This document shows, piece after piece, positions 1 to 64,000 of a stretch of 64,000 nucleotides of DNA. Position 1 is the first letter of the stretch, and the number at the start of each line of letters is the position of its first letter. The position numbers and the translations under genes are program-made. Under the pieces are notes generated by a model, which was given only the letters and a program-made list of their open reading frames with translations, had not been told where the DNA came from and ran no database searches. Origin of the DNA: Pseudomonadota bacterium (GTDB taxonomy: Bacteria > Pseudomonadota > Gammaproteobacteria > Steroidobacterales > Woeseiaceae); contig JADFHE010000014.1 of NCBI GenBank assembly GCA_022567295.1, positions 1 to 64,000 of the forward strand, given 5' to 3'.

Positions 1-1
1 G

Positions 2-76
2 TGGTGGGGCGTGTAGGGATCGAACCTACGACCGGTCGGTTAAAAGCCGAATGCTCTACCTCTGAGCTAACGCCCC
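2..76 (-). tRNA. tRNA-Lys (anticodon TTT)
   Basis: Reverse complement GGGGCGTTAGCTCAGAGGTAGAGCATTCGGCTTTTAACCGACCGGTCGTAGGTTCGATCCCTACACGCCCCACCA: acceptor stem, D-loop, T-arm GGTTCGATCC and CCA present; anticodon loop CTTTTAA. Confidence 0.96.
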
Positions 77-179
77 ATCTGCGTAAAGGGTGGCAGAGAT
101 GCCACCCGAACGCCGGCGGCATAATACCCGATAATTGCCAAATAACAAGCGCCAAAAGGCGCGCTTGAATGAAGGCGCT

Positions 180-956
180 CTAGACGCCTTGTTCTTTCAT
201 CCGTTGCAATCGCTGGCCCGCAAGACGGGCGGCAGTTGTTTCTGGATACTCCGTCTGTACGCGAGCCAGAGAGCTACGCGCAGCATTCCAAAGTTTCAGC
301 TCGTAGTTGCAATACCCCATCTTCAATAACGCGTCCGGCACTTTTCGCGAACTCGGAAATTTCCTGATAACGATTTCGAATTCGCTCAATGCCTGGTCGA
401 ATCGCTGCGTCACATAGTGTGACTCAGCCAACCAGTACTGAGCATTATCGGCGAGCTCGCTCTCCGGAAACGTCACGAGGAACTGCTGGAACGCTAGTGC
501 CGCAGGCTCGTAGCGTTGTGCTTTCAGCAACTCGAATGCCGCCTGATAATTGTTTCGGTCTGATCCTCCCGGCATCGGTAACTGGCCGGGTGTCAATGTA
601 CCGCCGTCCATAACACTGACCGAGTTGCGTGCCTGAATTGACGTTTCCAGCTCCTGAATACGCGTGTCGAGGTCCACGTATAGCTGCCGTTGTCGATCAG
701 CGGTGCTTGCCGAGCTGTGCTCAAGCTCCTCAACACGCCCCTGAATTTCGTCGCCGCGTCGCTCAACCGCGCCGACCTGCTGGGTCAGATTCACCAGGCT
801 TTGGTTCCGAACCACGCGCTCGATACTCTGCAGCCTGCGTTCCAGTTCGGTGAGCTTGATCAATACCGGGTCTTCGGACGGCGGCATTAACGCGCAACCG
901 CTGAACACGAGCGCCGGCAACACCAGCAGAAAGGCTCTGTTGATATTCGAGGTCAT
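180..956 (-). CDS. cpoB: Tol-Pal cell division coordinator CpoB/YbgF
   Basis: Lipoprotein-like N-terminus (VFSGCALM), coiled coil, then TPR (YQAAFELLKAQRYEPAALAFQQFL); next to pal. Confidence 0.93.
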   Translation of the reverse strand: MTSNINRAFLLVLPALVFSGCALMPPSEDPVLIKLTELERRLQSIERVVRNQSLVNLTQQVGAVERRGDEIQGRVEELEHSSASTADRQRQLYVDLDTRIQELETSIQARNSVSVMDGGTLTPGQLPMPGGSDRNNYQAAFELLKAQRYEPAALAFQQFLVTFPESELADNAQYWLAESHYVTQRFDQALSEFEIVIRKFPSSRKVPDALLKMGYCNYELKLWNAARSSLARVQTEYPETTAARLAGQRLQRMKEQGV

Positions 957-963
957 TCAGATA

Positions 964-1473
964 TCACTGGGAGTACACAAACTCAACGCGGCGGTTCTGA
1001 GCGTAGTCACTCTCGGAGCTGCCCATCGCCTGCGGACGTTCTTCGCCGAAGCTGACTGTCTGAATTTGCGACCCAGCGACACCTTGAATCATGAGTATTC
1101 GGCGGACTGCCTGCGCCCGGCGCTCGCCGAGGCCAATGTTGTACTCGCGAGAACCCCGCTCATCCGCGTGACCTTCGAGTCGCACGCTGCTGAATGAGCT
1201 GTCGTTGAGCCGGATCGCGTGGCCTGCAACCAGGTCCTGATCCTGAGGGCGGACCTCGGAGGAATCGAAATCAAAGTAAATAACGTCGCCCAGTTGTTCT
1301 TCGGTGTCGAAGAACTCGCCGCCACCGAGCCCATCGGTCCCGGCTCCCGACGTATCGGCGCCGCTGTCGCCGCCATACGTTGTGTCGGTGGGGTCGGGAT
1401 CGGGAATGGTCTGCTGACAGCCAGCGAGCATTGCGCCCAGTAGCGCGATTGCGAATATTTTGTAGTAAGACAT
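964..1473 (-). CDS. pal: Peptidoglycan-associated lipoprotein Pal (OmpA family)
   Basis: Lipobox LAGCQQ; OmpA domain VIYFDFDSSEVRPQ...LEGHADERGSREYNIGLGERRAQAV. Confidence 0.96.
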   Translation of the reverse strand: MSYYKIFAIALLGAMLAGCQQTIPDPDPTDTTYGGDSGADTSGAGTDGLGGGEFFDTEEQLGDVIYFDFDSSEVRPQDQDLVAGHAIRLNDSSFSSVRLEGHADERGSREYNIGLGERRAQAVRRILMIQGVAGSQIQTVSFGEERPQAMGSSESDYAQNRRVEFVYSQ

Positions 1474-1556
1474 AGCTAAACCCTTGTGGTTTTAAGTGAG
1501 GTAATTAGTTAATAAAAACAGTAACTAAAGTATGTTATTTAAAGTTAATTATAAAT

Positions 1557-2879
1557 TTAGAATCGTGGAAACGGCGACCATACCGGCTCGCGGACATCTC
1601 CCCGCCCTGACGCCATTTTCTGCCGTATCAGGCCATCGGCTGATACGGTCTCAAGTACTCCGTCACGACCCTCCCGTGTGGCGTAAATCAAGATATCACT
1701 GTTCGGCGCGAAGCTCGGCGACTCGTCTTGTCGACCAGTCGACAGTACCATCAAATCCCTCCGCTCGAGATTCATAACAGCGATACGAAAGTTGCCACGA
1801 TCATTGTGCACCATTGCCAGTCGCGTACCATCCGGCGACAGCCGCGGCCGCGCATTATAACTCCCTTCAAACGTAATGCGCTCCGGAGTTCCACCATTTG
1901 CTGATATTCGGTAAACCTGAGGACCGCCGCTGCGATCGGACGTGAAGTAAATGTTCCGGCCATCCGGCGACCAGGTGCCTTCCGTATCGATGGCGCGATG
2001 TGTTGTCAGACGCTTTGTCTGACGGGATGTGATGTCCAGCACATAGATATCCAGGTTACCGCTAACGCCACCCAGTGTGATAACCAATTTTCGACCATCG
2101 GGCGAAAACGCAGGCGCACCATTGATACCGGGCTTGTTCGAGATCCGGAAGCGGTTACCCGAACGCAAAGTCTGTACGAAGATAGACGACTTCGAACCTT
2201 CAAATGATACATAGGCCAGTTGGCGGCTGTCCGGTGACCATGCGGGCGACATAATCGGATCCTTGCTCTCCATGATCTTGTAATCATTCTCACCGTCTTG
2301 ATCGGAGACGATCAGTGAGTACAGTCGTTCATCACCACGCTGCTCCGCCGTCACGTAGGCAACTTTGGTGCCGAATACCCCTTTAATTCCGGTCAGCTTC
2401 TCGTAAATCATGTCTGCCGCACGGTGGGCAGCACCTCGCATGGTGCCACTGCTCGCCGGCATGCGATAACCAACCAATTGCCTGCGCCGGAACGTATCGA
2501 ACAGCTGAAACTGCAATGTATACGCATTCGCGCCGGTCTGCGTGACCTTACCAACGACAACGGCCTCCACGCCGAGAATCGTCCAGTCATCGAAATCGAC
2601 GTCCGAGCCGTCCGTAGGTTTCTGCAGCATATCGTTCGCGGCGATTGGCGCAAATCTTCCGCTGCGATACAGATCGCTCGTTATCACGGCGGCCACGTCG
2701 AGTGGCATATCCGTTGAACTGCCTTCCCACCCAAACGGCACGATGGCAACTGGCGTCGGTTGCGCGATGCCCTGTACGTCAATAACCAGCTCTGCATTCG
2801 CCTGCGCGGACATCAGAGTTACGATAATCAGTGATCTTTTGAAGTTCTTCAGCACACTATCCTCATTGATTTCTGCCAA
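1557..2879 (-). CDS. tolB: Tol-Pal system beta-propeller protein TolB
   Basis: N-terminal signal, TolB_N and WD40-like repeats (SPAWSPDSRQLAYVSFE..., GTWSPDGRNIYFTSDRSGGPQVY). Confidence 0.96.
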   Translation of the reverse strand: MAEINEDSVLKNFKRSLIIVTLMSAQANAELVIDVQGIAQPTPVAIVPFGWEGSSTDMPLDVAAVITSDLYRSGRFAPIAANDMLQKPTDGSDVDFDDWTILGVEAVVVGKVTQTGANAYTLQFQLFDTFRRRQLVGYRMPASSGTMRGAAHRAADMIYEKLTGIKGVFGTKVAYVTAEQRGDERLYSLIVSDQDGENDYKIMESKDPIMSPAWSPDSRQLAYVSFEGSKSSIFVQTLRSGNRFRISNKPGINGAPAFSPDGRKLVITLGGVSGNLDIYVLDITSRQTKRLTTHRAIDTEGTWSPDGRNIYFTSDRSGGPQVYRISANGGTPERITFEGSYNARPRLSPDGTRLAMVHNDRGNFRIAVMNLERRDLMVLSTGRQDESPSFAPNSDILIYATREGRDGVLETVSADGLIRQKMASGRGDVREPVWSPFPRF

Positions 2880-2881
2880 CC

Positions 2882-3649
2882 CTACTGACGAATACTTAAG
2901 TTTAGCAAGATGTTTCTATCGAACAGACTGGGATCCGAAGGTTCCGGCAACGGTGAGGATTTATGAATCGCGGCCTCTACCGACCGTCTGACGGCATCGT
3001 CACCGTTGCACGTCAGAATGGTCACGCCGGTTACGTCGCCACCTGGAGCCTGTCGCACGCGCACGGCACACTTCAGCTCGGCCCCCGCACTCGCTGGCGC
3101 AGCCCAGTTGCGTTCAATTTCTTGCCGAATCAGGGCCATATAGACTGCCAGCTCTCCCGAACTGACGGCGGCAAAGCGATTTTCTTCCGCGTCTATTTCC
3201 GCCTGACGTGCCTCAGCCTCCAGTTCCTTCCGAATGCGTTCGTTTTCGTCGCGCTGTCGCTGGATATCTTCCTGGCGCTTCCGTTCCGCTTCCTGTCGTT
3301 CGCGTTCCTTGCGTGCCTCATTCTGCTTCTCGCGCTCGGCCTCTTTCTGCCGGCGAATTTTTTCCAGCCGTTGTTTTTCGATCAGCGTGTCGTGTATGCG
3401 CTTCTCTTCCTCTGCCTGCCGGCGCAGCTCTTCACTGTTATCGGGTTGCGGTGGGACCGGATCGGGTTTTTTCTCGACCACAGGCGGTGCCGCGTCCGGT
3501 ATCTCGGGAACGAGAGTTGCCCGGATCATCATTGGTGTGAACGGCGCAGGCCGTGCCCAATCGAATGCGACCAGCATTGAGGCAAACAGCACGACATGCA
3601 GGATCACGGCCATGCTGATTGGAGCAAAATTGCTGGCGTTACGAGCCAC
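2882..3649 (-). CDS. tolA: Cell envelope integrity protein TolA
   Basis: N-terminal TM, long charged K/E/R/Q-rich helix, C-terminal TolA domain (AVYMALIRQEIERNWAAP). Confidence 0.94.
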   Translation of the reverse strand: MARNASNFAPISMAVILHVVLFASMLVAFDWARPAPFTPMMIRATLVPEIPDAAPPVVEKKPDPVPPQPDNSEELRRQAEEEKRIHDTLIEKQRLEKIRRQKEAEREKQNEARKERERQEAERKRQEDIQRQRDENERIRKELEAEARQAEIDAEENRFAAVSSGELAVYMALIRQEIERNWAAPASAGAELKCAVRVRQAPGGDVTGVTILTCNGDDAVRRSVEAAIHKSSPLPEPSDPSLFDRNILLNLSIRQ

Positions 3650-3657
3650 TCGTCGAA

Positions 3658-4101
3658 CTACTCCGGTACCGGGTAACTGTCCAGCGGATCGGTTACGAAG
3701 CCGATATTCTGTGCGCCACCCTTCTGCAACAGCACCATGGCACCAACGACGTTACCGTATGGCACAGCGCGATCCGCTTTCACAAGAATAGGTGTATCCG
3801 GTCGGTTCCTCAGTACAGCACCCACGCGTGCCACAACCTCTTTTCCCGTCGTTGGCTGGTCTTCATCGTCGCCAACGTTGAGGTAAAGATTGCCCTCGGC
3901 ATCGACGCTCAGGACCAGTGGTTGGTGATTGGCTATGTCCTTGATCGGTTCCGAACTCGCTTTTGGCAAGTTCACTTCGATGCCCTGTGTCAGCATCGGC
4001 GCTGTCACCATAAAGATAACCAGCAAGACCAGCATGACGTCGATGTAGGGTACGACGTTGATCTCAGCCATCAGTTTGCGTTTTTGTAGCAGCGTGGCCA
4101 T
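3658..4101 (-). CDS. tolR: Protein TolR (ExbD/TolR family)
   Basis: MAEINVVPYIDVMLVLLVIFMVTAPML; the ORF track extends upstream to 4191 but M at 4101 is the likely start. Confidence 0.94.
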   Translation of the reverse strand: MATLLQKRKLMAEINVVPYIDVMLVLLVIFMVTAPMLTQGIEVNLPKASSEPIKDIANHQPLVLSVDAEGNLYLNVGDDEDQPTTGKEVVARVGAVLRNRPDTPILVKADRAVPYGNVVGAMVLLQKGGAQNIGFVTDPLDSYPVPE

Positions 4102-4102
4102 T

Positions 4103-4789
4103 TCATTCTCCCTGCTTGGCGCGCGCGTGACGTTGCAGGATGCTCGCGAATTCTTCCGTGAAGCCGTCGTAACGGTATTCGAGCCGCACAACCTTGTCTA
4201 CGTAGCGGTTGTATGCAATCACGGCGGGAATCGCCGCAAACAGTCCCATTGCCGTCGCGATCAGCGCCTCGGCAATCGGCGGTGCAACGACGGCGAGCGT
4301 TGCGGATTGCACATTCGCCAGACCCATGAAAGCACCCATAATTCCCCAGACGGTGCCGAACAATCCAACATAAGGACTGGTTGAGCCAATTGTCGCCAGC
4401 GTCGCAAGGCCCTGCTCGAGCCGGTCGACCTCACGCATCTGCGCCACGCGCATGGCGCGACGACACTCGTCAATCATTTTATCGGTCGTGCTGTCACCGG
4501 CCTGCAGTGCTCGATTGAACTCCCGAAACCCGGATTCAAATATGCCGGCCATCCCGATACTGCCGCCTTTGGCGCGCGTTGCGCTGCGATACAGCGTATT
4601 GAGGTCACCACCGGACCAGAATGCGGCCTCGAATTCGTCCGAAGCGTCCTTCGTGCGCCGAATCAGGCGTCGCTTGGTAAAGATGATGCTCCACGACATA
4701 ATTGAAGCACCGATCAGCAGAAGGATTACGATCTGCACCGGCATACTGGCGTCCCATAGGAGGCTGATGACTGACATATCTGCGGTCAT
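4103..4789 (-). CDS. tolQ: Protein TolQ (MotA/TolQ/ExbB proton channel)
   Basis: GLFGTVWGIMGAFMGLANVQSATLAVVAPPIAEALIATAMGLFAAIPAVIAYN motif. Confidence 0.96.
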   Translation of the reverse strand: MTADMSVISLLWDASMPVQIVILLLIGASIMSWSIIFTKRRLIRRTKDASDEFEAAFWSGGDLNTLYRSATRAKGGSIGMAGIFESGFREFNRALQAGDSTTDKMIDECRRAMRVAQMREVDRLEQGLATLATIGSTSPYVGLFGTVWGIMGAFMGLANVQSATLAVVAPPIAEALIATAMGLFAAIPAVIAYNRYVDKVVRLEYRYDGFTEEFASILQRHARAKQGE

Positions 4790-5199
4790 GATGGGTTTTC
4801 CTCGAAAAATGTCGGCGGAACTCGCTTCGGCCTCTTCGTGTCGGCATCCAGGTAGGCGGCCTTAACGCCTCCGCGGACCAGGAGTTCGCCGTCCAGGCGA
4901 TTGCGGTAAATGTTTTGCTCTATATCAAATGAGACACGCGTAAGCTGCTGCAGCGCAGCCGTAACGATCAGCTCGTCATTAAGTTTCGCCGGTACCAGGA
5001 ATTGCGCCTGAACTTCAGTCACGACGAATATCCGTCGTTCGTCAGCCAGCATTGCAACCTGGTCGATCCCGAGTGCACGCAACCATTCGGTCCGCGCGCG
5101 CTCCATAAAGCGAAAATAATTTGCGTAATACACAACGCCCTGAGCATCCGTGTCTTCATAATAAACGCGTACCGGCCACTCAAAGGGTTTATTCATCAT
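4786..5199 (-). CDS. ybgC: Tol-Pal-associated acyl-CoA thioesterase YbgC
   Basis: Hotdog motif [31 protein letters not shown]; operon position. Confidence 0.95.
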
Positions 5200-6248
5200 T
5201 CTCGGTCATTATCAAAGGGCAGGTCCTGCGTTACCGATGAAGTCGGCGGCTGCAACCCGAAATGCAAATAGGCATTCTTGGTCGCGACCCGGCCTCGCGC
5301 CGTACGCATCATGAATCCCTGCTGGATCAAATAAGGCTCGAGCACATCCTCGATTGTCCCTCTTTCCTCGCCAATCGCCGCCGACAGACTTTCAATTCCA
5401 ACGGGCCCGCCATCGAATTTCTCAATGATCGTCCGCATCAGGCGACGGTCAAGCGCATCGAAGCCATGAGGATCGACCTGCAAAACATCCATTGCACGTT
5501 CAGCGACCTCGCCCGTGACGACGCCATCGCCTTCAACTTGCGCGAAGTCACGAACGCGGCGGAGCAAACGGTTGGCAATTCGCGGAGTACCACGAGCACG
5601 GGTCGCAATCGCCCTGGCACCGTCGTCGTCAGTAGGAAGACTCAGTATCCCGGCAGTACGTCGCACAATCGCCTCCAGATCATCGGCCGAATAGAACTCG
5701 AGCCGCTGCACGATGCCAAAGCGATCCCGCAACGGTGACGTCAGCAACCCTGCGCGTGTCGTTGCGCCAACCAGCGTGAACGGCGGCAGGTCCAGTCTTA
5801 TTGAACGCGCACCAGGACCTTCCCCAATCATGATATCCAGCTGAAAGTCCTCCAGTGCCGGATACAGAACTTCCTCCACAACCGGGCTAAGCCGGTGTAA
5901 TTCATCGACAAAGAGCACATCATTCGGTTCGAGATTCGTCAGTATCGCGGCCAGATCGCCAGGACGCTCAAGTACCGGGCCCGATGTCTGACGCAGACCC
6001 ACTCCCATCTCGTTCGCGATGATGTGAGCCAATGTGGTCTTGCCAAGTCCTGGCGGACCGAAAATTAAGACGTGATCGAGCGCTTCTTCACGGCGTCGAG
6101 CCGCTTCGATGAAGATGCGCATCTGTTGTTTTAGGTCAGGCTGACCGACGAATTCCGCAAGGGTTTTCGGTCGAAAAGCGCGGTCAAACGCTTTATCGTC
6201 GCCACCCGATTCGGCACTGGTCAGACGATCGTGTTCAACGCTCGACAT
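5196..6248 (-). CDS. ruvB: Holliday junction branch migration DNA helicase RuvB
   Basis: [39 protein letters not shown]. Confidence 0.98.
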
Positions 6249-6839
6249 TTAATTCGCCGCCTGCTTGAGCGCGAGGCGGATGATATCTTCGACCGACTTT
6301 TCTTCAATATCAAGCTTCGCGATCAGTTTGTTTACTTCTTGCGGTTTGTAACCGAGGGCGACCAGCGCATCGACCGCCTCGTTGCGTGCACTTGCCGCAA
6401 CCGTTAGCGGCGCAGCTGTGGCACCACCGGGCGCAGACGCACCAATTCGATCGCGCATTTCTATGATTAGACGCTCTGCGGTTTTCTTGCCAACACCGGG
6501 AATCCTGGATAGTGCTGTCGTGTCTTCAAGTTCGACGCAGCGGCGAAAATCGTTCGTTGTCATGGCCGATAAAATACCGAGCGCCAGTTTAGCGCCGACA
6601 CGATTAACCTTTAGCAGAGTCCGAAACATCAGTCTTTCGTCTTCGGTCGAAAAGCCGTAAAGAATCTGGGCGTCTTCACGGACCAGGAGATGCGTATACA
6701 GGAACAGATCGGCCCCGGTCTCGGGCAAATCAAGAAAGGTCGACATCGGTGTCTCAAGCTCATAGCCGACCCCGCCGCATTCAACGACGATTCGCGGCGC
6801 CTGTTTAAATGTCAGCCGGCCACGCACTGATCCAATCAT
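6249..6839 (-). CDS. ruvA: Holliday junction branch migration protein RuvA
   Basis: [13 protein letters not shown]...; HhH region IPGVGKKTAERLIIEMRD. The ORF-track start (7082) is over-extended; ATG at 6839 overlaps the ruvC stop. Confidence 0.97.
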   Translation of the reverse strand: MIGSVRGRLTFKQAPRIVVECGGVGYELETPMSTFLDLPETGADLFLYTHLLVREDAQILYGFSTEDERLMFRTLLKVNRVGAKLALGILSAMTTNDFRRCVELEDTTALSRIPGVGKKTAERLIIEMRDRIGASAPGGATAAPLTVAASARNEAVDALVALGYKPQEVNKLIAKLDIEEKSVEDIIRLALKQAAN

Positions 6840-7390
6840 TGAGCACCTGCTATGGCTGCACCCGTGCCAAGTTGCGCGTGGATACGCCGTTGGTGGCCAT
6901 GGCACAACGCCGTCGCCAGGGCGTCTGCTGCATCCGGGGCAGGAACACCGTCGAGACTCAGAATGGACACAACCATGTGCTGCACTTGCTCTTTTGTCGC
7001 CGCGCCGGTGCCGACTACGGCCTGTTTTATCGCGCGCGGCGCATACTCGTACACTTCCGCACCGTGCTTGAATGTCGCACAAATGGCGGCCGAGCGGGCC
7101 TGCCCTAGTTTTAAGGCGCTGCCCGCATTCTTATGCATGAATACGCTTTCGATCGCGACTATATCCGGACGAAACTCATCAACGATGCCGCCGACCGCTT
7201 CGAATATCTGTCGCAACCGGTCGGCAAACGCGCCGTCAATGCTCTTTACGGTACCACTAGCGACATACAGCGCTTGATCGCCGTCAAAATCGACCACGCC
7301 AAAGCCCGTCAGCCGAGAGCCCGGATCGATACCCAGTATGCGTATTTTGCTTGTCAATTCAGTCTCAAATCTGTGCGAGCACTTCTTCAC
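6836..7390 (-). CDS. ruvC: Crossover junction endodeoxyribonuclease RuvC
   Basis: [42 protein letters not shown]. Confidence 0.97.
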
Positions 7391-8108
7391 TTATGTCGGC
7401 GTTGCTGTAGACCTCCTGAACGTCGTCCAGGCCCTCAAGCATGTCGAGCATCTTGATCATGGATGTCGCTGCTTTAATATCGAGCTCCGCACTCGTCGAG
7501 GCGCGCATTGTGACTTGAGCATGCTCGGGATTGATGCCGGCCGCTATCATCGCGTCTCGAACCTGCTCGAAATCGCCGGGTGATGTCAGAACTTCCAGAG
7601 AGCCGTCTTCCTCGGCGATAACATCTTCCGCCCCGGCGTCAATCGCCGCCTCCATAACCACGTCTTCGTCGCTGCCGGCCGGGAAAATAAGTTGCCCGAC
7701 CTGGTTGAACAGGTAGTTTACCGAACCGTCCGCGCCCAGGATGCCACCAAATTTAGTGAACGCGTGGCGTATCTCTGCGACCGTACGATTACGATTGTCC
7801 GTCAGGCAATCGACCATGACAGCCGTACCGCCCGGACCATAACCCTCGTAGCGGATTTCGTGATAATCCGCGCCGTCCATCTCGCCCGCCCCGCGCCTTA
7901 CAGCACGCTCGATATTGTCTTTTGGCATGCTCTGGGCTTTCGCCTTATCGACCGCCACGCGAAGCCGGGGATTCGCGTCAATATCGCTACCACCCATCTT
8001 CGCCGCGACCGTGATTTCGCGAATCAGCTTGGTAAAGAGTTTGCCGCGCTTTTTATCCTGCGCACCCTTGCGATGCTGGATATTCGCCCATTTACTATGT
8101 CCTGCCAT
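7365..8108 (-). CDS. yebC: YebC/PmpR family transcriptional/translation factor
   Basis: [32 protein letters not shown]. Confidence 0.97.
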
Positions 8109-8219
8109 GACGTCCTGATTTTACAGTGCCCAAGTAAAACTCCGACCAGACAGGCTGGTCGAAACTGCGCGTATGATAACGGGTATTGCACGAACAGGCA
8201 CTCACGAGAAGCACGGAAA

Positions 8220-10346
8220 ATGTCGCCAAGCGATGCTGAAAAACAAAGTAATGACAGCGATCTGGACGATATCGTCTCCGCAGTACGCGATTATCTGGCC
8301 ACGCTGCCGACGAAAAACGGGCTGGATCTGGCGATCGACGAAGGTGAGCAGATCGCGGCGATCATCGAGCCGCTGGGACTGCCGCCCGGGATCGTCGCGG
8401 CGGTTCATGTATACCCGTTATTCCGGGAGAAAATTCTAAAAGATAAACACTTACAAAACAATCTATTAAAAGATATATCTAGATTTGTTCTAGGATTAGA
8501 GCAGCTAAATCAGTTTTCACTGCCGGGCAATTGGCAACCGGGCGAAGCGCTTGCGGTTCAACAGTCCGAGGCACTGCGCAAAATGCTGCTAGCCGTTGTC
8601 TCCGATGTTCGGCTCGTGCTGGTCCGAATAGCCGAGCAATTGTATCGCTTACGTGCAGCGAGAAAATCACCGCGAGCCGTGCAGCGGTCACTTGTGATCG
8701 AGACGCGCGAAATCTACGCTGCGCTGGCGAATCGCCTGGGTGTCTGGCAACTCAAGTGGGAGCTGGAAGACTACGCATTCCGCTACGATGATCCCGATTC
8801 CTACCTCGGCATCGCCAAAGCACTGAAGGAAAAGCGCGTCGAACGGGAGCACTTCATCGAAGCGGTCAAAGTCCGGTTGCTCAGTGAACTCGGTGCCAAT
8901 TCAATCAGCGCAGAGATTTCCGGCAGACCCAAACACATCTACAGTATCTGGCGCAAAATGCAGCACAAAGATCGCGGCCTTGATTCCCTGTATGACATTC
9001 AGGCCGTCCGTATTCTGGTCGCGGACGTAAACGAGTGTTACGCCGCGCTCGGAATCGTGCACAGCCTCTGGTCCTACATTCCCGGTGAATTCGACGACTA
9101 CATCGCAAATCCCAAGGAGAACGATTACCGCTCGCTGCACACCGCGGTTCTCGGGCCCGAGGGGAAAATCGTCGAAATTCAGATTCGCTCGCACGACATG
9201 CACAACCATGCCGAGTTGGGAGTTGCTGCTCATTGGCGCTATAAGGAAGGCCGTGGCACGCCCGCCGCCTTTGACCAGAAAATTCGTTTTCTGCGACAGC
9301 TGCTTGAGCCGGCGGACGACGGTGCGGACCTGTTGGAACAGATCCGCGATGATTTTTTCGACGACCGGGTATACGCGGTCAGCCCGAAGGGCGACGTTAT
9401 CGAACTCCCTGCAAGCGCGACACCATTGGATTTCGCGTATCACGTGCACACGCAAGTAGGGCATTGCTGCCGTGGTGCCAAGGTCAATGGTCGCATCGTC
9501 CCCCTCACCTACCATGTGCAAAACGGCGATCAGATAGAAATTATAACGGGCAGTCAGGCGCAACCCAGCCGCGATTGGTTAAGCCCGAAACTTGGATACC
9601 TCGCTGGTGCGCGAGCGCGTGCAAAAGTGCGCAACTGGTTCCGCCAGCAAGACCGCGAGCAGCACTTGCGGCAAGGCCGGGAAATTCTCGACCGTGAACT
9701 GGCGCGACTCAATGAAAAAGATGTTCCGACGGATGCCATCGCAAACAGGCTGAAACACAAAGACACCCATGCACTGTGCGTCGCTCTTGGTGCCGGTGAC
9801 TTGACTGCAGCATCGATTGCGACAGCGCTGCAACACCTTCGCGGTCCGGAACCGCCGGCGATCAAATCACGCCGCCAGGCCAGGCGCAAAAACAGGAAAC
9901 CGGATTCCATCGCCGTGAGCGGAGTCGGAGACCTCATGTGCAATTTCGCGCGATGCTGCCGGCCCGTGCCACCGGAACCGATCATCGGCTACATCACGAA
10001 AGGACGTGGCGTCAGCATACATCGTCAGGATTGCGGCAATTTCCTGGCCTTGAACCAGAGAAGCCCCGAACGTGTGCTGGAAACAAGCTGGGGGCAATCC
10101 GACAGCTCGTACCCGGTCGATCTAACGCTGCATGCTTTCGATCGCAGTGGGTTAATCAGGGATATCACGGCCGTACTGGCCGACGAAAACGCGAATGTGC
10201 TGGAACTCAAGAGTCGGACCGACAAGGAGTCGATGCAGGTGATCATGGAACTCAGCGTGGAGATCAAGGACCTGCCGACTTTGAGTACGGCGATCACGAG
10301 GCTGGAGCAGTTGCCCAACGTCGTGTCGGTCAGGCGCAAGGCCTGA
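8220..10346 (+). CDS. relA: RelA-type (p)ppGpp synthetase, probably lacking hydrolase activity
   Basis: Synthetase motif region (RPKHIYSIWRKMQHKD, YDIQAVRILV), TGS and ACT domains. The SpoT-type HD catalytic residues are not evident in the N-terminal domain. Likely start is the internal ATG at 8220, not the ORF-track start 7692. Confidence 0.92.
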   Translation: MSPSDAEKQSNDSDLDDIVSAVRDYLATLPTKNGLDLAIDEGEQIAAIIEPLGLPPGIVAAVHVYPLFREKILKDKHLQNNLLKDISRFVLGLEQLNQFSLPGNWQPGEALAVQQSEALRKMLLAVVSDVRLVLVRIAEQLYRLRAARKSPRAVQRSLVIETREIYAALANRLGVWQLKWELEDYAFRYDDPDSYLGIAKALKEKRVEREHFIEAVKVRLLSELGANSISAEISGRPKHIYSIWRKMQHKDRGLDSLYDIQAVRILVADVNECYAALGIVHSLWSYIPGEFDDYIANPKENDYRSLHTAVLGPEGKIVEIQIRSHDMHNHAELGVAAHWRYKEGRGTPAAFDQKIRFLRQLLEPADDGADLLEQIRDDFFDDRVYAVSPKGDVIELPASATPLDFAYHVHTQVGHCCRGAKVNGRIVPLTYHVQNGDQIEIITGSQAQPSRDWLSPKLGYLAGARARAKVRNWFRQQDREQHLRQGREILDRELARLNEKDVPTDAIANRLKHKDTHALCVALGAGDLTAASIATALQHLRGPEPPAIKSRRQARRKNRKPDSIAVSGVGDLMCNFARCCRPVPPEPIIGYITKGRGVSIHRQDCGNFLALNQRSPERVLETSWGQSDSSYPVDLTLHAFDRSGLIRDITAVLADENANVLELKSRTDKESMQVIMELSVEIKDLPTLSTAITRLEQLPNVVSVRRKA

Positions 10347-10368
10347 TCGGTGTTCGACAACTCTGGAA

Positions 10369-11292
10369 TTACTCGGCTGGTTTGCGTTTGACGATATCCG
10401 TTGCAAGCGCCATCATTGAGGTCAGATCGGCAAGATTTGCCGGAATAACGAATGTGTTGCCAGCTTTCGCGAGCTTGCCGAACTCACCAATATATTGCTC
10501 GGCAATGCGTAACTGCATCGCTTCAGGTCCGCCCCGCTCAATCACTGCGCTCGCGACTTTCTTCAGACCCTCCGACGTTGCCGTCGCAACCGCGAGAATG
10601 GCCTGGGCTTCACCCTGAGCCTCGTTGATCTGCTGCATCTTCACAGCTTCTGACTCTTTGATCAGGCGTTGCTTGTCACCTTCGGCCTCGTTGATCTTGG
10701 CGTCACGTTCACCTTCGGATGTCAGGATGACGGCACGCTTTTCGCGCTCGGCACGCATTTGTTTTTCCATCGCGTTCAGCACATCGTGCGGCGGATTGAT
10801 GTTCTTGATTTCGTAACGCATAACTTTCACGCCCCAGGGTTCACTGGCCTTATCCAGCTCTGAAACGACATTCTGGTTAATCGTGCCGCGTTCTTCGAAG
10901 GTGCGATCAAGATCGATCTTGCCGATCTCGCTACGCAAGGTCGTTTGCGCGAGCTGGGAAATAGCAAACATGTAGTTTCCGATGCCGTAAGACGCGCGCG
11001 CTGGGTCCAATACCTGCATGTACAGAACGCCGTCAACACCCACCTGAACATTGTCATTTGTAATGCAGATTTGTTCGTCGATATCGATCGCCTGCTCTTT
11101 CAGCGTGTGTTTGTAGGCTATTCGCTCAAGAAACGGAATGAGGATGTGAAAGCCCGCATTGAGCGTCTTGCTGTACTTGCCCAGCCGCTCAATGACGAAT
11201 CCATTCTGCTGCGGCACAATAACGGCCGTCTTAAATAAAACAACAACTGCAACAAAAACGAAAAACAGCGCAACGACAGTACCTTTGTCCAT
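10369..11292 (-). CDS. SPFH/Band 7 (stomatin/QmcA-like) membrane protein
   Basis: VPQQNGFVIERLGKYSKTLNAGFHILIPFLERIAYKHTLKEQAIDI. Confidence 0.94.
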   Translation of the reverse strand: MDKGTVVALFFVFVAVVVLFKTAVIVPQQNGFVIERLGKYSKTLNAGFHILIPFLERIAYKHTLKEQAIDIDEQICITNDNVQVGVDGVLYMQVLDPARASYGIGNYMFAISQLAQTTLRSEIGKIDLDRTFEERGTINQNVVSELDKASEPWGVKVMRYEIKNINPPHDVLNAMEKQMRAEREKRAVILTSEGERDAKINEAEGDKQRLIKESEAVKMQQINEAQGEAQAILAVATATSEGLKKVASAVIERGGPEAMQLRIAEQYIGEFGKLAKAGNTFVIPANLADLTSMMALATDIVKRKPAE

Positions 11293-11316
11293 AATAAGCT
11301 CCTATGTGAATTGAAA

Positions 11317-11748
11317 TTATTGTGCTTCGATGTGCAGCGTCAGACCATCGACCTTGACGACTTTCGCGCGCGATCCCGCGATAATCGGAGCGGTACCGGT
11401 ATTGCGAACTGTCCAGCCGGTGCCGCGGTACTCCGCACGGGTTTCGCTGCCCGGCGCCAGGTCTTCATCCATACCGACGGTGTCACCTGAGATCGTGTCA
11501 CCAAATCCCCTGGCACCGCCGCGGATTTTTTCATAGAGGCTTTTGCGAAACGTAAAAAACGAAATCAGTGCGAGTACGGCAAAAAGCGTCCATTGAGCCC
11601 ACTCGGGCATCGACACGCCAAATAAACCGGCGAGGCCCACAAGTGCCGCCGAGAGTCCCAGAAATACCAGGTAAAACTGCACATCGATCGCGAACAGTTC
11701 TAAACCCAGTAAGACTGCGCCAAGTACCAGCCAACTCCACCAGGTCAT
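11317..11748 (-). CDS. NfeD family protein
   Basis: TM helices plus C-terminal OB-fold-like YRGTGWTVRNTGTAPIIAGSRAKVVKVDGLTLHIEA; paired with SPFH gene. Confidence 0.9.
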   Translation of the reverse strand: MTWWSWLVLGAVLLGLELFAIDVQFYLVFLGLSAALVGLAGLFGVSMPEWAQWTLFAVLALISFFTFRKSLYEKIRGGARGFGDTISGDTVGMDEDLAPGSETRAEYRGTGWTVRNTGTAPIIAGSRAKVVKVDGLTLHIEAQ

Positions 11749-11883
11749 AACCGTACTCCTCTGATTTCAAGCCCATACTATATCGCGGTTTCGTCTTTAG
11801 CGGCAGATTGAAAGCGAGTCACATAGCCACATTATGGGGTACCATCCTGTGCGCCGCCAGAAAACGAAAAACAGGGGATCGGC

Positions 11884-13431
11884 ATGCAGGCAGTTTTCAA
11901 TTGGATCGCACGAGTCTTTTGGCAAGATCCAGCTCTTTGTTTTCAAGGGGCCAACGAATTTACCGCCTACGTCGGTTGTGTCAACGGGATTATTTGGAGC
12001 GAGGCACTCATCTATCTATGCCTCGGTACCGGATTGTTCTTCTCAATCCTGACGAAATTCGTACAAGTTCGAATGTTCAAGGAAATGATTCGCTTGTTGT
12101 TCTCGGGCAAGGAGTCGGAGCGTGGCATTTCCTCGTTTCAGGCATTGGCTGTCTCGCTTTCGGGCCGTGTTGGTACCGGTAATATTGCTGGAGTTGCTGC
12201 CGCCATCGGCTTTGGCGGTCCCGGCGCAGTCTTCTGGATGTGGGTCGTCGCATTTCTCGGTGCTGCAACGGCTTATATCGAATCGGCGTTGGGACAGATC
12301 TACAAGGAAGAAGACGAAGGCCAGCTTCGCGGTGGTCCTGCGTACTACATCGAAAAAGCCATGGGCCAGAAATGGTACGCATGGATATTTGCGATTACTA
12401 CGATTATCGCGACCGGCTTGCTGTTGCCAGGTGTGCAGTCAAATAGCATTGGTAACGCCGCAGAACTCGCCTTCGGCGGCGAAACGATGATCAATTTCAT
12501 GGGCGACAGTGTTTCTGCCACCAAGATGACGGCGGCGGTTGTCATCGTGGGCATTCTTGGTTTCATCATCTTTGGTGGTGTAAAGCGTATCGCACACGTC
12601 ACACAGATTGTCGTGCCGGTCATGGCCTTGGGTTACGTTCTAATGGCCATCGGCATTATCGGTTTTCATATCTCTGAGCTTCCGGAAATCCTTTCTTTGA
12701 TATTCACAGACGCGTTCACACCGATGGCAGGCGTTGGCGCAGCGATCGGGTGGGGAGTGAAACGCGGTGTCTACTCGAATGAAGCGGGCCAGGGAACCGG
12801 ACCTCACGCGGCAGCGGCCGCTGAAGTGGATCATCCCGCACAACAGGGACTGGTGCAGGCATTTTCAGTATATGTCGACACTTTGTTTGTCTGTTCTGCC
12901 ACCGCGTTCATGATTTTGATCACCAACCAATATTACGTAGCCGGTATCGATTCGTCAGTGAGTGGTGGCCTGCTGGGCAGTGACGTGATTATCAGTAGCC
13001 CGGCATTCACCCAGCTTGCGTTAGAAAGCGTGATGGGCGGATTCGGCAAGGTTTTCGTTGCGATTGCGCTGTTTTTCTTCGCGTTTACGACATTGCTGGC
13101 GTACTACTACATTGCGGAAACCAATGTCGCGTGGGTGCGGAGAACATTCAGATTTCCGGGAGAACTGACCGTTTTGAAAATTGCACTCATGGCCTCAGTG
13201 TTCTACGGCACGATACGATCTGCGGATATTGCCTGGGCGATGGGCGACATCGGCGTGGGGCTGATGGCCTGGCTCAATATCATCGGCATTTTGATTCTGT
13301 TCATCATGGGTCGTCCGGCATTAAAGGCCCTGCAAGACTATGAGCGGCAGAGAAAGGCCGGCGTCGAGAGATACACGTTCAACCCTGAAGAACTAGGCAT
13401 CAAGAACGCGGACTTCTGGACCAAGCAACTG

Positions 13432-13434
<3 letters not shown>
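11884..13434 (+). CDS. AGCS family sodium:alanine/glycine symporter
   Basis: SLSGRVGTGNIAGVAAAIGFGGPGAVFWMWVVAFLGAATAYIESALGQIYK; EAGQGTGPHAAAAAEVDHPAQQGLVQAFSVYVDT. Confidence 0.95.
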
Positions 13435-16211
<2,777 letters not shown>

Positions 16212-16215
<4 letters not shown>

Positions 16216-19091
16216 TGGGTCTTCCGTTTCGTTTTCTCTGGCGTGGTCACTCGGCTCGCCTCAGACTTTATACCGAGTGCGGCTTCCACCAGGGCCTGCT
16301 GCTGTTGCAGATGAATTTTGAAAATACCAGAAGCAGGCGCCGCCGCACTGGCCCGCCCTGCATAGTAAAGCTGCTGATGATCCTTCAGGGGATCCTGCAG
16401 GCGATGCTTTATTTGATACCAGGCGCCCTGATTGAGGGGTTCTTCCTGGCACCAGACCACTTCTTCGACGTGCGCATACCGCTTCACTAGGTCAGCGTAT
16501 TCGTTGATGGGGAAAGGATAAATTTGTTCGACGCGTATTAACGCAACGTCGTTAATGTCATGCACTTCGCGTGCCTCAAGCAAATCGAAATAAACCTTAC
16601 CGCTGCAAAATACGAGGCGACGAGTTTTCTTTGTGTCGATCGCCTCGTTCTCGGGGATAATCAATTCGAATTGACCGTTTGAGAGCTCATCGATTGACGA
16701 TACCGACTGCTTGTGGCGTAGCAAGCTTTTCGGGGTCATCACGATGAGCGGTTTGCGGTAATTGCGTACCTGCTGGCGACGGATCATGTGGAACATTTGC
16801 GCCGGCGTAGATGGAACGCAGACCTGTATATTGTGCTCGGCGCAAAGCTGCAGGAAACGCTCGAGACGCGCGGACGAGTGCTCTGGTCCCTGTCCTTCAT
16901 ATCCATGCGGCAAGAACATCGTTAGCCCACAGAGGCGACCCCATTTCGCCTCGCCGGAGCTGATGAATTGATCGATAACGACCTGTGCCCCGTTGGCGAA
17001 GTCGCCAAACTGGCCCTCCCAAATTACTAACGTATTCGGTTCGGTACTTGCGTAGCCATACTCGAAACCAAGCACCGCTTCTTCCGACAGCAGTGAGTCG
17101 ATGACGCGGAAGGCGTCGGGCCGGTCAACAACGTGCGCCAATGGTGTGTACTCACGATTATTCAACTGGTTGTGCACTACCGCGTGGCGGTGAAAAAACG
17201 TCCCGCGACCAGTATCCTGACCCACCAGCCGAACATCGTGGCCATCTCGCAGCAAAGAAGCGTATGCCATCGTCTCTGCAAAACCCCAATCCATGGGTAC
17301 AGCACCGGCGACCATTTTCACACGCTCGTCCATTATGCGTTGTACCCGACCGTGCGGTTTCATGTCCGGCGGCAGTGTCGTCACCAGCGTACCAAGATCG
17401 GCAACCGTCTTTGGACTGATCGCCGTATCATGTGGATCGTCCCATTGCGTGTGCAGGAACGGCGTCCAGTCAACCGTGAACGCGTTGCCGATCATTCCGA
17501 GAGACGCTTGTTGCACCGGCGCGCCACGATCCAGGCGATCCCGGTACTCATCCTGAAGCTTCGACGCACCGGCCGCCGTTGCCAGCTGCAGTTCGACAAG
17601 CCGGTCCACATACAATTCCCGCGTCGTCTTGCGGCTCTTGATCCGGCCATACATGATCGGCTGCGTCGCGGCGGGCTCATCGGCCTCGTTGTGGCCATGG
17701 CGCCGATAACAAACAAGATCGATCACGACGTCTTTATTGAATTTTTGCCGATACTTCAGGGCAAGGCGCGTCACGAAAATTACTGCTTCCGGATCATCGC
17801 CATTCACATGGAAGATGGGCGCCTCGATCATCTTGGCGACATCGCTGCAATAGTCAGTCGAACGAGCGTCCGACGGGCGGCTGGTTGTGAAGCCTATCTG
17901 ATTATTCACGACAACGTGAATAGTACCGCCAGTACGAAAACCGTTCGTCTGCGACATCTGAAAAGTTTCTGTAACAACGCCCTGAGCAGAGAACGCGGCG
18001 TCGCCGTGGATTAGAACCGGCAAGACTTCTTGCCGCTCTTTGTCGCCGCGGCGTTGCTGGCGAGCTCGCACCGATCCTTCAACAACGGGATCAACAATTT
18101 CCAGATGCGACGGATTGAATGCGAGCACAATGTGCACGTTGCCACCCGGCGTCTTCATGTCCGCCGAGAATCCTTTGTGGTACTTCACATCCCCTGAGCC
18201 TTTGAGCTCATCGGCGTCGTACTTGCCCTCGAACTCCTCGAACAATTCCTCCGGGGACTTGCCAAGAATGTTAACGAGAACGTTGATGCGGCCGCGGTGC
18301 GCCATGCCGAATACTATTTCCTCGATACCCGATGCTCCGCCCTGCTGAATAATGTCATCGAGCAGCGGGATAAGGCTCTCGCCACCTTCCAGCGAGAAAC
18401 GCTTCTGTCCGACATAACGTGTGTGCAGGTAACGCTCGATGCCTTCTGCGCCCGTTAGCTTCTCCAGTATGTAGAGCCGCTCTTCGTCGCTGAGCGTGTC
18501 AGCCGCCGCCCCTCGTTCGAATCGCTGTCGTAACCAGAGGCGTTCGCGGGCACGGGAGATATGAGCAAATTCGGCGCCTATCTTCCCGCAGTAAATCTTT
18601 TGCAACAAAGCAAGAATGTCACGCAACTTCATGCGCTCTTTGACGGTACCTGCCAGGACTCCTGTGTAAAATTCCAGGTCCATGTCAGACTCGGCCAATC
18701 CGAGGTAATCTAGTTTCAAAACGCCGGGCGTCGGACGTTCCATCAAACCCAATGGATCGATATCGGCGATCTGGTGTCCGCGAAGACTGTATACCTGGAT
18801 CAGTCGCGACACCGCCGCTTGTTTTTCACCTGACGTTGTAGTTTTCGCCGCGGAGCGCGTGACGACCAGACCCGCTTTTCGACCTGCGCGAGATTCCCGG
18901 CGCAACTGATCGCGGATTGATGAGTGCGCAATTTCGGTCGCTGAATCTCCCATAGATTCAAAATATTCGCGCCACCCCTCAGGTATCGACTGTGGCTGTT
19001 CGAGATACTGCTCGTACAGCGACTCAACGGCACTCGCGTTAGCACCGAACAGTGGCGTTGATGCCAATTGTTCTTTGAGGGAATGACTCAT
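16212..19091 (-). CDS. sucA: 2-oxoglutarate dehydrogenase E1 component
   Basis: [59 protein letters not shown]. Confidence 0.98.
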
Positions 19092-19213
19092 CTTTTCAAG
19101 GGTTTATGCGGACCGGTAAACCTAAGTCCGAAGACTCCTGCCGGGGCTCAAAAAGGGGGCGCTAGTTTATCCCAAGCGCACTGCAGAAGGAATCTGTTGT
19201 GCGCCGTTTCGAG

Positions 19214-19708
19214 TCACAACTTGCTGAAGAGACTGACCAATTCGTAGCAAACGAGGCAGGCATAGCATGAAAAGAATACCGTCAGCAGCATGCCGGTTCG
19301 AAAGCGGTTCAAGAAACGAGACTTCGCCAGGAATACGAGTACAAATATTCCGAATCCCGTCATAGCCAGTTTGGTGCTCGTAAACAACACGGTACTTTGC
19401 GCAATGACTGCCTCCATGATCGGATTGGCCTCGATCATGCCAAGTTCCAGCAGCTGTAACGTCAGAAAGGCATCGGCACATGACAACAACATGATTCCGG
19501 TTGCGAGGAAAAACAACCACGGATGATGCCAGTCGAGAAACACCACGTCCTCATCGGCTGTCCGACGATGCTCACGACGGCGTGAACGTGCGAAACCGAA
19601 TATGACCGTTCGCCAAGAGAAATCGCGGCGTTCAGAGCTTGCACGTTTATCAGTTTCTGACCTGCCTGCTTCCATGGGCTTTTGTTTCCTTCTACTGTCT
19701 ATAGTCAT
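19214..19708 (-). CDS. DUF5658-like small membrane protein
   Basis: Basic N-terminus then 3-4 TM helices (FLATGIMLLSCADAFLTLQLLELGMIEANPIM); family call from memory, start uncertain. Confidence 0.6.
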   Translation of the reverse strand: MTIDSRRKQKPMEAGRSETDKRASSERRDFSWRTVIFGFARSRRREHRRTADEDVVFLDWHHPWLFFLATGIMLLSCADAFLTLQLLELGMIEANPIMEAVIAQSTVLFTSTKLAMTGFGIFVLVFLAKSRFLNRFRTGMLLTVFFSCYACLVCYELVSLFSKL

Positions 19709-20061
19709 TTCCACCGGCGTTTTGCAATACCGGAGAATACTCGAATGCCTTTCGTTCACGGGCCTGCCGACCAAAAAACCGAATAACGCTGGACGAATCA
19801 TATTGGGATCACCCACGTTGAAACTGTGACAGGCCCTGCAAATTTGCACTTGCCGAGCACCACTGACACCGCAATGACCGCCACCCGCTCGAAAGTTTTC
19901 CGTTACGCAAACCCTCTAGAGCGTGTCCCTGTATGAAATATAAAGCAATTTCTGGGCCAGTGCCCCATCGTTTTGATTTGATGCTCAATTTTGCTTTAGT
20001 GCGCTTTCGGTCCCGGATGTTTTGTATAATTTGCCGACACGGGTTGATCGGATACGGTGCG

Positions 20062-21279
20062 ATGAAGGGCTACACGGGTATTTTGGCCAATGGGCAAGCC
20101 ATACATTATGTTGACAAGAAACGCTGGCTCTGGATCCTGTCTGTCATTTATCCGCTGCAACCATTTATCGCAATTTGGCTGCATTCCCGCAGCGGTGCCG
20201 AGGCATGGTTCATCTTACCCTTTCTATCCAATTATCTGATCGCACCTGTCATTGACTGGTTAATCGGTGAGGACAGTAATAACCCTCCCGAAGAAGTGGT
20301 GATGCAGCTCGATCAGGATCATTACTATCGCCGACTAACCTACATCGTTATGCCACTGCACTTCATCAGTTTGATTGGCGCAACCTGGTATGCCACCGCG
20401 CAACCCCTGAGCTGGTGGGCGTTTCTGCTGCTGGCAGCATTTACCGGCATTATTGCAGGACTGGCGATCAACACGGGCCACGAACTCGGGCACAAGAATT
20501 CCAGACTCGAAAAACTGCTCGCGAAGATAGTGCTTGCGGTTCCCGCTTACGGCCATTTCACAATCGAGCACAATCGCGGACATCATAAGCACGTTGCAAC
20601 CCATCGGGATCCGGCAAGTGCGCGCATGGGGGAAAGCATCTACCGATTTGCACTGCGGGAAATTCCGGGCGCTTTCAAGGGTGGCTGGGCAATCGAAAAA
20701 GAGCGGCTAACCAGTCGCGGCAAGTCGATCTGGCACCCGAATAATCAAATACTGCAATCCTATGCGCTAACCGCGGCGCTGAGTTTGACTATGTTGCTCG
20801 TATTTGGCTGGAAGGTCATTCCGTTCCTGATTATTCACAACCTGTTCGCCTACTGGCAGCTCACGAGCGCAAATTACATCGAACATTACGGCCTGCTCCG
20901 CAACATGGGCAACGATGGCAAGCCGGAGCGCTGTGAGCCCCATCATTCGTGGAACAGCAATCATATTTTCAGCAACCTGGTGTTGTTTCACCTCGAACGG
21001 CATTCGGATCACCATACTCACCCGCTGCGGCGCTACCAGTCGCTGCGGCATTTCGATGCTTTGCCGCGGCTGCCGAATGGCTATTTCGGCATGTACGTGC
21101 TCGCCTATTTGCCGTGGCTCTGGTTTAGAGTGATGGACAAACGCCTCATGGCGCTTCCCCACGTTGCTGGCGATCTGGATAATGTGAACATTGATCCCGC
21201 TGCTCACCCCTCCCTATTTCTGAAGTGGGGCCGCAACCAGATGACTGAGCCTACCTATACCGACCTTCCGGGATTATAG
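20062..21279 (+). CDS. alkB: AlkB-type alkane 1-monooxygenase
   Basis: His-box motifs NTGHELGHK, EHNRGHHKHVATHRDPASA, LERHSDHHTHPLRRYQSLRHF plus NYIEHYGLLR; start at MKGYTG preferred. Confidence 0.93.
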   Translation: MKGYTGILANGQAIHYVDKKRWLWILSVIYPLQPFIAIWLHSRSGAEAWFILPFLSNYLIAPVIDWLIGEDSNNPPEEVVMQLDQDHYYRRLTYIVMPLHFISLIGATWYATAQPLSWWAFLLLAAFTGIIAGLAINTGHELGHKNSRLEKLLAKIVLAVPAYGHFTIEHNRGHHKHVATHRDPASARMGESIYRFALREIPGAFKGGWAIEKERLTSRGKSIWHPNNQILQSYALTAALSLTMLLVFGWKVIPFLIIHNLFAYWQLTSANYIEHYGLLRNMGNDGKPERCEPHHSWNSNHIFSNLVLFHLERHSDHHTHPLRRYQSLRHFDALPRLPNGYFGMYVLAYLPWLWFRVMDKRLMALPHVAGDLDNVNIDPAAHPSLFLKWGRNQMTEPTYTDLPGL

Positions 21280-21356
21280 AACCGCAGTCCAAATCCAGTG
21301 CAATTGCCAAGATTTGGATGAGCCATCGCTGAACTTGTAATCGTACCCTTGCGCGA

Positions 21357-22178
21357 ATGACGGCTCGCCGTATTCCAACAAGAACACTAGTCGCTGTGTT
21401 GCTGGCGACGATAGCGGGATTGGTTGCACGCACCGTAATTCAGGGCCAGTTCACCAAAGCCGGAATATCCCCTGACATTGCAGCGGATGTCTCCTACCTG
21501 ATCGTTCCGGTCGTCCTCGCCTTGCTGCTCTTTCCGCTCTGGCGGACGGAGAGATCATTCCTCGCGAAGCAGTTTCACCGGGCGGACCTCAGCTATCGTG
21601 TGGTCGTGAATGCGATCGTTATCGGATTTATTATGCGATTCATTTGGTGGAGTCAGTTGATCGCTGGAGTCTCTTTCGGGATTTACTACTCGGCCGACCC
21701 TGGTGCGATTGTTGGACCGGTTTTTTCGTTCCGATGCGCAGCCCCTGATATTTTGGTACTGGGATTCGTCGTAATGGCGATTCTAGTGCCAGTTATCGAA
21801 GAGGTCGTGCATCGCGGCTACTTTTTGACCGCCTTTCGTCAGCGAGGATTTTTCGTTTCAATACTGATCTCGGCACTCATTTTCGCCGTCCTGCACCGGG
21901 TTGCCTCGCTGCCGTATGTGTTTCTGGCCGGCCTGGTTCTTGGAACGCAGTATTGGATTACTCGTTCTCTATGGTCGTCTGTGCTGACTCACGCGACGAT
22001 GAACGGCTTAGTCCAGATCGATTGGCGGTGTATGTCGGGACAATGGAATCCGCAAGCCGCTGACATACCGGTCGTGATACCGGGAGTCCTGGCGCTGGTA
22101 ACGCTCGCAGGCTGCCTTCTGACTCTTTATGTCCTGCTACGGAAAATGGCTACCGGGGCGCACGAGACGCCCCGGTAG
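21357..22178 (+). CDS. CPBP (CAAX-like/Abi) family intramembrane metalloprotease
   Basis: Motif 1 EEVVHRGYFLTAFRQRG, motif 2 FAVLHR, motif 3 LTHATMNGLVQ; multiple TM helices. Confidence 0.88.
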   Translation: MTARRIPTRTLVAVLLATIAGLVARTVIQGQFTKAGISPDIAADVSYLIVPVVLALLLFPLWRTERSFLAKQFHRADLSYRVVVNAIVIGFIMRFIWWSQLIAGVSFGIYYSADPGAIVGPVFSFRCAAPDILVLGFVVMAILVPVIEEVVHRGYFLTAFRQRGFFVSILISALIFAVLHRVASLPYVFLAGLVLGTQYWITRSLWSSVLTHATMNGLVQIDWRCMSGQWNPQAADIPVVIPGVLALVTLAGCLLTLYVLLRKMATGAHETPR

Positions 22179-22185
22179 CGAATCG

Positions 22186-22374
22186 TCAAAGTGCGTTAGC
22201 CACGCGCTCAATGATATGCGAAGTTGCCGCTACCAAGCCTTCGTAAATGTTGATGAGATCGTCGCCAATCGTCGTCGTGTCGGAAACCCCGCCGTAGGTA
22301 TTTCCATCGCCCGAAGAACAATCGTCTCCGGCACCCGATACCATACTCATCTCGCTCATTGTAAGTTCTCGCAT
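22186..22374 (-). CDS. Small secreted-peptide precursor with bacteriocin/microcin-type double-glycine leader
   Basis: MRELTMSEMSMVSGAG|DDCSSGDGNTYGGVSDTTTIGDDLINIYEGLVAATSHIIERVANAL; ATG at 22374 preceded by AAAAGGAGATTGAA (strong SD). Confidence 0.7.
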   Translation of the reverse strand: MRELTMSEMSMVSGAGDDCSSGDGNTYGGVSDTTTIGDDLINIYEGLVAATSHIIERVANAL

Positions 22375-22587
22375 TTCAATCTCCTTTTGATTCGCTGTAC
22401 GCGCGTCCTGCGCCATCTCAATCTAGCCCGCTGGTGACCGTAGCGCCGCACCCGAATCGGCGTAATTACTGCAGATTTGACATATTCCATCCTTCTTCCT
22501 CGCCCTGTGATGCGTCGCACAGCCGGAACCGTGACGGCCATATACGCTGCCACTAGCATATCTTGGCTTGGGCACATGGGAATTATC

Positions 22588-23259
22588 ATGAACAGATCAG
22601 TGATCAATGCAGCGCTTGTGGCGCTGGTTTTATCGGCGTCGGGCGCCGTGCACGCCGATTTTGGGATCGGAGCGAAAGCCGGAACACTAGGTCTGGGTCT
22701 TGAGGGACGCTGGAGTCCTTTGCCGTGGGTTGATGTACGCATAGGCGTGAACCAATTCGATTACGACGTTTCGGGATCGCTAGCTGGTATCGAGTACGAC
22801 TCTACACTTGCATTGGACACTTACTACGTGACCGGTAATTTTCGTTTTCCGCTGAGTCCGTTTCGTGTGACGGCCGGTGTATTCTCGAACGGCAACGAAC
22901 TGCAAATGACGAGTCAAGACACCGGTGGCGCCGACTTAACGATTGGCGGTATTTCCTTCTCGGCAGCCGATTTTGGTACTTTGCAAAGCACATCTTCTTT
23001 TGAAAAAACTTCGCCCTACCTGGGCTTTGGATACGATTTTGAAGTATTTGGCAAAGTCGGTTTGAATTTTGACCTGGGTGTGTTGTGGCAAGGCGAACCA
23101 TCCGTCTCCTTGACCGCCAGCGGCCTCGAATCGGCGCCGACGCAAGTTCAAGCATTGCTGATACCAGCTCTTGAAGCCGAGCGTCTCGAACTTGAAGGTG
23201 AAATCAGCGACTTCAAAGCCTGGCCGGTTATTTCGCTGGCCTTCATTTACAACTTCTAG
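22588..23259 (+). CDS. Outer-membrane beta-barrel-like protein
   Basis: Signal peptide MNRSVINAALVALVLSASGAVHA; amphipathic strands; terminal aromatic FIYNF. Confidence 0.75.
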   Translation: MNRSVINAALVALVLSASGAVHADFGIGAKAGTLGLGLEGRWSPLPWVDVRIGVNQFDYDVSGSLAGIEYDSTLALDTYYVTGNFRFPLSPFRVTAGVFSNGNELQMTSQDTGGADLTIGGISFSAADFGTLQSTSSFEKTSPYLGFGYDFEVFGKVGLNFDLGVLWQGEPSVSLTASGLESAPTQVQALLIPALEAERLELEGEISDFKAWPVISLAFIYNF

Positions 23260-24654
23260 TTAGCCGCGGCGATCCTTTTCGCGGTTTTTATGCCGCTGTG
23301 CGATCGCCAGGATCGCCTCGAGACTTCGATCGACATCATGTTCAGTCGTCGACCAGTTGCACACGCTGATTCGCATCGCCGTTTTTTGCTGCCATACCGT
23401 GACACCGCACCAGCAGGTGCCGTCATCCTGAATGTCCTCGATGATGCTGCGGTTCGTCGCATCATCGCCGAACGACACCAGGACCTGGTTCAGAACCACA
23501 TCGTTCAATACATCAAATCCAGCCTTACTCAATCCGTTAGCGAAGCGTCGTGCGTTACTACAGCATCGATCGATCATTTCGGCGACGCCCTGCCTGCCAA
23601 GTGATTTCAGGGCAGCCCATACGTCCACACCGCGCGCACGACGCGACAGTTCCGGAGTGAAGTCGGAGGGGTTCCGAAACTCAGTTTCTGTCATCAGGTA
23701 TTCGGCTGTTATCGCCATGGCGGACTTCAATGCTGCCGTATCACGTACGAAGGCGACGCCACTGTCGTATGGCACATTCAGCCATTTGTGAGCGTCGGTA
23801 GCCCACGAATCCGCCGCCGCAAAACCTGAGCATAGATGAGCGCGATTTGGCGATGCAGCCGCCCACAGACCGAATGCTCCATCAACATGCACCCAGGCGC
23901 CTTTGGGTTTGGCCAACTCGCAAATATCACCGACCGGGTCGAACGCGCCTGTATTGACGTTACCGGCCTGGGTGCAGATGATCGTCGGGCCGTTAATCGC
24001 AGGAAACCGGCTTGCGTCGATTCGACCCTGGCCATCGACTGGCGCCCTGACAACACGATTGCGCCCAAAACCGAGCAACCCCAGCGATTTGAATACTGTC
24101 GGGTGAGTTTCCTCTGAGACAATAATCGTTATGGGTGGTGCGCCAATCAAACCATCGGCTTCGACATTCCAGTCGATATCCCAATAGACACGATTGCGAG
24201 CCGCCGCTAATGCTGTGAAATTTGCAACGGTGGCACCGGTCACAAAGGAAGCGGCAGAGCCCTGTGGCAGACCGAATAGCTCGATCATCCAATCCATCGC
24301 GACGCGTTCGAGTGTGGACGTTGCTGGCGTAACCTCGTGCATGCCGACGTTCTGATCCCATGCCGTAGTAAGCCAGTTCGTAGCGACGGTTACGGGTAAC
24401 GACCCGCCGATGACGAATCCAAAATAGCGCGGACCTGCCATCGTGACGGTCGCCGGGGAACCGACCTCATCCAGAATCGCCAGCACCTCATTATCGTCAG
24501 TACCGGCCTCAGGCATTGGCTCGATAAATCGCTCGACACCGGCGATAGCTTCGCGTGACGGCGCGACATGACGCTCCGCAGCGTTTTCTCTGTAGTCTGC
24601 ACCGCGCGCCGCTGCATCGATCAACAGGCTGCGAATTTTCGAATTGTCAGGCAT
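23260..24654 (-). CDS. PLP-dependent decarboxylase (group II / aromatic-L-amino-acid decarboxylase-like)
   Basis: FVTGATVANFTALAAARN; WVHVDGAFGLWAAASP; DSWATDAHKWLNVPYDSG (PLP Lys). Confidence 0.92.
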   Translation of the reverse strand: MPDNSKIRSLLIDAAARGADYRENAAERHVAPSREAIAGVERFIEPMPEAGTDDNEVLAILDEVGSPATVTMAGPRYFGFVIGGSLPVTVATNWLTTAWDQNVGMHEVTPATSTLERVAMDWMIELFGLPQGSAASFVTGATVANFTALAAARNRVYWDIDWNVEADGLIGAPPITIIVSEETHPTVFKSLGLLGFGRNRVVRAPVDGQGRIDASRFPAINGPTIICTQAGNVNTGAFDPVGDICELAKPKGAWVHVDGAFGLWAAASPNRAHLCSGFAAADSWATDAHKWLNVPYDSGVAFVRDTAALKSAMAITAEYLMTETEFRNPSDFTPELSRRARGVDVWAALKSLGRQGVAEMIDRCCSNARRFANGLSKAGFDVLNDVVLNQVLVSFGDDATNRSIIEDIQDDGTCWCGVTVWQQKTAMRISVCNWSTTEHDVDRSLEAILAIAQRHKNREKDRRG

Positions 24655-25840
24655 TAGCTGGGCCTTGACGATGCAATTGCGGGTTTCCCCTTAAGACGAC
24701 AAGAGCAATACAAATCACGATCAGGAAGGGTATGGGAATTAACATCAGCGTACTCCAGCCATAGAAGTACATGACCGTGCCCGCCAGAAGCGATGCCGTC
24801 GCCGATGTACCGAACACCATAAATTCATTTACAGCCTGAGCACGATATCGTTCGGCCATACTGTACGTGTACGTCAACATTGTTGTGCCACCGACGTACA
24901 GGAAATTCCATCCAACGCCGAGCAGTACCAGGGCCCACCAATAGTGCAACACCGAGTGACCTTGCAGTCCGATGATTGATGCAGCAAACAGGCCCAGGGC
25001 GCCGACGAACATTAATTTCGCGACGCCGACCTTTTCAATGAGGAATCCGGTTACCAGAGACGGCAAGTACATACCCAGTACGTGTGCACGAATAACACTG
25101 GCGGTTTGCTCGAGCGAGATTTGATCATTGACGTGCATGCTGAGTGGCGTTGCTGTCATGATCAACGTCATTAGTCCAAAGCCGGTAGCCGCACCGAGCA
25201 CGGCAACAATGAAAACTGGTTGACGTGCGACCTCACCGATTGATCGGTGCGACTCAACTACATCGTCCTCACTTTGATCCTTTGCTGCATCCATCGTTAG
25301 GAAAAGCAGTGCCTGCAAGATAAACATCGCAGCAAGTACCATCATCGTGCCGGCATACGGTATGTCCTCGATCCAGAACTGCCCTCGCGTCGCAAGTTCT
25401 TTGCCGACAAATGCGGCACCGATTGATCCGGTAAGAACAAGTGAAACCGCACGCGGCACGTGTTCAGCCGCTACGCTTTCCGCAGCAGCGTAGCGATACT
25501 GATACGTAAACGCCATGTTGATACCGAACAACATCACCGCAATGTTGTACAGCAGGAAACTGGACTCACGAAGTGCGACTACAGCGATGACCAACGCTAC
25601 AACCGCGGACAACGACGCCAATGAAAAACTCTTACGTCTGCCGATCTTGCGCATCAACATTGTCGCAGGAACGGTAGTGGCTGCCACGGCTATGACCATG
25701 ACAGAAAGCGGTAATGTGGCAAACGCTTTGTTGCTGGTCAGCTCGGACCCGATGATTCCGCCCAGAGTCACCATGACGATAGAGCCCGTCGCCGAAATCA
25801 GCTGACAAAAAACGAGAACAACGAGATTACGAACTTGCAT
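24647..25840 (-). CDS. MFS transporter
   Basis: 12-TM hydrophobic pattern; LMRKIGRRKSFSLASL loop motif. Confidence 0.88.
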   Translation of the reverse strand: MQVRNLVVLVFCQLISATGSIVMVTLGGIIGSELTSNKAFATLPLSVMVIAVAATTVPATMLMRKIGRRKSFSLASLSAVVALVIAVVALRESSFLLYNIAVMLFGINMAFTYQYRYAAAESVAAEHVPRAVSLVLTGSIGAAFVGKELATRGQFWIEDIPYAGTMMVLAAMFILQALLFLTMDAAKDQSEDDVVESHRSIGEVARQPVFIVAVLGAATGFGLMTLIMTATPLSMHVNDQISLEQTASVIRAHVLGMYLPSLVTGFLIEKVGVAKLMFVGALGLFAASIIGLQGHSVLHYWWALVLLGVGWNFLYVGGTTMLTYTYSMAERYRAQAVNEFMVFGTSATASLLAGTVMYFYGWSTLMLIPIPFLIVICIALVVLRGNPQLHRQGPANA

Positions 25841-25892
25841 TCACTGCGCCGATGAGGATCATGGAGGCGCATTTTCACACATTGGAGGCAAC

Positions 25893-26318
25893 GTGGACAC
25901 TCTCGACATTTCGGACGACATTCGAATTCCGATGTCCGAGATTCAGATGACGGCCGTCCGCTCACAAGGCGCGGGCGGGCAAAGCGTCAATAAAATTGCC
26001 ACCGCCATTCATCTACGATTCGACGCTCAGAACAGCGACAACATTCCGGACCGAATCAAGTTCAGATTGTCGCTGTCGTCCGATCACAGAATCACCGGCG
26101 ACGGCGTCATTGTAATCAAATCACAGGCACACAGAAGTCAGGAGCGAAACCGGCAGGCGGCCCTCAGCCGCCTGACGGAATTGATCAGGATCACGATGCA
26201 CGAACCAAAGCGACGCATTAAGACCAAGCCCGGCAAGAAAGTGAAGCAGAAACGGCTTGACGAAAAAAGCCGGCGCGGCGAAGTTAAGAAATCACGGCAA
26301 CAAATCGTCGACGACTAG
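25893..26318 (+). CDS. arfB: Alternative ribosome-rescue factor ArfB (YaeJ)
   Basis: GGQ motif RSQGAGGQSVNKIATAIHLRFD; basic C-terminal tail KTKPGKKVKQKRLDEKSRRGEVKKSRQ. Confidence 0.93.
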   Translation: MDTLDISDDIRIPMSEIQMTAVRSQGAGGQSVNKIATAIHLRFDAQNSDNIPDRIKFRLSLSSDHRITGDGVIVIKSQAHRSQERNRQAALSRLTELIRITMHEPKRRIKTKPGKKVKQKRLDEKSRRGEVKKSRQQIVDD

Positions 26319-28216
26319 TTTTTCGACGATAAATCCGCTCCGCAAATCACGCTGTCCTCGGACCATTCGCAGCCGGCACTTTCCCAGTAGTCGAGAACTC
26401 TCAGGCGTTCAAGCAAAGGCATGAATTCCGGGTGTTGGCGAAGAGCCCGCAACTCGGGAATAAACAGCAGGTCCATCTCGAAAATTTCGCCTGGTTGTTC
26501 GAGCAATCTCGCAACACCCATCGCGCCATCAAGGTCGCCCAGGATTGCACGAGCGACAAACTCGATAAACGGCTCCACCTGGCGCTCGGCAGCAGCTACA
26601 TCAAGCGCTTGCAATGCTTCAGGCACTCGTGAGGAATCTGCCATCGCAGCAAATAAGGGATCGATCCAATCGGTGCGGGCGCCAAACATTTTGATGCCGG
26701 AAATCGTCTCATTGCGCGCCTTGTCGATCTGCCCGTCTCTTGCCAACAGTAGCGCGTAGCCAATTAGATGTGTCGAGCCACCCCATCCCAGGTCTATTGA
26801 TCGCGTAAAATATTCGTACGCATTTTTTCGGTCATCAACCCACGTATACGCAAGCGCAAGCCGGCTATTCAAAAGGCCCGAGCTCGGATCTATCTTGACC
26901 GCTCTTTGTACAAGCTCCAATGCGTCATCGAGTCGCCCTACGCTCGCGAGCATCCGCGAATACCAGTTGAACGCGTTCGAATCTACGACGTCGGCATTAA
27001 CGGCTCTGAAATATGCCTGCTCCGATTCAGCCCAACGTTTTTCCTTGTGGTAGACGTAGCCATATATGGCGCCGGCAGCGTCCTCAATGATCGGATCGAG
27101 CTTAATTCCTTGTTCCACAGTTTCGCGCGCGCGTCGATTCATCTCTTCCAGCGGCGCGTGGCGGTAGTCGACCATGAGGGCGTAGGCAGTCGCCAGCGCG
27201 AGATACGAGGGGCCGTAATGATCGTCGCGGCGAATTGCGGTCTCAAAGAGCTCGATCGACTGTTCCAGGTTTCCCGGATCGCCGCGACGCTCCAATGCAT
27301 ACATTCCGCGCATGTAGCTATCGTAAGCGTCACTTTCCGGGCGATGGCCTTTGATTAACGCCGGCGACAAATTGTCTCCCAGATCGGATCTGACAGTCTT
27401 CGACAATTTCTCTTGTAATGAGAACAAGTCGGCAGCTGTTCCGTCCACAGTTTCCGAAAATACAACCTCTCCACGTTTCGAAATTTCATAACTGATTTTG
27501 AGGATATTGCCGTCTCGCTGCATCGATCCGATCAGCACGCTCTCGACACCCAGAAGTTTCGCAATTTCTTCCGATTCCATTTCATATCTAACCCGGCTGC
27601 GCTTGACGATGAAGTCCTTCATTCCATGCAGCGCCTGAACAAGCGCAAATTGAAACGCGGACACAATGTATTCATCGTCTTCCACGCCGCTCAGATTCTC
27701 GAAGGGTAAAACCGCGATTGACTTGACAGGAGGCGGTAGCTGCTGTGGCTGCATTTCCGGCCCCGGCGGCCCGATGAACCAGACTATTGCGACAATAGCG
27801 ACCGCAAGAAAGGCTACCATGGGTTTCCAACGCCGCAGGTTCGGACCGGTCTCAGGCACTGGTGCAGGCACGGGATCCGGGCGCTGGTGCAGTTCCACTC
27901 GCTGCTTTAGCCGGTAGCCGCGCCTCTGCAGCGTTTCAACGAGCTGCCGATTCTCGCTATCGTCCAGATGACGACGCAGTTGATAGACACAGCGTGTAAT
28001 CGGCTCATCCGCAGTAGGACGGCCGTCCCAGACTTCGTCAATCAGTTCCTGCTTGGTAACCAGATTTGTGTCGCGCTTCGCGAGCGCAATCAGTACAGCG
28101 AACACTTTGGGTTCCGGCCGCTCTTCCTGATCTCCACGGCGAAATACTCCCTTGCCCGGCAGAATGTCCCAATCCCCGAGCGTGAATCCTTCCTGAAGTT
28201 CTTCTTCTGTCGGCAT
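26315..28216 (-). CDS. CadC-like winged-helix transcriptional regulator with TM segment and TPR domain
   Basis: N-terminal OmpR-type wHTH (LVTKQELIDEVWDGRPTADEPITRCVYQLRRHL...TLQRRGYRL), TM MVAFLAVAIVAIVWFIG, FPENLSG-like region, TPRs. Confidence 0.88.
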   Translation of the reverse strand: MPTEEELQEGFTLGDWDILPGKGVFRRGDQEERPEPKVFAVLIALAKRDTNLVTKQELIDEVWDGRPTADEPITRCVYQLRRHLDDSENRQLVETLQRRGYRLKQRVELHQRPDPVPAPVPETGPNLRRWKPMVAFLAVAIVAIVWFIGPPGPEMQPQQLPPPVKSIAVLPFENLSGVEDDEYIVSAFQFALVQALHGMKDFIVKRSRVRYEMESEEIAKLLGVESVLIGSMQRDGNILKISYEISKRGEVVFSETVDGTAADLFSLQEKLSKTVRSDLGDNLSPALIKGHRPESDAYDSYMRGMYALERRGDPGNLEQSIELFETAIRRDDHYGPSYLALATAYALMVDYRHAPLEEMNRRARETVEQGIKLDPIIEDAAGAIYGYVYHKEKRWAESEQAYFRAVNADVVDSNAFNWYSRMLASVGRLDDALELVQRAVKIDPSSGLLNSRLALAYTWVDDRKNAYEYFTRSIDLGWGGSTHLIGYALLLARDGQIDKARNETISGIKMFGARTDWIDPLFAAMADSSRVPEALQALDVAAAERQVEPFIEFVARAILGDLDGAMGVARLLEQPGEIFEMDLLFIPELRALRQHPEFMPLLERLRVLDYWESAGCEWSEDSVICGADLSSKN

Positions 28217-28236
28217 CCGGGCCGCCCCTTTTGAGA

Positions 28237-28251
28237 CACCACGCTGTGGTG
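28237..28251. promoter_or_regulatory. Inverted repeat CACCAC-gct-GTGGTG upstream of the wHTH regulator
   Basis: Perfect 6-bp arms, 21 bp upstream of the 28216 start codon. Confidence 0.35.
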
Positions 28252-28307
28252 CGTCTACTGCACCCGAACATTAGCGGGAAAGTTGAACTTGCACACCAAT
28301 TAGTACA

Positions 28308-28331
28308 TTGTTACCATGTTACCTATTTACC
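28308..28331. repeat. Three tandem 8-bp iterons TTGTTACC-ATGTTACC-TATTTACC
   Basis: Read directly; lies 30-54 bp upstream of the RHH-like ORF start at 28362. Confidence 0.6.
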
Positions 28332-28361
28332 ACCAATGAGATCGAGAACGTGCCGAAAAAC

Positions 28362-28604
28362 ATGGTGAAGAGGACCCAGACGGGTGTTCGCATCGAATCT
28401 TCCTTGCTCAAGGTCCTCAAGGGTGTTGCGGAATACGCTGAAATTTCGTTGGGCGATCTCCTGGAGGGCATCGTATTGCACGCCTTCGAGGGTAAGGCGC
28501 CCTTTTCGCCTGAAACACGGCAAGTCATTGAGCAACTAAAGGCCGTTTACGGTTGCGAGTTAACTGCGTCCGACAGCCATCAGATGGTGGAGTCTGAATC
28601 ATGA
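28362..28604 (+). CDS. Ribbon-helix-helix-like small protein
   Basis: MVKRTQTGVRIESSLLKVLKGVAEYAEISLGDLLEGIVLHAFEG: short beta strand plus two helices; ATGA overlap with the next gene. Confidence 0.6.
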   Translation: MVKRTQTGVRIESSLLKVLKGVAEYAEISLGDLLEGIVLHAFEGKAPFSPETRQVIEQLKAVYGCELTASDSHQMVESES

Positions 28605-29014
28605 ACGCCATCGCTTACCCTGAGGTCACAATTGAAAAATTCGAAGCAAGCGATATCGACCCCGATCATTTCGATCACGAGGCGCATGTTTACATCGGTT
28701 GGTTGTACGTTCGCGAATACGAACTCCCAGAAGCCCTGGCGAAGTTTGATGCGGGGCTGAAGCGGCTGGTCATCAAGCTAAGTGCCGAGGGCAAATACCA
28801 TGCGACCATCACCTGGTTTTTCCTGTTTCTGATCAGTGAGCGCTGCGAAGCAGACGAGCCCTGGCACGACTTCAAGCGGCGCAATGCGGATATCGTAGGG
28901 GGCAGCAGGGATGTATTGTCTCGTTACTACAGTGACGCTTATCTGTTCTCGGATCGTGCCCGGGAGCGATTTTTGCTCCCGGACAAAATCCCAAATCCGG
29001 ATCTTGCAGCTTAG
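28601..29014 (+). CDS. Conserved hypothetical protein, translationally coupled to the RHH-like gene
   Basis: [32 protein letters not shown]...[18 protein letters not shown]; overlaps upstream stop by ATGA. Confidence 0.7.
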
Positions 29015-30687
29015 AACAGACCTTCGATACGCCCTTTTGCATTTACGCGAATAGCATCGGCTGCCGGAACTCGTGGCAATCCAGGCATGGTCATGATGTC
29101 GCCGCAGACGACGACAACGAACTCTGCACCTGCAGCCAGACGAATTTCGCGAATCGGTACGACGTGTCCCGATGGCGCCCCGAGCAAGTTCGGATCCGTC
29201 GAGAAACTGAATTGGGTTTTCGCCATGCAGATCGGGTATTTCGAATATCCTTCGCGCTCGAATTTCGCGAACTGGTCCCGGACTTTCTTATCGGCGATGA
29301 TGTCGTCGGCCCCGTATATCTCGCGGGCGATTGTCGCTGCCTTGTCCCACAGCGACAGGTCATCGTTATATAAAGTCCGAAACTGGGCAGAGCCGCCGTC
29401 ACACAGTTCGACAACATGCTCGGCCAACTCCGTCGCGCCTTTACCGCCATCAGCCCAGTGTGTGCACTTAAACGCTTTAATGTGGTATTTCTCGCAGAAC
29501 TCTTGCACAACCTGAACTTCGGCGTCGGTGTCAGCGGTGAAATGGTTGATCGCAACGGTGACAGGCACGCCGAACTTGCCCAGGTTTCTGATGTGACGCT
29601 CGAGGTTCTTGCAGCCGTCACGCAGCGCCTCAACGTTTTCGTTGCTGAGATTATCCCTGGCGACGCCGCCCTGCATCTTGAGCGCTCTGACGGTCGCCAC
29701 AAGCACGACGGCATCGGGCGACAGCCCGGCTTTACGGCATTTGATATTAAAGAATTTTTCAGCCCCAAGATCGGCGCCGAAGCCAGCTTCCGTGACAATA
29801 TAGTCAGCCAGTTTCAGCGCCGTTTTGGTCGCGATCACGGAATTACAGCCGTGTGCAATGTTGGCGAACGGACCACCATGCATGAACGCAGGGTTGTTTT
29901 CCATCGTCTGCACGAGATTCGGCTGAAACGCGTCACGTAACAATGCGGTCATCGAGCCCTGTGCGTTCAATTCGCGAACGGTAACCGGTGCATTCTCACG
30001 TGTGTAGCCGAGCACAATGTTTGCGAGCCGGGTTTCGAGGTCGGCAAGGTCGGTGGCGAGGCAGAAAATTGCCATAACCTCTGACGCCACGGTGATGTCG
30101 AATCCTGCTTCGCGAACGACGCCGTTGTGATAACCACCGAGGCCGGACGTCACCGTGCGTAACGCGCGGTCATTCATATCAACAACACGACGCCAGGTCA
30201 CTCGCCGCGGATCAATATTCAACTGATTGGCCCAGTGCATGTGATTGTCAATCAGCGCTGCGAGCAGATTATTTGCGGCACCAACCGCATGAAAATCACC
30301 CGTGAAGTGCAAGTTGATATCGGTCATCGGCACGACCTGCGCGTAGCCACCGCCAGCGGCGCCGCCTTTCATTCCAAAGCACGGACCAAGACTGGGCTCA
30401 CGCAAACAAATAACGGCTTTCCTGCCGATGAGATTCAGCCCATCGCCCAGGCCGACCGTCGTAGTGGTCTTGCCCTCTCCTGCCGGTGTCGGGGATACCG
30501 CGGTGACGAGGATAAGTTTGCCGTCTTTCACCTTACCGTTTGCTTTGATGAAATCAGCACTGATCTTGGCCTTGTCGTGACCGTAGGGAATCAATGCATC
30601 AGCAGGAATATTGAGCTTTTTCGCTATTTCCTGAATGGGTAGAACATTCGCCGCCTGTGCGATTTCGATATCACTTTTAACTGCCAC
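29011..30687 (-). CDS. fhs: Formate--tetrahydrofolate ligase
   Basis: [52 protein letters not shown] start inferred at 30687 ([11 protein letters not shown]). Confidence 0.97.
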
Positions 30688-30769
30688 TTCACGCCCTTTA
30701 CATGGATTGCTATCGGATTTGGCAGCGGAGTCTATAGGAATTTTCGAGATGCCACGAATTCCTGGCCGA

Positions 30770-30965
30770 TGTCGAAAATATCCGATTATTCGACACAAGT
30801 CACAAACGTGTCGACGAAATCGACATATACTCAAGACCTGTCGAAATTTCTTTGATTTATCGACATATTAGTGAAACGTGTCGATGAAAGCGACAGTTTG
30901 GACGAATATGTCGATTTATCAGTGTTTTTTCGACTTATCACTACGGCATGTCGATCGAATCGACA
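30770..30965. promoter_or_regulatory. Array of 12 alternating TGTCGA/TCGACA half-sites (candidate operator array)
   Basis: TGTCGA at 30770, 30809, 30839, 30879, 30909, 30949; TCGACA (or one-mismatch GCGACA/TCGACT) at 30790, 30820, 30860, 30890, 30930, 30960. Confidence 0.8.
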
Positions 30966-30994
30966 CGACGATCATCAACCAGGAGCAACTCCAA

Positions 30995-32149
30995 GTGACT
31001 GATTTTAATCCTGAAGCCCCCTACAACAGCCTGCCTTCGCTGCCACCGCCCAGCGACCAGATCGAAACGACTGAAATCCTGAAACGATGCATCAAAGCGC
31101 GCGTCGCCCTGGCTGAACTCAAGCAGGCTGCCGAGCTGATTCCGAATTCGGCGGTGCTGGTCAATGCATTGCCCCTGCTCGAGGCCCGCGCCAGCTCCGA
31201 GATTGAGAACATAGTGACAACGACTGACAAGCTGTTCGAGTTCGCCGATATTGCCGACGACCGGGCGGACGCCGCGACCAAGGAAGCTCTGCGCTACCGC
31301 ACGGCGTTGTACGAGGGCACCAAGATGGTACAGCGACGCATGCTGACCACGGATATGGCAATACAGGTATGCAGCACCGTTAAAGGCGTGGAGCTGGATA
31401 TCCGAGCAGAAGCCGGAACGACGCTCAAGAACCGCATGTCGGGCGAAGTAATCTATACGCCCCCGACCGGCCAACAACTATTGATCGAAAAACTCGATAA
31501 CTGGGCCGATTTCATGCACAGCCATACTGAAATCGATCCGCTGGTGCGAATGGCGGTGCAACACTATCAGTTCGAGGCCATTCACCCGTTTGCGGACGGC
31601 AACGGTCGAACCGGACGTATCTTAAATATTCTATTCCTGGTCGAGCACGGACTGCTCGATTCACCAATTCTGTACCTGAGTCGTTACATCATCCAACACA
31701 AGGCGGCCTACTACCGCTTGCTGCAAAAGGTAACCAGAGATCAGGACTGGGCGTCGTGGATACTCTTTATTCTCGACGGTGTCGAAGAAACCTGCACCTG
31801 GACCACCGACAAGATCAAGTCGATACGCGAACTCATGGAGCACACCGCTCAGTTCGTCCAAAAGAGTCTGCCGAAAATCTATTCATGGGAGTTTGTCGAG
31901 TTACTGTTCAAGCAGCCCTACTGTCGAATCGGCAACCTGGTTGATAATGGCATCGCGAAACGGCAAACAGCATCGGTTTACCTGAAGCAGCTTAGCGAGC
32001 TTGGGGTACTGCGGGAGATTAAGTCCGGTCGTGAGAACCTGTTTGTTCACCCGAAATACATGGAGTTGCTGACAGGGGAGGAAAACGTCTGGGTATATTA
32101 CGCAGGTATTGAGACTGAAACCGCGGCACAGTCCGAACAGAGTGCCTGA
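30995..32149 (+). CDS. Fic family protein (class II Fic, AMP transferase-like) with C-terminal winged-helix-like region
   Basis: Fic motif [12 protein letters not shown]; inhibitory motif SSEIEN; C-term [42 protein letters not shown] at 30995 with SD AGGAG. Confidence 0.92.
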
Positions 32150-32216
32150 CCGAGAACCATTGCCATCGCTTGAGGTTCGATCATAGAATCTCCGATCCAG
32201 CGTCGGGAGCCAGCAT

Positions 32217-33065
32217 TTGAGCATTAACAGCAATCGGCTGTTTCAGCTATTCAAGTACGCCGTATACGTCTTGCTTGCATTCAACGTATTCGTGTTTTGG
32301 AGCGAAGAGACTCTCGCCAACGCAATTCAGTACCCCCATGGCGTCAGCCTGTCCGAAGTTATTAGTGCGTACTCCGCAACGATCGACACGGCAGCCTGGG
32401 TCGTCCTATTGTTGATGTTCGAGCTCGAAACTCATGTGCTCGAAGATCATCACTACAGCACCGCCGTGACCTGGTCATTGCATGGCGTTCGATTTCTTTG
32501 TTATGTATTCATCGTTTATGCTTTTTACGGCTACATCATCAATCTGACGTTTATCTTTCAGGCAGTACCACTAACGGGCGTATCTGACGTTTGTGTGCTG
32601 GTGTCGGACGGGTGGTCATACGCCATCGATCTCGATGAATACACCCAATTGACCGCTGCAAACTGCGGCACATTTTCGAACGCCAGCGCGTATCTCCGAT
32701 TTGAGGGAATAACTGCGGTTGTCGATGCAACAGGGCTTGTTGACATCAGGAATCTCGCCTGGGTCGACGTAATCAACGCGGCGGTTTGGTTGCTCGTGGT
32801 GTTAGTGCTCGAAGCTGACGTCTGGCTTCAGGAACGTAATCGCTTCGAGGGTTTCGCGCTTCGGACCAGTCAGGCGATCAAGTCTGTTTTGTACACAGTT
32901 TTGCTTTTTGCGGCGGTCTACTGGGGATTTAACGGCGATTTCGTCGACTTCTGGGATGCCTTCTTATGGCTCGTAGCATTCGTTTTCATCGAGCTTAACG
33001 TCTTCGAGTGGCGACAGGAAGTCAATGAATCCGCAGCACACAGCCAGATCACGGCAACATCATGA
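32217..33065 (+). CDS. Hypothetical multi-pass membrane protein
   Basis: TTG start; several TM helices (FKYAVYVLLAFNVFVFW, AAWVVLLLMFELETHVLEDHHY, INAAVWLLVVLVLEADVWLQ). Confidence 0.65.
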   Translation: MSINSNRLFQLFKYAVYVLLAFNVFVFWSEETLANAIQYPHGVSLSEVISAYSATIDTAAWVVLLLMFELETHVLEDHHYSTAVTWSLHGVRFLCYVFIVYAFYGYIINLTFIFQAVPLTGVSDVCVLVSDGWSYAIDLDEYTQLTAANCGTFSNASAYLRFEGITAVVDATGLVDIRNLAWVDVINAAVWLLVVLVLEADVWLQERNRFEGFALRTSQAIKSVLYTVLLFAAVYWGFNGDFVDFWDAFLWLVAFVFIELNVFEWRQEVNESAAHSQITATS

Positions 33066-33157
33066 AATAGTCATTAAAGGATCAGGGCCCGGTCATGTCG
33101 TGCCGTGGCCGTTCGCAGAAGATTCAGTCTCAGCAAACACAACACGGGACTGAAATA

Positions 33158-33265
33158 ATGACTTACGACGAACAGAAACTGGATCTCGACCCCACGATCA
33201 TCATCCTGGGCCTCGTTTACGCAAGCTCAATTCTGCTGGCGATCGGCTGGGTCGCATCTCTCTAA
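33158..33265 (+). CDS. 35-aa single-TM small protein
   Basis: Translated from sequence: MTYDEQKLDLDPTIIILGLVYASSILLAIGWVASL*. Not in the provided ORF track. Confidence 0.45.
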   Translation: MTYDEQKLDLDPTIIILGLVYASSILLAIGWVASL

Positions 33266-33669
33266 GGACTGACCTCGAGCTGCGGGTCGAGGGCGGCCCG
33301 CTCGATCAGCTGCTGGTTCTTGTCCTGGATCTTCAGAGAGGTCACGCTGAGATCTGCACTCAATGCCATCAAATAAGGGTGCCAACGATCATCCGCCGCG
33401 CGGCGGTAGTATCCCGAAACAGCCCAGGCGTCGCCCTCAGGAAACACATAGACTTTTCCTACCTTTCTATTGGGCGATAGTGGATCGACGATTTCGAGCA
33501 TCTCCATGCCAATGGCATCCTTGAGTTGGCCACGTGCAACCTCGACAACGTATTCTTGCAGTTTCCTTTCTGCCCGGCCGGCCGGGTCCGTTATCCACTG
33601 GTAAGAAAACAGCGCGACCAACAAGCCAATAAACAACGCAAATACAATACGTCCGACACGATGATCCAC
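33262..33669 (-). CDS. Hypothetical membrane-anchored protein
   Basis: N-terminal TM IVFALFIGLLVALFSYQW, soluble remainder; overlaps queE stop/start. Confidence 0.65.
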   Translation of the reverse strand: MDHRVGRIVFALFIGLLVALFSYQWITDPAGRAERKLQEYVVEVARGQLKDAIGMEMLEIVDPLSPNRKVGKVYVFPEGDAWAVSGYYRRAADDRWHPYLMALSADLSVTSLKIQDKNQQLIERAALDPQLEVSP

Positions 33670-34313
33670 TAGTCGATACCCAGAATCTTGTGCGTCTGGA
33701 GACTAAGTTTCCAACGTGGATTCTGTAAACAGAAATCGACCGCGCGTTTCGTATTTTCATCTACCTCAGGATTGTCCATCGGCTGCAGGTAAAAGTGTTT
33801 GAATGCAAGGGATTCGAACTCGATCGGCTGGACTTGCGACTCTACTTGCGGATAAATGAGTTTAAGTTCATCGCCAGACCGCTGCGCCAATTTCGCGCTG
33901 CCTTTTGGGCTGACGCATAGCCAATCAATTCCATCCGGCGCTTTGATCGTACCGTTGCTTTCGACACCAATTTCAAATCCCGCGGTGTGCAAAGCTTCTA
34001 TCGCCGCCTCGTCCAGTTGTAATAACGGTTCACCGCCAGTACACACAACGTATGGCCGAATGCCTGACTTCGTCTTCGGCCAATGACCGGCAACGGCAGC
34101 TGCAAGATCATTTGCTGTGGCGAATTTTCCGCCACCCGGACCATCCACACCAACGAATTCTGTATCGCAGAAACGACAAACCGCCTGTTCGCGGTGCTCC
34201 TCACGACCCGACCACAGATTGCACCCCGCGAAGCGAAGAAAGACGGCAGGACGTCCAGCATGTGCGCCTTCGCCCTGCAGCGTGTAATAAATTTCCTTAA
34301 CCGAATACGTCAT
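33669..34313 (-). CDS. queE: 7-carboxy-7-deazaguanine synthase QueE
   Basis: YSVKEIYYTLQGEGAHAGRPAVFLRFAGCNLWSG...CRFCDTEFVG; TGGEPLLQLD. Confidence 0.95.
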   Translation of the reverse strand: MTYSVKEIYYTLQGEGAHAGRPAVFLRFAGCNLWSGREEHREQAVCRFCDTEFVGVDGPGGGKFATANDLAAAVAGHWPKTKSGIRPYVVCTGGEPLLQLDEAAIEALHTAGFEIGVESNGTIKAPDGIDWLCVSPKGSAKLAQRSGDELKLIYPQVESQVQPIEFESLAFKHFYLQPMDNPEVDENTKRAVDFCLQNPRWKLSLQTHKILGID

Positions 34314-34978
34314 TGTCGGAATATTAACGGGTCTGTCACGCCTGCGTCAGCGAAACCTTTGGCGCGCAATTCACAAGCCGGGCAATGGCCGCACGGCGGG
34401 CGCTCGCCGTTGTAACAGGTGTGGGTCATGGCCAGCGCCGGAAGTGCACCAAGTTCTCGCGCGAGTTCTACAGTTTCCTGTTTCGAAAGCTGCATCAGCG
34501 GCGTGTGAATTCGAATATCGGATTCCATTCCCGCGCGCAGTGCGGATTGCAGTGCGGTCATGGTCTCGGCGCGACAATCCGGATAGCCGCTGTAGTCTGT
34601 TTGTGCGACGCCAGTAACGAGGTTGGCGATGCCGCGTTGGTACGCGAAGGCCGCAGCGAACGTCAGGAAGATCAAATTACGTCCCGGAACAAACGTATTG
34701 GGCAGGCCTGTTTCGGCATCAATTTGAGTCTCGACGTCTACACTGGTATCGGTAAGCGCGTTGCCGCCCAGTGCCGCAAACGTGTCGATTGGCAAAACGA
34801 CATTTGGCACGCCAGCGAAAGCAGCGATCTCCTGCGCACAATCCAGTTCGATGCGGTGCCGCTGACCGTAGTCAAACGTAACACTCGAAACACACTCGAT
34901 TCCGAACTTTTTGATTGCCCAGTAAAGGCATGTGGTCGAGTCCTGACCGCCTGACAGCACCACGAGTGCCTGATCCAT
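34310..34978 (-). CDS. queC: 7-cyano-7-deazaguanine synthase QueC
   Basis: MDQALVVLSGGQDSTTCLYWAIKKFG; C-terminal CYNGERPPCGHCPACELRAKGF. M at 34978 preferred over 34999. Confidence 0.95.
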   Translation of the reverse strand: MDQALVVLSGGQDSTTCLYWAIKKFGIECVSSVTFDYGQRHRIELDCAQEIAAFAGVPNVVLPIDTFAALGGNALTDTSVDVETQIDAETGLPNTFVPGRNLIFLTFAAAFAYQRGIANLVTGVAQTDYSGYPDCRAETMTALQSALRAGMESDIRIHTPLMQLSKQETVELARELGALPALAMTHTCYNGERPPCGHCPACELRAKGFADAGVTDPLIFRQ

Positions 34979-36027
34979 CATAGCCTGGAAACCTTCCAAT
35001 GCGCAGGTTCCTGATCGACGACGTATTCAGCCGTGATCTGCTCCGAGACTTGCATTAACTTTTTAGCCATCGGGACATTATAAAGATGGTTATGCCCCCC
35101 GACGATGACCGCGTTGCAATCCTCGAAATACGCACCGCTTGTAGCGTCCAGTGCCGCGCTGGTCGCAACGTAGCAACTGGTCGCCGCGCCTTGTTCGATG
35201 GTCTTGCCAGCGATCGCTGCCACTATTTTTAGTCCGAACCGCATCACGGCATTGAAGTGTCTGTCGATGTCAGTATCAATGATGCCCGGGTGCAGCGAGT
35301 TGCTGGTTATTCGCGTCCCGCGTAACCACTCTGACAACCGTAATGAGAACAGAACATTGGCTAGTTTCGAATGCCCGTAGGCAAGCAAATCGCCATAATT
35401 ACGGCCAAATTCCAGGTCATCAAACAGGATCCCCTGCTCCGGTGCGTCGGTGTATGAGGTGCGGCTGGAAACCACCACTATCCTGCTTCGCCGGGCGGCG
35501 AATAATCGATCCAGTAGGCGATTGACAAGAATGAAGTGACCGAGATGATTGATGACGAAGTGCTTCTCAATGCCATTGATCAATTCGCGGTCATTGCCGC
35601 CCCCAAGATAACCCGCATTGCAGATCAGCATGTCGATCGGAGTATTCAATGAACGGATTGTTTCGGCACAAGCGACAACCGACTCAAAATCGCCCAAGTC
35701 CAGTTGCACCGGGGATGTAACACCAGTGACGCTACGACATGCCTGCCGAGCGCGCTCGAGCGAGCGACTGCTGCCAACGACAGTGGCGCCGCAGCTGGCA
35801 AGTACCCGCATGGTTTCCAAACCGATGCCCGACGTGCAACCCGTTACGACGGCGACCTTGCCGCTCAGATCAATACCGGCAGTAACTTCATCGGCAGTGG
35901 ACTCAGCATCGAAATTGCTGCGCGGAACACCATCGACATCCGTCCTGCTTCTGCTGCAGCCAACAAGCTGGCTGGCGGTCAGTGACGCCCCTGCATAGCC
36001 GAGGAACTGGCGGCGATCAATCTTCAC
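34978..36027 (-). CDS. SDR family oxidoreductase with Tat/lipobox-like N-terminus
   Basis: VKIDRRQFLGYAGASLTASQLVGCSRS then Rossmann VAVVTGCTSGIG, NAGYLGG, YGHSKLAN. GTG start inferred at 36027. Confidence 0.82.
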   Translation of the reverse strand: MKIDRRQFLGYAGASLTASQLVGCSRSRTDVDGVPRSNFDAESTADEVTAGIDLSGKVAVVTGCTSGIGLETMRVLASCGATVVGSSRSLERARQACRSVTGVTSPVQLDLGDFESVVACAETIRSLNTPIDMLICNAGYLGGGNDRELINGIEKHFVINHLGHFILVNRLLDRLFAARRSRIVVVSSRTSYTDAPEQGILFDDLEFGRNYGDLLAYGHSKLANVLFSLRLSEWLRGTRITSNSLHPGIIDTDIDRHFNAVMRFGLKIVAAIAGKTIEQGAATSCYVATSAALDATSGAYFEDCNAVIVGGHNHLYNVPMAKKLMQVSEQITAEYVVDQEPAHWKVSRL

Positions 36028-36328
36028 TGGAACCTGCGAACAGTGCTTCGAGGGCGACCTGCGCCGCAGCGGCATCCGCGTTTCGATCCGGGTTAAAGGC
36101 GTTTTCGCTGGCCACAAACCAATCGCAGAAATTCGGCCGCTCTTTCTCAGTTACATCGTCTGCTCCGTCCTCGCGGCACTGACGAGGGACACTCGCGTCG
36201 AAGTGGACACACATTTTGCATACGTGAATATCAGCGCTGCACTGTGGGCATTGGTCACGCCGCGATAGCGGTAATGAAAACGTGGCGAGTGATCCGTCGC
36301 AGCGGAAACAAGTAATGTTGTGGGACAC
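36017..36328 (-). CDS. Small zinc-ribbon-like conserved protein
   Basis: CxxC...CxxC: MSHNITCFRCDGS...RRDQCPQCSADIHVCKMCVHFD; PNFCDWF. Confidence 0.7.
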   Translation of the reverse strand: MSHNITCFRCDGSLATFSLPLSRRDQCPQCSADIHVCKMCVHFDASVPRQCREDGADDVTEKERPNFCDWFVASENAFNPDRNADAAAAQVALEALFAGSSED

Positions 36329-36554
36329 TCCGGTTGCCCTCAGATGCGCGGGAAACCGGAGTATAGCGCCTTGTCAGTGCGACTGGCGCGGGAGCAACTC
36401 GGTCATAACGGCCTCTTTCAGACTGTGCGGCGGCATCAAAATAGCCATGGAAAAACAGCAATTAGGCCGGTAGTGGTTGGTTTTCGCATGTAATATTCTC
36501 CCCTGTACGGGATCATAATTACCTGATGCCTGTAAGGCTGAAAAGGATTCACGT

Positions 36555-37181
36555 TTGCTGGACACTATTGAAGACATATCGCGGAACCGCAAACTAACTC
36601 CGGCGGTCCTGGCGGCGGCTCTCAGCGCTTGCGCAACCGAGACAGTACTTCTGAACAGCGAGCGTATCGAGCAGCAATTTGGTAGCTATGGCATCAATGT
36701 GCTGGCAAGCGAGGCTGGCCTGCGTCGTTCCAGCCTGTTCAGTGCTGCGGGCCGCGAACGGATTTGCCGAACCTACGCGGTTGTGCGCTTCACCGATCAG
36801 CCCGATACCAGCTACAGCCCGGAGCACGCGAAAGTTCTTGCCGGAAATTCTCTTGGCGAAGTGTTCAAAGCCAATGGCTGGAAAATTCATAAACAAACGC
36901 TGCACATAGGTTCGTTTAAGATCGAAGGGGAACGTCCCGAAATCGGCACACTAATGCGACTCAATGACGGTCGCGTTGTGGCGCTGCATGTTTACCAACT
37001 ACTACTTGCCAGGGGCAATCAGATTTTCGAATACGCGACAATTATTGAGGCCCATCATCCGGATTATCTGGTGGAATCCGATCTACTCGATTTTTATCAC
37101 TACGACAACTCGGAGTCGTTGTCGACCGAGTCCCTGACCGAACTGGTAACCCTTATCTCGTCGCGCGCGCCCGCGTCATGA
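36555..37181 (+). CDS. Conserved hypothetical protein
   Basis: ATETVLLNSERIEQQFGSYGINVLASEAGLRRSSLFS; good coding character. Confidence 0.7.
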   Translation: MLDTIEDISRNRKLTPAVLAAALSACATETVLLNSERIEQQFGSYGINVLASEAGLRRSSLFSAAGRERICRTYAVVRFTDQPDTSYSPEHAKVLAGNSLGEVFKANGWKIHKQTLHIGSFKIEGERPEIGTLMRLNDGRVVALHVYQLLLARGNQIFEYATIIEAHHPDYLVESDLLDFYHYDNSESLSTESLTELVTLISSRAPAS

Positions 37182-37251
37182 TTGTCGTATTGAAGCAATG
37201 TGACTAAACTCCGATTACGCATTAGGGCGATACATGAATGAGGTATGAGCT

Positions 37252-37710
37252 ATGAAACCCAACGAAGTACTCAAGGTGGTTCTGACAGGCGTAATGTGTT
37301 TGAGTTTTGCATCTGCTTTGGCGCAGGAGGCCCCGGATGATCCGGCCGACGTATGGTCCGTCATTGAAGATGAATGGAACGCGGATGAGAAAGGTGACAA
37401 GAAGTGGCCGGACCGTCTGCTGTCCGACGATTTTACCGGGTGGGGAAAGAATTCGCCGGCGCCTCGCGACAAGTCATCCACCAAGATGTGGGACCGATTC
37501 AACGATCAGACCGGCAAAGCGCTTGCTCACGAGTTGTATCCTCTTTCAATTATTGTGCACGATGACGTCGCAGTTGCGCATTACCTTTATAGCAATGCTT
37601 TCCAGTCGAAAGACGGCGAAATCGAGATGAGTAATGGCCGCTACACGGACGTCCTCGTCAGAACCGATGACGGCTGGAAATTTCTTGCCTGGCATGGCGG
37701 TGACGACTAG
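37252..37710 (+). CDS. Secreted SnoaL/NTF2-like protein
   Basis: Signal peptide then VWSVIEDEWNADEKGDKKWPDRLLSDDFTGWG...YTDVLVRTDDGWKFLAWHGG. Confidence 0.72.
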   Translation: MKPNEVLKVVLTGVMCLSFASALAQEAPDDPADVWSVIEDEWNADEKGDKKWPDRLLSDDFTGWGKNSPAPRDKSSTKMWDRFNDQTGKALAHELYPLSIIVHDDVAVAHYLYSNAFQSKDGEIEMSNGRYTDVLVRTDDGWKFLAWHGGDD

Positions 37711-37797
37711 GCACGAAATCGATATTTTCACGTTGTTAAGGGCTTGTTCAGCTACGTCGCTGTAGAATTGGCGCCAATGTAGACAAGTCCGTAACCT

Positions 37798-39348
37798 TTG
37801 GGCCCGGGAGGCCGCATGAAAGCTCGATTAACGACAGTAATTCTGATGCTGATATCCGCCGTAACTCTGGCGCAGGTACCCGTGGACGACGATGGCAATG
37901 TCGTTGGCAATAACGCGGCGCAATCGGACATAATGAAAATCGGTGAAGCCGGCATTCCACTCCTGTCCCATACCGAATTGCAGGAACTAGTGGGGCCGAT
38001 TGCGTTGTATCCTGACGATCTGCTGGCCATCGTGCTGCCCGCTTCCGCCTATCCGTTACAAATCGTTGAGGCAGCCCGTTTCCTCGAAGCGCTTAAGAAC
38101 GACTCGACGCTAAAGCCAGATCCCGACTGGGATGACTCGGTAGTCGCGCTGACCAATTATCCGGAAGTTATCGAACTCCTCAACGAAGATCTCGACTGGA
38201 CATTGCGCCTGGGTGAAGCCGTGGTCGCGCAGCAGTCTGACGTGATCGCTGCCGTAGAGTCTTTTCGCGACCGGGCGTATGCAGCCGGTAACCTGAAGAG
38301 TGATGCCTACCAAACAGTGTCACGCGACGAAGGCGTGATCTACATATCGCCTACTGCCGAAGACGTTATCTATGTGCCGTATTATGAGCCGGCACGCGTC
38401 GTCTATTATCAGCCACGGCCGGTCTATTATTACTATCCGAGAGCCTACCCGCTTTACTACTATCCCTACTCGGCGGGCCATTACTTCGAGCACGGATTCT
38501 TCTGGGGTGTGACGACCGCATTTACCATCGGCTGGCACTCAGACAGTCTCCACGTCTACCATCACAGCTATCTTGGACACCCATACTATGGCCACTCGTA
38601 CTGGGACCATCATTGGTATCGTCGTCCGTCTATCAGCGTTTACGACACGCATTACGGTGTTTACGACACGCATTACGCGACCAGCACGAATGTAACGGTA
38701 AACATCCGCCATTCTACTGGCGACCGATGGCACCCCAGCAACACTCGCCGCGCGTACGTGCGACGCGAAGGCTATTCGCGAACAGACACGCAATCGGCAA
38801 ACCGCACCCAGGTAAGAACCGGGCAATATGAACCGATTACGTTCCGCGAAAGAGATGCACGAGTCACGCCACGCAGTCAGGATCATAGTGGTCAGGTTGC
38901 ACGTACGCGTTCCGCAGACCGAGGGGATCGTCGCGATCAAAGCGAGATTCGATTTCGGGATAGACCGCAACAGCAAGCAGCCGGCCGATCTGTCGATACG
39001 CATCGACAACAGCCGCGTGACCGAGCACAGGTTACACATCGCCAGCAACCCGTTGTCCGTTCTCGTGACACTCATCGGCAGGAACCGGTTCGCCAGTCCC
39101 ACGAACGTGCAGTCGTCCGGAACGAACGTGCAGTCGTCCGGAATGAACACGCAGTCGTTCGGACCCAACGCGCACCCGCTCCGCAGCAGCACCGGCAAGC
39201 GCAAACCCGTCAGCATCAGCAACCGTCTGCAAGGTCGCAGTCGTCAGGGTCGCACGAATCGAGAAGCCAGGCGAGCGGACGCAGCGCCGAGAGGTCTCAA
39301 AGCCACTCCAGCGACAATCATGGCCGGTCCCGGGACCGACGGCATTAG
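37798..39348 (+). CDS. DUF3300 family exported protein with repetitive R/H/Q-rich C-terminus
   Basis: LVGPIALYPDDLLAIVLPASAYPLQIVEAARFLE...; VIYVPYYEPARVVYYQPRPVYYYYPRAYPLYYYPY; low-complexity tail. Start may be the internal M at 37816. Confidence 0.85.
   Translation: MGPGGRMKARLTTVILMLISAVTLAQVPVDDDGNVVGNNAAQSDIMKIGEAGIPLLSHTELQELVGPIALYPDDLLAIVLPASAYPLQIVEAARFLEALKNDSTLKPDPDWDDSVVALTNYPEVIELLNEDLDWTLRLGEAVVAQQSDVIAAVESFRDRAYAAGNLKSDAYQTVSRDEGVIYISPTAEDVIYVPYYEPARVVYYQPRPVYYYYPRAYPLYYYPYSAGHYFEHGFFWGVTTAFTIGWHSDSLHVYHHSYLGHPYYGHSYWDHHWYRRPSISVYDTHYGVYDTHYATSTNVTVNIRHSTGDRWHPSNTRRAYVRREGYSRTDTQSANRTQVRTGQYEPITFRERDARVTPRSQDHSGQVARTRSADRGDRRDQSEIRFRDRPQQQAAGRSVDTHRQQPRDRAQVTHRQQPVVRSRDTHRQEPVRQSHERAVVRNERAVVRNEHAVVRTQRAPAPQQHRQAQTRQHQQPSARSQSSGSHESRSQASGRSAERSQSHSSDNHGRSRDRRH
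38638..38677 (+). repeat. Two 21-bp-spaced copies of GTTTACGACACGCATTACG (encodes YDTHYGVYDTHYAT)
   Basis: Direct read of sequence. Confidence 0.85.
39102..39164 (+). repeat. Three 21-bp tandem repeats (CGAACGTGCAGTCGTCCGGAA) encoding ERAVVRN units
   Basis: Units 1 and 2 identical; unit 3 diverged (TGAACACGCAGTCGTTCGGAC). Confidence 0.85.
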
Positions 39349-39351
39349 GAC

Positions 39352-39477
39352 TTAATCCTGATCGGCCGAATCGCCCTCGCCTGACGCTTCCTTGGTGAGT
39401 TCCCAAGCGACAAAGGCAACGCAGACAGCGGAAAAAACGCCGAGGCCAACCAAGATAAACGGCAGGTATGTACTCAT
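39352..39477 (-). CDS. 41-aa single-TM small protein
   Basis: Translated: MSTYLPFILVGLGVFSAVCVAFVAWELTKEASGEGDSADQD*. Not in ORF track. Confidence 0.45.
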   Translation of the reverse strand: MSTYLPFILVGLGVFSAVCVAFVAWELTKEASGEGDSADQD

Positions 39478-39726
39478 TGGGCCATGCTAGCACCCGCGTT
39501 ACCTGTCTGCGTCTAATCAACTCAACGCAGTGCACTTTCGAAACGCCAGACCAATTCCTGAATCCGGAATTCTCGCGGCGAACGTTTGCAGGGGTGTGCG
39601 CGGAGAGGTGCTGATCGATACCGGCCAGTCGCTAGACGTCAATTCTGCCCATGGCAATCAGCAACGATGCAGTCGCCTATTGAGAACAGGCCGAATGGCA
39701 CTCAAGAGGCAATATTGAAGCTAAGC

Positions 39727-39763
39727 GCGTTACAAATCCTTTATATTTGAGTTACAATGTAAC
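39727..39763. promoter_or_regulatory. GTTAC-type inverted repeat operator candidate (GCGTTACAA ... GTTACAATGTAAC)
   Basis: Palindrome GTTACAATGTAAC immediately before the RHH gene ATG at 39766, with a further GCGTTACA half-site upstream. Confidence 0.6.
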
Positions 39764-39765
39764 GC

Positions 39766-39960
39766 ATGGCGAAGACCAAAATATCGACCCTCAATCTGCG
39801 CATCGAGCCTGGTATCAAAGAAGCCGTGCGGGAAGCCGCTGCGCGGGAGCACCGCAGCGTCGCCAATATGATTGAAATGCTAATCCGCAGGCACTGTGAT
39901 CAAAGCGGTATCACGATTCCGGAACAAAACGACTTTTTCCCGGGGACCCCTAATGGATGA
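39766..39960 (+). CDS. Ribbon-helix-helix (Arc-type) DNA-binding protein
   Basis: KISTLNLRIEPGIKEAVREAAAREHRSVANMIEMLIRRHCDQSG. Confidence 0.8.
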   Translation: MAKTKISTLNLRIEPGIKEAVREAAAREHRSVANMIEMLIRRHCDQSGITIPEQNDFFPGTPNG

Positions 39961-40207
39961 ACGTATGTTGAAAGCGATGGTTGCGGCCGGCGCTATCAAG
40001 AACATCAACATCATTGCGAATGGTGCAAGATTTCATATCGAGGCGAGAACGCCCAATGGCCCGGTTACAGCGGAAACCCGCAAGGGCAAAATACGAACGT
40101 GGGTCACTCTGGATGCTGCTGCTCGCTGGGTGCGCGGCCTCGGCATCGGAGCGGCGCACATCAATCTGACCCACTGGCAGCCGAGCCAGCGCGAACTGTC
40201 GGTCTAG
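39953..40207 (+). CDS. ParC-like partner protein coupled to RHH gene
   Basis: MDERMLKAMVAAGAIKNINIIANGARFHIEARTPNGPVTAETRKGKIRTWVTLDAAARWVRGLGIGAAHINLTHWQPSQREL; start overlaps RHH stop. Family resemblance from memory. Confidence 0.65.
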   Translation: MDERMLKAMVAAGAIKNINIIANGARFHIEARTPNGPVTAETRKGKIRTWVTLDAAARWVRGLGIGAAHINLTHWQPSQRELSV

Positions 40208-40569
40208 GACCTGGCGGCCCCGCCCTGCTGTTGTTCGTTGCTACCCGAAGGCCATGGGCCGCCCAGCGGAAATGGCTTCACATCGCTGTTGTATGTCAGG
40301 TAGCGAATAATTTCGTATATGTACGTCGCCACGCTCTGGCCCACTTGTTGCACCTGGCTGTTTTTTTCGCCCGTAAACAGAACCCAGAAAAAACCGAGCA
40401 CAACAATGACGGTTCCCGCCAGACTCGCAACACTGACAAGCACACAGCTGATCAGCATGAAGAGGCAACGCATCCAGGTAGTTCCGGACTTTAGATTTTC
40501 CTCAAGCGGGTTGCCAGTCTTGTTGTCATCGACAAATGCATGATCCGCTGGCGGGTTGTCGTCACTCAT
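40204..40569 (-). CDS. DUF4389-like small membrane protein
   Basis: WMRCLFMLISCVLVSVASLAGTVIVVLGFFWVLFTGEKNSQVQQVGQSVATYIYEIIRYLTYNSDVKPFPLG; M at 40569 preferred. Confidence 0.72.
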   Translation of the reverse strand: MSDDNPPADHAFVDDNKTGNPLEENLKSGTTWMRCLFMLISCVLVSVASLAGTVIVVLGFFWVLFTGEKNSQVQQVGQSVATYIYEIIRYLTYNSDVKPFPLGGPWPSGSNEQQQGGAARS

Positions 40570-40640
40570 CGCATTCTCCTTTACGATCCTCAACATATTG
40601 TTACAAGCTTCGACCGTCCGAACCAGCGAAATATCCCCGC

Positions 40641-40940
40641 ATGACAAACAGAATCCCATGTGCCGTAACCACAGCCTTGGTTTTGATCGCTTGCAACCAG
40701 TCGGTAGACATTGATACCGCCGCCGATGCCAGTCGAATCGCGCAGGCCAGCATACTCGTCGACACCCATATCGACGTGTCGTATCGTCTCGAAGACGTTG
40801 CTGCCTACCCGAATCTGATCAACGGTTTGCTGGAACGCGGCTACAGCGAGGAGGATGTTCAGAAAATTCTCGGCAAGAACTTGCTGCGCGTCTGGATAGC
40901 TGTAGAGGACTACGCGGCGACAACATCCAGCAGTACATAG
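40641..40940 (+). pseudogene. Internally deleted membrane dipeptidase (peptidase M19) remnant
   Basis: Lipoprotein signal (ALVLIACNQS), N-terminal ILVDTHIDVSYRLEDV fused directly to C-terminal AYPNLINGLLERGYSEEDVQKILGKNLLRVW; the metal-binding middle is absent. Confidence 0.75.
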
Positions 40941-41143
40941 CGCAGCAAAACTTCGTAGCTGCTCTTGTCTAGCCTCATGCCGACGGGCAATTCCAGCGTG
41001 TGGATGGGCTTTTCATCAGCGCCACGTATTTCCAGAAAGTGCTTCTTGCCGTCCCTGTAAACCGTGTACTTCACATCGCGGTGCTCGTCACGTTTCATCA
41101 GCACCTGGGCATCGGTCCAATCGAGGATCGTCGCTCTGGCCAT
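40910..41143 (-). CDS. Hypothetical 77-aa protein
   Basis: MARATILDWTDAQVLMKRDEHRDVKYTVYRDGKKHFLEIRGADEKPIHTLELPVG; start refined to 41143. Confidence 0.55.
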   Translation of the reverse strand: MARATILDWTDAQVLMKRDEHRDVKYTVYRDGKKHFLEIRGADEKPIHTLELPVGMRLDKSSYEVLLRYVLLDVVAA

Positions 41144-41251
41144 GTTGCTCTCCCTGTAATTCCTAACTTGCCGACAGTGTTGCAAGCGCTGTGCCAAAAC
41201 ATTGATTTTTAGAATAGATTTATAATTCAAAGAGTTAAATGACTTTCTTCA

Positions 41252-41296
41252 TGTCGATTCGACAGTTGGATCAACAACAATTGTCAGTATCTGACA
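41252..41296. promoter_or_regulatory. Two adjacent palindromes TGTCGA-t-TCGACA and TGTCAG-tat-CTGACA
   Basis: Direct read at 41252-41264 and 41282-41296, upstream of the 41143 start. Confidence 0.35.
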
Positions 41297-41342
41297 GCCA
41301 GTTCAGCGGCTTTGCGACACACGCTTTACATAAGGCCTGGCG

Positions 41343-43116
41343 CTACATCGGCCAGAAAGTAATTATCGCCGGGATGGACACGACGATGATCAGTATTTCC
41401 AAAGGCAGCCCCATGCGCCAATAGTCCCCGAATCGATAACCGCCCGGACCCATGATCAGCGTGTTGTTCTTGTGCCCGATGGGCGTCAGGAAAGCGCAGG
41501 ATGCGGCAACAGCAACTCCCATCAGGAACGGGTCAGGATTAACATTCAGCCGCGACGCGATCTCGAGTGCAATCGGCGCCGCGATGACGGCCGTCGCCGT
41601 ATTGTTCATGACGTCGGATAAAGTCATCGTAACGATCACCAGCAAAGTCAGAACAACCACCGGAGAAAAGCCAGCGGATAAATCGACAATGCCGCCAGCA
41701 ATGAGTGCCGTACCACCGGTTGCTTGCAGTGCCCCGCCGATCGGAATCATGGAACCCAGCAAGACAATCACCGGCCACTCGATGGACGTGTAGACATCCC
41801 GAATCGGCACAATGTTGAACAATACGTAAAGTGCTGTTGCGCACCCAAGCGCGACAGGCAGGTAAACAACACCAGAGCTTGCGACGACAATTGCCGCGCC
41901 GAATATACCGACGGCCCACCAGGCTTTGTCACGCTGAATTACGCGCTGTCCTCTGTCCGCCAGCGGTAGCAATCCCAGGCGGCCCGTAATGTCGATCAGG
42001 CGCTCATCCGCTCCGAGCAACAGAAGAACGTCACCAGGCGCAAGCAAAAGCTTCCTTACATTTTCACGGAAGCCTCGTGCCCTGGCGAGAAACGCCAACA
42101 AGCGCAACGCGGTAGCGATATAAGAGCCGCAGCGACATTGCCGATCTGCCGGCGAGACGAGAGGATTCCTGCACCACGACCTCGGTAAGAATCAGGTCGT
42201 CATTGCCGAGTTGCTGCTCCCCTCTGCCAACGTATTCGAGGTTCAAATTGCCCAACGCCTCTTCAAGGCTGTCGGGACTGGCCTCGATAACCAGCACATC
42301 ACCCGCTTTGATTTCGATGGCTCGTGCGAGCCCGGGCAATCGTTTCCCGCGGCGTGCGAGTCCGACAATTTCGACGTCGCTGCGCGCCGCGAGCTCATCG
42401 AGGTCGCGAACCTGCTTGCCGATTACCGCGGAATCTTCCGGCACTCTTACTTCGACGATGTAATCTGCCAGCTCGAACAGCTCTCTCCCGGCATCCGCTG
42501 ACTTCCGGTCAGTGGGCAATAACCGCCAGCCGATGAGAGCGACATAGGCTACGCCTACTACGGCACATGCCAGGCCAACGGGTGCAAAATCGAACATGCG
42601 ATACGGTTCGCCTAAAGCATCACCGCGAAACTCGGCGATGACAATATTGGGCGGGGTGCCAATCAACGTGATCATGCCGCCCAGGATGGATGCGAAAGAC
42701 AACGGCATCAGCGAGAGCGACGGACTGCGCCCGGCCTTCTTCGCCGCCTGCATATCGACCGGCATCAACAAGGCGAGGGCCGCGACATTGTTCATGATCG
42801 CGGACAGCGACGCCGCGAGCCCGGACATTATCGTGATGTGTGTAGAGAGTCTTCTCGACGCGTCAACGAGATAGCGAGCGACAAGTTCTATTGCCCCGGA
42901 GTTGGACAGACCCCGGCTAATAATTAGAACCAGCGCGATGATCACGGTCGCAGGGTGGCCGAACCCTGAGAACGCCTGCTCGCTGGGAACGACGCCCGTC
43001 AGCAGAGCGATGAGAAGTGCTACAAATGCAACCAGATCGTAACGCCAACGGCCCCAGATCAAGAAGACAAATACGAAAAACAGCAGTCCGAATACTGTAA
43101 CTTGATCTGCTGTCAC
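41343..43116 (-). pseudogene. SLC13/DASS-type transporter with TrkA-C domains, disrupted by a frameshift near 42070-42080
   Basis: N-terminal ORF 42064..43116 and C-terminal ORF 41343..42107 are the two halves of one protein: ...GVSRQGTRLP* vs ...GFRENVRKLLLAPGDVLLLLGADE. Confidence 0.82.
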
Positions 43117-43119
43117 TCC

Positions 43120-45186
43120 CTACATCTCTGTCGACGGCAAGAACGGCTTGACGCCCACTGCCCTGTACAGGTCCTCAGGGCGATACAAAGTGTGGCCTTT
43201 CATGACCAGCACCGTACGTCGAATTGCGCTGATATCGTCAAAAGGATTGCCGTCGATCAAAATCAGATCTGCGTCCTTGTCTACTTCGATCGATCCTTTT
43301 CGATCGGCGACACCCGCGACTCTGGCAGAATCCAGAGTCGCGATCCGCAACACATCCACTAACGGAATACCGGCCTCGGCATAGAGTTCGATCTCCCGGT
43401 GCACAGTGAATGCCGCCATATTGTCGCTACCCGGCACAAGTTGGATGCCGTAGTCATGTAGCGCCTTGAGCATCGCTGCCTGATTCTCGGCAGACCGAAG
43501 CCACGCATCTTCTTGACCACGTTTGTTCATTTCTACGTTATACAAACTGCGTGCGATGCTGGGTGGCAGATGGTCCACGACCGCCGCAAACGTCGGGTCC
43601 GGTTGGCCATCAAGGTGTCGCAATGAAGTATCGAAGATCGCCGCGGTAGGATCAATAACGACATTGTTTTCTTTGAGTAGTGCGAAGAATTCCTGTACCG
43701 CTTCACTGTTCAGATCCAGATTGCCAGCTTCATCGCCATACAATGTGAATCGAAGTTGCTGTCGCGTATCCTCGCGATCGCCCGCCAGGAAATTCAGAAA
43801 CACCATGTTGATGTGCTGTATCTCGTCGTAGCCAGCCCGGATCGCCTGCTCTGCCGACATGAAAGCCGGAATGTGTCCGCTCAACCGCATACCGTGCGAA
43901 TGCGCACGTTCTGCAATTGGAGCAACCCATTCGGGCTCAATAGAGCTATAAAGCTTGATCTGGATATAACCATTCTCGGCATAAAAGTCGACGCGATCCA
44001 ACGCATCCTGCAGTGTTTCGGCTGCCCATCCCGATGCGTAAGGACCGGCTTTGTCCATGAAGCCAGCGCGGACGGTGTTCGGGCCAATGATCTCACCGGA
44101 GTCATACTTCGCTATCAGCTGCGTTGTTTTCTCATGAACGCCGCCGATATCGCGGACGTTAGTAATGCCACCGGCGATATTCAATACGCCGTCCGACAAA
44201 GAGAAATGCCCATGCATGTCCCACAATCCTGGCATTAATGACTTGCCGCTGCCGTCAATACGCAGCGCTGTCGAACTCTCTATCGCGTCGCCTGACACTG
44301 CCCTAATCACGCCGTTGTCAATCAGGACGTTTTGATCTTCTATCAAACGACCATTCACAACATCGACAACGTCGACATTCTCGAAAATGACGGGAATATC
44401 AGGACGGGTTGCAAGGTCGCCGGCCAGTTGCTTAATGAACTCACCATCAGCCTCAGACTGGACGCCGCTTAACTCCGTGAGTATTGATACATCCCAACCT
44501 TCGGGGATCATTCCCAAATAACCGCTGAAGTCGAATGCCACCACATCCAGATTCTCGTCGAACCACAAATAGGTCGGCGTAAAGCCGATGCCGTGAATCG
44601 CAAATAACGAAAGGGTCTGCTCGCCTTCCGACGTATCAACTGCCACTTCTTTGACTTTTTCAACGCGCGCACGACCATTGGGGAATAAATCAATTGAGTT
44701 ATCCATGTTTTTGTAGGCGGCCCTTACCAGAGCACCTGCCGCACCGAACGTTATGCTCTCGTTTGGGAGGTAGAACGCAGGTTCATCTGTGGTCGCCGAA
44801 CCACTTTCGCCGGGGGTACCCCACGACGCTACACCGTTCTCATAGCTAAAATATTCATCAATGACAGACTTGAACGGCGATATGCCAGTGATTTTTTGCG
44901 ATGCTATACGGCCATTCTTGTCCAGTTGCAGTTCCGAATGGACCGTCCATTCACGGTTGTTCCAGTGCACAAAAGACTCGTTTGTTATTTTGCCGTCGCC
45001 GTTCTTGGTAATCGTCGTTTGCCCGGCAGGCGTTGTGCCTTGCATATACCAGTCGAACCTGGCTGTGCTGCCAGCCGTCGCGGTTGTTTTTTCTGGCTCG
45101 TCGCCTTGCTCCTGACTGCAGGCGACTGCAATCATTGAACTCAGAAGCAGGAGAACAAAGCGATTGGGTGCACGACATCCGGTCAT
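43120..45186 (-). CDS. Exported amidohydrolase family protein
   Basis: Lipoprotein-like signal; LMPGLWDMHGHFSL; GHIPAFMSAEQAIRAGYDEIQHINM; SIEVDKDADLILIDGNPFDDI. Confidence 0.88.
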   Translation of the reverse strand: MTGCRAPNRFVLLLLSSMIAVACSQEQGDEPEKTTATAGSTARFDWYMQGTTPAGQTTITKNGDGKITNESFVHWNNREWTVHSELQLDKNGRIASQKITGISPFKSVIDEYFSYENGVASWGTPGESGSATTDEPAFYLPNESITFGAAGALVRAAYKNMDNSIDLFPNGRARVEKVKEVAVDTSEGEQTLSLFAIHGIGFTPTYLWFDENLDVVAFDFSGYLGMIPEGWDVSILTELSGVQSEADGEFIKQLAGDLATRPDIPVIFENVDVVDVVNGRLIEDQNVLIDNGVIRAVSGDAIESSTALRIDGSGKSLMPGLWDMHGHFSLSDGVLNIAGGITNVRDIGGVHEKTTQLIAKYDSGEIIGPNTVRAGFMDKAGPYASGWAAETLQDALDRVDFYAENGYIQIKLYSSIEPEWVAPIAERAHSHGMRLSGHIPAFMSAEQAIRAGYDEIQHINMVFLNFLAGDREDTRQQLRFTLYGDEAGNLDLNSEAVQEFFALLKENNVVIDPTAAIFDTSLRHLDGQPDPTFAAVVDHLPPSIARSLYNVEMNKRGQEDAWLRSAENQAAMLKALHDYGIQLVPGSDNMAAFTVHREIELYAEAGIPLVDVLRIATLDSARVAGVADRKGSIEVDKDADLILIDGNPFDDISAIRRTVLVMKGHTLYRPEDLYRAVGVKPFLPSTEM

Positions 45187-45374
45187 TATAGTTACGCCCT
45201 TAATTGATTATTATCGGACCGCCAAGACTACTCTGCAGATGACCTTTTGCAATGTCGACGGCACGTTTTGACTACGGACTACCACATTAGAGGCTATAGA
45301 TTATTGCCAGGGGCTGTAGACTCTGAACACCTCGTGAACGGGTGTTCGTCTTGTTGCCGCGATAGGATGGGTCG

Positions 45375-46058
45375 ATGGCATACCTATTCGTCATAGCGAT
45401 AATTTTGGCCCTGGTATTTGGCCCTGGCATCTGGGTGCGCAGGGTGCTCGAGAAGTACAGTCAGCCCGCTGATCGTTACGCCGGTAGCGGTGCCAGTCTG
45501 GCGCGGCACCTCCTCGACAAGCACGGATTGCAGTCCGTCGTCGTCGAGCCGACCGAGACCGGAGACCACTACGATCCAATTGCCAAGGCGATTCGACTAA
45601 CTCAGGACAACCACGATGGCTGTTCCCTGACCGCAATCACGGTTGCGGCACACGAGGTCGGGCACGCGTTGCAGGATCAAACAAGCTATCCGCCGCTGAA
45701 GTGGCGTACGCGGTTGGTGGGTGCGACCCGTCGCATCGAAAAGATTGGTGCTGGCTTGCTGGTGATTTCGCCGTTTATGGGTCTCCTCACACGTGTACCT
45801 GCATTGGGCCTGCTGACCATTCTTGCCGGAATGTTGATACTTGGAACATCGGCGATAGTACATTTCGTCACGCTACCTACCGAATTTGACGCAAGTTTCA
45901 ACCGCGCGTTGCCCATGCTCGACGAGTACAAAATATTAAAATCATCAGACCGGCCCCACGCCCGCAGGCTGCTGACGGCTGCAGCCCTGACCTATGTATC
46001 TGCGTCGCTGATGAGCCTGCTCAATATCGCCCGCTGGATCGCGATCTTGCGGCGCTGA
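45375..46058 (+). CDS. Zinc metallopeptidase (YugP/COG2738-like)
   Basis: AITVAAHEVGHALQDQTSYPPLKWRTRLV; FVTLPTEFDASFNRALPML. Confidence 0.88.
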   Translation: MAYLFVIAIILALVFGPGIWVRRVLEKYSQPADRYAGSGASLARHLLDKHGLQSVVVEPTETGDHYDPIAKAIRLTQDNHDGCSLTAITVAAHEVGHALQDQTSYPPLKWRTRLVGATRRIEKIGAGLLVISPFMGLLTRVPALGLLTILAGMLILGTSAIVHFVTLPTEFDASFNRALPMLDEYKILKSSDRPHARRLLTAAALTYVSASLMSLLNIARWIAILRR

Positions 46059-46364
46059 TCCGGAAGCTATATATAGTTGTTTTCATTAGCCTTTCCAACA
46101 ATTCCAGGCTGTGTACAGCGGCTGCCGACATTTTCGCTGGTTTAGGGCGCTCCGCACTGTTATCATCCGCGCCCGAAAGCCCGTCCTATCTGACTTGCAG
46201 CGCCGCACCAGCTGCCCGGAAGCGCCTCAAGGACCGGCAAGGATTTGGACGTGCACCCACCTCAATTTATTACAGGGTTCTCGCTGTAACAAGGCTATGA
46301 GAGCATCTGACGGTATGGTGATAGACAGAGGTCAGTGCCGGGAAACAACCGACAGAGCTGAAGA

Positions 46365-48455
46365 ATGGAAAAGAAAGAGCTTTACCTTTATCGAAATATC
46401 GGCATATTTGCCCACGTTGATGCGGGCAAAACAACGACTACCGAACGAATCCTGAAGTTAACCGGAAAAATTCATAAAACCGGTGAAGTCCACGATGGCG
46501 AAGCCACGACAGACTTTATGGACCAGGAGCAGGAGCGCGGCATAACGATTCAGTCCGCCGCGACCAGCTGTGAGTGGGACAATCATCGCCTGAATATCAT
46601 CGACACCCCTGGACACGTTGACTTCACGATCGAAGTCTATCGTTCGCTGAAAGTCCTCGACGGCGGTGTGGGCGTTTTCTGTGGTTCGGGCGGTGTGGAA
46701 CCGCAGTCAGAGACGAACTGGCGCTATGCCAACGATTCGGAAGTTGCGCGCATCATTTTCGTTAATAAGCTTGATCGTGTCGGCGCAGATTTCTACCGCG
46801 TTGTGAAGCAGATCAAGGACGTACTCGCGGCCAACCCGCTCGTTATGGTTTTGCCCATCGGCATCGAAGACGATTTTGTTGGCGTGGTTGATCTGCTGAC
46901 ACAGAAATCGTGGACGTGGAGTGATGCGGGCGATCTTGAGTCCTACACAATTGGTGACGTTCCGGAAGACATGGCGGAACTGGTCGCTGAATGGCGCGAG
47001 AAGCTCATCGAGACCGCCGTGGAACAGGATGATGACCTTCTGGAGAAGTATCTCGATGGCAACGAGCCGTCGGTTGACGATCTCAAGCGTTGTGTCCGCA
47101 AGGGTACGATCGCGCTGGACTTCTTCCCAACGTACTGTGGATCGGCCTTTAAAAACAAGGCTATACAGAATATTCTTAATGCAATTGTTGACTATCTGCC
47201 GGACCCAACCGAGGTCAAACCGCAGCCGGAAATCGACCTCGAGGGTAATCCGACCGGCGGTTTCGCGATCGTTGATCCGAACAGGCCGCTGCGTGCACTG
47301 GCGTTCAAGATCATGGACGACCGTTACGGCGCCCTGACCTTCACGCGTATCTATTCTGGCACCATCAAGAAGGGCGACAACGTCGTCAATACATTTACCG
47401 GCAAGAACGAACGCATAGGCCGTATTGTCGAGATGCATGCTGACTCACGCGAAGAACTCGACTCGGCACAAGCGGGCGACATCGTCGCCCTCCTCGGCAT
47501 GAAGAACACACGGACAGGCCACACTTTGGCCGACGCCGACAATCCAGCAACACTTGAGCCGATGGTATTTCCGGACCCCGTGATTTCTATCGCAATCTCG
47601 CCGAAGGACAAAGCGGGTACCGAGAAGATGAGCATTGCACTGAACAAGATGGTTCGGGAAGACCCCTCATTCCGGGTCGCAACTGATGAAGACTCCGGTG
47701 AAACACTGATCAAGGGTATGGGCGAACTGCACCTTGACATCAAGGTCGACATTCTGCGCCGTACACACAACGTCGATGTCTCGATGGGCAAGCCGCAGGT
47801 CGCCTATCGTGAAACCATCACCAAAATGATCGAAGACATCTATACTCATAAGAAGCAATCGGGTGGTTCGGGCCAATACGGCAAGATCGAATATCGGATC
47901 GAGCCCGCAGAGCAGAATGCTGGCTACGAATTCGAATCCAAAGTAACGGGCGGTAATGTTCCGCGTGAATATTGGAGCGCTATCGAAAAAGCGTTCAGAT
48001 TATGCATGGACGAAGGTACGTTGGCGGGCTACCCACTGCTCGATGTCAAGTTCACCTTGCTCGACGGAGCCTTCCACGCCGTTGACTCTTCTGCACTCGC
48101 TTTCGAGATCGCGACGAGAGCGGCTTACCGCCAGTCGATTCCGAAAGCGGAACCGCAGTTGCTTGAGCCAATCATGAAAATCGACGTATTTACACCTGAC
48201 GATAACGTGGGTGATGTCATTGGTGACTTGAACCGTCGTCGCGGCATGATTAAATCTCAGGAAGCAGGCCCGACAGGCGTACGTGTAAGAGCAGAAGCGC
48301 CGCTGGCCGACATGTTTGGATATATCGGTCACCTGCGCACGTTGACGTCCGGTCGTGGTCAGTACTCGATGGAGTTCTCGCACTACGCACCGTGTCCGCA
48401 AAATGTTGCTGACGAGGTCATTAAAGAAGCGGCTGAAAGAAAGGCGAACAAATAA
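46365..48455 (+). CDS. fusA: Elongation factor G (stand-alone FusA-type paralog)
   Basis: [53 protein letters not shown]; not adjacent to rpsL/rpsG/tuf. Confidence 0.95.
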
Positions 48456-48460
48456 CCACC

Positions 48461-48567
48461 CCGTAGGAGCGCGCCCTGCGCGCGAACCTCGGTCCCGCTC
48501 GACGGGAGCGAGCGGCAGCCGCAAGGCTGCTTCAAGACTGTCGGCCGCATGGCGGCCTCCTACGATA
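48461..48567. repeat. REP-like palindromic element
   Basis: CCGTAGGAGCGCGCCCTGCGCGCGAA ... GGCCGCATGGCGGCCTCCTACGATAG: inverted GTAGGAG ends; shares a 26-mer with 13516-13541. Confidence 0.75.
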
Positions 48568-48571
48568 GCTC

Positions 48572-49486
48572 CTAAGTCCTTGAGGGTTTCTCTCTCAGGG
48601 GCTTTTTTCTGCTCGATTGAAACGCATCGTAGCTGAAGAATATAACGGCCACCCAGATGAAACTGAAGCAGATCAAGTGTGCTGTAGTCAGGGTTTCACC
48701 GTAATAAATGCCCGTGCCGAATTGCAGGGTCGGGGCCAGAAATTGCATAAAGCCGATAGTCGTCAGCGGCAGACGTCGAGCCGCGAGCGCGAACAGCAGC
48801 AGCGGTACCACTGTCACAGGGCCAGCCATGGCCAACCAGAATGTTTGTTCGGTGCCACCACTCGCGAAGGCCGCCTGGCCGGTCGACTGAATCCAGATGA
48901 ACCACGCGATTGCCAGGGGCAGTAGCAACACGGTTTCGATAAACAGGCCGGGCATGCCGCCGACAACGACTTTCTTCCGAACGTAGGCATAGCCGGTGAA
49001 GCTGATCGCCAGGAACAGCGATACCCAGGGCACTTGACCCCCGCTAGTCGTCAACACCAGGACGCCGGTCGCTGCGAGCACCATGGCAAGCAATTGAAGT
49101 CGCCGCAATCGTTCGCCCAGAAAGACCACACCAACGAGCATAATGGTCAATGGATTGATGTAGTAACCAAGGCTGGTTTCAAAGATACGTTCGTCCTGAA
49201 TGGCCCAAATGTAGACGAACCAATTCATCCCGATCAACAGCGCTGACACCAACAACCAGCCAAGCGTCTCGCGATGGGACAGAGCACGCACCACCTCCGG
49301 CCACTGGTGACGGAACTGCAGGATCAACGCACCGAATGGAATCGACCAAATGACGCGATGGGACAGAACTTCCAGCGGATCTATGTCGCTGACGATCTTA
49401 AAGTAGACCGGCAAGAATCCCCAGATCAGATACGCGGCGAGGCCGGCGAACACACCGTCTCGGGCGTCCTCTTCCTGCTGCGACAA
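48572..49486 (-). CDS. rarD: EamA family transporter RarD
   Basis: GVFAGLAAYLIWGFLPVYFKIVSDIDPLEVLSHRVIWSIPFG. Confidence 0.93.
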   Translation of the reverse strand: MSQQEEDARDGVFAGLAAYLIWGFLPVYFKIVSDIDPLEVLSHRVIWSIPFGALILQFRHQWPEVVRALSHRETLGWLLVSALLIGMNWFVYIWAIQDERIFETSLGYYINPLTIMLVGVVFLGERLRRLQLLAMVLAATGVLVLTTSGGQVPWVSLFLAISFTGYAYVRKKVVVGGMPGLFIETVLLLPLAIAWFIWIQSTGQAAFASGGTEQTFWLAMAGPVTVVPLLLFALAARRLPLTTIGFMQFLAPTLQFGTGIYYGETLTTAHLICFSFIWVAVIFFSYDAFQSSRKKPLREKPSRT

Positions 49487-49491
49487 AAAAT

Positions 49492-52400
49492 TTATGATCG
49501 TTCGCTTTCCGCTGTGGGGCTGTCAGTCAGAGCCTGGTCCTGCGGGCGATAGGTCAACCAATTTCCAATGCGGCGCATGCGACTGAAGAAATCGATCTGC
49601 AGTATGTACAACGACGGAATCAGGAATAAGGTAATAACGGTCGCGAAAATGATGCCAAAGCTCAAGGAGATGGCCATTGGAATAACCGTCTGAGCCTGCA
49701 AACTTTTCTCCAGCATGATCGGCATGAGGCCGACAGCCGTCGTTATCGATGTCAGAATGATTGCCCGAAATCGTTGCGCCCCGGACTCGATCACTGCCTG
49801 CTTGACAGCCATGCCGCGCGCACGCGCCTTGTTAACGAAGTCAATCATAATCAAACTGTCGTTGACGACGACTCCCGCTAATGCAACCAGTCCAAACAGC
49901 GAAAACATGCTGACCGATATACCTAATATGAGATGGCCGATCACGGCACCAATCATACCGAACGGAATGACCGACATGATAATCAGCGGTTGGCTGTATG
50001 AATGCAGCGGTATCGCAATCAATGCATATATCAAAAACAGGGCAGCAATCGACGCTACCGTCAGATTTCTGATCAGATCGACTTGCTCTTGGCTGGCGCC
50101 CTCAAGTCCATAGCTCACACCCGGGTGGCTAGCCAGGAGTACGGGAATATAATCGTCACTGATCGTCTTGATTATCTCAGCCGACTGCACGATTTCAGGG
50201 TCAATATCCGCCGACACGGTAATTGTTCGTTCGCGATTTATTCGCGTAATGCTCGAATATCCGGTGCCAAACGATATGTCGGCAACCGCTGCAAACGGCA
50301 CCTCATCACCATCCGGTGTCCGTATCCGCATGTTCTCGAGATTTGCAATTGAGCGTCTCTCGTCTTGCGGGTAACGAACCATAACTCGCAACTCATCCTT
50401 GCCACGCTGGATGCGCTGCGCTTCTTCTCCATAGAAAGCCTGCCGAACCTGCCGACCCAGGGATGCCATGGTCAATCCAAGTGCTTCCGCCTCTGGTTTG
50501 ATACTTAATCGAATTTCCTCGCCACCGGCGTCCGCCGTCGTCCGAATATCGAAAACGCCTGCGTACTCGGCAAGTTTTTCTTCAAGCTCGGCAGCTGCAT
50601 GTTCCAAATTCACGGTGTTCGCGCCGCTCAGTCGAAAACTGAGTGCTGCTCCGCCACCAAAATTGTTGGCATCTTTAAAATCGAGTTCGCGGACGCCTGC
50701 GAATTCTCCAACGCGCTCGCGCCATCGTTTGCTAATCTCGTCGCCGTTAAAAGGGCGGTCCTCTGATTGCGGCATTTCGACAAACATCACGGCACCAGTA
50801 TCGCTACGAGTAAATGCGCCGACATGTTGCACCATGGGTAGCGTGTCAGGATTTTCTGCGACGTACTCCGCGTTCATTGCCAGGATCGTATCCTCGAGAA
50901 CTCGAAGCACCTTGTCGCGTTCGCTGGGCGCGGAGCCAGCTTGCATTTGCAAGTCAACCTGAATGAAGTCACCCGGCTGACTTGGAAATATCTCAAATTT
51001 AACAACACCGCTTGCCAACGTCCCAAACGTCAATATCAACATGGCGACAAAAATGGCGACCGTAACACCCCGATTGTCCACAGCACGCTCGACCCACGGT
51101 CGATACCAGTTCTTGATAACCGCGGCCAGACCGTGCTGGATGCGTCGCTGAATCTTGAGGAAAAAACGCGGGATACGTTCCCAGGCGCCGATAGGTCGTT
51201 GCGGGTTAAACAGATCAGCTTCGTCAATGGCCCCAATTTTCGCGTGTACCAAATGGGCCGGCAAAATCAATTTGGATTCAATCAGAGAAAATATCAGACA
51301 AAGAACTACAACGACTGAGATCGCCTCAAAAAACGGTCCGGCGATACCACCTATGAACAGTAACGGAGCAAACGCGGCTATGGTCGTTAAAACACCGAAT
51401 GTAGCTGGCACTGCGACCCGGTGTGCACCCTGAATGACATTGTCTAACGTATGTCCGTCGGCTCGTATTTTTGTGTAGACACTCTCGCCGATGATGATCG
51501 CGTCATCGACGACGATGCCAAGGACAATGATAAACCCGAATAAGCTCATCATATTGATGGTTACAGGCCACGGACCGTGCGGCATCAACCACACTGCGCC
51601 AAGAAATGTGATCGGGATTCCGACCACGACCCACATCGCGACCTTCATCCGCAGAAACATGGACAACACGATAAAAACGAGCAGCGCTCCTTGCCACATG
51701 TTATTGCTCATCATCTGCAGGCGACCCTTGAGATAATGTGAGCGGTCAACCCAGATATCCATTTTCACGCCATCCGGCAGCGCCAGTGATTTTTCGGCAA
51801 CATATTTCTGTACGGCGGCAGCCGTCGTCAATTCATTTTGTTCGCCGCTCGCCAGAACCCGTAATGTAGCGGTTCGATTGCCGTCGAAATGTCCATAACC
51901 ATCTGTCTCAACGAAACCATCGGTAATGTTCGCGATGTCGTTGAGTATGAGGCGCGTTCCGTCCGGAAAAGTTCGCAGCACCAGTGCACCGAATTCATGA
52001 CCGGTATAAACCTGACCCTCAGTACGTAACAGGATATCGCCACTTTCCGTCTTGATTGTGCCACCCGGCATGTCGATAGACGAATTCCTGATGGCCTGTG
52101 AAATCTCGCCCATCGTCAAGCCATATTGTTGCAGTACATGTTCCGACACTTCGATACTGATTTCGTAAGGTCGATCACCTAGAAATTCTACTGTCGACAC
52201 AGCCGGCAATTGCATTAGTTCGTCGCGAACTTCTTGTGCAATCGCTTTTCGAGAAAACTCGTCCAATGCCCCGTGAATCGCAACGAAGACAACATGAATC
52301 GGTATTTCCTGCTTATAGATGACAGGTTTTTCCGTCAATGCAGGGAACGTCGAGATAGCGTCCACGCGTGTTTTTATCTGACTCAATACATCCTGGATAT

Positions 52401-52728
52401 CTGTCCCGGACGAAATTTCTGCGGTCACTGTCCCCCTGCCTTCTATGGCGCGCCCCGTGATCCTGGTGATTCCCTTGATGTCCTGGATGGCCTCCTCAAT
52501 CTTGATGACGACGCCTTCCTCGACCTCTTGCGGTGCCGCGCCCAGGTAAGCGACCCGCACTTGAATACTATTGAGCTCAAAATCGGGGGTCGTCTGTTTT
52601 CGAATGGTGAAAACCGAAATCAAACCGGCGACGATAATAAACAACATCAACAGGTTTGCAGCGACGTGATTTGCGGCGAACCACGCGATAATACCTTTCT
52701 CGTTAGTGATCCCCGGTCGGTTTTTCAC
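49492..52728 (-). CDS. RND efflux transporter permease
   Basis: 1078 aa AcrB/MexF-like; NHVAANLLMLFIIVAGLISVFTIRKQTTPDF; GIVVDDAIIIGESV; FGLVALAGVVVNDSLIMIDFVN. Confidence 0.95.
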   Translation of the reverse strand: MKNRPGITNEKGIIAWFAANHVAANLLMLFIIVAGLISVFTIRKQTTPDFELNSIQVRVAYLGAAPQEVEEGVVIKIEEAIQDIKGITRITGRAIEGRGTVTAEISSGTDIQDVLSQIKTRVDAISTFPALTEKPVIYKQEIPIHVVFVAIHGALDEFSRKAIAQEVRDELMQLPAVSTVEFLGDRPYEISIEVSEHVLQQYGLTMGEISQAIRNSSIDMPGGTIKTESGDILLRTEGQVYTGHEFGALVLRTFPDGTRLILNDIANITDGFVETDGYGHFDGNRTATLRVLASGEQNELTTAAAVQKYVAEKSLALPDGVKMDIWVDRSHYLKGRLQMMSNNMWQGALLVFIVLSMFLRMKVAMWVVVGIPITFLGAVWLMPHGPWPVTINMMSLFGFIIVLGIVVDDAIIIGESVYTKIRADGHTLDNVIQGAHRVAVPATFGVLTTIAAFAPLLFIGGIAGPFFEAISVVVVLCLIFSLIESKLILPAHLVHAKIGAIDEADLFNPQRPIGAWERIPRFFLKIQRRIQHGLAAVIKNWYRPWVERAVDNRGVTVAIFVAMLILTFGTLASGVVKFEIFPSQPGDFIQVDLQMQAGSAPSERDKVLRVLEDTILAMNAEYVAENPDTLPMVQHVGAFTRSDTGAVMFVEMPQSEDRPFNGDEISKRWRERVGEFAGVRELDFKDANNFGGGAALSFRLSGANTVNLEHAAAELEEKLAEYAGVFDIRTTADAGGEEIRLSIKPEAEALGLTMASLGRQVRQAFYGEEAQRIQRGKDELRVMVRYPQDERRSIANLENMRIRTPDGDEVPFAAVADISFGTGYSSITRINRERTITVSADIDPEIVQSAEIIKTISDDYIPVLLASHPGVSYGLEGASQEQVDLIRNLTVASIAALFLIYALIAIPLHSYSQPLIIMSVIPFGMIGAVIGHLILGISVSMFSLFGLVALAGVVVNDSLIMIDFVNKARARGMAVKQAVIESGAQRFRAIILTSITTAVGLMPIMLEKSLQAQTVIPMAISLSFGIIFATVITLFLIPSLYILQIDFFSRMRRIGNWLTYRPQDQALTDSPTAESERS

Positions 52729-53876
52729 TATTCCGCGGCCTTGATCTCGGCGATGGTTGCGCGCTCTGCAACGTCATCGGCTGTGCGTACAGCCATGCCG
52801 TTGATAGGAGCCCCAAGCGCTGAAACAACAATGCGTTCACCTTCGACTGCACCGCCTTGCAAGTAGGAATATTCGGCATCGGACCGCACGATATCAACAT
52901 TCCGAATTTCAATTTTATTATCCTGGTCGACGAACAAGAGTTGTCTGGAGCCGCGCACCGCGCCTCGTGGAACTCGAATAATATTTTCTGCCGTGGAGCC
53001 CTGAATAGTAGCTCCTACGAAAGTGCCTATCGGAAGTACGATGCCGTCATTGTGCAGTCCGTATGGATCAGCCAACTGTGCAACCGCGTAGGTAACGCGA
53101 CTTTTTTCGTCAACCACACCCTCCGTTCTTACGATACGTGCCTGCCATTCTGTTGGCCGGCCTTTTTGTATCGCCGTAAGCGTGACAACGGGGCCATCCG
53201 CACCACCTGAAGCGGTCGTTTGATTCGGTCCCGGAAGATCGACGAAAGCCAGGTCGACATCCGTCAGAGGCAATCTAATCTCCGCATAGTCCGTCGAAAA
53301 CACGACGCCAATTCGCGTTCCGGTACTCACGAACTGACCCAGATCGGTCTCCTTGGCTCGCACAATGCCATCGTAAGGCAACCGAATGAAGGTGCGTTCC
53401 AAATTGCGTCGCGCTCGCACCGATTCCGCTCGTGCAGATGCCAGCGCCGCTACCGCGGAGGCATACTCAGATTCGGCGCGATATCCCTGGCTGCGAAGTT
53501 TGTTCGCGCCGTCATGCTCGATCTGCCGTTGTGTCACGAGCGCTTCGGCCTGATCGACTGCGACCGTGTAGTTCGTTGGGTCGATACGCAACAGCGTTTC
53601 GTTTTTCGCAAAAACTCCGCCGGCGACGAATTTTGGAGAGATGCTGACGATTGTTCCGGAAACCTCGGCGCTAAGCACCGTTTCAGTTCTCGGACGCACG
53701 GTACCCTGACTTCGAATTTCGAAGTTCGCGGTCATAATTTCAAGGGTCAACGTGGCAACGAGAGGGTCAATATCCACACGCTCTTTCTTCGGTGGTTGCT
53801 CGCGCAGGCTCATCATCGCTCCTGCGGCAACAATCGCCAGCACGAGTATCCCGACGATGAGTCCGATACGTTTCAA
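52728..53876 (-). CDS. RND efflux periplasmic adaptor (HlyD/MFP family)
   Basis: TETVLSAEVSGTIVSISPKFVAGGVFAKNETLLRIDPTNY; FIRLPYDGIVRAKETDLGQFVSTGTRIG. Confidence 0.94.
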   Translation of the reverse strand: MKRIGLIVGILVLAIVAAGAMMSLREQPPKKERVDIDPLVATLTLEIMTANFEIRSQGTVRPRTETVLSAEVSGTIVSISPKFVAGGVFAKNETLLRIDPTNYTVAVDQAEALVTQRQIEHDGANKLRSQGYRAESEYASAVAALASARAESVRARRNLERTFIRLPYDGIVRAKETDLGQFVSTGTRIGVVFSTDYAEIRLPLTDVDLAFVDLPGPNQTTASGGADGPVVTLTAIQKGRPTEWQARIVRTEGVVDEKSRVTYAVAQLADPYGLHNDGIVLPIGTFVGATIQGSTAENIIRVPRGAVRGSRQLLFVDQDNKIEIRNVDIVRSDAEYSYLQGGAVEGERIVVSALGAPINGMAVRTADDVAERATIAEIKAAE

Positions 53877-54126
53877 GTACTATCCCCTGGTAAATCTCAA
53901 TTACGACGATTGGCGGCCCACGTATTCTGAAGGTTTTTGACCTCAATCACAGTCTTTTGTTCGTTTCGTGGAAATAGTCAGCCGGCCATCGAAATCGCCC
54001 AATGTAGTGCATTCATTGCCCGTTTTTGTGACATAACTCCCTGAATTTGATCTCAGTTCGACCCAAACTGGCTGTCTGGTAAGACCGGGTATCAATTCCG
54101 GTCGCAATCACGGTGATCGGATCGTT

Positions 54127-56187
54127 ATGTACGAACAACACTTTGGGCTTAAGAAGCGGCCGTTTCGCGCCAACGCGACCGGCACCGACGTGTTCGTCGG
54201 ACCGCAAATCGCCGCGACGATGGCGGGCCTGAAGAAGTCGCTCTCGGCCGGTGATGCAATCGCAAGTGTTTCGGGCCCTGTGGGATCCGGCAAGACGACG
54301 CTTGTAACCCGGGCACTGGAGTTGATTGGCAAGAACCAGATAGTCATCCATGTTGCCCGAATGCGTCTCGACAGCAATGACGTTTTGGATTTGCTGCTGG
54401 ATGAACTCGGGATACAAGATAAGCCGGACGGCACAATCCAAAGATTCGGCGCGTTCCGCCGATGCCTGAAAGAACTGGAAGAGAACAACAGACGCGTATT
54501 CGTTACCATCGAGGATGGTGTTCGACTCGGTACGGACACGCTGGCTGAAATTGAAGCATTGACGGCCGCTGACGCGGGAGAATCTGCAGGTGCAAGCGTG
54601 GTCGTGATGGGCGACGCGTCGTTGGACATGATCCTCGGCGAGCCTCAGCTCGCTCGTATGCTCCAGCGTATTCGACGGCGCTACAGCATAAAGGCCTTGT
54701 GTGCGGCAGAACTTCGCGGCTACCTCCGACATTGTTTTCGCCTGGCAGGCGGGGACTTCGAAAAAGTCTTCGATGCCAATGCAGCACCTCTCTTGCACCA
54801 CCTTTCTGACGGCATACCGCGTATCGCAAACAATCTGGTCGAGTCAGCGATGACAGCTGCCGCGGATCAGGATATTCCGGAAGTATCGTCTGCCTTGCTG
54901 TCCCGCGTTGCCGAGAACGAGTACGGACTGAGTGCCGAGGGATTCGACTTTTCAGCACCGTCAGCACCGTCAGCACCCGAACCCGCAAAAGAACCGGCCG
55001 CTCAAAAGTCGGAGACCGTTGCCGCAGCAGCGGATACAGCAGTACCGCAACCCTCTCAGGATGAGGATGAGATTCCGGAGTTGATTCAAGACACGTTACC
55101 CGATCTCAAAGTTCTGATACCTGAAACTGCTGCGGAGCCTGCACCTGTCGCTGCAGCTGCTACGGAGCCTGCACCTGTCGCTGCAGCTGCGCCGCAGGCA
55201 GCTGCAGAGCCGGCAGGCGATGGCGTGCCGGCATGGGACCGAGATCCTACGATGGCGGAATTAAAACCCGATCTCGATGCTCTTGAGCAGGCGATGGCAG
55301 TGGCTCAAGGCAGCGATCCGGAACCGAGTGAGGCAGAAAATCAGGTTCGGCAAGAGAAAGTACCGGACGAGCCAGAGGTAATTCCTGAGATAACCCTGGA
55401 CCACGCAATCAGTCAGCGTATTTCAGATAATCTTATTGACGAGCCTGGCGAAGTAAGCCCACCAGCAGCAGATACTCCCGCAGCACCGCCGACAGTCGCG
55501 AAAACGCCCGCCGTCAAACCGCCGCCAAAAACGAACACAAAGGCTGACGCAGAACTCGAAAAGATCGCCGCTGAATTGGCGAAGGCAAAATCCATTGAAG
55601 ACGTGGACGACAGGATGGCTGAAACACTGTTTGGCGAGGAATTGAATCTCATTGCGGAGCAATTCATGGCGAATCCGCCATCTGCGGAACCCGCGAATGA
55701 CGATTCGAACGTGGTTGTTGCTACCGAGCGGCCGGCTACCAGCGAGAATGCGGCGGCCAGTGGACAGGCCACTGCCAAGGTAGCGGTAACTGTCGATCCT
55801 CCACCCAAAGTCAAAAACGACGCATCGATGACCTCTGCATCGCAGCGCATAAGGACTGTGCACGCGTTAAATGCAGTTCCGAAACCGGTGCCACGCAAAT
55901 CCGCAGCATCTGTCGCGGTGGCTCCCCCAGTTCAGACCGCGCCAGAGCCGACAGCGAAACCCCCGGCAGCGAAACCCCCGGCAGCGAAACCCCCGGCAGC
56001 GAAACCCCCGGCAGCGAAACCCCCGGCAGCAAAACCCCCGGGAGCTCCAGACTCGATCGAAGACCAGATCAACACATCATTGACTCAGACTCTGAAAGCT
56101 CTGGATGTCAGTCCGCCGGTTATTGGCGACGACGAGGACGATGAAGACGAGTCCAAGGGCGGCTTCTTCAGTCGATTCAAGCGCTAA
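54127..56187 (+). CDS. ExeA-like AAA ATPase with long proline/alanine-rich C-terminal extension
   Basis: MYEQHFGLKKRPFRANATGTDVFVGP; Walker A GPVGSGKTTLVTRAL; disordered tail with PPAAK repeats ending GGFFSRFKR. Confidence 0.88.
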   Translation: MYEQHFGLKKRPFRANATGTDVFVGPQIAATMAGLKKSLSAGDAIASVSGPVGSGKTTLVTRALELIGKNQIVIHVARMRLDSNDVLDLLLDELGIQDKPDGTIQRFGAFRRCLKELEENNRRVFVTIEDGVRLGTDTLAEIEALTAADAGESAGASVVVMGDASLDMILGEPQLARMLQRIRRRYSIKALCAAELRGYLRHCFRLAGGDFEKVFDANAAPLLHHLSDGIPRIANNLVESAMTAAADQDIPEVSSALLSRVAENEYGLSAEGFDFSAPSAPSAPEPAKEPAAQKSETVAAAADTAVPQPSQDEDEIPELIQDTLPDLKVLIPETAAEPAPVAAAATEPAPVAAAAPQAAAEPAGDGVPAWDRDPTMAELKPDLDALEQAMAVAQGSDPEPSEAENQVRQEKVPDEPEVIPEITLDHAISQRISDNLIDEPGEVSPPAADTPAAPPTVAKTPAVKPPPKTNTKADAELEKIAAELAKAKSIEDVDDRMAETLFGEELNLIAEQFMANPPSAEPANDDSNVVVATERPATSENAAASGQATAKVAVTVDPPPKVKNDASMTSASQRIRTVHALNAVPKPVPRKSAASVAVAPPVQTAPEPTAKPPAAKPPAAKPPAAKPPAAKPPAAKPPGAPDSIEDQINTSLTQTLKALDVSPPVIGDDEDDEDESKGGFFSRFKR
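55133..55190 (+). repeat. 30-bp-period direct repeat (CGGAGCCTGCACCTGTCGCTGCAGCTGC x2)
   Basis: Identical 28-mers at 55133 and 55163. Confidence 0.9.
55951..56040 (+). repeat. Six 15-bp tandem repeats (GCAGCGAAACCCCCG) encoding (A/T)AKPP units
   Basis: Direct read; units 2-5 identical, units 1 and 6 differ by one base each. Confidence 0.95.
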
Positions 56188-56229
56188 TAGTCGCGCGGGC
56201 GGCTGAGCAAAACGCAAGGACATTCAACG

Positions 56230-58005
56230 CTAGGACGCTTCGGAAAGCTTCGTGTCCACCCAGCGCAGTACGATGTCTTCCAGCAAGGCCAGCGGAACAG
56301 CACCATTACCAAGAACGACATCGTGAAATTCTCGAAGGTCGAAGCGATCACCGAGATCATGCTCTGCAATGCGCCGCAACTCCCAAATTTTCAGCTCCCC
56401 CAGTTTGTACGCGAGCGCCTGGCCCGGCCAGGAAATATAGCGGTCAACTTCAGCGCGGATATTGCCCTTCGACAATGACGTGTTATCGAAGAAAAAATCC
56501 ATTGCTTGCTGACGCGTCCAGCCTTGTGAATGCAATCCAGTGTCGACCACCAATCGGCACGCCCGCCACATTTCATAACTAAGCCGCCCAAAATGCTCGT
56601 ACGGCGTCTTGTAAACATCCATTTCAACGCCGAGCTTTTCGGCATACAGTGCCCAGCCTTCACCGAACGCGCTGAAATAAAGATTGCGCCGAAATGCAGG
56701 AACGTTCTCCATCTCCCAAGAGAGCGCATTTTGATGATGATGTCCCGGGACAGCCTCGTGCAGTGTCAACGCTGGAATTTCATATAACGGTCGTTGATCC
56801 AGCGCATATGTATTGACCCAAAATGCACCGCCGTTCGCTGCACCGGGCGGCGATCCATAGTAAGCACCCGTCGTGTAGTTCGGTGCAATTTCGTCGGGCA
56901 CCGGAATAATTCCGTAGGACTGGCGCGGCAATTTGCCGAAAAAACCCGGCATTTTGTAGTCGATACGTTTCGCGATATAGGCGACTTCTTTTAGAAGCTG
57001 CTCTTGGCTGTTCGCATAGAATTGCGGGTCGGAACGCAGGAACTCGCCGAATGCGGCAAAGTCGCCATCATATTCTAGCTCGTCAATGATGCTGTTCATG
57101 TCCTCTCGAATGCGTTCTACTTCGGCGAGCCCGGTTTGGTGAATTTCGCTGGCAGTGGTGTTGGTCAGCGTCGTATATCGTTTGATACTAAACGCGTAGT
57201 AATCCTTGCCCTCTTCCAGATCTTCGGCGCCGACCGTATCGCTGGCTTGATATTCCTCGTGCAAAAATGCCGCCACGGCAGCAAATGCCGGCAGAACCTC
57301 GTTGCGAATAACTGCTCGGCCTGCTTCGCGGAGCCTGTTCTGTTCCGCAGCAGATAAACGATCGCTCATATCCGTGAACGGATCGAAGAAACTGCTGTCC
57401 TCCGGGTTGTCCTTAACCTGTGCTTCAATGGTCGGAAGGACGCCATCAATCACGATCTGCGGCAACACAAAACGATCCGCAGCGCCGACTCGCATGTTGT
57501 CCAGATTCTCATGGAAATATCGTGGGATATCTGACAATCGCGCAATGTAGTCTTCGTAATCATCGACGCTCGACATCGAGACGCCGCTGCTCGCTGTCAG
57601 CGCGTTCATAAAAAATCCCGAAAACGTATTAAATGGAATTCTCGAAAGATTCAATTCGTACGCACCGATCGAATCCTCCAGTACCCATTGCAACAGATCC
57701 AGATTGATGCGCCCGGCAATGCTCAGAGATTCGCTACTGATATCTTGAGTGCGCCGCAGGAAAGCTTGTTCGGCAGCCAATCGTCGCGATTGATCTGCGG
57801 GCGAAACGCCCGGCATACGGTCATTGAAGTCGCTTACGCCAACGGCCGTTGCCTCGATCGGGTCTTCGCGTAATGAATAGTCCCAATGCTCGGCAATGAT
57901 CGCGTCCAAGTGCCGTTCTGCCGCACCTTCATCAGCGTTCGCAGGACTCGCGGCAGCCGCAAGTGTAATGACCAGCGTTGCAGCAATTATCCGATAGTCA
58001 ATCAA
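56230..58005 (-). CDS. DUF885 family exported protein
   Basis: Signal peptide; YEIPALTLHEAVPGHHHQNALSWE; FGEGWALYAEKLG; PGQALAYKLGELKIWELR. Confidence 0.92.
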   Translation of the reverse strand: MIDYRIIAATLVITLAAAASPANADEGAAERHLDAIIAEHWDYSLREDPIEATAVGVSDFNDRMPGVSPADQSRRLAAEQAFLRRTQDISSESLSIAGRINLDLLQWVLEDSIGAYELNLSRIPFNTFSGFFMNALTASSGVSMSSVDDYEDYIARLSDIPRYFHENLDNMRVGAADRFVLPQIVIDGVLPTIEAQVKDNPEDSSFFDPFTDMSDRLSAAEQNRLREAGRAVIRNEVLPAFAAVAAFLHEEYQASDTVGAEDLEEGKDYYAFSIKRYTTLTNTTASEIHQTGLAEVERIREDMNSIIDELEYDGDFAAFGEFLRSDPQFYANSQEQLLKEVAYIAKRIDYKMPGFFGKLPRQSYGIIPVPDEIAPNYTTGAYYGSPPGAANGGAFWVNTYALDQRPLYEIPALTLHEAVPGHHHQNALSWEMENVPAFRRNLYFSAFGEGWALYAEKLGVEMDVYKTPYEHFGRLSYEMWRACRLVVDTGLHSQGWTRQQAMDFFFDNTSLSKGNIRAEVDRYISWPGQALAYKLGELKIWELRRIAEHDLGDRFDLREFHDVVLGNGAVPLALLEDIVLRWVDTKLSEAS

Positions 58006-58014
58006 CGTACGTCC

Positions 58015-59718
58015 CTATTCAGACGACGCAAGCGCGTCGAGACGTACTGTTTCAAATTCGTCGCCGGAATTCCAGACTGGCATGCTATCGGCGTTCGCGA
58101 TGGCCAGTCCGGTCCAGTAGCCGAGCAGCACATCATCAATCATGCCCTCAAGGTTCCAGCTCGGATCGTACTCGTCACTCGGCTGGTGATAATTGACTTC
58201 GGTGTAGTGATTTTGCTGCTCGCGACCCCATTCTGGCGGCCGATCGACGAAGTCGGTGCCGGTGTCGATATACATCGCGGGTACACCGATCTTGGCGAAG
58301 CTGAATTGATCCGAACGATAGAAATAGCCTTTGTCAGCAAACTGGTCGGGCTTCACTACACGGCCTTGTTCTTCGGCGATACTCATAGCGATCTCGTCGA
58401 TCGACGACTTGCCCAGTCCAATGTACGTTACATCGTGGGTGTGCCCCCAGATATTTCCGCCATCGTAATTGATATTGGCCGCAATTTTTCCAGGCGCAAA
58501 GGTGGGATTCGCCGCGTAGTATTCTGAACCGAGCAGGCCCTGCTCTTCTGCACCGACCAGTGCGATTAGAACTGAGCGCCGCGGAGCTTTGGGAAGCGCT
58601 TTGATCGCTTTGGCAATCGCCATGACCTGAGCAACCCCGGTCGCATTGTCGAATGCGCCGTTGTAAATCGCATCACCGTCTTCGTTTGGCGTCGAGATGC
58701 CTAGATGATCGTGGTGCGCCGTATAGATGACAACTTCATCTTTGAGTTCTGGGTCGCTGCCGGGGATCAGGCCGAGTACGTTGGCGGATTGCACGCGCTG
58801 TATTTCAACGTCCATTCCCATCGACGCGGTGATGCCCAGCGGCACGGGCTCGAAGTCGCGGTTGTATGCCTGTTCGCGAAGCTTATCGAGATCCAACCCT
58901 GCCATCGCGACCAGATCACGAGCCGCATCTTCAGTTACCCATGCCAAAACCTGGCTTCGCGGTTCATCGCCGGCCGGCAATTCAAACTGCACGCCCGTCC
59001 ACGATGTCTGCACAACCTGGAACGGATATCCCGCTGACGAAGATGTATGAATAATGATCGCGCCGACCGCACCCTGTCGAGCCGCGCTCAGATATTTGTA
59101 ATCCCAACGGCCGTACCAGAGACGCGTCTCGCCAGCGAACAATTCCGGGTTCCAGTCTGGATCATTATTCATCATCAGCAAGATTTTGCCGTTTAGGTCG
59201 ACGCCCTTGTAGTCGTCCCAGTCAAATTCCGGGGCCTGAATACCGTAACCAACGAACACGACTTCGGCGTCCGCAACTTCGACACGCTCCTCCTGCACAC
59301 CGCTGGCAACAATGAACTGATCCCATTGCTTCAGTGTCATCGCGATGTCGTGCCCGGAAAACACCCACTCATCGGGTTGCGATGCGCTCACGCCGACAAG
59401 ATCAAAGGGTTGCTCCCAGCGACCTTCTGCCGCACCGGGCTCCAGTCCTAACGCCGCCAGCTGTTCGGCCAGGTACTTGCGAGTCTTTTCATCACCGCGG
59501 CTACCTGGCCCGCGTCCTTCATAACTGTCGTGCGAAATCTCCGCAATAATTCCGCGCATGTAATTATCCTCAATCTGGAGTGACGCCTGCTCAGCTGCAG
59601 AATCGCCGCCCTCCACTGCAGCGCCTGCTAGCTCCGATTCGAGACCGGATTCCTGTTTGCTGCACGCGAATAACAGACTGCTTACGACAATAAGAACTAT
59701 TTTGGAAATAGAATTCAC
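58015..59718 (-). CDS. M28 family metallopeptidase (with PA-like insert)
   Basis: Lipobox LLFACSKQ; VVIYTAHHDHLGI; NGAFDNATGVAQVMAIAKAI; ALVGAEEQGLLGSEYYA. Confidence 0.94.
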   Translation of the reverse strand: MNSISKIVLIVVSSLLFACSKQESGLESELAGAAVEGGDSAAEQASLQIEDNYMRGIIAEISHDSYEGRGPGSRGDEKTRKYLAEQLAALGLEPGAAEGRWEQPFDLVGVSASQPDEWVFSGHDIAMTLKQWDQFIVASGVQEERVEVADAEVVFVGYGIQAPEFDWDDYKGVDLNGKILLMMNNDPDWNPELFAGETRLWYGRWDYKYLSAARQGAVGAIIIHTSSSAGYPFQVVQTSWTGVQFELPAGDEPRSQVLAWVTEDAARDLVAMAGLDLDKLREQAYNRDFEPVPLGITASMGMDVEIQRVQSANVLGLIPGSDPELKDEVVIYTAHHDHLGISTPNEDGDAIYNGAFDNATGVAQVMAIAKAIKALPKAPRRSVLIALVGAEEQGLLGSEYYAANPTFAPGKIAANINYDGGNIWGHTHDVTYIGLGKSSIDEIAMSIAEEQGRVVKPDQFADKGYFYRSDQFSFAKIGVPAMYIDTGTDFVDRPPEWGREQQNHYTEVNYHQPSDEYDPSWNLEGMIDDVLLGYWTGLAIANADSMPVWNSGDEFETVRLDALASSE

Positions 59719-59745
59719 TTGGGTTACTCCAGTTGAGTTGTTTTT

Positions 59746-60123
59746 CTAGCGACGGCGAACGACAATTACTTCATATCGGCCATCAGGGCCGATACACCAC
59801 GACGCCACAATACTCGTGATACTGACAATGATGGCACCGAAAAGTGCGGACCAGAATCCGGACACGTAAAAGTTATCGAGCAATGCGGCGACTAAGCCAA
59901 ACATCGCTGCATTCAAAATAAAGATAAACAGACCAAGCGTCACGATCGTAAGTGGCAATGTCAGCAAAAACATCACGGGACGCACAAATGCGTTAGCGAG
60001 ACCTAATAACAGCGCGGCGATTATGAAATTGCCTGCGCCCTCTAACCCGACGCCGGGTATCAGGCGGGATGCGAGAAAGAGTCCTAGCATGGTAATCAAA
60101 GTGCGAATGAAAATGCCGTTCAT
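59746..60123 (-). CDS. Phage holin family (YvlD/DUF360-like) membrane protein
   Basis: 4 TM; ALLLGLANAFVRPVMFLLTLPLTIVTLGLFIFILNAAMFGLVA. Confidence 0.9.
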   Translation of the reverse strand: MNGIFIRTLITMLGLFLASRLIPGVGLEGAGNFIIAALLLGLANAFVRPVMFLLTLPLTIVTLGLFIFILNAAMFGLVAALLDNFYVSGFWSALFGAIIVSITSIVASWCIGPDGRYEVIVVRRR

Positions 60124-60198
60124 TCCCCCATTATGGCATCAAATTCCCGATCGATTGCTACACGCGGCGGAAGACATTATCGTACGCGCTTGGCCAAG

Positions 60199-60275
60199 GC
60201 GCCCGTAGCTCAGTCGGATAGAGCACCAGATTCCTAATCTGGGGGTCACAAGTTCGAATCTTGTCGGGCGCACCA
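60199..60275 (+). tRNA. tRNA-Arg (anticodon CCT)
   Basis: GCGCCCGTAGCTCAGTCGGATAGAGCACCAGATTCCTAATCTGGGGGTCACAAGTTCGAATCTTGTCGGGCGCACCA; anticodon loop TTCCTAA. Confidence 0.97.
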
Positions 60276-60277
60276 AT

Positions 60278-60313
60278 ACAACCAAGGGTCCCCTTGCGGG
60301 GCCCCTGGTTGTG
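60278..60313 (+). terminator. Long hairpin following tRNA-Arg
   Basis: ACAACCAAGGGTCCCC-ttgc-GGGGCCCCTGGTTGTG: near-perfect inverted repeat directly after CCA; weak U-tract, so terminator call is tentative. Confidence 0.6.
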
Positions 60314-60433
60314 TTCGTGTGTTCGCCGGGATGACGAGGACTTTGTTCGACCAATTGCGAATGCAATTGGCGACGGAGCGGCGCTAGCCGCGCAGCCCGC
60401 AGGGTGTGGATCGCCCCAGGGCGATCTGAATCC

Positions 60434-60451
60434 ATCTTGTCGGGCGCACCA
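60434..60451 (+). repeat. 18-bp duplicate of tRNA-Arg 3' end (ATCTTGTCGGGCGCACCA)
   Basis: Identical to 60258-60275; att-like duplication. Confidence 0.85.
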
Positions 60452-60456
60452 TCTTT

Positions 60457-61203
60457 TCATTGGCTAACGATTTCTGGATTCTTCTCCGAATGCCGCAGGC
60501 TGCGATTGGCCAGCACCAAATACAGTGCCGCCGAAATACCCGAAGCGCCGAACAGCATGGTCATAACAACGATCTGATACTTCGCTGCCACAAACGGTGA
60601 AACCCCGGATAATATCTGGCCGGTCATCATCCCGGGTAACGCAACGAGACCGACCGCAAACAACGAATTAGTGATCGGTATCAACGATGCCTGTAATGCG
60701 ATTCTCCGAGCTTCTATATACGGCGTTCCTCTTTCGTACTCGGACTGAAGCCTTTCGGCCGCAAGACTGACGGCATTCATCGAGCCTGCAAAAATCATTC
60801 CTGCCAGCGGCACTACGTAGCGTGGGCTAAACCATGGTTCAACGCCGATAACCACTTGACTGACCAGCGCAAGCGTTAACATTCCGCCGACGAATATTGC
60901 GCCGAGTGAGTTGAGATACATCTGTGGCTGCTTTTCCTGTAGTGGCCGAATCGCGATCCAGCTCGCCGCAGTAAGCATGATCACCAGGACAGCAATGATG
61001 AATACCGGCTGCTCGGAGTCAAAGATGTATACGAGCACATAGCCAATGAGCAGCAATTGGATCAGCATCCGCAGCGTCGCGTAAATCGCAGTCTGTGCGC
61101 CCGCGGACCAACGAAACATGATGCCGATAACGACAGCCACCGGCAGAAAGGCAATTATCAGCCCTTGCAATGAAATCGCGGTTAGTACTGTTCCCATTTG
61201 CAT
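60457..61203 (-). CDS. fetB: FetB/UPF0014-type ABC transporter permease
   Basis: LIIAFLPVAVVIGIMFRWSAGAQTAIYATLRMLIQLLLIGYVL; IEARRIALQASLIPITNSLFAVGLVALPGMMTGQILSGVSP. Confidence 0.9.
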   Translation of the reverse strand: MQMGTVLTAISLQGLIIAFLPVAVVIGIMFRWSAGAQTAIYATLRMLIQLLLIGYVLVYIFDSEQPVFIIAVLVIMLTAASWIAIRPLQEKQPQMYLNSLGAIFVGGMLTLALVSQVVIGVEPWFSPRYVVPLAGMIFAGSMNAVSLAAERLQSEYERGTPYIEARRIALQASLIPITNSLFAVGLVALPGMMTGQILSGVSPFVAAKYQIVVMTMLFGASGISAALYLVLANRSLRHSEKNPEIVSQ

Positions 61204-61322
61204 TCCTAAGTGGTGACTCGAGGCCTGAGGCCCATGATGAAGAGCGACCGTTCAATCTACAAAGGTTACGATGATATGTCAGGCCGCTCAACGTCAGGAG
61301 CGAAGCTTCATCCGGGCGGGAA

Positions 61323-61940
61323 CTACGGACGAGTGGCGTAATATGCCACCACGCGAGGGTCGCTCTCGATACGCTCTTGGTGTTCCACAAGGCCCGGTGC
61401 CAGTTGCTGCACAAGATCTTTCGGGACGTAATCCAGATTCCCCGAGCGCAGCGAGCGTGTCTGCACGAAGGCCTTCAGGTCAGCTACAGTCAGTCCATTG
61501 TCGGCGAAGTACTCTCCGCCTCCGCGGGCCAGTAGCTCGTCCAGCCCCCGCAGATAAACGGACAACCAACCATCCACGAGTTTTTCGCGTGCCAGTCTGA
61601 GCTCTTCGTCCTCCAGGCCGAAGGTTTGCACTATGTAATGGCTAATATCTTCAAGCGCGCCCAGTACTTCATCACAGTAAAGTGCTTGCAGATCGTCGTC
61701 AGGATACAGGCCTGCCATCTTGCCCACGTAGCGGCTGAGGGCGTTGGATTGAGCCACCTCGGCGCCATCAATTTCGAGCACAGGTACTGAATTGAAGCGC
61801 GTGCTCCGCCGCATCTCGCCAAATTCGGAAAACGATATGCGGTTGTCTTCAAAATCGATTCCTGCCGCGTGAAATGCGATACGGATTGGCTCGGCACGCC
61901 CACCGTCGAAATCAAAATAGGTAAGCTTGTAGCTGGACAT
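61323..61940 (-). CDS. Glutathione S-transferase family protein
   Basis: MSSYKLTYFDFDGGRAEPIRIAFHAAGIDFED...VPVLEIDGAEVAQSNALSRYVGK; start refined to 61940. Confidence 0.93.
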   Translation of the reverse strand: MSSYKLTYFDFDGGRAEPIRIAFHAAGIDFEDNRISFSEFGEMRRSTRFNSVPVLEIDGAEVAQSNALSRYVGKMAGLYPDDDLQALYCDEVLGALEDISHYIVQTFGLEDEELRLAREKLVDGWLSVYLRGLDELLARGGGEYFADNGLTVADLKAFVQTRSLRSGNLDYVPKDLVQQLAPGLVEHQERIESDPRVVAYYATRP

Positions 61941-62150
61941 TGCGTGATCTCCTTTGCGTTGCACCAATCTTACCAGTTGGCTGGCAGAAAACAGCGGACA
62001 GCGGACGTTGCAATAAAAGGCGCTTTCGGCCAATAGCGGTCGTTCATCGAGCGCGCGATTCCGATCGCAACGCATGGCTAGGTACCGTCGCGACTTCCAC
62101 TCTAGCGATGCCTATCTCGTTACTCGTGGACAAGAGTAGAGTAATTTCCT

Positions 62151-62540
62151 CTATTCGGTCGGAAGCCCTGCCGCTTTCCACGCCTCCATACCTCCTTCCA
62201 TGTAGTGGACGTTTGTAAAGCCCATGTCCTTAAGAAGGCTGGCCGCTATGGCGCCATTCGGTCCAATCTGGCACGTAGTAACGACCGGACGCGAGCGATC
62301 TTGGAGCCGAGCTTCTCGCCACTCTTCGGGCAGCTCGAGGTCCGCCTTAACCGGTAACATGCCGAGCGAGATATTAATGCCGCCGGCAGCTAAACCGGTC
62401 GATGAAATATCGGCGGCGTCGCGGACATCCACAAGTAAGACATTGGAGTCTTGTTCTGATCGTTTATGAACTTCATCAGCACTTAGTCCGTCCACCTGTG
62501 CCATTGCATCTTCGGCCATTTGCATAAAAGACTTAGCCAT
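62151..62540 (-). CDS. Rhodanese-like domain protein
   Basis: VLLVDVRDAADISSTGLAAGGINISLGML...RPVVTTCQIGPNGAIAASLLKDMGFTNVHYMEGGMEAWKAAGLP. Confidence 0.92.
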   Translation of the reverse strand: MAKSFMQMAEDAMAQVDGLSADEVHKRSEQDSNVLLVDVRDAADISSTGLAAGGINISLGMLPVKADLELPEEWREARLQDRSRPVVTTCQIGPNGAIAASLLKDMGFTNVHYMEGGMEAWKAAGLPTE

Positions 62541-62568
62541 TGTTGTTCTCCTTATCTTGCGAATCTAA

Positions 62569-63893
62569 TCAGCGAATGAATCGTGCTCCCGGTATTAGAC
62601 TGTAACAAATTTGTCTCAGCTCAATGATGTTCGCTTCGGGTCGCTTCAGCGCCATGTAATAGGCGCGCATGGCGTTATATAAAAAGGGATCGCTATACCG
62701 GCCAACTGACTGGCATTGCTCGGTTGTTCGGGCCCAAATGTATAGCCAGAACGACCCATCAAGTGCTGTGCCAACCAAGTCAATCCGTACTTATCAAACA
62801 AGCGCTGCAAACCAGTGCTTAATCTATTACCTAGAATATGGCTCTTCTCATAAGCCTCGGGGGTTAATATCTCGTTAAGCGCAACCTTTGTCGCAGCCAT
62901 ACAAAGGGCATTGCCGTATAAAGTGCCGCCGATGGCCAGGCCACCATTCATGGATCTGGAATCTAACTCATCCTCAGCCTCTAGATGCGAGGCCACAAAC
63001 TCGCCGATCTCCTTAGTCATGCCGTATGTGCCGGTCGGTATTCCCGCAGCGACCGTTTTACCGAGCGTGAGCATGTCACATTGAATGTTCCAAGCCCGGC
63101 TCAATCCACCCCAGGCACAAATCTGAGTATGCGTTTCATCGATAATCAATAGGCTCTGATATTGGTCACACAGTTTCCGTAATGCATCGAAGAAGCCCTC
63201 CTCCGGTTTAATTACCCCAATGTTCGTCAGGGCGGGTTCAGTTAGCACGCAAGCTATGGGATGATCTTTGAGTGCACTTTCGACGGCAGCTAAATCATTA
63301 AAATCGACATTTATGGTTTTCTTACTGAAGTCCTTAGTAAAGCCCAGACTGTCGTCACCACTGTTCTGATATCCCATCGTGTCGTCAATATGTCCATGAT
63401 ATTTACCATTGAAAACCAGAATGTATTCCTTCTTTGCAAACGCTCTGGCAATCCTGATAGCTTCCATATTTGCCGACGAGGCCGACAACGTAAATTGCCA
63501 GTAGGGGAGTCGATAGCGATTGGCCAGCTCGGCAGAGACCTCAATACTGTCCTCTACCGGTAACAGAAACTGTGACCCATCAGCAACCCGTTGTTGCATC
63601 ACCTCAACGAGGGCCTTGGGTCCATAGCCGCAGGTCATACTGAGATCAGCCTGATTCATGTCCAGGTATTTATGGTCGTCGGCGTCCCAGAAACAGGCAC
63701 CCTCGCCGCGTTTGGCGAAAATAGGCTGATGAAAATACAAGCCCTCCATCCATGCGCAGGGTACGCCATTAGGCATATGCCTCTTTGCTCTATTCAGTAA
63801 GGCTGCTGATTTTGGTCGGTCTCTGTGAAAGCGTTTTGTTTCTCGTTCATAAATGGCTTTCACTCGCTCTTGAGCAACGTTAGTTGCCGGCAT
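62569..63893 (-). pseudogene. Class III (GSA-like) aminotransferase with probable C-terminal frameshift
   Basis: Main frame 62646..63893 (SASSANMEAIRIARAFAKK; DETHTQICAWGGLSRAWN; LGKTVAAGIPTGTYG); C-terminal SVGRYSDPFLYNAMRAYYMALKRPEANIIELR lies in another frame (ORF 62569..62778). Confidence 0.75.
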
Positions 63894-64000
63894 GATGACT
63901 CCTAAATATTATTGAAATACGTTAAGGCTTGGTGCCGCCTAACAATGTTTAGAATGCAAAAGTAGAGATGACCTTTCAACTGCGACGGACCGTTGTGGAT

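Follow-up and report, generated by a model that had tools for sequence, protein, structure and literature searches.

Class II Fic proteins that carry a DNA-binding domain have been described in several bacteria, and the precedent among them is CccR of Yersinia pseudotuberculosis, a proven autorepressor (3.3-fold) whose C-terminal HTH contacts inverted repeats close to the -35 and -10 boxes of its own promoter, dimerisation being needed (PMC9755527). The CccR operator consists of one pair of 10-bp boxes, AGATAATCAT-N26-ATGATAATCT, and CccR itself belongs to a distant Fic family and is secreted by a T6SS (PMC9755527). CbFic2 of Coxiella burnetii is another class II Fic protein with a DNA-binding winged HTH, and its AMPylation and deAMPylation activities are stimulated by DNA binding (PMC10628234). 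It differs from the protein considered here in that it binds random DNA, acts on histone H3 and has no described operator (PMC10628234). The AbiEi antitoxins are wHTH proteins of defence or toxin loci that regulate themselves cooperatively on several inverted repeats (PMC3985639, PMC7319586). For SoFic homologues of the protein considered here, AMPylation and anti-phage toxicity have been established, and E. coli Sofic is a dimer in solution, whose C-terminal domain has been treated only as a regulator of toxicity (PMC12249575). Neither an operator nor DNA binding is described in the SoFic papers found (PMC3667792, PMC12249575), and a literature search for TGTCGA in connection with Fic returned nothing.

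The locus analyzed here lies in a stretch of 64,000 nucleotides (the window) and resembles that of CccR in two ways: its Fic enzyme is of class II and ends in an HTH, and inverted repeats lie in the probable promoter of the gene itself. The architecture of the putative operator is different: in place of two boxes of 10 bp separated by 26 bp, the window locus contains many 6-bp half-sites spaced by 11, 19 and 21 bp, and the SoFic lattices comprise 6-14 TGTCGA half-sites at these intervals. The likeness to AbiEi is also limited, because there the antitoxin binds the DNA, whereas in SoFic the toxin-like enzyme itself has the DNA-binding domain. Autoregulation by a Fic-HTH protein is known already from CccR; the literature searched contained no description of a putative operator lattice common to the SoFic family, of a code relating half-site to protein, of the overlap with the promoter or of the extension in Woeseiaceae.

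The SoFic protein encoded in the window

The fic gene (30995..32149, + strand) starts with GTG, follows a ribosome-binding site AGGAG (30981..30985, +) and encodes a protein adenylyltransferase of 384 aa. By its sequence, this gene is a member of the SoFic family (NF046030): the product scores 600.4 bits against the family model (cut-off 550) over model positions 1-360 of 361 and 406 bits against the PADLOC "SoFic" model, combines the Pfam domains Fic_N, Fic and SoFic-like_C, and contains both family motifs, the HPFxDGNGRxxR Fic motif and the N-terminal [ST]xxxE[GN] class II inhibitory helix. The catalytic motif occupies residues 197-208 (31583..31618, +). The first-pass annotation had described a class II Fic protein with a winged-helix-like C-terminus of its own, and both parts are borne out: the inhibitory motif SSEIEN is present at residues 67-72 (31193..31210, +), and residues 280-355 (31832..32059, +) match the SoFic-like C-terminal winged-helix domain PF21248 (E 1.4e-35). 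SoFic of Shewanella oneidensis (SO_4266; PDB 3zcn, 3eqx) is 57-58% identical over its full length and has the same domains and motifs. In an AlphaFold2 model for which the input was restricted to sequences from the window and from Woeseiaceae (pLDDT 66.9 on average, with good values in the wHTH), the C-terminal domain adopts a canonical winged-helix fold, with helices at 298-304, 312-317 and 323-335 and strands at 340-344 and 347-351; the third of these helices (31961..31999, +) is the predicted recognition helix. Only ~95 residues of the window protein can be aligned in sequence with PDB entry 7xux, which we take to be CccR. Four SoFic PDB entries, 9tb0, 9tc4, 9tch and 9tcl, might bear on the novelty of the operator.

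A half-site array across the probable fic promoter and its conservation

The twelve alternating TGTCGA/TCGACA half-sites reported between 30770 and 30965 are all present at their positions, ten of them perfect and two with one mismatch, and their start-to-start intervals (20, 19, 11, 19, 21, 19, 11, 19, 21, 19 and 11 bp) are reproduced exactly. A sequence pattern search places the first half-site, TGTCGA, at 30770..30775 (+) and the second, TCGACA, inverted to it, at 30790..30795 (-), the interval of 20 bp between them being unusual. Half-sites 3 (30809-30814, +) and 4 (30820-30825, -) are 11 bp apart and form a 17-bp palindrome, TGTCGACGAAATCGACA (30809..30825), which takes the place of the -35/-10 spacer. 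They are followed by an inverted pair at 21 bp (half-sites 5, 30839-30844, +, and 6, 30860-30865, -; together 30839..30865), an 11-bp pair (7, 30879-30884, +, and 8, 30890-30895, the one-mismatch form GCGACA; 30879..30895), a second 21-bp pair (9, 30909-30914, +, and 10, 30930-30935, the one-mismatch form TCGACT; 30909..30935) and a final 11-bp pair (11, 30949-30954, +, and 12, 30960-30965, -; 30949..30965). The proposed higher-order repeat of about 70 bp also emerges from a repeat search, as three copies spaced by 70 and 70 bp, and the GTG codon at 30995 lies 30 bp past the last half-site, as had been noted. Exact half-sites number 10 in the 196 bp of the array, and no other stretch of this length in the window has more than 3; dinucleotide shuffles of the array region (n=5000) yield no more than 5 (Poisson P ~5e-14). 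TGTCGA/TCGACA is the most frequent 6-mer of the region, with 10 copies against 6 for the runner-up. Throughout the 3.0-Mb genome assembly, TGTCGA-N(5-15)-TCGACA occurs in 19 places, of which 4 are at the fic locus, and only those build an array; by this pattern search, the array is unique in its genome rather than a genome-wide element unrelated to fic.

The array probably covers both the promoter and the leader of fic. The inverted repeats fall at the -35/-10 region of the gene's own putative promoter: in the window, the 17-bp palindrome is directly followed by TATACT (30826..30831, +), a probable -10 box that abuts half-site 4 and is conserved in most Woeseiaceae loci, and GTCAC (30799..30803, +), upstream of the promoter copy, is conserved in Woeseiaceae as well. 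A good -35 hexamer was not found at the expected place in the Woeseiaceae loci, the window included. In several gammaproteobacterial loci (L046, L047, L053, L054, L128 and L145), TGTCGA-N5-TCGACA or a near copy exactly fills the distance from a -35-like to a -10-like hexamer, as exemplified by TTGACA-[TGTCGATGTTATAGACA]-TATTCT in L047. A -35/-10 pair with a hexamer score of at least 8 surrounds the 17-bp palindrome in 7 of about 28 loci examined, compared to about 1% of positions by chance.

A scan of 84,980 species genomes identified 33 close homologues, nearly all of them labelled as Woeseiaceae or Gammaproteobacteria MAGs and referred to below as Woeseiaceae for short. Both half-sites and spacing proved to be conserved before the orthologous fic genes, with a TGTCGA array upstream of all 32 Woeseiaceae orthologues for which upstream DNA is available (L029, with no upstream sequence, was excluded). 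When only neighbouring exact half-sites are counted, 86 of the 92 everted pairs in Woeseiaceae have an interval of 19 bp; among the 110 inverted pairs, the interval is 21 bp in 70 and 11 bp in 33 (103 of 110 together). The same intervals recur in 22 other SoFic loci, where everted neighbours are 19 bp apart in 24 of 30 cases and 20 bp apart in 3, and inverted neighbours 21 bp apart in 25 and 11 bp apart in 10 of 40 (35 of 40 together). The lattice is recovered also by a motif-free procedure, which gives best chain scores of 3.0-10.1 among the SoFic loci listed, against a 95th percentile of 2.55 and a maximum of 3.3 in shuffled sequences.

The basic module comprises six half-sites in the order 21-19-11-19-21. 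It is located at -96, -75, -56, -45, -26 and -5 in the alphaproteobacterial plasmid SoFic genes L137, L138 and L140, and within 1 bp of these positions in L142 and L143. Repetition of the module in 70-bp steps is found in Woeseiaceae and a few other loci (L047, L133 and L145). Locus L145, from a Cedecea plasmid, has a heterotypic lattice of about ten half-sites in which TGTCGA alternates with TGTTTA/TAAACA at 21-19-11-19 spacing, and the half-site variant of L052 is TGTCGC.

The lattice accompanies 16 of 18 above-cut-off SoFic genes from other proteobacterial genomes and all 9 sampled plasmid copies of SoFic. A TGTCGA array is absent at two genes scored as SoFic, L085, with the changed helix RHAAS, and L130, at the cut-off, and also at two borderline relatives, L086 and L131. 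Searching in the opposite direction, from DNA pattern to protein, TGTCGAN{5,15}TCGACAN{13}TGTCGA matches 12 of 369 gammaproteobacterial genomes, whereas the reversed control pattern has no match in the same 369. SoFic is encoded in 8 of the 12 (Fisher p 8e-11), namely six other genomes with a copy above the cut-off, the window's own genome and G167, in which the copy is truncated or frameshifted. In G136, a complete array, 11-19-21-19-11-19, precedes a decayed SoFic pseudogene detected by tblastn (L126 3130-3560), and in G082 a decayed SoFic behind the array was recognised by eye (FDPAKPYDALPPL).

Two or three arrays have no adjoining SoFic gene: those of L124 (genome G140) and L125 (G212) and the second array of L123 (G082). 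L123 has two TGTCGA arrays (~5270-5360 and 16315-16360), both within a defence island and separated by 11 kb; one stands before the N-terminal SoFic relic and the second upstream of AbiEi-like genes. The L124 array (9422-9480, G140:C12 ~87421) has the spacing 21-19-11 with the last site decayed and no SoFic nearby; about 80 bp downstream begins an operon encoding a small protein, a DrmD-like SNF2 helicase, a HipBA-like pair and a type III methyltransferase. The orphan array of L125 (3600-3656) is spaced 11-19-21, with a RhuM/Fic-like gene about 2 kb away. In alphaproteobacterial repABC plasmids, SoFic adjoins repC (L137, L139, L143 and L144), often with a recombinase gene after it. A role of the repeats as plasmid iterons was considered and rejected, since the same array is also found on chromosomes.

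Candidate binder, regulatory outcome and alternatives

Comparison with more distant Fic-wHTH proteins points to the protein that most probably reads the array. Genes encoding proteins with 350-400 bits to NF046030 lack TGTCGA; many of them have inverted half-sites of their own, mostly TGT-initial, with inverted neighbours at 21-22 bp and everted neighbours at 19-20 bp. Across Fic-wHTH genes, bases four to six of the half-site vary together with the recognition helix: R[QE].x[SA], the SoFic type, is associated with TGTCGA, R[LIM]TAT with TGTATA, RQTAA with TGTTAA, RATAT with TTGAGA/C and R[LV]TA[SA] with TGTTCA. The R[LIM]TAT/TGTATA and RQTAA/TGTTAA classes are separated with a Fisher p of 9e-5, uncorrected for kinship. 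A tree from which the wHTH was left out shows 7 changes of half-site; a phylogeny-corrected sign test (Q/E) has only 2 independent contrasts, both in the expected direction, a number at which significance is unreachable. Genome G077 encodes two Fic paralogues (L045 and L136), each with a lattice whose half-site suits its own helix. The window's genome also contains a second, sister-type Fic-wHTH gene (G000:C57:11469-12524, L111) with an upstream TGTATA inverted pair that is weak alone. Mainly because half-sites switch with the helix and each of the G077 paralogues has its own half-site, we infer that SoFic itself binds the array through its own wHTH. The earlier proposal of an operator bound by the Fic protein for autoregulation is thus supported, at the level of sequence comparison, by conservation, uniqueness in the genome, the helix-linked change of half-site and the position at the promoter.

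We estimate a probability of roughly 85% that the array is the operator of SoFic, with dimers of the protein binding it through the wHTH and repressing the promoter from which they are expressed. In this model, the winged helix of each subunit would read one TGTCGA half-site, dimers would sit on inverted half-sites about two helical turns (21 bp) apart, and neighbouring dimers would be packed side by side via the invariant 19-bp everted gap. In B-DNA, 21 bp correspond to ~71 A, near the 70 A between the DNA-binding helices of CccR, whose boxes are much farther apart (PMC9755527). The six-half-site module would be centred on the palindrome between -35 and -10, a location at which bound SoFic would exclude RNA polymerase, and repression would keep the amount of this toxic anti-phage enzyme small. 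The Woeseiaceae version of the module is longer: it continues downstream by further units of 70 bp, reaches about a dozen half-sites and crosses the probable 5' leader, and steeper repression would be expected from it. The position of the lattice over the promoter, the toxicity of the enzyme and the autorepression by CccR make repression the likeliest regulatory outcome of SoFic binding.

The promoter itself provides an argument for a different outcome, in which SoFic would be an activator, or a switch that represses at high and activates at low occupancy, rather than a plain repressor: in Woeseiaceae, the -10 box TATACT is excellent and the -35 unrecognisable, as in activator-dependent promoters, and the upstream GTCAC is conserved. 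Where both boxes are recognisable, however, the standard 17-bp spacer lies under the half-sites, which is the classic position of a repressor; CccR represses its own gene (PMC9755527), and self-induction of a toxic enzyme would make for an unstable system unless there were some further brake, so we regard this outcome as quite improbable. The few arrays that stand without SoFic (L124 upstream of the DrmD-like helicase operon, L125 and the second of L123) could instead suggest an unlinked transcription factor that binds the array and controls fic, for example on phage infection or stress. This is highly improbable given that the array is unique in its genome and accompanies SoFic in different classes, on chromosomes as well as on plasmids, irrespective of the adjacent genes; such a factor would also account neither for the helix-linked half-site changes nor for the differing half-sites of two paralogues in one genome. 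We give least credence, and very little, to the repeats acting as RNA, through hairpins in the 5' leader (UGUCGA-N-UCGACA) by which fic would be attenuated at the level of transcription or translation. The leader from 30838, near which transcription is presumed to start, does fold (z = -3.6), but low folding energy is expected of perfect inverted repeats whatever their function, and an Rfam scan gave no family match, with one sub-threshold hit only. Half-sites are located also within the promoter and on its upstream side, hairpins would leave the exact 19-bp everted gaps without a function, and in alphaproteobacteria the entire module, at -96 to -5 relative to the start, overlies the presumed promoter.

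Geometry permits a further, unlikely role for the extended array. A distance of 35 bp (3.33 turns) separates the dyad of each 21-bp pair from that of the neighbouring 11-bp pair, and each dimer would therefore be rotated by ~120 degrees relative to the one before it; the 41-42 bp period of the sister group would place the dimers on one face. The turn of ~120 degrees per dimer allows the extended array to be read as a docking lattice, on which a fixed helical SoFic assembly would keep the enzyme inactive (or deAMPylating), with the DNA serving as antitoxin, and loss of the complex in the course of a phage infection would both derepress the gene and free an active AMPylator.

As an operator of SoFic, the array would supply a candidate DNA target for the winged helix of a widespread single-gene anti-phage defence, together with a half-site, a spacing rule and a promoter position, and the family would offer a natural series of helix-linked half-sites. 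It becomes possible to test how a self-inhibited toxic AMPylator is held at a safe level without a separate antitoxin, whether AMPylation is affected by binding to specific DNA, and in what way this winged helix encodes its specificity.

Co-regulation of the divergent fhs gene, which the first-pass annotation had also brought into consideration, is not favoured, because the upstream neighbours vary while the array remains with fic. In the 32 Woeseiaceae loci, the nearest upstream gene is fhs in 13 and a gene of a 408-aa type, nearer than fhs, in 16, and fhs is absent near the fic genes of plasmids and other genera, where the array stays. Downstream of fic, on the same strand and at a distance of 67 bp, the window encodes a 282-aa protein (32217-33065) with no Pfam or NCBIfam match and with a homologue in 28 of the 33 Woeseiaceae loci; its gene is a possible operon partner of fic. 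In the E. coli Sofic-AS1 toxin-antitoxin pair, the downstream AS1 gene encodes 47 aa. Farther away in the window, a gene on the minus strand (26315-28216) encodes a CadC/HilA-like protein with an OmpR-type wHTH followed by a TPR region.
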